Shown piece by piece: positions 1 to 32,092 of a DNA stretch of 32,092 nt. This stretch comes from Methylococcaceae bacterium. Its GTDB lineage: Bacteria > Pseudomonadota > Gammaproteobacteria > Methylococcales > Methylomonadaceae. Numbering within the stretch: position 1 is the first letter of the stretch; each line of letters starts with the position of its first letter. The notes under the pieces are model-generated. The model saw nothing but the letters and a program-made list of their open reading frames with translations, did no database searches and was not told the origin of the DNA. The stretch covers positions 1 to 32,092 of the forward strand of contig SPJM01000030.1 in the NCBI GenBank assembly GCA_006844585.1. The letters run 5' to 3'. The position numbers and the translations under genes were made by a program.

Positions 1-124
1 ATTCTTAATGCCAAAAGAGAACTGAAAAGTATTTTGTTGGCCGAGGAAGGCGCGAATCACAAAAAAGGCTCACAAGCAATTGCTTGTTGGGGTTAGCAAG
101 CTCACTCACAACCTACTGCTAAAA

Positions 125-299
125 TCAAGAAGAACTTGTGGGGATAAAATCCAGCGCAATACACGGCTCATCTCCAATAACCCATATCACTGCCCGGTAT
201 AATTCCGAATGCGCATCCAGATTCTATTATTGCTTCTTCGCCCGATGGAGCTTTTACCTTTATACGACCGGAAATAATATAACCAATATGTGTTGCCAT
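125..299 (-). pseudogene. Cupin-domain protein fragment, frameshifted
   Basis: The minus strand reads a piece of a small cupin_2 protein. It begins near position 299 with MATHIGYIISGRIKV and runs to PGSDM. The frame then breaks near position 184 and resumes one frame over as WVIGDEPCIALDF, with a stop at 125-127. In the cupin family the usual text is an unbroken PGHDAWVVGDEP followed by a hydrophobic strand, so one indel has split the barrel. The normal N-terminal strands before MATHIGY are not recognisable, and an in-frame stop lies directly upstream of that ATG. I read this as a decayed remnant rather than a working gene. Family assignment rests on the two motifs only. Confidence 0.6.
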
Positions 300-345
300 A
301 GTTCAACTACATGGCGGCTTGCTTAGAATGAGCTAAAAAGATGCA

Positions 346-369
346 GTTGGGCTTTAATGCAAGCCCAAC
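346..369 (-). terminator. Hairpin downstream of the repeat-protein gene
   Basis: A perfect 9-bp stem (346-354 with 361-369) closes a 6-base loop. It lies about 50 bases beyond the stop of the minus-strand gene at 419. On that strand a run of five T follows about six bases after the stem. This is a plausible but not ideal intrinsic terminator. Confidence 0.45.
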
Positions 370-418
370 CTTCATTTGCTTGCTTGAGATTTTAAAAACT
401 TAAAACCAAAGGGGGGGG

Positions 419-739
419 TTAAGGATAAATGACCTTGGGTTGGTAATAAGCCGCCGGAAAATTAGGATCAAACTCCACTTTCGCTTTTTGAGCGGTGGCT
501 TTGCTAGCTGCTTCCTTATCGATAAAAATGACTTTAGGCTCATAATCAGCCGCCGGATAGTTAGGGTCAAAGCTAAAACTTCTTTTACTCCCTGATGCCG
601 ATGACTTTCCCGCTAGTTCTTCATCGATATAAACGACTTTCGGTTGAAAATCGGATGCTGGGTATTCGTTAGCGACGGCTTGACCGATATTCAGGCTGAT
701 ACCGGTAGCTACAAGACCCCAAATGATTTTTTTGTTCAT
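419..739 (-). CDS. Small secreted protein with three tandem repeats, unknown function
   Basis: I do not recognise this 106-residue protein. Residues 1-23 look like a Sec signal peptide: MNKK, a hydrophobic stretch, then AVA before NEY. The mature part is made of three units about 34 residues apart, with cores at residues 26-39 (YPASDFQPKVVYID), 61-74 (YPAADYEPKVIFID) and 94-106 (FPAAYYQPKVIYP). The linkers are Lys/Ser/Ala-rich and end in FDPN before units two and three. There are no cysteines or histidines, so disulfide or typical metal binding is unlikely. A GGAGG ribosome binding site stands nine bases before the ATG. It lies downstream of thiC in the same direction, but 125 bases and a large palindrome separate them, so it probably has its own promoter. 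Periplasmic or extracellular location is inferred from the signal peptide. Confidence 0.75.
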   Translation of the reverse strand: MNKKIIWGLVATGISLNIGQAVANEYPASDFQPKVVYIDEELAGKSSASGSKRSFSFDPNYPAADYEPKVIFIDKEAASKATAQKAKVEFDPNFPAAYYQPKVIYP

Positions 740-775
740 AAATGTGAATCCTCCAGTGTTTTTATAATTTATTTC

Positions 776-836
776 AGCCCTCGGCTAAAGTATCAAGCAT
801 TTTTGCCCGACTGGCAACTGCTTTATGCCGAGGGTT
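776..836 (-). promoter_or_regulatory. Large imperfect palindrome with an embedded promoter-like pair
   Basis: Bases 776-790 pair with 821-836: 15 pairs including one G-T, with a single unpaired base at 826. Inside the loop a second stem forms (803-807 with 813-817). On the minus strand TTGCCA (817-812) and GATACT (794-789) are 17 bases apart, matching a sigma-70 -35/-10 pair at 5/6 and 4/6. The element sits between thiC and the repeat-protein gene. It could be a structured leader RNA, the 3' end of the thiC transcript, or a promoter overlapped by an operator-like palindrome. It has no U-run on either side, so a simple terminator is unlikely. I recognise no riboswitch class here. Confidence 0.5.
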
Positions 837-863
837 AAAAAAAACATTGTTTTTATCTGTTTT

Positions 864-2756
<1,893 letters not shown>

Positions 2757-2775
2757 TCAAGCGCAGGTAAGTGTT

Positions 2776-2860
2776 GGCTTTCCTACGCCGGTATTAGCCG
2801 GTTCAGGTACAAAGGGTTTTTCTCAGCCGAATTACGCAACAAAACGGCACCCCTAGCCTT
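2776..2860 (-). promoter_or_regulatory. TPP riboswitch (THI element) of thiC
   Basis: On the minus strand the leader carries the conserved TPP aptamer: GGGGTGCC, then GGCTGAGAAAAACCCTTTG, then ACCTGAACCGGCTAATACCGG and CGTAGGAAA. The outer helix P1 closes with GGCT (about 2858-2855) and AGCC (2779-2776). It ends about 44 bases before the thiC ATG. Family knowledge says TPP binding lowers expression, either by blocking the ribosome site or by termination. No U-run hairpin follows the aptamer, so translational control is the likelier mode. Confidence 0.96.
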
Positions 2861-3085
2861 GCGGATAGCCGTTTAAAATAAATGATATAAGCTGAAATTG
2901 CAAGATAAAACTCAATACAACCCTTAACCATTTCCTTATAAATCAAAGGCTTTCTTAAAATATTTAAATCCTGCGAGTGACAATTTCATACCGATTGCCG
3001 CCAAGCTTTGCAAACCTGTCTTGAAATACACAGGCTGCTTTCTTCAAGTAAAACCCCATTTTTCTGTAATATTTCCTTCATATTA

Positions 3086-3103
3086 TCGTCATGTTTCTGT
3101 CAT
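3086..3103 (+). promoter_or_regulatory. Pho-box-like site upstream of the PiT transporter
   Basis: The sequence TCGTCAT-GTTT-CTGTCAT gives two 7-base repeats in the same phase as the PhoB box, which is CTGTCAT repeated with a 4-base spacer. The second repeat matches 7/7 and the first 5/7. A -10-like TTTAAC follows 11 bases later (3115-3120), the geometry of PhoB-activated promoters. The ATG is 34 bases downstream. A classic PiT gene is often not under PhoB, so this is a testable inference. Confidence 0.6.
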
Positions 3104-3137
3104 AATCGACGCTTTTTAACTTGAACTGATCTTTAAC

Positions 3138-4706
3138 ATGAACACCATCCCGACAGATCTCAAGCAAACAAATACTTCATGGAAAAACACCTACACCTTT
3201 AAAATTATTGGCGCATTCCTTTTTATAGTCTGCGTAGGCGCTTATGTTTGGAACATGGATGCGCCCATACAACATAGTATGTTATTAATGACAGCTACGG
3301 TTTTCGGCGCTTATATGGCCTTGAATATCGGCGCCAACGATGTCGCCAACAACGTCGGCCCGGCAGTCGGTTCGCAAGCAATCACCTTAACCGGAGCGAT
3401 TATTATTGCTGCCATTTTTGAGGCGATGGGCGCTATTGTGGCGGGGGGCGACGTGGTCAGCACCATTAAAAAGGGCATTATTGATCCTTCGCTGATTCAA
3501 GATGCGAATACCTTTATGTGGTTAATGATGGCGGCATTATTAGCCGCCGCCTTATGGCTGAACATCGCCACCGCGTTTAACGCACCGGTATCAACCACTC
3601 ACTCGATTGTCGGCGGCGTATTGGGGGCCGGCATCGCCGCCGGCGGGACATCTATAGCCAACTGGCCGGTGTTCGGCAAAATTGCCGCCAGTTGGGTGAT
3701 TTCACCGGTCATGGGCGGCATCATCGCAGCCGTTTTTCTTTATATTATTAAACGCACTATTACCTACCAGGAAGATATGGTTAACGCCACCCGAAAAGTC
3801 GTTCCGGTATTAATTGCGTTTATGGTTTGGGCTTTTTCCACTTACTTAATGCTTAAGGGCATCAAAAAAATCTGGAAAGTGGACTTTTTCACCGCTGCAA
3901 GCATGGGCTTCCTGATTGCCACCGCCGGTTATTTTTTCACGCGTCGCCTGATTTCCAAAACCGTCCACACCTTACTTAATGACAAAAAAAGCGTCGACTC
4001 GCTCTTCACCGTTCCATTGATTTGTTCCGCCGCCTTATTAAGCTTTGCCCACGGCGCCAATGATGTCGCCAACGCAATCGGACCCTTGGCGGCGATTAAC
4101 GACGCCGTTTTCAGCGGCGACATCGGTAAAAAAGTGGCTATTCCCATGTGGATCATGATGGTCGGCGCATTGGGCATTTCCGTGGGTTTAGCTTTGTTCG
4201 GCGCAAAACTGATTAAGACCGTCGGCAGCGAAATCACAGAACTTGATAAAATCCGCGCTTTTTGCATTTCAATGGCGGCGGCCATTACCGTGATCATCGC
4301 CAGCCAACTCGGATTACCGGTCAGCTCCACCCATACCGCCGTCGGTGCTATCTTCGGAGTTGGCTTTCTGCGCGAATATTTAAAATTCCGCAATCAACAA
4401 CGCATCGCGGAAATCCGCAAGCACCATGAACTCACCAACCCGGAAGAAACCGAAGAAATACTGCAAAAATTTAACGCCGGTTCTTTGTTGCAAAAAAAGG
4501 CTTTATTGCAAGATCTCAAACAAGAAAAACTCGCTCCGCAATTAACCAAAAAAGAAATCAAGAGTTTGAAAAAAAGTTATAAGACAGAGTTAGTGAAACG
4601 CTCTCATCTGTATAAAATTGCAACCGCCTGGATTATTACCGTTCCCTTATCGGCTTTATTGTCCAGTTTTATTTATTTTGCGATTAGAGGATATATGTTG
4701 CCTTAA
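3138..4706 (+). CDS. pit: Inorganic phosphate transporter, PiT family
   Basis: This 522-residue inner-membrane protein belongs to the PiT (PF01384) family, which imports metal-phosphate complexes driven by H+ or Na+. The two signature repeats are clear: GANDVANNVGPAVGS near residue 65 and GANDVANAIGPLAA near residue 305. Each is followed by the paired half-repeat ending in PVSTTHS or PVSSTHT. About ten hydrophobic segments are visible. A charged cytoplasmic loop of roughly 90 residues (about 415-500), rich in Glu and Lys, precedes the last membrane helix. The ATG has only a weak ribosome site. A Pho-box-like sequence upstream suggests induction by phosphate starvation. A phosphate role is favoured over sulfate, but PiT homologues can carry either. 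Confidence 0.93.
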   Translation: MNTIPTDLKQTNTSWKNTYTFKIIGAFLFIVCVGAYVWNMDAPIQHSMLLMTATVFGAYMALNIGANDVANNVGPAVGSQAITLTGAIIIAAIFEAMGAIVAGGDVVSTIKKGIIDPSLIQDANTFMWLMMAALLAAALWLNIATAFNAPVSTTHSIVGGVLGAGIAAGGTSIANWPVFGKIAASWVISPVMGGIIAAVFLYIIKRTITYQEDMVNATRKVVPVLIAFMVWAFSTYLMLKGIKKIWKVDFFTAASMGFLIATAGYFFTRRLISKTVHTLLNDKKSVDSLFTVPLICSAALLSFAHGANDVANAIGPLAAINDAVFSGDIGKKVAIPMWIMMVGALGISVGLALFGAKLIKTVGSEITELDKIRAFCISMAAAITVIIASQLGLPVSSTHTAVGAIFGVGFLREYLKFRNQQRIAEIRKHHELTNPEETEEILQKFNAGSLLQKKALLQDLKQEKLAPQLTKKEIKSLKKSYKTELVKRSHLYKIATAWIITVPLSALLSSFIYFAIRGYMLP

Positions 4707-4746
4707 GTTTCAGGCGCCGACTGCAGCCGAAGCTCTTTTCTTGAGC

Positions 4747-4770
4747 GGGACTGGGTATTTACCCAGTCCC
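4747..4770. terminator. Strong hairpin after the PiT gene
   Basis: A perfect inverted repeat GGGACTGGGT / ACCCAGTCCC closes a 4-base loop, 41 bases after the PiT stop codon. It is followed by AAAAGTTTG rather than a U-run, so termination efficiency is uncertain. It may protect the 3' end of the transcript instead. Confidence 0.5.
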
Positions 4771-4924
4771 AAAAGTTTGAATCTATATAGCAATCGAATT
4801 GGTATTGCCATGCTGAAGCAGAGCGAAGCTTATGTGATTACCCTATATGCATAACGACGAAATAATCGGCGGGACAAAAAGGGCGCAATTTTTGCCACGC
4901 TTTTATCCGTCCGCTTGATTTTTT

Positions 4925-5263
4925 TTAGGTTTTGCTTAATACCAATAGACCTTCAGTAGAATTTTTTGCAAAGGTTTTAATTTGCTCTGAATTTTTCAAT
5001 AGAAGGCTTGCAATAAGTTTTGTCCCGCCATTTCCAACTGACAGCCATATCACTTTAGGTGGAAAACCCAAAAGAAAAGCCCTTTGGCGGAAATCGTTAT
5101 CTTTGGATAACGATAATGTAATTTTCAGTTTTGGCATATTCCCAAATGCAGCTATCAGTCGTTCCTTGCATTCTTAAAAATCAATATAATTACTTTCTGG
5201 AAATTCTTGGGCAATCAAATTGACGACTTTTAAACTGATATTTTCATCAAAAAGAAATTTCAT
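4925..5263 (-). pseudogene. DUF5615 PIN-like toxin, broken by two frameshifts
   Basis: Three reading frames together spell one DUF5615 (Mut7-C/PIN-like) protein. It starts at the ATG at 5263 as MKFLFDENISLKVVNLIAQ and meets a stop at 5174-5176. One missing base in the T-run at about 5176-5180 would restore FLRMQGTTDSCIWEYAKTE, up to NYIIV. One extra base at 5108 then breaks the frame again. Removing it gives SKDNDFRQRAFLLGFPPKV and onward to the stop at 4925. The FDEN and SKDNDF acidic motifs expected of the fold survive in separate frames. The start overlaps the DUF433 stop by one base (TGATG), the usual antitoxin-toxin arrangement, so this was the toxin partner. Confidence 0.85.
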
Positions 5264-5490
5264 CAAGCAGCCAATGAGCCAGATAATCTACGTTCTCTAG
5301 CCGCAGCAAAAGCAAAAACCATTTGTATATCTTCATGACTAAGACTTGGAAAATCTTCTAAGATTTCTTGCACTGTCATCCCGCCAGCTAAGTATTCAAG
5401 AATATCATATACTGTTATGCGTGTACCTTTTATGCAAGGTTTTCCACTACGAATATCAGGAGAAATAGAGATATAGTCTTCAAAATTCAT
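5263..5490 (-). CDS. DUF433 antitoxin
   Basis: This 75-residue protein matches the DUF433 family (PF04255), small helix-turn-helix-like proteins found next to DUF5615 PIN-like toxins as type II antitoxins. Visible family features are ISPDIRSGKPCIKGTRITVY near the N-terminus, then a helical part with TVQEILEDFPSLSHEDIQ. An ATG at 5508 is in frame, but the one at 5490 (MNFEDYIS) has GGGAG about nine bases upstream and is preferred. Its partner toxin immediately downstream is a pseudogene, so this gene is now an orphan antitoxin. It may persist as a repressor, as an anti-addiction factor, or simply have not yet decayed. The base composition here is more AT-rich than the flanking housekeeping genes, which fits horizontal origin. 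Confidence 0.85.
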   Translation of the reverse strand: MNFEDYISISPDIRSGKPCIKGTRITVYDILEYLAGGMTVQEILEDFPSLSHEDIQMVFAFAAARERRLSGSLAA

Positions 5491-5576
5491 ATTGATGTCT
5501 CCCTTCATTAATTTATCAAAATTTGATTATAGATTCTCTATATAAACAAAGCTACTATTTTGATTTAAATCTAATG

Positions 5577-5700
5577 AGGCTGTAGGAAAACCTATTTTCT
5601 CTAAAATCTCAATTTTTTGTAAAATTTAGCTCTTTAATATCAATAGCTTAAAAATACAATTTTTGAGAATAATGGATACTTTTAGGTTTTTCTACAGCCT
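5577..5700. mobile_element. MITE-like element with 17-bp terminal inverted repeats
   Basis: Bases 5577-5593 (AGGCTGTAGGAAAACCT) and 5684-5700 are inverted repeats matching at 16 of 17 positions. The 90 bases between are AT-rich and non-coding, with a weaker internal inverted repeat (CTCAATTTTTTGTA on the left against TACAATTTTTGAG on the right). The 124-base length, inverted ends and lack of an ORF fit a miniature transposable element. I see no clear target-site duplication. It sits in the gap between the DUF433 gene and hicB. Confidence 0.6.
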
Positions 5701-5717
5701 GAACGACCCGCATAACT

Positions 5718-5763
5718 GGAAAAATAAAGCGGAGTGAGGAACGAACGTAGCTTTATTTTTTCC
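5718..5763. terminator. Long AT-rich hairpin downstream of hicB
   Basis: Bases 5718-5730 pair with 5750-5763, with one extra base in the second arm; weaker pairing extends outward. On either strand the stem ends in a T-rich arm (TTTATTTTTCC or TTTATTTTTTCC). It lies 16 bases beyond the hicB stop on the minus strand. A bidirectional terminator is likely, but it could also be a fragment of a dispersed palindromic repeat. Confidence 0.5.
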
Positions 5764-5778
5764 ATGTTGATGCGATGA

Positions 5779-5991
5779 TTATGCATAAATTAACCGACCT
5801 CGGGGCTCTGGAACGGGGCGACCAAGTTCACGAGCAGTTTGGATCCATTGTTCGATTATACTTTGCGCATTGCTTACTGCTTGCTCATAGGTCCCTCCAT
5901 CCGCCATACATCCAGGTAATTCTGGAACCTCGACCACAAAGGACTTATCCTCTTCGCTCCAGTAGATTACTAATTCATATTTAATCAACAT
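5779..5991 (-). CDS. hicB: HicB-family antitoxin
   Basis: This 70-residue protein is a short HicB antitoxin. It has the typical partial RNase H-like fold: YELVIYWSEEDKSFVVEVPELPG, then CMADGGTYEQAVSNAQ and a helix ending in WIQTARELG. The PELPGC(M)xxGxTxxEA pattern is diagnostic. There is no separate DNA-binding domain at the C-terminus, as in many short HicB proteins. An AGGAGA ribosome site lies six bases before the ATG. The gene overlaps the 3' end of hicA by 11 bases, which is the common hicA-hicB order. HicB binds and blocks HicA and usually represses its own operon. The protein looks intact. Confidence 0.88.
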   Translation of the reverse strand: MLIKYELVIYWSEEDKSFVVEVPELPGCMADGGTYEQAVSNAQSIIEQWIQTARELGRPVPEPRGRLIYA

Positions 5992-6184
5992 CGTATTCTC
6001 CTAATCGGTATTTCACTAGGATAGTCCTAACCTGTTTGACCTGATACGGTTTAGCTTTGCTACCCTTAGGTTGTAAATTGATGATTTCATCGACGCCAAC
6101 TCTACTAAAAATATGATGGCCGCCCTTCAACAGCCGGAATAAACCGACCCAGCCGACCCTTCTATTCAGGGGGAGTTCATTCAA
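5981..6184 (-). CDS. hicA: HicA-family toxin, N-terminus probably damaged
   Basis: HicA proteins are small mRNA interferases with a double-stranded RNA-binding fold. The conserved second half is clear here: GGHHIFSRVGVDEIINLQP followed by GSKAKPYQVKQVR and KYRLGE. The catalytic-type histidine pair is in GGHHIF. The first 20 residues do not look right: family members have a helix and strand of about 25-30 residues before the His motif, whereas this frame has only LNELPLNRRVGWVGLFRLLK and begins at a TTG with a stop just upstream and no ribosome site. No better start is visible in any frame upstream. I infer a truncation or small internal deletion, so toxicity is doubtful. The family call is firmer than the start. 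Confidence 0.6.
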   Translation of the reverse strand: MNELPLNRRVGWVGLFRLLKGGHHIFSRVGVDEIINLQPKGSKAKPYQVKQVRTILVKYRLGEYDVD

Positions 6185-6809
6185 TCTAGCGGTAAATTAA
6201 TGTATGTCCATCAATAGTCTACTACAAGATAGAATACCCCTGAACAAAAATAAATGGCCACCCTTTGCGGTACACATTTACAGCCGATAATACATATTGC
6301 TATGCCAGAAGGTGCACCAGCTCAAAGGCCGTCATTTGCCTTTCCTTCTTAAAATCGGTTCTCTAAACTCTCTCACAACGAAGCACCTCATAAACGTGGA
6401 CTCACTTTCGTGCCGGACAAATCTTGAATCCGTAGATTGTGACAATGTTTCAAATCTCCTTGGTTTTTATAAGCCTAACAAGTAACTAAACAGTTTCCGC
6501 ATATTTTGTACACCAGAATCATCAACTTAACAATACTCTCTTTACAACGCCCATTTTTCTAAACGGTATAACACCCCAATATTCAAGCTATACGGTTTCC
6601 GATTAACTCCACTATTGAAACTTTACCTACCCCTCAAACCATACCTATCTTTTAAAACAACAAATAAAAGCCCACACAAATTGAATGACCCAACAACCCA
6701 AAAGCTACAACCAAAATTTATCAAACAATTTCACCATCAAAACAGTGCTTTTTAAGACAGATAATGCTACTATCTAGCTATTTGATCGCTTTATCAAAAC
6801 CTACTGTCG
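6185..6809. other. Gene-free interval between hicA and minC; G-poor plus strand
   Basis: No convincing gene is present in these 625 bases. From about 6480 to 6760 the plus strand is very poor in G and rich in A and C; I count 35 C against 6 G in 6601-6720. C-rich, G-poor RNA of this length is the composition of Rho loading sites, and it would be transcribed toward minC. It could equally be neutral AT-rich filler. The minC promoter must lie in its last part; a GATAAT at about 6761-6766 is a weak -10 candidate. Confidence 0.4.
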
Positions 6810-7547
6810 ATGGACGCCCTAACGCAACACAAACCGGCTTTGGAATTCAAAAGCACAACCATTAATGTACCGACTTTAATCCTAAGCAGTCCTAATCTGA
6901 CCGAAATTGAAGCGTTGCTGAAACAAAAAATTGCGCAAGCGCCCGAATTTTTCAGGCATTCGCCGTTGATTTTAGATTTACAAGCTTTATCCGATCATCA
7001 GCAAGAATTGGATTGTAGCGAAACTATTCGTTTATTAAGAAATTTAGACTTTTTACCCATCGGCATTCGCGGCGCGAATATGGCTCAAAAAGAAGAGGCC
7101 GCCACTTTGAATATTCCGGTTTTAAGCAATTTACCTCAATCCTCAGCAGCAGCCGAACCGCCCCCGAAACCGCCGGTAGAAAAAACCACAGCGGAAAAAA
7201 TTGACGAACCGACGAAACCCATTGAAAATATGCTTATTAACCACCCGGTGCGCTCCGGGCAACAGGTTTACTCAAAAGCGGATTTAATCGTTACCGCAAC
7301 GGTCAGCGCTGGCGCTGAAATTATCGCGGAAGGCAATATTCACGTCTATGGCTCATTAAGAGGCAAGGCTCTGGCCGGTGCGTCAGGCAATAGCAATTGC
7401 CATATTTTTTGTTCCGACTTGCAGGCTGAACTCATTTCAATCGCCGGCACTTATCAAGTCAGCGATGAAATTTCTGATACCGCTAAAAATACGCCGGTGC
7501 AAATCAGTTTGAAAGAGCAAAGCTTGGTCATCAACCCCCTAAAATAA
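6810..7547 (+). CDS. minC: Septum site-determining protein MinC
   Basis: MinC inhibits FtsZ polymerisation so that division does not occur at the cell poles. The 245-residue protein has an N-terminal domain (about 1-105, FKSTTINVPTLIL) and a proline-rich linker (about 108-140). The C-terminal beta-helix domain contains VRSGQQVYSKADLIVTATVS, then GAEIIAEGNIHVYGSLRGKA and AGASG. The YSKADLIV and GNIHVYGSLRGKA stretches are typical of the MinD-binding face. The ATG at 6810 is the first in frame with a MinC-like N-terminus. minD follows after 44 bases, so the three genes form the usual minCDE operon. Confidence 0.95.
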   Translation: MDALTQHKPALEFKSTTINVPTLILSSPNLTEIEALLKQKIAQAPEFFRHSPLILDLQALSDHQQELDCSETIRLLRNLDFLPIGIRGANMAQKEEAATLNIPVLSNLPQSSAAAEPPPKPPVEKTTAEKIDEPTKPIENMLINHPVRSGQQVYSKADLIVTATVSAGAEIIAEGNIHVYGSLRGKALAGASGNSNCHIFCSDLQAELISIAGTYQVSDEISDTAKNTPVQISLKEQSLVINPLK

Positions 7548-7591
7548 TCTATATTTATATCGAACGCTATTGATCAGCGGAGGAAAAAACA

Positions 7592-8404
7592 TTGGGCAGA
7601 ATTATCGTCATCACATCAGGTAAAGGCGGTGTCGGAAAAACAACGACTAGCGCCGCTATCGCGATGGGTTTAGCAAAGAAAGGACATAAAACAGTCGTCA
7701 TAGATTTCGATGTGGGATTGCGTAATTTAGATCTGGTGATGGGTTGTGAAAGGCGCGTGGTTTATGATTTGATTAACGTCATCAATGAAGAATCCTCCCT
7801 CAACCAGGCATTGATTAAGGACAAGCGCTGCAATCAATTATTTATCTTACCCGCCTCGCAAACGCGGGATAAAGACGCTCTTTCGCAGGAAGGCATTGAA
7901 AAAATCCTCAATCAACTGAAAAAAGAGTTTAAATATATTGTTTGTGATTCGCCTGCCGGCATTGAGCGCGGCGCACAATTAGCCATGTATTTTGCCGATG
8001 ACGCCTTCGTAGTGACCAACCCGGAAGTTTCTTCGGTGCGCGATTCCGACCGCATGTTAGGAATCCTGGCCAGCAAATCGCAGCGAGCGGAAAATGATGA
8101 AGAACCTATTCAGGAATATTTATTATTGTCACGTTATTCGCCCAGCCGAGTGAAAATGGGCGAAATGCTCAGCGTTGAAGATGTGCAGGAAATTTTATCC
8201 ATGGATTTACTTGGCGTGGTGCCTGAATCACAAGCTGTGCTCAATGCATCCAATAAAGGCATTCCTGTCATTCTGGACGAGCAAAGCGACGCAGGGCAAG
8301 CTTATGCGGACATCGTCGCCCGTTATTTAGGCGAAGAACGAGAGCACCGTTTTATTGATGAAGAAAAGAAAGGCCTTTTTGGTAAGTTATTCAGGAGCAA
8401 ATAA
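7592..8404 (+). CDS. minD: Septum site-determining ATPase MinD
   Basis: MinD is a membrane-cycling ATPase that carries MinC and is displaced by MinE, giving pole-to-pole oscillation. The 270-residue protein has the deviant Walker A motif SGKGGVGKTT at residues 9-18 and the expected VVIDFDVGLRNLDLVMG segment. It ends with the amphipathic membrane-targeting helix near EEKKGLFGKLFRSK. The start codon is TTG at 7592. It is supported by a GGAGG site a few bases upstream and by MGRIIVITSGKGG matching the family N-terminus. The stop codon directly abuts the minE ATG, suggesting coupled translation. Confidence 0.97.
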   Translation: MGRIIVITSGKGGVGKTTTSAAIAMGLAKKGHKTVVIDFDVGLRNLDLVMGCERRVVYDLINVINEESSLNQALIKDKRCNQLFILPASQTRDKDALSQEGIEKILNQLKKEFKYIVCDSPAGIERGAQLAMYFADDAFVVTNPEVSSVRDSDRMLGILASKSQRAENDEEPIQEYLLLSRYSPSRVKMGEMLSVEDVQEILSMDLLGVVPESQAVLNASNKGIPVILDEQSDAGQAYADIVARYLGEEREHRFIDEEKKGLFGKLFRSK

Positions 8405-8665
8405 ATGAGCCTGCTGAATTATTTTCGATCAACCAAGCCGAATTCGGCTTCCGTTGCAAAAGATAGATTACAGATTTTAGTCGCGCATGAGAGAGCTACG
8501 CGCAATCAACCCTCTTACCTGCCTGAATTACAAAAAGAACTACTGGCGGTTATACAAAAATACGTTAACGTAAATGATGATGCTATTACTGTGAGTTTTG
8601 AGCAGGAAGATAATCAAGAGATGCTGGAATTGAATATCGTACTGCCTGAAGAGTCGACAAAATAA
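8405..8665 (+). CDS. minE: Cell division topological specificity factor MinE
   Basis: MinE stimulates the MinD ATPase and restricts the MinCD inhibitor to the poles. The 86-residue protein shows the family layout: an N-terminal membrane-targeting segment (MSLLNYFR), the MinD-binding helix with AKDRLQILVAHERA at about residues 18-31, and the C-terminal dimerisation part with LPELQKELLAVIQKYV and a VSFEQE strand. Its ATG begins immediately after the minD stop with no spacer. Length and order agree with other gammaproteobacterial minCDE operons. Confidence 0.96.
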   Translation: MSLLNYFRSTKPNSASVAKDRLQILVAHERATRNQPSYLPELQKELLAVIQKYVNVNDDAITVSFEQEDNQEMLELNIVLPEESTK

Positions 8666-8745
8666 ACGATTTTGTAACCCTTTTAGCGACGCTTTATCCG
8701 CCGCTAGTTTATGTTTTTTTAACCTTTTAGAGAGGAACTATTATT

Positions 8746-8946
8746 ATGTCTGAAGATATTATCGGCGCAGCCGCCGGCAAAATTTGGGAGTATTTGAACG
8801 AAAATGAGGAAGCCAGCGTTTCCAAAGTTGCTAAAGAAACCGGCTTGGGGAAAAACGAAGTTCAGCGCGCCATAGGCTGGCTGGCAAAAGAAGACAAATT
8901 GAGTTTTGAAATCAACGGCCGCACTGAAACGCTTTCTTTGAAATAA
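8746..8946 (+). CDS. Small winged-helix protein, DUF2582 type
   Basis: The 66-residue protein looks like a winged helix-turn-helix domain of the DUF2582 (PF10771) type. It has helix one with GKIWEYLNENEEASVSKVAK, a recognition-helix region KNEVQRAIGWLAKEDK, and a wing LSFEINGRTETLSL. It has no other domain. A GAGG site stands about ten bases before the ATG. It follows minE by 80 bases on the same strand and could be transcribed with it or from its own promoter. Its target is unknown; DNA binding is inferred from the fold only. Confidence 0.75.
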   Translation: MSEDIIGAAAGKIWEYLNENEEASVSKVAKETGLGKNEVQRAIGWLAKEDKLSFEINGRTETLSLK

Positions 8947-8964
8947 AGGACTATTCTGTGCTAC

Positions 8965-8985
8965 AGGGTGCGCAATGCGCACCCT
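8965..8985. terminator. Hairpin between converging genes
   Basis: A perfect 9-bp stem AGGGTGCGC / GCGCACCCT with a 3-base loop lies between the plus-strand DUF2582 gene (stop 8946) and the minus-strand mgtE (stop 9009). There is no U-run on either side. Position suggests a shared 3' end structure. Confidence 0.5.
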
Positions 8986-9008
8986 AACCCGCCGCGCGCT
9001 GTCAGCGG

Positions 9009-10358
9009 TTACAGTAGAAATATTGTCGCCAAACCCAAGAAGGCCATAAAACCGATTACATCGGTAACCGTTGTTAATAACACCCCGCCCGCCAGGGCTG
9101 GATCAATACCCATTTTATCCAAAATCACCGGAATACTGGCGCCCGCCAAAGCCGCGCACACCAAATTAATGACCATTGCCGCGCCCAGCAGCAAGCCTAA
9201 GCTCATACTCTGGAACCAGATACCACCGATACTGGCGACCACCACCGCCCAGACAACGCCATTCAAGCTGCCTACCGCCAGCTCCTTCAAAAGTAATCGA
9301 CCGGCGTTGGCGCTGCTGATTTGTCGCAAGGCCAAACCACGCACCACCAAGGTTAAGGTCTGACTGCCCGCTATACCGCCCATACTGGCGACAATCGGCA
9401 TCAATACCGCCAAAGCGACAATCTCTTTCAAGGTTGCCTCAAACAGGCCGATCACCCAGGAGGCCAAAAAGGCGGTAAATAAATTAACCCCCAGCCAAAC
9501 CGCTCTGCGCTTGGCGCTCACCCCGATCGGCGCAAACATATCTTGCTCTTCATCCAGACCGGCCATACTCATAATCGAATGGTCGGCTTCTTCCCGGATC
9601 ACATCCACCACATCATCAATGGTGATGCGGCCTAATAATTTTCCGTTTTCCTTAACCACCGGCGCGGAAACCAAATCGCGCTGTTCAAACAAAATGGCGA
9701 CATCATGAGCGGGCATCTGATAAGAGATGGTCTCCGGGCGCTTATCCATCAAGCTGGAAACTTTGGTTTCGCCGGAATGCGTCAGTAAAGCTTCAACCGA
9801 TAATATGCCTTTTACGATATCGCTACGATCCACCACAATTAAGCTGTCGGTAGAAGACGGCATTTGCCCGCGCTGTCTTAAATAACGCAAAACAACATCC
9901 AGGGTAACATCCGAGCGAATCGTCATCACATCCATAGACATTAAGCCGCCGGCGGTATGGTCATCGAAGGCCAGCGCCGTCTCCATCCGGTTGCGCTCAT
10001 GCATGCCGATAGACTCCATCACCTGAGACAACAACGGTTCCGGCAATACATGCAGCAAATCAACCATCTCATCGGATTCCAGGTTTTCCGCCGCCTTGAT
10101 CAAATCATTTCGATCGGTAATCGCCAACAGGCTTTGACCGACTTCGGTATGCACCCGCACCAGAATTTCTCCCATTACATTGGGCGGGATCACTTTCCAA
10201 ATGCTCTCTCTCTGCTGATAATCCAGCGCCTCAAGGATATGCGCGGTTTCCGCAGGGTATAGCGAATGGATAAAATTTCTAATCTCAAATTGCGAGCCTT
10301 TTTCCAATACCTCCTGCGCCTGATCCAATACAGTCTTTGTTTTTTCTTGAGTTGCCAT
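9009..10358 (-). CDS. mgtE: Magnesium transporter MgtE
   Basis: MgtE is a gated Mg2+ channel/transporter of the inner membrane. The 449-residue protein has the full layout: an N-terminal superhelical domain (about 1-130), two CBS domains (about 131-255, including MSMDVMTIRSDVTLDVVLRY and GKLLGRITIDDVVDVIREEA), and a C-terminal membrane part of five helices (about 275-449). The pore-lining stretch with PIVASMGGIAGSQTLTLVVR is present. In the family the CBS domains sense cytosolic Mg2+ and close the pore. It is the last gene of the minus-strand block and is separated from rapZ by a 158-bp palindromic element, so it probably has its own promoter. Confidence 0.95.
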   Translation of the reverse strand: MATQEKTKTVLDQAQEVLEKGSQFEIRNFIHSLYPAETAHILEALDYQQRESIWKVIPPNVMGEILVRVHTEVGQSLLAITDRNDLIKAAENLESDEMVDLLHVLPEPLLSQVMESIGMHERNRMETALAFDDHTAGGLMSMDVMTIRSDVTLDVVLRYLRQRGQMPSSTDSLIVVDRSDIVKGILSVEALLTHSGETKVSSLMDKRPETISYQMPAHDVAILFEQRDLVSAPVVKENGKLLGRITIDDVVDVIREEADHSIMSMAGLDEEQDMFAPIGVSAKRRAVWLGVNLFTAFLASWVIGLFEATLKEIVALAVLMPIVASMGGIAGSQTLTLVVRGLALRQISSANAGRLLLKELAVGSLNGVVWAVVVASIGGIWFQSMSLGLLLGAAMVINLVCAALAGASIPVILDKMGIDPALAGGVLLTTVTDVIGFMAFLGLATIFLL

Positions 10359-10514
10359 AAGTTACTGGTGATAAAAATTGTTATTATTCAATCGCAATTG
10401 CGAGATTGTTATGGCGCAACCATTTTTAATACAGCAAGCAGCGCCTTTCCTTGTTACAAAAGGCATATAATACAACGATACGCCGTTAATGGCATCCCAA
10501 ATCGACGCTTATTC

Positions 10515-10672
10515 AGGAACGTTCAGGAAATAATTTCGACAACTGACTTGCCTTTTTATCCGCCTTCTGCGTTCCACAAACAGTTACATAGCTTGCTATG
10601 CGCCTGTTTGTGCGCCTTGAAGGCGAATAAAAATTCTTCGCCAGTTGCCGAAATTATTTCATTCCCGTTCCT
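10515..10672. repeat. 158-bp palindromic element, copy A
   Basis: The element starts AGGAACG and ends CGTTCCT. The outer 24 bases (10515-10538 and 10649-10672) are inverted repeats matching at 20 of 24. Inner nested arms include a 15-base pair (14 matching) around the CGCCTTC/GAAGGCG motif, ACAAACAG with CTGTTTGT, and a central CATAGC-TT-GCTATG. A second copy at 23755-23912 has the same length, with a 40-base identical core (10575-10614 here). The right end contains the rapZ stop codon. No ORF is convincing inside it. It resembles ERIC- or MITE-type palindromic repeats. Confidence 0.85.
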
Positions 10673-11528
10673 AGCTAAGTTCTCGGTGCCTGACAATAAT
10701 ATTCTTGCGACTATCCTTAAAATATACGCCCAAGGCCTCCGTCAAATAAACCGAGCGGTGTCGTCCTCCGGTGCAACCGACCGCGATTGTTAAATAGCTG
10801 CGATTATCTGCTTCAAAACGCGGCGCCCAGCGCTCAACAAAACCTAAAATGTCTTCAAAAAACTGCTTAACCACGTCTTCTTCCTGCAGAAAATTGACAA
10901 CGCCTTGGTCAAGGCCGGTCAAAGGTCTCAACTCCTTAACCCAATAAGGATTCGGTAAACTGCGGGCGTCAAAAATAAAATCCGCATCTAACGGTACGCC
11001 ATGCTTAAAGCCAAAAGACAACAATTGCATGACCATCTGTTTTTGCTCGCTTTCACCCAACTGGCTTTTCAAGATTTCCCGCAATTGATGATAGCTGGTA
11101 AAGCTGGTATCAATCACAATATCAGCGCATTCGGCAATCGGCCTCAGCATATCCTTCTCAATCTGCAAGGCCTCTTTCAGCGGCACATCAATATTAGTCA
11201 AAGGGTGTCGGCGACGGGTCTCGCTATATCTTTTCAACAAGATATTTTCTTCCGCCTGCATGTACAGAACCTCGCACACCAAACCTTGGCCTCTGATATT
11301 TTCAATTTTGGCGAAAAAATCTGTTAATTCTTCAGTCTGATTGCGCGCATCAATGCCGATAGCAGTCTTGGCGTAAGTTCCTTGATCCTTAAGCATGATT
11401 TGTTGGACAAACTCGTCCAACAGCGTAAAGGGGAGATTATCAATACAAAAAAAACCGTTATCTTCCAGGGTATCGAGCGCGATACTTTTACCTGAACCGG
11501 ACAAACCGCTGACGATAAGAAGTTTCAT
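10671..11528 (-). CDS. rapZ: RNase adapter protein RapZ
   Basis: RapZ binds nucleotides and RNA; in enterobacteria it hands the small RNA GlmZ to RNase E and so tunes amino-sugar synthesis. The 285-residue protein matches the usual length. Walker A GLSGSGKS is at residues 8-15 and the Walker-B-like FCIDNLP segment follows at 27-33. The C-terminal RNA-binding half contains FGFKHGVP, FDARSLPNPYW and the conserved GCTGGRHRSV. It lies downstream of rpoN-hpf as in other gammaproteobacteria, but the ptsN gene usually found between hpf and rapZ is absent. Its stop codon lies inside the right end of the 158-bp palindromic element. Whether a GlmZ-like target exists in this organism cannot be told. Confidence 0.95.
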   Translation of the reverse strand: MKLLIVSGLSGSGKSIALDTLEDNGFFCIDNLPFTLLDEFVQQIMLKDQGTYAKTAIGIDARNQTEELTDFFAKIENIRGQGLVCEVLYMQAEENILLKRYSETRRRHPLTNIDVPLKEALQIEKDMLRPIAECADIVIDTSFTSYHQLREILKSQLGESEQKQMVMQLLSFGFKHGVPLDADFIFDARSLPNPYWVKELRPLTGLDQGVVNFLQEEDVVKQFFEDILGFVERWAPRFEADNRSYLTIAVGCTGGRHRSVYLTEALGVYFKDSRKNIIVRHRELS

Positions 11529-11768
11529 GTTCCTAATGAATGGTAGATTGGAAAATTCAGCTCAACAAGGTCTATTTTTCGGCTGAATGAAATTATACTT
11601 CGCGCAACCACGGTTACGGTTTTCTATCGGCTGTTTTTGGCCGATAGCGGCATTGCTCTCGACCAAAAACACCTCGCTACAAAATCCGCACCCGAGACCA
11701 CGCGAAGCATAAAGACAAGTTTCGGCGCAACCGCATCAAAACCGCTGCCGCCGAAACCGGGAATGAGT
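11529..11768. other. Gap between hpf and rapZ where ptsN is usually found
   Basis: These 240 bases hold no gene I can support. A 7-bp hairpin (TATCGGC with GCCGATA, about 11626-11647) is the only clear structure and has no U-run. Translations in all frames lack PtsN motifs, such as the EIIA active-site histidine region. It is an intergenic spacer or fully decayed sequence. Confidence 0.5.
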
Positions 11769-12059
11769 TTATCGATGACTGTTCGTTTTTTCCTTATGCT
11801 TGATAATTTGACGATCCAACTTATCAACCATGTTATCAATGGAAGAATACATATCCTCCTGAGTATCTTCGGCGAATAACTTTGCGCCGCTGACCTGCAC
11901 GGTCGCCTCAGACTTTTGTTGTAATTTTTCTACGGTCAAAATAACATGAATATCGGTTACGTTATCAAAATGACGCTTTAATTTACTGATTTTTTCTTCA
12001 ACATAGTTTCTTAAAGAATCGGTTACTTCTACGTGATGTCCAGTTACACTGACTTGCAT
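11769..12059 (-). CDS. hpf: Ribosome hibernation promoting factor / sigma-54 modulation protein
   Basis: The 96-residue protein is a short HPF (PF02482). It binds the 30S subunit in stationary phase and promotes inactive 70S or 100S ribosomes. The sequence begins MQVSVTGHHVEVTDSLRNYV and has the family's KLKRHFDNVTDIHVIL and HVILTVEKLQQKSEATVQV strands, then SSIDNMVDKLDRQIIKHKEK. A longer reading from 12095 adds twelve residues that do not look like HPF. The ATG at 12059 has AGGAG about eight bases upstream and is the real start. It lies 109 bases downstream of rpoN, the conserved arrangement that gave the family its older sigma-54-modulation name. Confidence 0.95.
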   Translation of the reverse strand: MQVSVTGHHVEVTDSLRNYVEEKISKLKRHFDNVTDIHVILTVEKLQQKSEATVQVSGAKLFAEDTQEDMYSSIDNMVDKLDRQIIKHKEKTNSHR

Positions 12060-12168
12060 AAATATACTCCTGTGTTTACAAATTTTTTTCGGCAATTCAG
12101 ACCTTACTGATGTTCAATTTGTACCGCATCATAACTGAAATTGCGCGTTCGTTATTGATTAGCCGCTT

Positions 12169-13608
12169 TTATAGCAGCCTTTTTCTTTGGCTCGATGACG
12201 GAATCGATAAAGATTCCCGGTATTTTGCTATGGTCCTCCTGGCAACATTAATTCCTTTATCTTTTAATATTTCAGTAATTTTACTATCGCTCAACGGTTT
12301 GGAAGGCGTTTCACTGGCCACTAATTCTTTAATTAAGGCCCGAATGGCAGTGGCGGAACATTCGCCTCCGCTTTCTGTAGAAACGTGACTGGAAAAGAAG
12401 TATTTGAATTCGATGATGCCATTCGGAGTTTGCATATATTTCTGCGTCGTCACGCGTGAAATCGTGGACTCATGAAGTTCCAGTTCTTCAGCAATATCCC
12501 GCAAAATCATTGGTTTCATCGACACCGCCCCGTGCTCGAAAAAATCGCCTTGCCTTTCAACGATGCATCTTGCGACCCGCAGCAAGGTGTCATTTCGACT
12601 GTGCAGACTTTTGATAAACCATCGCGCTTCCTGCAAATGGTCTTTCATACTGGTATTTTCGCGGCTATTATCGGCTCTTTTTATTAACCCGGAATAGACC
12701 GAGTTGACCCGTAACTTCGGCGCAATCTCCGGATTCAGACTAACCAGCCATTGACCGTTGATTTTGTTAACGAAAACATCCGGCACAATATAATCCGAAT
12801 CATAATTTTTAAAGTACGCCCCCGGCTTAGGATCCAAAGTACGAATCAAGGCGATTACTTCGCGTAATTCCGCCTCATTAACCTCCAACCGTTTTTTTAA
12901 CTTATTCAGATCATTACCCGCCAATAAATCCAAATATTGGGTAACCAACTCCAAGGCTTCCGCCTTCCAAAGCGTCTCATCATTCAATTGCAGCAATTGG
13001 ATTTTCAAACAATCCGATAAATCAGCCGCCGCCACGCCAGCCGGGTCAAAATTCTGAACCCGATGCAAAACTGCAGTTACCTCATCGTCCTCTAAATCTT
13101 CAAGGTGATCTTGCAGGCCATTGAAAATATCTTCCACCGTCAACCCTAAATAACCGTCATCATTAACCGCATCAATTATCGCCGTAGCAATCACATGATC
13201 GCGGTCAGAAATCGGTATCATTTCCAATTGCCACATTAAATGATCAATTAAAGTTTCGACCTTACTGCGAAACGTTTCAAACTCAACCGTTTCTGTATCA
13301 GCAGCGCTGGAAACCGGCCCGGAAGCCTCATAAACATCGTCCCACGTGGTATCGACCGGCAATTCATCAGGCATATCGGTTTGTGAACCTTCGCTGGTGA
13401 TTTGATCGCTGACATCTTCTTTAGGCTCAGGCTTTTCCTGGCTGACCACTTCTTCTTCATCCACCTCTAACATCATATTGGACTCCAAAGCCTGCTGAAT
13501 CTCCTGCTGCAGATCCAGAGTCGAAAGCTGCAACAATTTGATCGCCTGCTGTAACTGCGGCGTCATTGTTAAGCTTTGTCCTATGCGGAGTTGTAATGAT
13601 TGTTTCAT
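12169..13608 (-). CDS. rpoN: RNA polymerase sigma-54 factor RpoN
   Basis: Sigma-54 directs RNA polymerase to -24/-12 promoters and needs AAA+ activators. The 479-residue protein has the glutamine-rich region I (MKQSLQLRIGQSLTMTPQLQ), an acidic region II (about 50-115), the core-binding region, and a DNA-binding HTH with LHESTISRVTTQKYMQTPNG. The invariant RpoN box ARRTIAKYRE is near residue 460. The order lptA-lptB-rpoN-hpf is the standard gammaproteobacterial one, and only 11 bases separate it from lptB, so these are co-transcribed. Nothing looks abnormal. Confidence 0.97.
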   Translation of the reverse strand: MKQSLQLRIGQSLTMTPQLQQAIKLLQLSTLDLQQEIQQALESNMMLEVDEEEVVSQEKPEPKEDVSDQITSEGSQTDMPDELPVDTTWDDVYEASGPVSSAADTETVEFETFRSKVETLIDHLMWQLEMIPISDRDHVIATAIIDAVNDDGYLGLTVEDIFNGLQDHLEDLEDDEVTAVLHRVQNFDPAGVAAADLSDCLKIQLLQLNDETLWKAEALELVTQYLDLLAGNDLNKLKKRLEVNEAELREVIALIRTLDPKPGAYFKNYDSDYIVPDVFVNKINGQWLVSLNPEIAPKLRVNSVYSGLIKRADNSRENTSMKDHLQEARWFIKSLHSRNDTLLRVARCIVERQGDFFEHGAVSMKPMILRDIAEELELHESTISRVTTQKYMQTPNGIIEFKYFFSSHVSTESGGECSATAIRALIKELVASETPSKPLSDSKITEILKDKGINVARRTIAKYRESLSIPSSSQRKRLL

Positions 13609-13619
13609 ATTCTCAAGGT

Positions 13620-14345
13620 TTATAAACTAAAGTTGTCACCTAAATAGACCTTACGGACTTCCGGATTGGCGACAATATCCGCAGTATTGCCCTCGGCAAT
13701 AACCGTTCCTTCATTAAGTATATAGGCTCGGTCACAGATTTCCAGTGTCGCCCTAACCTTATGCTCAGTAATTAAAATGCCGATGCCGCGACGTTTTAAA
13801 TGATCAATGATTTCCTGTAGATCAATCACCGAAATCGGATCGACGCCTGCGAAAGGCTCATCCAATAAAATAAATTGCGGTTCGGTCGCCAAAACCCTGG
13901 CGATTTCAACCCGGCGCCGCTCACCGCCCGACAAGCCCATCGCCACTTGGTCGCGCAAATGGCTGATGCCGAACTCCTCTAACAAGTCCTCAATCAATAA
14001 CTCGCCTTGACCGCCTTCCAAATGCGAACAAACCTCAACCACGGCGCGTAAATTTTCAATCACCGTCAGTTTACGAAACACCGAAGGTTCTTGCGGCAAA
14101 TACCCTATTCCCAGTCTAGCACGACTATGCATAGGGTGATGGGAGATTCTTTGCTCATTTAGCATAATTTCGCCGCTATCGGCTTTAATCATTCCCACAA
14201 TCATATAAAAGCTGGTCGATTTCCCGGCCCCGTTCGGGCCTAATAAACCCACCACTTCGCCGCTGTTGACTTCTATACTGACCTCATCAACCACCCGCCG
14301 TTTGTTGTAGCTTTTAACCAATTGAAAAGCGCTTAAACATCCCAT
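13620..14345 (-). CDS. lptB: LPS export ABC transporter ATP-binding protein LptB
   Basis: LptB is the ATPase that powers lipopolysaccharide extraction from the inner membrane with LptF/LptG/LptC. The 241-residue protein has Walker [10 protein letters not shown] at residues 36-44, the Q-loop in YLPQEPSVF, the signature LSGGERRR and Walker [14 protein letters not shown]. The switch histidine is in [19 protein letters not shown] is typical of LptB rather than other ABC ATPases. It starts five bases after lptA stops, in the operon kdsD-kdsC-lptC-lptA-lptB-rpoN. LptF and LptG are not in the window and are normally encoded elsewhere. Confidence 0.96.
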
Positions 14346-14350
14346 TGTCG

Positions 14351-14845
14351 TTAACCACCATTACTCGGCTTGATCACTGTGCGCACCCGGTTTCGATCAG
14401 AAGACTGATCGCCGGCTTTCGTCAGCGACAACTTACTATTATAGCGAATAACTTCACTGGTCACTTTATTGCCGCCCTGCCAAACCACCGCTTTTTTTTT
14501 CAATATTAACAAATCTTTAGCCGGATAATATTCGCCTATTAAGGAATTTCCCTTAATTTTTTCTTTACCCTTGGCCGGTAATTGTTCAAATCGGGCCGGT
14601 TTGCCCGTCGCCACTAATTTATCAATGGCGCCGTTCTTTAAATAAACCACTAATCTGTCTGAATCAACTCGCAGGCTCCCTTGCTGAGTCACCACATTGC
14701 CGGTATAAGTACTGGTTTGCGCTTGTTCGTTATACGTCGCCGTGTTGGAATCGATATAAATGGGCTGCCGCGAATCGCTTTCCAACGCCCAACTGGCGGC
14801 GCTGAATAAATACAAACATCCCAAAACACTATTAATTACTCTCAT
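14351..14845 (-). CDS. lptA: Lipopolysaccharide transport periplasmic protein LptA
   Basis: LptA polymerises into the periplasmic bridge that carries LPS from LptC to LptD. The 164-residue protein has a signal peptide (about 1-20, [20 protein letters not shown]) and one OstA/LptA domain: [20 protein letters not shown], then [19 protein letters not shown] and [20 protein letters not shown]. The C-terminus, [12 protein letters not shown], is typical of the family. It overlaps lptC by 14 bases, implying translational coupling. Confidence 0.93.
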
Positions 14846-15398
14846 AGCGCCCTTTTACTCCGGATAAAAATGTTAATTTGATCGGTTTAAGGAATTTAAT
14901 CTTCATGCCCTGCCCCACTGTTTTATTGGGCGGCATAATAAGTTCCGATCTGGATTGAGATTCGGCGGTGTGAGTCGGCAAATGTACTTTCATATCTGAA
15001 CTGTTAATAGTGATTGCCTTATCCTGCTTGCCGCCTTCTTTACTGATTTTCACTTGACCATTCAACATCAAGTTTTCGCCGTCCGCTTTGAGAACAGCCT
15101 TTTCCGAAGCGATCACCCACGGCGCTTTTTCTTGATCGTATAAAGTCAATTCCGGCTGCTGTAAATGCATTGAGCCGTCCAGACTGACTTTAAACATCAT
15201 ATCCGCAGTCAGCTGATTGATCGGCAAGCCCGAGGCATCTAATTCAACTTTTTTATATTCAACGCTGAAATAATCGACACTGTGCTCATCAATTTCGGAA
15301 ATCACATTGGGCTGCTTTTCAAAAATTGTCGCCATCCACCCGGTAAACAAGGCGAGTAAACAAATAATCAGATAAATTCCGGCTTTTTGAACAAACAT
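14832..15398 (-). CDS. lptC: LPS export protein LptC
   Basis: LptC is a bitopic inner-membrane protein that receives LPS from LptBFG and passes it to LptA. The 188-residue protein has one N-terminal membrane helix (about 7-25, GIYLIICLLALFTGWMATIF) and a periplasmic beta-jellyroll with VDYFSVEYKKVELDASGLP, LTADMMFKV and VLKADGENLMLNGQVKIS. LptC proteins are weakly conserved, so position between kdsC and lptA adds weight to the call. It starts 17 bases after kdsC ends. Confidence 0.9.
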   Translation of the reverse strand: MFVQKAGIYLIICLLALFTGWMATIFEKQPNVISEIDEHSVDYFSVEYKKVELDASGLPINQLTADMMFKVSLDGSMHLQQPELTLYDQEKAPWVIASEKAVLKADGENLMLNGQVKISKEGGKQDKAITINSSDMKVHLPTHTAESQSRSELIMPPNKTVGQGMKIKFLKPIKLTFLSGVKGRYESN

Positions 15399-15415
15399 AA
15401 AAAATCAAACCGCCG

Positions 15416-15970
15416 TCAAGACTGCAAATAGCTATCCAGAACTTTCGGAAAACTACCTTGCGCCTGCATAATGAAATCACAAACCTCGCGCACCGCGCCC
15501 AATCCGCCATTAGTTTCGGTGCAGCAATCGGCATGTTGTTTAACCGCAAAATTGGCGTCATTCACGGCAATCGCTAAACCCACCCGCGTCATCACCGGCA
15601 AATCCAATAAATCGTCACCGACATGAGCAGCCTGCTCGGCTTTAATATTCAGTTTATCCAGAATTTCAGCCAACGCCGCCAGCTTATTTTCATGGCCTTG
15701 ATAAACCAGCTCAATGCCTAATTGTTTCATCCGCAACGCCACTGAAGCCGACTTGCGACCGGAAATCACCGCCACCTCCACGCCGGACTGACGCAACAAT
15801 TTAACGCCATGACCGTCTCTGGCGTGAAAGCATTTATATTCATTGCCTTGGTGATCAAAAAACAAGCGCCCATCAGTTAAAACACCGTCCACATCCAATA
15901 TCAACAGCTTCAAATTTTTAGCCTTGCTTAAAACCTGTTCTAAATTCGCCATACCGCTCAATGCTTCCAT
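15416..15970 (-). CDS. kdsC: KDO-8-phosphate phosphatase KdsC
   Basis: KdsC removes phosphate from 3-deoxy-D-manno-octulosonate 8-phosphate to give KDO, the inner sugar of LPS. The 184-residue protein is a C0-type HAD phosphatase: motif I LDVDGVLTDG with nucleophile and acid Asp26/Asp28, motif II VISGRKS, the lysine in GHENK, and motif III HVGDDLLDLPVM. The ATG at 15970 overlaps the kdsD stop by one base (TGATG); a TTG one codon earlier and an internal ATG at 15952 are alternatives. It lies in the conserved kdsD-kdsC-lptC order. Confidence 0.95.
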   Translation of the reverse strand: MEALSGMANLEQVLSKAKNLKLLILDVDGVLTDGRLFFDHQGNEYKCFHARDGHGVKLLRQSGVEVAVISGRKSASVALRMKQLGIELVYQGHENKLAALAEILDKLNIKAEQAAHVGDDLLDLPVMTRVGLAIAVNDANFAVKQHADCCTETNGGLGAVREVCDFIMQAQGSFPKVLDSYLQS

Positions 15971-16947
15971 CAAACAATGCCCGCCTTTAATAAATCATGC
16001 ATATTCAACGCGCCCAACAAATGATCTTCCTCATCAACCACTAATAAGGCGTTAATTTTATTTTTTTCCATCACTTTCATCGCTTCAGCGGCCAATATAT
16101 CTTGTTGAATTGTAAAACAGGGCGAGGTCATAACGGAAGCGACGATTTCCTTATGCACATACAGGTTTTTTTCCAACATCCGCCGCAAATCGCCGTCGGT
16201 AAAAATACCGATAACCTTATTAGACTCATCCACCACGGCGGTCATGCCTAATTTCTTTTCAGTCATTTCCAGCAATATTTCCGCAACCAGTTGACCGCTG
16301 TTGACCGTCGGTAATTCCCCGCCTTGATGCATTAAATCGCTGACCTGCATAATCAAACGTTTTCCTAAACTGCCGCCGGGATGCGACAAGGCAAAATCAT
16401 CTCGGGTAAACCCTCGGGTCTCTAATAAGGAAACCGCCAAGGCGTCGCCCATGACCAAGGCGGCGGTAGTGCTGGCGGTCGGCGCCAACCCCAACGGGCA
16501 AGCCTCCTGCGCAACGGAAACATCTAAATGAGTAGTGGACAGCCGGGCCAAAGAAGAGTTCGGATTGCCGGTCATCGCGATCAACGGCACGCCCAATCTT
16601 TTGATAATCGGCAAGATGGTCAACACTTCATCAGTTTCGCCGGAATTCGACAATGCTAATACCACATCCTGGGTGGTAATCATGCCTAAATCGCCATGCC
16701 CGGCTTCGCCCGGATGCACAAAGAAGGCCGGGGCGCCGGTGCTGGCTAAAGTAGCGGCAATCTTGCCGGCGATATGGCCGGACTTCCCCATCCCAGTCAC
16801 CACGACTCGACCTTGACAGGCCAGCATCAACTCACAAGCGGCGACAAACTGATGATCAATTCGGGCCGCCAAATTCTCCACCGCCTGTTTTTCCACATCA
16901 ATAACCGCTAAAGCCAAAGCTTTCAGATTATCCGCATGCCCGCTCAT
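15970..16947 (-). CDS. kdsD: Arabinose-5-phosphate isomerase KdsD
   Basis: KdsD converts ribulose 5-phosphate to arabinose 5-phosphate, the first committed precursor of KDO. The 325-residue protein has an N-terminal SIS domain with VVVTGMGKSGHIAGKIAATL and HPGEAGHGDLGMI, the SNSGETDEV sugar-phosphate loop, and a pair of CBS domains (about 205-325). A longer frame begins at 16995 inside the upstream exchanger gene. The ATG at 16947 (MSGHADNLK), two bases after that gene stops, is the more sensible start although its ribosome site is weak. The operon context with kdsC supports KdsD over the capsule-specific paralogues KpsF/GutQ. Confidence 0.95.
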   Translation of the reverse strand: MSGHADNLKALALAVIDVEKQAVENLAARIDHQFVAACELMLACQGRVVVTGMGKSGHIAGKIAATLASTGAPAFFVHPGEAGHGDLGMITTQDVVLALSNSGETDEVLTILPIIKRLGVPLIAMTGNPNSSLARLSTTHLDVSVAQEACPLGLAPTASTTAALVMGDALAVSLLETRGFTRDDFALSHPGGSLGKRLIMQVSDLMHQGGELPTVNSGQLVAEILLEMTEKKLGMTAVVDESNKVIGIFTDGDLRRMLEKNLYVHKEIVASVMTSPCFTIQQDILAAEAMKVMEKNKINALLVVDEEDHLLGALNMHDLLKAGIV

Positions 16948-16949
16948 GT

Positions 16950-17921
16950 TTAGGCCGCCGCCACGCTTTGATAGACCGTAAACTGGTAAGCGCAATAAAT
17001 AACCAGCAGTATACTCCCTTCGATGCGGTTAATGGAGCCGGTTTTTTTACGATCATAACCCACCACAAATAACAGCAAAGTCAACACCAACATCACGGGA
17101 AAATCTCGGCTTAAGACGCTGTCTTCCACCATTCCCGGGGCAAATAAAGCGGGCATGGAATAAACCGCCAACAAGTTATAAATATTGGAGCCGATCACAT
17201 TGCCCACCGCCAACTCATCTTCATTTTTCAAGACGCTGGATATGGAGGCCGCCAGCTCCGGCAAACTGGTGCCTAAAGCCACAATCGTCAAACCGATAAC
17301 CAAATCGCTGACCCCCAGCGTTTGCGCGATATTAACCGCCGCCCACACTAATAAGCGAGAACTTAACAGCAAACCAATCAAACCCAGTCCAAACAATATC
17401 CAGGCTTTTTTCATCGGCATCGGTTGCGGAATTTCCTGCTCAAGATTATGTTCCAAAGGATCATTGACAATGCGATTGGCTCTGGCTTCGCCAATCAGCC
17501 AGGTTAAAAAGGATACCAACATGAATAATAAGATGACGCCGTCTAAAAACGTCAGCCCGTCAAAAGCCAGTAAATAACTGACCACGCTGATCGCGGTCAA
17601 AATCGGCAATTCCCGTTTCAACAAATTCGACTGAAATGCCAACGGCGATACCAGCGCCGTACACCCTAGAATCAATGCGACATTGGCAATATTGGAACCA
17701 ATCGCGTTACCCACCGCCAAACCGCCGTTTCCTTGTAAAGAAGCAATACTGGAAACCAAAATCTCCGGCGCGGAAGTACCCAGCCCCACGATCGTCAAAC
17801 CGATTAATAAAGGCGAAACGCCAAAGTTTCTGGCAATCGCGGCGGTGCCGTCAACGAACTTATCCGCCGCCAACACTAAAACAGCCAAGCCAACGATTAA
17901 AGCGATAAAATATATGGACAT
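16950..17921 (-). CDS. Calcium/sodium antiporter, YrbG family
   Basis: This 323-residue inner-membrane protein belongs to the Ca2+/cation antiporter family (K+-dependent Na+/Ca2+ exchanger type). It has two inverted halves of five helices. Each carries an alpha repeat: GLTIVGLGTSAPEILVSSIA with GNAIGSNIANVALILG in the first half, and GLTIVALGTSLPELAASISS with GNVIGSNIYNLLAVYS in the second. The acidic residue of SAPE and SLPE is the ion-binding position. It is the first gene of the minus-strand block, two bases before kdsD, matching yrbG-kdsD in enterobacteria. It is divergent from mlaF, as yrbG is in E. coli. Ion specificity is inferred from the family. Confidence 0.92.
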   Translation of the reverse strand: MSIYFIALIVGLAVLVLAADKFVDGTAAIARNFGVSPLLIGLTIVGLGTSAPEILVSSIASLQGNGGLAVGNAIGSNIANVALILGCTALVSPLAFQSNLLKRELPILTAISVVSYLLAFDGLTFLDGVILLFMLVSFLTWLIGEARANRIVNDPLEHNLEQEIPQPMPMKKAWILFGLGLIGLLLSSRLLVWAAVNIAQTLGVSDLVIGLTIVALGTSLPELAASISSVLKNEDELAVGNVIGSNIYNLLAVYSMPALFAPGMVEDSVLSRDFPVMLVLTLLLFVVGYDRKKTGSINRIEGSILLVIYCAYQFTVYQSVAAA

Positions 17922-18118
17922 GTCTTTACAAGGCTTAAAATTTGCTTATTATGGCACGAATTTTAAAAAAAACCTTGTGAAAAAGGCCACCGTTCTTTAT
18001 TTCATTGACTTATCACCCTCAAGTCATAGAAAATGGCAGATTTTCTAAACAAACGTCCGGGAGGCTGTCGGGTTATGGCGATCATAATGAGAGGCGTGAA
18101 AAATCGAGATCATTTGCT

Positions 18119-18949
18119 ATGATTCCGAGCATGGAAAAGCGTGGGCAACCGCAAAACATCGTATCCATCAAAAATCTGTCATTTTCTCGGCATGACAGAA
18201 AGATTTTCGATGACATTTCGCTGCAAATTCCGCGCGGCAAAATCACCGCTATCATGGGACCCAGCGGAACAGGCAAAACCACCTTGTTAAAATTAATCGG
18301 CGGCCAGATCAAGGCGGATCAAGGTGAAATCAAGGTGGACGAACAAGCCATAGGAGAATTATCACTGTCCGGCTTATACGCCTTGCGCAAAAAAATGGGC
18401 ATGTTGTTCCAAAGCGGCGCATTGTTAACCGATTTAACGGTTTACGATAATGTCGCCTTCCCGTTAAGGGAACATACTCGGCTAACCGAATCAATGATTC
18501 GGACTTTGGTGTTAATGAAACTGCAAGCCGTCGGCTTGCGCGGCGCCCGCGATTTAATGCCTAATCAACTTTCCGGCGGCATGGCCAGAAGAGTGGCGTT
18601 GGCCAGGGCAATCGCCTTAGACCCGACGATGATCATGTATGACGAGCCGTTTACCGGACAAGACCCGATTTCGATGGGCGCCTTATTACATTTAATTAAA
18701 ACGCTGAACAATACTTTAGGTCTGACCAGCATTATCGTCTCCCACGATGTGCAGGAAACCGCCGCTATTGCCGATTACATTTTTATATTGGCTAACGGTA
18801 AAATCGTCGACCAGGGAACGCCGCCGCAAATTGCCGACACCCAATCGGACTGGGTTAAACAATTCATGGGCGGCGATGCCGACGGCCCGGTGCGCTTCCA
18901 TTACCCGGCGCCCGATTACGCCGATGACTTGTTAATGCTCGGAAAATAA
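18119..18949 (+). CDS. mlaF: Phospholipid transport ATP-binding protein MlaF
   Basis: MlaF is the ATPase of the MlaFEDB complex, which moves phospholipid between the inner membrane and the periplasm to maintain outer-membrane asymmetry. Counted from the ATG at 18119 the protein is 276 residues, close to the family norm. Walker A GPSGTGKTT is at 47-55. The MLFQSGALLTDLTVYDNVAF stretch, typical of MlaF, follows, then signature LSGGMARR and Walker B MIMYDEPFTGQDP. The frame extends back to 18005, but those residues do not resemble MlaF. ATG 18131 is an alternative. No strong ribosome site decides between them. mlaE follows after 4 bases. Confidence 0.94.
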   Translation: MIPSMEKRGQPQNIVSIKNLSFSRHDRKIFDDISLQIPRGKITAIMGPSGTGKTTLLKLIGGQIKADQGEIKVDEQAIGELSLSGLYALRKKMGMLFQSGALLTDLTVYDNVAFPLREHTRLTESMIRTLVLMKLQAVGLRGARDLMPNQLSGGMARRVALARAIALDPTMIMYDEPFTGQDPISMGALLHLIKTLNNTLGLTSIIVSHDVQETAAIADYIFILANGKIVDQGTPPQIADTQSDWVKQFMGGDADGPVRFHYPAPDYADDLLMLGK

Positions 18950-18953
18950 GCTG

Positions 18954-19736
18954 ATGATTTATTTATTACAACGCCTGGGCCGCACAACCTGCAACAGCCT
19001 GGCCAAAACCGGGCGCAGCGCCTTTTTTCTAGCGCACGGTTTATCCGGCGTTACCGACATCGCTTTGCGCCCTTATTTACTGATTAAGCAACTGTACTCA
19101 GTCGGCGTTCTGACTTTGCTCATTATCACCATTTCCGGACTCTTTGTCGGCATGGTTTTAGGCTTACAAGGCTATTACACGCTGTCCGATTTCGGCGCAG
19201 AAGAATCCTTAGGGGTCATGGTGGCGGCGTCGCTGGTTAGAGAATTAGGTCCAGTAGTTTCCGCTTTGTTATTCGCCGGTCGCGCCGGTTCGGCGTTGAC
19301 CGCTGAAATCGGCTTAATGAAAGCCACCGAACAATTGTCCGGCATGGAAATGATGGCGGTAGACCCGATCAAGCGCATTATTTCCCCGCGCCTGTTCGCC
19401 TGCATCCTATCCGTGCCGCTATTAGCCGCCATCTTCAGCAGTATCGGGGTCATCGGCGGCCACTTAGTCGGCGTCGGCATGCTCAGCGTTGACGAAGGCG
19501 CATTTTGGTCGCAAATGCAGTCCAATATCGATTTTTATGACGATATTGTCAATGGCATCATTAAAAGCGTCGTTTTCGGTTTTATGGTCGCCTGGATCGC
19601 TTTATTTGAAGGTTACGACGCTGTCCCAACCTCCGAAGGGGTCAGCCGAGCCACCACCCGCACCGTAGTCAACTCGTCATTTAGCGTATTGGCTTTGGAT
19701 TTTATTTTAACCGCACTGATGTTTGGAGATATTTAA
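18954..19736 (+). CDS. mlaE: Phospholipid transport permease MlaE
   Basis: MlaE is the integral membrane subunit of the Mla ABC complex. The 260-residue protein matches the MlaE/permease family (PF02405). It has an N-terminal amphipathic segment, then LTLLIITISGLFVGMVLGLQ, the family hallmark LVRELGPVVSALLFAGRAGS, TAEIGLMKATEQLSGMEMMA, and C-terminal helices including VVFGFMVAWIALFEGYDA. The EQLSGMEMMAVDP coupling loop is clear. Five or so membrane helices are visible. One base separates its stop from the mlaD ATG. Confidence 0.95.
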   Translation: MIYLLQRLGRTTCNSLAKTGRSAFFLAHGLSGVTDIALRPYLLIKQLYSVGVLTLLIITISGLFVGMVLGLQGYYTLSDFGAEESLGVMVAASLVRELGPVVSALLFAGRAGSALTAEIGLMKATEQLSGMEMMAVDPIKRIISPRLFACILSVPLLAAIFSSIGVIGGHLVGVGMLSVDEGAFWSQMQSNIDFYDDIVNGIIKSVVFGFMVAWIALFEGYDAVPTSEGVSRATTRTVVNSSFSVLALDFILTALMFGDI

Positions 19737-19737
19737 C

Positions 19738-20202
19738 ATGCAGCATTCCTATACCCAGGACACTTTGGTCGGCCTTTTCGTCGCCTGCGGCATTGGCGCA
19801 TTATTTTTCATGGCTTTACAAGTCAGCAATCTGGGCGCTTATAATCATCAGGAAAGCTACCTCATCACCGCCCGCTTCGAAAACTCCGGCGGTTTAAAAG
19901 TAAAATCGCCGGTATCTGTCGCCGGGGTGCGAATCGGCCGGGTTACCGCCATTACTTTTGACTTGCAAAGCTATGAGTCTGTCGTTGAAATACAAATTGA
20001 AGCAAAATACAATACCCTGCCGGATGACAGCAGCGCCAGCATATTCACCGCCGGCTTACTAGGCGAACAATATATTTCCATAGAGCCGGGCGGTTCGGAA
20101 ACGTATTTGGAAAACAATAGCGAAATTGATCTTACCCAATCCGCCATTGTGCTCGAAGAAGTGATCGGTCAATTCCTGTTTAAAGCGGCGGCGGATGAAT
20201 AA
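19738..20202 (+). CDS. mlaD: Phospholipid-binding MCE protein MlaD
   Basis: MlaD forms a hexameric MCE ring on the periplasmic side of MlaFEB. The 154-residue protein has one N-terminal membrane helix (about 8-28), then the MCE domain: ITARFENSGGLKVKSPVSVA, GVRIGRVTAITFD and GLLGEQYISIEPGG. It ends with AIVLEEVIGQFLF, the pore-loop region. It lacks the roughly 25-residue disordered tail seen in E. coli MlaD (183 residues). Its TAA overlaps the ATG of the STAS gene by one base. mlaC, which normally follows mlaD, is not here. Confidence 0.93.
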   Translation: MQHSYTQDTLVGLFVACGIGALFFMALQVSNLGAYNHQESYLITARFENSGGLKVKSPVSVAGVRIGRVTAITFDLQSYESVVEIQIEAKYNTLPDDSSASIFTAGLLGEQYISIEPGGSETYLENNSEIDLTQSAIVLEEVIGQFLFKAAADE

Positions 20203-20522
20203 TGGCGGATTTGCAGATTGTCGAACAAACCAAGGGGGATTTCACGGTAAGCGGCGACATGACCTTCCCTTTAATCAGCCGAAAAACCGTCAGCATGATC
20301 AATTTCGACGGCGATACAGACAGTTACAGGATTGATTTAGCCAAGGTTGACAATGCCGACAGCGCCGGTTTGGCGCTGCTGGTGGAATGGATCAGACAAA
20401 GTAAAAAACAGGCCAAGGCGATTTCATTCGAAAACATTCCCGAACAATTAACCGCCCTGGCCAAACTCAGCGGTTTTAACAATATCGCTTTTTTCAAAGA
20501 TTTAGTTAGCAAAAACAAGTAA
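20202..20522 (+). CDS. mlaB: STAS-domain protein MlaB
   Basis: MlaB is a small cytosolic STAS protein that binds MlaF and is needed for complex assembly and activity. The 106-residue protein has the STAS pattern: FTVSGDMTFPLISR, then YRIDLAKVDNADSAGLALLV with the loop D-S-A-G, then a helix WIRQSKKQAKAISFENIPEQ and LTALAKLSGF. The DSAG loop is where STAS proteins contact partners. It overlaps mlaD by one base (TAATG) and precedes murA by 15 bases. In many relatives a bolA/ibaG gene stands between mlaB and murA; none is present. Confidence 0.9.
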   Translation: MADLQIVEQTKGDFTVSGDMTFPLISRKTVSMINFDGDTDSYRIDLAKVDNADSAGLALLVEWIRQSKKQAKAISFENIPEQLTALAKLSGFNNIAFFKDLVSKNK

Positions 20523-21803
<1,281 letters not shown>

Positions 21804-21811
21804 GAAAAACA

Positions 21812-22447
21812 ATGTTAACAATCGCAGTTTCTAAAGGACGCATCTACGAAGATGCGCTGCCATTATTGGAAGAAGCCGGCATCGTGCCGATAGATGATCC
21901 GAAAAAAAGCCGCAAGCTGATTTTACAAACCAGTCGCGAAGATGTGCGCCTGGTGATTATCAGAGCCACTGACGTGCCGACTTTCGTCGAATACGGCGCC
22001 GCCGATATGGGCATCGCAGGTAAAGATGTATTATTGGAGCATGGCGCGGAAAATTTATATGAACCGCTGGATTTAGGCATTGCCGGTTGTCGCCTGATGA
22101 CCGCCGCCCCGGTCGGCGCCCCGCCGATCAGCGGACGCATCCGGGTAGCCACCAAATATGTGAAAACCGCGCAGAGTTATTTTGCTGACTTGGGCATACA
22201 AGCGGAAATCATTAAGCTGTACGGATCTATGGAATTAGCGCCGCTAGTCAGTCTGGCCGATTGTATTGTGGATTTGGTGGACACCGGCAACACCTTAAAA
22301 GCCAACGGCCTTGAAGCGCGCGATTTAATCACCCATATCACTTCGCGTTTAGTGGTTAACAAAGCATCGATGAAAATGAAGCACCGTGATATTCAGCCTT
22401 TGTTAGATCAATTTGAAGTCACTTTGCAACAACGCAATAACAGTTAG
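21812..22447 (+). CDS. hisG: ATP phosphoribosyltransferase, short form HisG
   Basis: HisG condenses ATP and PRPP in the first step of histidine synthesis. At 211 residues this is the short form (HisG-S), which lacks the C-terminal regulatory ACT-like domain. It needs the HisZ subunit, a histidyl-tRNA-synthetase paralogue, for activity and feedback control. Visible family features are [20 protein letters not shown], the [11 protein letters not shown] substrate loop and the PRPP-binding [14 protein letters not shown]. hisZ is not in this window and must lie elsewhere if the pathway works. An AGGA site stands about eight bases before the ATG; hisD follows after 7 bases. Confidence 0.96.
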
Positions 22448-22454
22448 GTTATTT

Positions 22455-23768
22455 ATGTCAGCAATCAGCATCACTCGCCTGGACAGTCAGGCCGACAACT
22501 TTAATCAGCAATTACAAGCGCAATTGGCTTGGGATGAAAGCGACGATTTAAGCGTTCATCAGCGGGTGCTTGAAATTATTGCCGAAGTGAGAAAAAACGG
22601 CGACAAAGCGGTTATTGAATACAGCAATCGTTTCGATCAATGTCAATTCAAAAAACCGTCTGATCTGCAACTGGACCCGGCCAAATTAAAACAAGCCTGG
22701 GACAGCCTCAGCGCGGAAAAAGCCGATGCTTTACAAACCGCCGCCAACCGCATTCGCGCTTATGCCGAAGAACAAAAAATGCAATCCTGGCAATATACCG
22801 AGGAAGACGGTACGGTTTTAGGCCAAAAAGTCACCGCTTTAGATAGGGCGGGGCTTTATGTGCCCGGCGGCAAAGCCTCATATCCGTCTTCAGTGCTAAT
22901 GAACGCCATTCCCGCCAAAGTTGCCGGGGTCGGCGAGTTGATTATGGTAGTTCCGACACCGGCCGGCGAAACCAACCCCATGGTATTGGCCGCCGCTTAC
23001 TTGGCGGGAGTCGATAAAGTATTTACCATCGGCGGGGCGCAAGCTGTCGCCGCTTTGGCTTACGGCACCGCATCCATCCCGGCGGTTGATAAAATAGTCG
23101 GACCCGGCAATATTTATGTCGCCACCGCCAAAAAAATGGTATTCGGACAAGTGGGAATAGATATGATCGCAGGCCCTTCGGAAATTCTGGTGATCTGCGA
23201 CGGCCAAACCAACCCGGACTGGATCGCGATGGATTTGTTCTCCCAAGCCGAGCATGATGAAAACGCACAAGCGATTTTGATTTCCGATGATTCGGCCTTT
23301 TTAGAGAGCGTTGAACAATCCATTAATAAGTTATTGCCGGAAATGGAGCGCGCCGAAATTATTCGCGCATCCTTGCAAAGTCGCGGCGTACTGATTAAAG
23401 TTGCCGATTTGAATGAGGCGGCTGAAGTCGCCAATCAAATCGCGCCGGAACATCTGGAATTATCGGTCGCCGACCCGGAGACTTTAAACCGGAAAATCCG
23501 CAACGCCGGCGCAATATTCATGGGGCGTTACACAGCCGAAGCTCTGGGCGATTATTGCGCCGGACCCAATCATGTTTTACCGACTTCCAGCACGGCGAGA
23601 TATTCTTCGCCATTGGGCGTTTATGATTTCCAAAAACGCTCTAGCATTATTAATTGCTCTGCACAAGGCGCGGACAAACTGGGGAAAACCGCATCCGTTC
23701 TAGCTAGAGGCGAAAGCTTAACCGCTCACGCCCGTTCTGCGGAATATAGAATTAAGGAACGTACATGA
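22455..23768 (+). CDS. hisD: Histidinol dehydrogenase HisD
   Basis: HisD oxidises histidinol to histidine in two NAD+-dependent steps and uses Zn2+. The 437-residue protein shows [33 protein letters not shown] and [16 protein letters not shown]. The active-site GPSEILVI, the zinc-binding FSQAEHDE, and the C-terminal [13 protein letters not shown] with nearby zinc ligands also fit. The frame extends upstream to 22413 inside hisG; the ATG at 22455 (MSAISITRL) with AGG six bases upstream is preferred. The last codons (KERT-stop) lie within the left end of palindromic element B, so the C-terminus may have been altered by its insertion. Confidence 0.97.
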
Positions 23769-23912
23769 AATTACTTGAACATTTGACTTGTCTTTTTTCT
23801 CGTCTTCGGCGTTGCACAAACAGTTACATAGCTTGCTATGCGCCTGTTTGTGCGTCTTGAATACGAAAAAAAATCCTGCGCCAAATGCCCAATTTATTTC
23901 ATTCCCGTTCCT
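23755..23912. repeat. 158-bp palindromic element, copy B
   Basis: This copy is the same length as element A, with the same AGGAACG...CGTTCCT ends, the same 40-base core (23815-23854) at the same offset of 60 bases, and a shared 19-base right end. The outer 24-base arms match at 18 of 24. The middle arms differ in sequence from copy A yet still largely pair with each other, so structure seems to be kept. It fills the hisD-hisC gap and its left end supplies the last codons of hisD. The frame of hisC runs back through it but is not expected to be translated. Confidence 0.85.
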
Positions 23913-23943
23913 AAATAAACCAGTCATCAAAAATTTAACGGAT

Positions 23944-25023
23944 ATGTCTCAGAATTTAATCCATTCATTATTTAGAAAAGAAGTGCTGGCCATGTCGGCT
24001 TACCCGGTCGCCGATCCGGGCAAATTGATAAAACTGGACGCTATGGAAAATCCTTATCAATGGCCTGAACAGGCGCTTGAACAATGGCTGAAAACCATTA
24101 AAAACAGTCCGTTAAACCGCTACCCTGATCCGCAGGCCAAATCCTTAGCCGCCGTCCTGAAAACGCTTTATCAGGTTCCAACGGAAAGCGAACTTATTTT
24201 GGGCAACGGCTCAGATGAGATCATTCAAATCCTGTTAATGGCCTTAGCGCCGGACGCACATATCGTCACGCCGGAGCCGGGTTTCGTCATGTACAAGCAA
24301 ATCGCCCGTAGTTTAGGGCTGAATTACCACGGCATTGCATTGAATGCTGAGGATTTTTCCTTAGACATGCCCGCCATGCTGGCGGCGATTGAACAATATA
24401 ATCCCGCTTTGATTTTTCTGGCTTACCCGAACAATCCGACCGGTAATTTGTTTTCCGAACAACAAATAAAAATCTTGTTGCAAGCGACTGAAGGATTAGT
24501 GGTTATCGATGAAGCTTATGCCCCCTTCACCGACGCCACATTCATGCAATCGCTGACAGACTATCCGAATTTACTGGTCATGCGCACGGTTTCTAAACTG
24601 GGTTTGGCCGGATTACGGTTGGGCTATATGGTTGGCGATAAAAACATTATCGCCGAGCTGGATAAAATCCGTCTGCCCTATAATATAAACATACTGACCC
24701 AAATAACAACAGAATTCGCTTTGCAACACGGCGATTTTTTGACCCGGCAAACTCAAACCCTAAGACAAGAGCGCGACGCTTTACTGCAACAATTACTACA
24801 AATCGAACAAATCAAAGCATTTCCAAGTTCAGCAAATTTTATTTTGTTTAAGTCCTTAAACAAAGACGCGTCTGCAGTTTTTGAATCAATCAGAAACCAG
24901 GGCATTTTGATTAAAAACATGTCTGCTCACCACCCATTATTGGAAAACTGTTTACGGGTCACTATCGGCACAGAACAAGAAAATGCATTGTTTTTAAGCG
25001 CATTGAAAAAAGCATTGCACTAA
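23944..25023 (+). CDS. hisC: Histidinol-phosphate aminotransferase HisC
   Basis: HisC is a PLP-dependent class II aminotransferase that makes histidinol phosphate from imidazole-acetol phosphate and glutamate. From the ATG at 23944 the protein is 359 residues, the family norm. It has LDAMENPY, NRYPDPQAKSLA, LGNGSDEIIQ, YPNNPTGN and the Schiff-base lysine Lys218 in RTVSKLGLAGLRLGYMVG. The open frame extends to 23788 through palindromic element B, but MSQNLIHSLFRKEVLAMSAY is the natural N-terminus. The ribosome site is weak. The element between hisD and hisC may affect co-transcription. Confidence 0.96.
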   Translation: MSQNLIHSLFRKEVLAMSAYPVADPGKLIKLDAMENPYQWPEQALEQWLKTIKNSPLNRYPDPQAKSLAAVLKTLYQVPTESELILGNGSDEIIQILLMALAPDAHIVTPEPGFVMYKQIARSLGLNYHGIALNAEDFSLDMPAMLAAIEQYNPALIFLAYPNNPTGNLFSEQQIKILLQATEGLVVIDEAYAPFTDATFMQSLTDYPNLLVMRTVSKLGLAGLRLGYMVGDKNIIAELDKIRLPYNINILTQITTEFALQHGDFLTRQTQTLRQERDALLQQLLQIEQIKAFPSSANFILFKSLNKDASAVFESIRNQGILIKNMSAHHPLLENCLRVTIGTEQENALFLSALKKALH

Positions 25024-25182
25024 TATGGTTTTTTCAATGCACCAATGTTGCCCGCTAATCCGGGCTAACGATTAATTTCCATTTACAGCTTCAATATTCC
25101 CAAACAGTAAGGTATATTGAGCCTGTTAATAAAAATAACGATGCGGAAATACCGCGTCACATAACAAACAGGAGCGTTACAT

Positions 25183-25782
25183 ATGTATAGTGAAGGCGTC
25201 GATAATTCTAAACGCCAGTTTCTGACCTCGGCTTTGACCGTGGTTGGCGCCGTAGGTACAGGCTTCATCGCTGTACCCTTCCTCTCCCAAATGCAGCCCA
25301 GTACAAAAGCAATGGCGGCGGGAGCTCCGGTTGAAGTGGATCTCAGCAAAATGGAACCCGGTCAAATGATCCGGGTGGCATGGCGCGGTAAACCGGTATG
25401 GGTTCTTAATAGAACTCCGGAGGTGCTGGAAACTTTGGCGACATTGGACGATAAACTTGCAGACCCGTTATCTAACGAATCCATACAACCCGAAGACAGT
25501 AAAAATCCCATGCGCGCGATCAAGCCTGAGATTTTTGTTGCAGTCGGTTTATGCACTCACTTGGGTTGTTCTCCGACATTCCGTCCGGAAATCGGCCCAT
25601 CAGATTTAGGCGATGAATGGAAAGGCGGTTTTTTCTGTCCTTGTCATGGCTCCTGGTTTGATCTGGCCGGTCGCGTCTATCGCGGCGTACCGGCGCCGAC
25701 CAACCTGGAAGTCCCACCTTACCGCTATATCAATGACAATCTGATTATTGTCGGTGAAGAACAACAGGAGGCTGCGGCATGA
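25183..25782 (+). CDS. petA: Ubiquinol-cytochrome c reductase Rieske iron-sulfur subunit
   Basis: This is the [2Fe-2S] subunit of the cytochrome bc1 complex, which takes electrons from ubiquinol at the Qo site. The 199-residue protein has the two cluster motifs CTHLGC (124-129) and CPCHGS (152-157), separated as in the bc1 family. The N-terminus NSKRQFLTSALTVVGAVG resembles a Tat signal with Lys-Arg in place of the twin arginines and would remain as the membrane anchor. A GGAG site lies about eight bases before the ATG. The 159-base gap after hisC must hold the promoter of the pet operon. It overlaps petB by four bases (ATGA). Confidence 0.96.
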   Translation: MYSEGVDNSKRQFLTSALTVVGAVGTGFIAVPFLSQMQPSTKAMAAGAPVEVDLSKMEPGQMIRVAWRGKPVWVLNRTPEVLETLATLDDKLADPLSNESIQPEDSKNPMRAIKPEIFVAVGLCTHLGCSPTFRPEIGPSDLGDEWKGGFFCPCHGSWFDLAGRVYRGVPAPTNLEVPPYRYINDNLIIVGEEQQEAAA

Positions 25783-27176
25783 AGCATAAAATCACTGAAT
25801 GCACGGATTGGTTTTTAGACCGGTTTCCATTAACAAAGTTATGGAATGACCATATGGCGCATTATTATGCGCCGAAAAACTTTAATATTTGGTATTTTTT
25901 CGGTTCATTGGCGTTATTCGTTTTGGTCATGCAATTGGTCACCGGCATCCTGCTGACCATGAACTACAAACCCGATGCTGATCTGGCTTTTGATTCCGTA
26001 GAATATATTATGCGCGATGTCAATTGGGGCTGGCTGGTTCGATACATGCACTCCACCGGCGCCTCAGCGTTTTTCATTATCGTTTATCTACATATGTTTC
26101 GCGGAATAGTCTACGGCTCTTTCAAACAGCCGCGCGAATTGATCTGGATCTTCGGTATGCTGATCTTCGTCGCCTTGATGGCGGAAGCCTTCATGGGCTA
26201 TTTATTGCCTTGGGGACAAATGTCTTATTGGGGCGCTCAGGTCATTATCTCTTTATTCAGCGCGATTCCGGTAATCGGCGATGATTTATCATTATGGGTG
26301 CGCGGCGACTATGTGGTCTCAGACGCCACCTTAAACCGCTTTTTTGCATTCCATGTTATCGCGGTGCCTTTAGTTTTGATTATTCTGGTATTTTTACATA
26401 TCGTCGCCTTGCACGAAGTCGGCTCCAACAACCCGGACGGTATTGATATCAAAGCATCTAAAGACCCTTACGGGGTTCCGGTAGACGGCATTCCTTTCCA
26501 CCCTTATTACACAGTAAAAGATATCGTCGGCATCGGCGTTTTCATGTTCTTTTTCGCGGTGGTGGTGTTTTATATGCCTGAACTGGGCGGCTACTTTTTA
26601 GAAGACGCCAACTTTATTCCGGCCGACCCTTTAAAAACGCCTGAACATATCGCTCCGGTTTGGTATTTCACCCCTTTCTATGCGATTTTAAGAGCGGTGC
26701 CGGATAAATTCGCCGGGGTTATCGCCATGGGCGGCGCAATTGTAGTCTTGTTTCTACTGCCTTGGCTGGATAGAAGCCCGGTTAAATCAATACGCTATCG
26801 CGGCGGCATATACAAAAAAGCTGTGCTGTTATTTGTCATCAGCTTTATCGGCCTGGGCTACTTAGGCACGCAACCGGCAACCCCGACAGCGACCATGTTT
26901 GCAAGAGTTTTGACAGCTGTTTATTTCGGTTTCTTTTTGTTAATGCCGCTGTATACCCGTTGGGAAAAATTCAAAGAAATTCCGAATCGCTTGACCGAAC
27001 AACCTAGTCTGGAAGACCGCTTACCTGGCTGGATTGCCGCCGCCGATGAAATGGTTCCTAAGACGCCGGTAACGGATGAGCAAGGACAAACCGTGGAAAA
27101 AAGAAGGCCGAACACTGCTGCGATTGGCAAAGTATTGGTTCGTAATGCAAAAAAATTAAAAGAAAGCCTTGATTAA
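25779..27176 (+). CDS. petB: Cytochrome b of the bc1 complex, with C-terminal extension
   Basis: Cytochrome b carries both b hemes and forms the Qo and Qi sites. The 465-residue protein has the four heme-ligand histidines: in RYMHSTGAS and IVYLHMFRG (helix B), and in FAFHVIAV and VFLHIVALHEVGSNNP (helix D). The Qo motif reads PVWY, in APVWYFTPFYAILRA, rather than the classical PEWY; this variant is known in some proteobacteria. After the last membrane helix and KEIPNRLT there are about 59 extra residues (EQPSLEDRLPGW... to the C-terminus), polar and Lys-rich, probably cytoplasmic. Many bacterial cytochrome b proteins end near 400-405 residues, so the tail is unusual. petC starts three bases later. 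Confidence 0.96.
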   Translation: MKHKITECTDWFLDRFPLTKLWNDHMAHYYAPKNFNIWYFFGSLALFVLVMQLVTGILLTMNYKPDADLAFDSVEYIMRDVNWGWLVRYMHSTGASAFFIIVYLHMFRGIVYGSFKQPRELIWIFGMLIFVALMAEAFMGYLLPWGQMSYWGAQVIISLFSAIPVIGDDLSLWVRGDYVVSDATLNRFFAFHVIAVPLVLIILVFLHIVALHEVGSNNPDGIDIKASKDPYGVPVDGIPFHPYYTVKDIVGIGVFMFFFAVVVFYMPELGGYFLEDANFIPADPLKTPEHIAPVWYFTPFYAILRAVPDKFAGVIAMGGAIVVLFLLPWLDRSPVKSIRYRGGIYKKAVLLFVISFIGLGYLGTQPATPTATMFARVLTAVYFGFFLLMPLYTRWEKFKEIPNRLTEQPSLEDRLPGWIAAADEMVPKTPVTDEQGQTVEKRRPNTAAIGKVLVRNAKKLKESLD

Positions 27177-27178
27177 CT

Positions 27179-27901
27179 ATGAAAAAATTCATTTATATTC
27201 TGTTATTAATTTTGCCGGTCAGCGTTTTCGCCAGCAGCGGCGGCATGGATCTCGACGATGCCGATGTTGATATGTCGGATTATTCTTCTATTGAGCGCGG
27301 CGCGAAATATTATGTAACCTATTGTCTGGGTTGTCACTCCACCAAACATATGCGTTATAAACGCATTGCTTTGGATCTGGAACTGGATGAGGCCAAAGTG
27401 CTGGAAGCAATCGCTCCATACGGCGCCAATATCTATGACCCCATGCTGACTGCGATGAACAAACACGATTCGACAAAATGGTTCGGCACCAACCCGCCGG
27501 ATTTATCGTTGATTGCTCGTTCACGCGGCGCGGATTGGTTATATAGCTACCTGAAAGGCTTCTATAAAGACTCAGACAGCCCTCTGGGAGCCAATAACGC
27601 TATTTTCAAAGATGTCGGCATGCCGAACGTTTTATGGCAATTACAAGGCGAACAGTCGCCCGTCATCAAAAACGAAAACGGCCAGGAAGTTATCACCAAG
27701 CTGATTTCCACCAAACCGGGCACAATGTCCGCCAAGGAATTCGACAAACTGGTCAATGATCTGGTTAATTTCCTGGTTTACGTCGGCGAACCCGTGCAAT
27801 TGGAAAGACAAAAAATGGGTAAATATGTCTTATTATTCATCTTTTTGTTTACAGCAATTGCCTATTTGCTGAAACGTGAATATTGGAGAGACATCCATTA
27901 A
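27179..27901 (+). CDS. petC: Cytochrome c1 of the bc1 complex
   Basis: Cytochrome c1 receives electrons from the Rieske protein and passes them to soluble cytochrome c. The 240-residue protein has a cleavable signal peptide (about 1-18, ending VFA-SS), one covalent heme motif CLGCH (49-53), NPPDLSLIARSRG, and the axial methionine region GMPNVLWQLQG. A C-terminal membrane anchor (about 215-233, YVLLFIFLFTAIAYLL) precedes KREYWRDIH. It completes petABC, with a strong hairpin 10 bases after its stop. Confidence 0.96.
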   Translation: MKKFIYILLLILPVSVFASSGGMDLDDADVDMSDYSSIERGAKYYVTYCLGCHSTKHMRYKRIALDLELDEAKVLEAIAPYGANIYDPMLTAMNKHDSTKWFGTNPPDLSLIARSRGADWLYSYLKGFYKDSDSPLGANNAIFKDVGMPNVLWQLQGEQSPVIKNENGQEVITKLISTKPGTMSAKEFDKLVNDLVNFLVYVGEPVQLERQKMGKYVLLFIFLFTAIAYLLKREYWRDIH

Positions 27902-27910
27902 TCCACCAAC

Positions 27911-27937
27911 CTTGCGCAATCATCGTGATTGCGCAAG
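27911..27937 (+). terminator. Strong hairpin ending the petABC operon
   Basis: A perfect 12-bp stem CTTGCGCAATCA / TGATTGCGCAAG closes a 3-base loop, ten bases after the petC stop. It is followed by CCTCCTCTTCC rather than a plain U-run. Position and strength point to the transcript end. Confidence 0.65.
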
Positions 27938-28110
27938 CCTCCTCTTCCCCCCTAGCCACACAACTGGTTCTAAGCGTAAATATCCCTCATAAAGCATCAC
28001 TTCCATCGGCCTTCGTTGTTTATGGCAATTCTTGAAATTCTGTTTTTTCAATTTGTTAAGCAATGCACCCATTATTGGCCGCCATTTTCGAAATCCGGGT
28101 TAAATTTCCA

Positions 28111-28119
28111 TGTTATAAT
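28111..28119 (+). promoter_or_regulatory. Extended -10 promoter of sspAB
   Basis: TG-T-TATAAT is a perfect extended -10 element, 45 bases before the sspA start. No good -35 is seen at 16-18 bases, which is acceptable for an extended -10. A GC-rich stretch (GCGCCGACC) follows directly, the kind of discriminator linked to stringent or growth-rate control; that last point is inference. Confidence 0.6.
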
Positions 28120-28163
28120 GCGCCGACCTGCAACAAATCGCATATCGAAAGAGGTTATTCTCA

Positions 28164-28799
28164 GTGGCAAATAATACCACCCGAAAATCTGTAATGACTC
28201 TTTTTTCCTCACAAACATGCGCAATGAGTCATTGCGCCAGGCTGGTGCTTCACGAGAAAGGCATTACCGCCGACATTGAGTACTTTGAAGCCTCCGATCC
28301 GCCTGAAGATCTGATTGAACTAAACCCCAACGGTACTTCGCCTACCTTGGTGGAAAGGGATTTGGTGCTTTATGATTCCCGGATTATTATGGAATATCTG
28401 GATGAGCGTTTTCCGCATCCGCCCCTGCATCAAATGGACCCGGTTTCTCGGGCCAATTCTCGAATGCTGATAAAACGCATAGATCAGGACTGGTATCAAT
28501 TATTGGATGAGATTTTACATTCCGGCGAAAAAAAATCCGCCAGAGCTAAAAAAATGCTCAAAGAAAGCTTGATAGCCTCAGCGCCGGTTTTTGAAGCGAC
28601 GCCTTATTTCATGAGCGACGAATATTCCTTAGTGGATTGCGCTATCTCGCCATTGCTATGGCGATTGCCCAGCCTCGGCATAGATATCACCACCCTGGGC
28701 CGCGGCATTACCGCTTACTCCAACAGGCTATTTTCCCGAAAAGCTTTTCAGAACAGCTTGAGTCCCTTAGAACAAGAAATGATTTCATCCAAAAAATGA
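28164..28799 (+). CDS. sspA: Stringent starvation protein A
   Basis: SspA is a glutathione-transferase-fold protein that binds RNA polymerase and alters transcription in starvation and stress. The 211-residue protein has the N-terminal thioredoxin-like half (VMTLFSSQTCAMSHCARLVL, NPNGTSPTLVERDLVLYDSR, IIMEYLDERFPHPPLH) and an all-helical C-terminal half. The start is GTG at 28164, backed by GAGG about nine bases upstream. An internal ATG ten codons later (MTLFSS) is also possible. It overlaps sspB by four bases (ATGA) and follows petABC, a conserved order. Confidence 0.95.
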   Translation: MANNTTRKSVMTLFSSQTCAMSHCARLVLHEKGITADIEYFEASDPPEDLIELNPNGTSPTLVERDLVLYDSRIIMEYLDERFPHPPLHQMDPVSRANSRMLIKRIDQDWYQLLDEILHSGEKKSARAKKMLKESLIASAPVFEATPYFMSDEYSLVDCAISPLLWRLPSLGIDITTLGRGITAYSNRLFSRKAFQNSLSPLEQEMISSKK

Positions 28800-29182
28800 C
28801 TTCACTAAAACCTTATCTCATTCGTTCCATTTATGAATGGATCATCGACAATCATTTAACGCCGCATCTACTGGTCGATGCGGCTCATGAAGACGCCATC
28901 TTGCCTGAGGCTTTTGTCGAAGACGGTAAAATCGTTTTGAATTTACGCCCGGAAGCAATTAGGGATTTGCTGTTAGGTAATGAAGAAATCCAGTTTAACG
29001 CCCGATTTTCCGGCGAACCTATGCAAATCGTTGCGCCGCTCAGTTCCATCTTGGCGATATACGCTAAAGAAAACGGCAAAGGGATGATTTTCGATGATGA
29101 TGAATATAACGATGACACGCCTCCTGAACCGCCGGAAAAGAAAGCTCGGCCCAACAAGCCGCAATTGAAGGTCGTTAAATAA
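28796..29182 (+). CDS. sspB: ClpXP adaptor SspB
   Basis: SspB tethers ssrA-tagged proteins to ClpX for degradation after ribosome rescue. The 128-residue protein has the substrate-binding domain with PYLIRSIYEWIIDNHLTPHL, the GKIVLNLRPEAIRDL strand-helix and IQFNARFSGEPMQIVAPLSS. A flexible acidic and proline-rich linker leads to the C-terminal ClpX-binding motif PQLKVVK. A longer frame back to 28637 is only an overlap with sspA; the ATG at 28796 coupled to the sspA stop is the start. It converges on the DUF1820 gene with five bases between the stops. Confidence 0.95.
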   Translation: MTSLKPYLIRSIYEWIIDNHLTPHLLVDAAHEDAILPEAFVEDGKIVLNLRPEAIRDLLLGNEEIQFNARFSGEPMQIVAPLSSILAIYAKENGKGMIFDDDEYNDDTPPEPPEKKARPNKPQLKVVK

Positions 29183-29187
29183 AATAT

Positions 29188-29523
29188 TTATTTATCTCCC
29201 GGCGAGTATAAGGTGGAAATTTTCGATTTACCCTCTGCGCCGCCATCCTTTCCGGAAATAATTTTCGCCGCGCCGCGCCTTTTCACTTGATCAATGCGTA
29301 TAATTTCATGCATGGGGATAAAGGAACGCTCCACGCCTTCAAACTCGGCGCGAATTTTATCCTCCGAAGGATCCACTACAATTGAACTTTTTTCACCAAA
29401 CAAAAAACCTTCTACAATCACGAATCCGTACATATCGCCTTGATAAACGCTTTTCGCATAAAGCTCATAAACCTGTTCCTGGTTTACAAAAATAATTTTA
29501 TAAATATTCTTTTTATCTGTCAT
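29188..29523 (-). CDS. DUF1820 family protein
   Basis: This 111-residue protein matches the DUF1820 family of small cytosolic proteins common in gammaproteobacteria and of unknown function. Visible features are YKIIFVNQEQVYELYAKSVY, GFVIVEGFLFGEKSSIVVDP and FEGVERSFIPMHEIIRIDQV, then a Lys/Gly-rich tail. A frame from 29559 adds 12 residues overlapping the upstream gene; the ATG at 29523 (MTDKKNIYK) is preferred. It starts 8 bases after the response-regulator gene ends, so it is probably the last gene of that signalling operon. A role in that pathway is inference. Confidence 0.85.
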   Translation of the reverse strand: MTDKKNIYKIIFVNQEQVYELYAKSVYQGDMYGFVIVEGFLFGEKSSIVVDPSEDKIRAEFEGVERSFIPMHEIIRIDQVKRRGAAKIISGKDGGAEGKSKISTLYSPGDK

Positions 29524-29531
29524 AAATTTGA

Positions 29532-30662
29532 TTATTTCTCCGCCAAAGCATCGGCGCAACTTAATTCCACCAAGGTAATATCATCCGCTTGCTGCGCTTG
29601 ACCGCGAAACCTCAACACTGCCTGGCTTAAGAAAGTTATTTCCGCCCGGCTTTGCAGCATTTCCGCTATTGAGCTTTCTAAGCGAAACTGTCCGAACTCT
29701 TCTTCATCCTGATTAACAACTTCCGTAATGCCGTCTGAATAGGCATACACATGATCATCAAGGCTTAACTCCAGGGTCTCCGCTTGATTAAAATCCTGCG
29801 GAATAATGCCCAAGGCCAGCATTGATGACTGAATTCTACGCCATAATTGATCGCCGCGATAAATTAACACCTCCGACATGCCGCAATTGAGGACTTTTAA
29901 ATGCATGGAATGACAGGAAAATTCCAGTAATATTACACCCAGAAACAGTCCGGTAGGCATTTTTTCCAATAATTGCCGATTAATTTCTCCGGCTATTTCA
30001 GAAAGCGGCAGGCCTTTTTCGGTCATGGTGTAAAAAATATCGAACACGATCGGCCCGCAAACCGCCGCCATCAAGCCATGCCCGGTAAAGTCTCCCAACA
30101 TAATATGTCGAGTGCCATCCGGTTTATTGGCCGATAGCAAAACATCACCGGAAGTTTTTTCCACCGGTTCTTCCAAGCAACGCAAATCGCGATCATAAAA
30201 TACTTTGGAAGATCGCATTTTTAAAATGATGTCTTCTATCGTTTCGCGTTCGAAGGTTAACTCCTCTTTGGCCTTTTTTAACTCCGCCTGTAATTCAAGC
30301 ATCCGTTTGCCGGACTGCAAGCGCGCTTTCAATTCGGATTGATCATAAGGTTTGGCGATATAATCGTTGGCGCCGCTATCCAGACCGTTAACAATATCTT
30401 TAACATCATTTCGAGCGGTTAATAAAATAATGTAAGGAGGTTCAATTGATGCGCATTCAGCAATCCGCCTACACAAACCCAAGCCGTCCAGATTCGGCAT
30501 TTCCCAATCGATTAATAATAGCTTCGGCGACTCGGCTTGCTGAAAAACCTCCCAAGCCAATTCGCCGTCTTCCACGGCGATAGGATCGTAACCCCATTTT
30601 TTCGCCATCGCATTTAGCATAGTCCGCGAAGTTAAGTCATCTTCGGCAATTAACAATTTCAT
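29532..30662 (-). CDS. Response regulator with PP2C/SpoIIE-type phosphatase output
   Basis: The 376-residue protein has a receiver domain (1-120) with phosphoacceptor Asp52 in [12 protein letters not shown], the Thr in LLTARN and Lys in YIAKPY. A coiled-coil helix follows (about 122-155, rich in Lys/Glu). The rest is a PPM/SpoIIE serine phosphatase domain with [19 protein letters not shown] and YSDGITEV, whose acidic residues bind two metals. Such regulators, like RssB/RsbU-type proteins, dephosphorylate anti-anti-sigma (STAS) proteins. No STAS or anti-sigma gene is adjacent, so the target is unknown. Its ATG overlaps the stop of the hybrid kinase gene (ATGA), so the kinase is probably its partner. 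Confidence 0.93.
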
Positions 30663-32092
30663 GACAAAACCTCATTCATGTGTTCCGTTAATGCCGCAAA
30701 ATACGATTCCAAATCTTTTTCTTTTTGTTTTAGTCGCACCATATCGCCTTGTTTCCCGGCTTGCTCTATTTCATAGCTCAATCCGCTTAACGCCATAGCT
30801 CCGACATTAGCGGCGGAGCCTTTAATTTTATGCGCTAGAGAAGCTGCTTGCTCAATATCATCAGCGGACAGAGCTTGTTTAAACTTATCAATTTGAACCG
30901 GCATATCCTGTAAAAAAGCATCCACAACCGTTTGAATCAATTCCTGATCATCCATCAAGCGTTCGCTTAAAGCCGGATAATCAAAAACCGGCGCTTCCTT
31001 TTCAAGTTCTTCTTCGCTTTGCTCAGCCACCGCTGCCGCCTCGGCATCAGCTTGTTGTTTAAGTTCGCTCTGTTCGGCGCGGCTTGACGCCAACCAATGC
31101 TCCAGCTTTTGTTGTAAAACGGCAATATTAACCGGTTTGGAAATAAAATCATCCATTCCAACCGCCATGCATTTATCCCGGTCGCTTTGCATGGCGTTCG
31201 CCGTCATCGCAATCACCGTCACCTGATGATTACGCACTGCGGATGATTCATCTCTAATCGCCTCTGTCGCGGAAAAACCATCCAACACCGGCATTTGACA
31301 GTCCATAAACACCAAATCATAGTTTCGCACACTCAGCTTATCTAAGGCTTGTTGCCCGTTGTTAGCAGTTTCAATTCGTAAACCAAATTTTTTCAGCATT
31401 CCCTTAGCAACAATTTGGTTGGTCTCATTATCATCCACCACCAACACGTCGGCATCGAATTTTGGCATTTTTTCTTGTACGCTATGTCGAGTAATAATAG
31501 GTTTAGTTGTATTAGAGGCGTCAACTCCCGCCATTTGTTTCAACGCTACATATAAATCAGCCAAATGCACGGGTTTGCTCAAATAAGCGGAAAAGCCCAA
31601 ATCCTGCATTTTCTTAGCGTCGCCGCGCTGCCCTTTGCCGGTAATCAAGGCCGTTTTTATGCCCTGCAATTGTTTATCCTGAGCCATTATTTTCGCCAAA
31701 CTAACCCCGTCCATACCCGGCATTTGCATATCGATCAATACTAAAGTGAAGGGTTTCTCAAGCGCAGCCGCTTCATACAGCGATTGTAAAGCCTCCGGCC
31801 CGCTGCTGGTCATCTCGCAAGGCACTTTCCAATAACTTAAAAATTCCTGCATGACCTCGCGGTTGGCCTGATTATCATCAACCACTAAAATTCGCTGACT
31901 GCTTAACGCTTGCAAAGGAAAATCCGGCGTTTTTTGGCTAGAGTTTTCTAAATCCAGGGTAAACCAAAAAGTAGAGCCTTGATCAAGCTCGCTTTCTATA
32001 CCGATTTCGCCGCCCATCATTTCAACCAATTGTTTACTAATCGCCAAGCCCAATCCGGTGCCGCCATATTGTCGCGTAGTTGAGCTATCAGC
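30659..32092 (-). CDS. Hybrid sensor histidine kinase, C-terminal part (runs off the window)
   Basis: The gene begins beyond position 32092; the open frame continues to the window edge, reading [20 protein letters not shown] at its upstream end. What is visible is the end of the HATPase domain (G2 box [10 protein letters not shown], then [11 protein letters not shown]), a receiver domain ([14 protein letters not shown], with Asp in [13 protein letters not shown]), a second receiver ([13 protein letters not shown], with Asp in [13 protein letters not shown]) and a histidine phosphotransfer domain ([14 protein letters not shown]). This is the BarA/ArcB-like tripartite layout with two receivers. 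The sensor part is not visible, so the signal is unknown. It is translationally coupled to the response regulator downstream. Confidence 0.95.

Follow-up and report, generated by a model that had tools for sequence, protein, structure and literature searches.

The locus and its two palindromic elements

The window, as we call the whole stretch of DNA that was analyzed (32,092 nucleotides from a Methylococcaceae bacterium), contains two gene pairs with a palindromic element in each gap. On the minus strand, rapZ (10671 to 11528; PF22740 and PF03668) is followed downstream by mgtE (9009 to 10358; PF01769), and on the plus strand hisD (22413 to 23768; PF00815) precedes an aminotransferase gene (23944 to 25023; PF00155), which we named hisC from its position after hisD. 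The first-pass annotation had described two stretches of 158 bases (10515 to 10672 and 23755 to 23912) that start with AGGAACG and end with CGTTCCT. Both are present, are 84% identical to each other, and share an exact core of 40 bases at the same offset (10575 to 10614 in copy A and 23815 to 23854 in copy B). Each also folds, as had been proposed, into one long hairpin, with predicted energies of -65.4 kcal/mol (z score, -11.1) for copy A and -50.1 kcal/mol (z score, -6.7) for copy B, and in neither case was any of 200 shuffled sequences as stable.

The proposed unit of 158 bases holds for these stretches but not for the mobile length, which is 156 bp (GGAACG...CGTTCC), since the first A and the last T are bases of the TNA target. 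On the plus strand, copy A (subtype A) occupies 10516 to 10671 and copy B (subtype B) 23756 to 23911, with core hairpins, bounded by eye, at 10547 to 10640 and 23787 to 23880; that of copy A is recognizable across end classes and genera. Copy B retains an intact duplication (TAA at 23753 to 23755 and at 23912 to 23914, plus strand), while copy A does not, having TCA on its left (10513 to 10515) and TAG on its right (10672 to 10674). The latter overlaps the stop codon of rapZ, which does lie in the right end of copy A: this TAG (10671 to 10673, minus strand) is made of the first element base and two flank bases. The final codons of hisD (..ERT*) likewise come from copy B. Elsewhere in the window, a TPP riboswitch (RF00059, 70.2 bits; 2763 to 2864, minus strand) is found directly upstream of a minus-strand open reading frame of 628 amino acids (864 to 2750) that, from its position, is perhaps thiC.

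A dispersed repeat family

A non-autonomous palindromic repeat family had been postulated from these two copies, and searches of the genome and its relatives found far more of them. In the source genome (G000), a draft assembly of 3.68 Mb in 376 contigs, a search with the whole element gave at least 49 alignments and full-length matches in at least 17 places, one of them starting at base 2, with 40 of 125 candidates scored. A regular expression run over the fetched loci collected 51 complete copies, a set that leaves out duplicates, an artifact of the expression (L090), and copies lacking 15 flank bases (e.g., L008, at a contig end) and that missed at least one further copy (L015). A strict left-end motif occurred at 51 sites of this genome versus none for the reversed control, and a looser one occurred at 93 versus 4; these counts are underestimates, because even the ends of copy A differ from the strict motif at one base.

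Matches to the whole element were found in 18 of 61 genomes, and when 121 genomes of the bacterial family were searched, 46 had the end motif with a TNA flank, the source genome being included in both counts. The exact 39-base core retrieved one named record from the genome collection, a contig of a Methylomonas sp. MAG (L059), a search from which records of the source genome were perhaps excluded. No match was found to the exact core pattern in viral contigs, to a 98-base core in plasmids and phages, or to the whole element in Escherichia coli. The copies read with their flanks fell, by eye, into subtypes A, B, and C, each of ca. 156 bp. Other copies were as short as 30 bp (minimal forms) or, carrying inserts at discrete positions, as long as 357 bp.

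Target site and its duplication

Identical 3-bp flanks were found in 32 of the 51 copies versus 16.6 expected, a value that none of 20,000 shuffles of the right flanks reached, and no other duplication length or register rose above chance in this set. TNA was present on both sides of 45 copies, with agreement of the middle base in 31 (17.9 expected), and the wider context was mostly YTNAR. Copy A is among the 19 copies without identical flanks. The same held in the relatives, where 35 of 39 complete elements had identical 3-bp flanks (19.4 expected; 0 of 20,000 shuffles); these were taken from 67 loci (60 new and 7 earlier) of genomes G014, G139, G070, and G143, with G139 providing only 3 complete elements from 20 loci. 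A target duplication, one of the features that the first-pass annotation had suggested looking for, is thus present as 3 bp of TNA. The terminal inverted repeats that bound the elements form an end helix (alignment columns 1 to 6 with 151 to 156) that is 98.4% paired in 31 copies. Short, dispersed in many copies, enclosed by terminal inverted repeats and a target site duplication, and noncoding, because of their length (156 bp) and hairpin, these elements are MITEs.

Insertion at gene ends and stop codons

The hisD junction of the source genome reads AGAATTAA, then the element, then TAAATAA. When the element and one TAA are removed, hisD therefore ends in RIK*, as an empty site would, and exactly this terminus is found in 8 of 23 relatives, including 3 of 5 of the same genus; the other relatives vary (e.g., RI*, RLK*, RIKS*, or longer). 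Judged from this comparison, the insertion of copy B altered the C terminus of HisD from RIK* to RIKERT*, so that the last residues annotated for this protein are supplied by a transposon. At rapZ, relative G022 has GAACTCAGCTAA where the source genome has GAACTTAGCTAG followed by GAACGG, which is consistent with an insertion at the stop codon. Neither an end (with at most 1 mismatch) nor the core was detected within 600 bp of the gene end at any of 29 rapZ or 29 hisD loci of relatives (among the 30 rapZ loci, including our own, one had <300 bp past the gene end).

Exact placement of a stop codon at the element boundary was seen in 15 of the 51 copies (16 ends), and for every one of these 16 ends the empty site, when reconstructed, had the same stop. 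Compared with a background of ca. 6% of noncoding TNA sites at stops, the enrichment in this genome had a P value of 4e-7, which is approximate, since the null model used open reading frames of at least 100 codons and partly overlapping loci near elements. We do not take this enrichment to hold for the family as a whole, given that only 2 of 39 elements in G014, G070, G139, and G143 were placed exactly; two near cases were L319, with a stop at the boundary that is absent from the empty site, and L322, with a stop 13 bases inside the element. Retention in this lineage, and not a choice of target, may therefore account for the signal in the source genome.

An insertion at a stop codon leaves a stop in place, given that TAA and TGA are themselves TNA targets and that T/TA joined to the first G of the element gives TAG. 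Stop codons are here spared by the target and the first base of a transposon acting jointly. Since TNA covers both TAA and TGA, the target accounts for the position of copy A on the rapZ stop better than a role in rapZ would, a role that is disfavored because none of the 29 rapZ loci of relatives carries an end or the core.

A probable ISAzo13-family partner

A full transposon with matching terminal inverted repeats, for which the first-pass annotation had suggested looking, was found among elements of the ISAzo13 family. At L183, two ends separated by 1.32 kb surround a split ISAzo13-family transposase, the two pieces of which, searched apart, matched PF07592 with E values of 1.3e-29 and 1.3e-63. 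In 121 genomes of the bacterial family, 35 had a PF07592 match and 30 were above the cutoff, compared with the 3 gammaproteobacterial genomes to which an earlier IS-family survey confines ISAzo13 (PMC9208149).

Many of the 30 PF07592 loci examined were fragments, and only 3 were complete with identical flanks. These elements of relatives (L194, L195, and L196) measure 1,327 bp and have GGAAYGAGCACGAAATAAMT ends, with a terminal sequence of GGAACGAGCACGAAATAACT or near variants. They are flanked by TTA/TTA, TTA/TTA, and TAA/TAA and contain single stop-to-stop frames of 411, 411, and 405 codons, which matched PF07592 with E values of 3.7e-105, 4.4e-105, and 5.6e-105, respectively. The YTNAR context fits L194 and L196, while L195 has a C after the right TTA. 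Both ends were found with reservations at another 3 loci, namely, L191 (at the locus edge), L192 (related GGAATGAGCACAAATTAATT ends, 2.0 kb apart), and L205 (TAA/TTA flanks), and one such end only was found at L199, L206, and L211. The rest of the 30 had no such ends, including the three best-scoring transposases (L188 to L190).

The ends of the best MITE copies and of these insertion sequences were 95% identical over 22 bp. In the window, the left (10516 to 10537, plus strand) and right (10650 to 10671, minus strand) terminal inverted repeats of copy A agreed in 17 and 16 of their first 20 bases with the best of ten ISAzo13-type ends, and both ends of copy B agreed in 17, values reached by 0, 1, 0, and 0 of 100,000 shuffles compared with the same ten ends. 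No similarity was detectable in the interior, and with nothing in common beyond the ends, the MITEs are not simple internal deletions of the insertion sequence. MITE ends occurred in 21 of 35 genomes with PF07592 versus 25 of 86 without it (Fisher P value, 0.002, presuming that both searches drew on the same 121 genomes and with relatedness uncorrected). PF07592 had no match in the MITE-rich genomes G115, G138, and G070 and only fragments in G014 and G139.

From these end and target matches, we consider it highly probable (roughly 0.88) that the elements are a MITE family mobilized in trans by ISAzo13-family transposases. A separate insertion sequence of ca. 1.33 kb would encode the DDE transposase, which would recognize terminal inverted repeats of ca. 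22 bp (GGAACGTgCACGAAATAACTT..) and insert the MITE at TNA, mostly YTNAR, with duplication of TNA. A helper in the same genome is needed for current activity but not for descent. PF07592 gave no match in the draft assembly of the source genome (376 contigs), and mobilization would therefore not be current in this genome, unless the assembly failed to capture the gene; the transposase was presumably present formerly and has since been lost. A helper transposase family can thus be proposed for an abundant repeat of a probably methane-oxidizing bacterial lineage.

Other candidate partners were set aside. An IS5-type transposase (PF01609) had been our first guess because of the target and an IS5 end sequence, but no GGAACG/TNA pair surrounded the 2 loci of the source genome or 27 loci of relatives, a sample drawn from 320 matches in 16 genomes that falls short of a full exclusion. 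DDE_Tnp_1 matches were numerous in some relatives (65 in G111 and at least 107 in G124, with 107 of 483 candidates scored there). Two long end pairs (L178 and L184) turned out to be separate MITEs around a 5'-nucleotidase gene and tilS.

Conservation of the hairpin and alternative explanations

In an alignment of 31 complete copies (27 from the source genome and 4 from relatives), 97.4% of the pair cells were standard pairs, and pairing dropped to 37 to 50% in slid controls. Change on both sides was observed at 16 pairs and in 120 cells, versus 37.7 ± 4.7 cells in shuffles (0 of 500 reached this value), and the number of further pair types (29) showed no excess over shuffles (29.4). In a set of 30 cores covering several genera and end classes, 95.2% of the cells paired, and 82 cells had double changes versus 21.2 ± 3.5 (0 of 500); the excess was smaller for pairs with double change (11 versus 8.2; 9 of 500 shuffles reached it) and for further pair types (31 versus 26.9; 10 of 500). 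All of these counts come from structures derived from the same alignments and are inflated by related copies. The covariation that the first-pass annotation had proposed as a check on the structure is thus found both in whole copies and in cores, and this compensatory change shows that the palindrome is maintained, the two arms presumably being kept in step.

The palindrome might have been maintained for its role in RNA, as a functional 3' structure (an mRNA stabilizer or attenuator) under selection, with mobility being secondary. Such a primary role would accord with the pairs kept and changed on both sides, with a core still recognizable across genera, and with the 15 of 51 copies that sit exactly on stop codons in the source genome. 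Hairpin-templated copying could produce covariation as well, however, and so could selection acting on the substrate of transposition, so that covariation is not proof of an RNA function. The positions are not conserved at the rapZ and hisD loci of relatives (0 of 29 each), and the stop placement was not replicated (2 of 39). Neither copy matched an Rfam covariance model at the gathering score (the best score around copy A was 19.5 bits versus a cutoff of 90), and the terminator role that had been suggested is not supported, since no intrinsic-terminator-like site (a GC-rich stem and then a T run) is present at copy A or B. We therefore regard a primary RNA function as improbable. The elements are best accounted for as selfish MITEs, tolerated where they lie in gaps or at gene ends, and a 3' hairpin effect on the rapZ/mgtE or hisD/hisC mRNA is possible as a candidate by-product.

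A repeat of the REP/BIME type, mobilized by a REP-associated tyrosine transposase or an IS200/IS605-like enzyme, would also be palindromic, present in many copies, and mosaic, as our elements are with their inserts. Here, however, insertion duplicates 3 bp of target, and REP/BIME repeats are not known to duplicate theirs. The long terminal inverted repeats match those of DDE elements. In addition, a published account of REPs gives, alongside their palindromes and mosaic arrangement, a size of 20 to 40 bp and GTAG or CGTC tags (PMC3733652), and the ends here are GGAACG, with no such tag. Taken together, these differences make such an origin very improbable.

Comparison with known systems

The closest counterpart of the proposed MITE family is the ISAzo13 family itself (DDE, PF07592), with which it shares terminal inverted repeats as well as the 3-bp duplication of TNA, the literature also giving 3-bp duplications for ISAzo13 elements (PMC10045372). 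The difference is that the window elements are gene free and share the ends alone. Among known MITEs with a helper, MITEAba12 with ISAba12 (PMC6382973) and RUP with IS630-Spn1 (PMC2229807) are, in the accounts consulted, similarly short and noncoding, with ends identical to those of the helper and a target duplication or motif. They depend on other insertion sequences, with a 9-bp duplication in MITEAba12 (PMC6382973) and TA targets in RUP (PMC2229807), and the excerpted texts of both papers describe no exchange of cores and ends. YPAL and RPE resemble our elements in their size (roughly 100 to 170 bp) and palindromic or long stem-loop form, but the passages on them mention no ISAzo13-type ends, and YPAL has duplications varying from 3 to 26 bp and internal inverted repeats (PMC2229807). 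In the titles and abstract beginnings of papers retrieved from the open-licence PMC literature, we found no description of the present MITE family. ERIC elements, of roughly 100 to 170 bp and also palindromic or with a long stem-loop, are like the window elements too.

Possible exchange of ends around a common core

Ends and interiors of these elements did not always go together. By eye, GGAACG ends enclosed unrelated palindromes in G014, G027, G138, G143, G070, and other genomes, and the same core was found within seven other end types: GGAATGG, GGYAAYTC, GGCGATT, GGGYATG, GGACTGAG, GCACCCAAG, and TACTTCGCGCGG. These classes were delimited by eye among the loci available, so that seven is no exhaustive count, and GGAATGG might equally be treated as a GGAACG variant. 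Members free of inserts in the GGAATGG, GGYAAYTC, GGCGATT, GGGYATG, and TACTTCGCGCGG classes measured 157 to 162 bp, compared with 156 bp in the GGAACG class, while core-bearing GGACTGAG and GCACCCAAG elements were seen only with inserts. In the source genome, the GGACTGAG...CTCAGTCC class included L292, L293, L295, and L296 with the core and L081 (84 bp) with the P1 module only, and the class running from GCACCCAAG to CTTGGGTGC or CTTGGGTAC included L285, L291, L294, and L297, all with the core.

Identical 3-bp flanks were present in 15 of 22 elements of the six non-TA classes, a raw tally with no shuffle control (GGAATGG, 3 of 5; GGYAAYTC, 3 of 3; GGCGATT, 2 of 3; GGGYATG, 2 of 2; GGACTGAG, 4 of 5; GCACCCAAG, 1 of 4), and two of these pairs were off consensus (TGG/TGG in L038 and TAT/TAT in L293). 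The TACTTCGCGCGG-end elements with the core, of 161 to 162 bp and with TA flanks, were L041 and L055 (G015), L042 (G003), and L056 (G010). In all 4 TACTTC elements, ATAC is preceded by T and GTAT is followed by A, a pattern that we read as a probable TA duplication; these TA flanks might fit a different transposase superfamily.

One way to see this pattern is to take the inner core of ca. 94 bp as the unit that is really conserved or mobile and the GGAACG ends as only one of several outer coats derived from different insertion sequences. The occurrence of one core in seven other end types, five of them with insert-free members of 157 to 162 bp, and of GGAACG ends with unrelated interiors would be expected from it, but the near-constant total length argues for an in-register change of ends and not for a core jumping into other elements, and on balance we think this unlikely. 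A second proposal, which we advance tentatively and with the odds still against it, is that a palindromic lineage of ca. 157 bp kept its hairpin core and replaced its terminal inverted repeats at least 7 times, in register and on both arms, including one switch from a 3-bp TNA to a TA target, and was carried by successive transposases of differing specificity and even superfamilies. The palindromic lineage ranges over three families (f1, f3, and f5) within a single order of bacteria. If true, this would be a transposase-hopping MITE, with the hairpin letting both ends change together. A hairpin core that occurs with several sets of ends would allow testing of how a nonautonomous element changes its transposase.

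The inserts were also modular. Stem modules of nearly 50 bp, P2 (CTACATGGATGTAGG..) and P4 (CGGCAACTGCTCC..), recurred at fixed places (in L018, L026 to L029, L061, L069, L085, and others), and P4 was found at 23 sites of the source genome, with several of these sites lying in elements that have other ends. In G014, four loci (L105 to L108) contained GGAACG elements of ca. 100 bp with an interior palindrome like CGTTCGTGCTGAGC(C/T)TGTCGAAGCATGAAC, and in some of these loci sequence like this interior also occurred outside the elements. Finally, L065 of the source genome (G000:C162:32832-37850) contained a pair of direct repeats, each roughly 80 bp long, which start like a left end (GNAACGTGAATTTGATAACGCATCC..) and then diverge.
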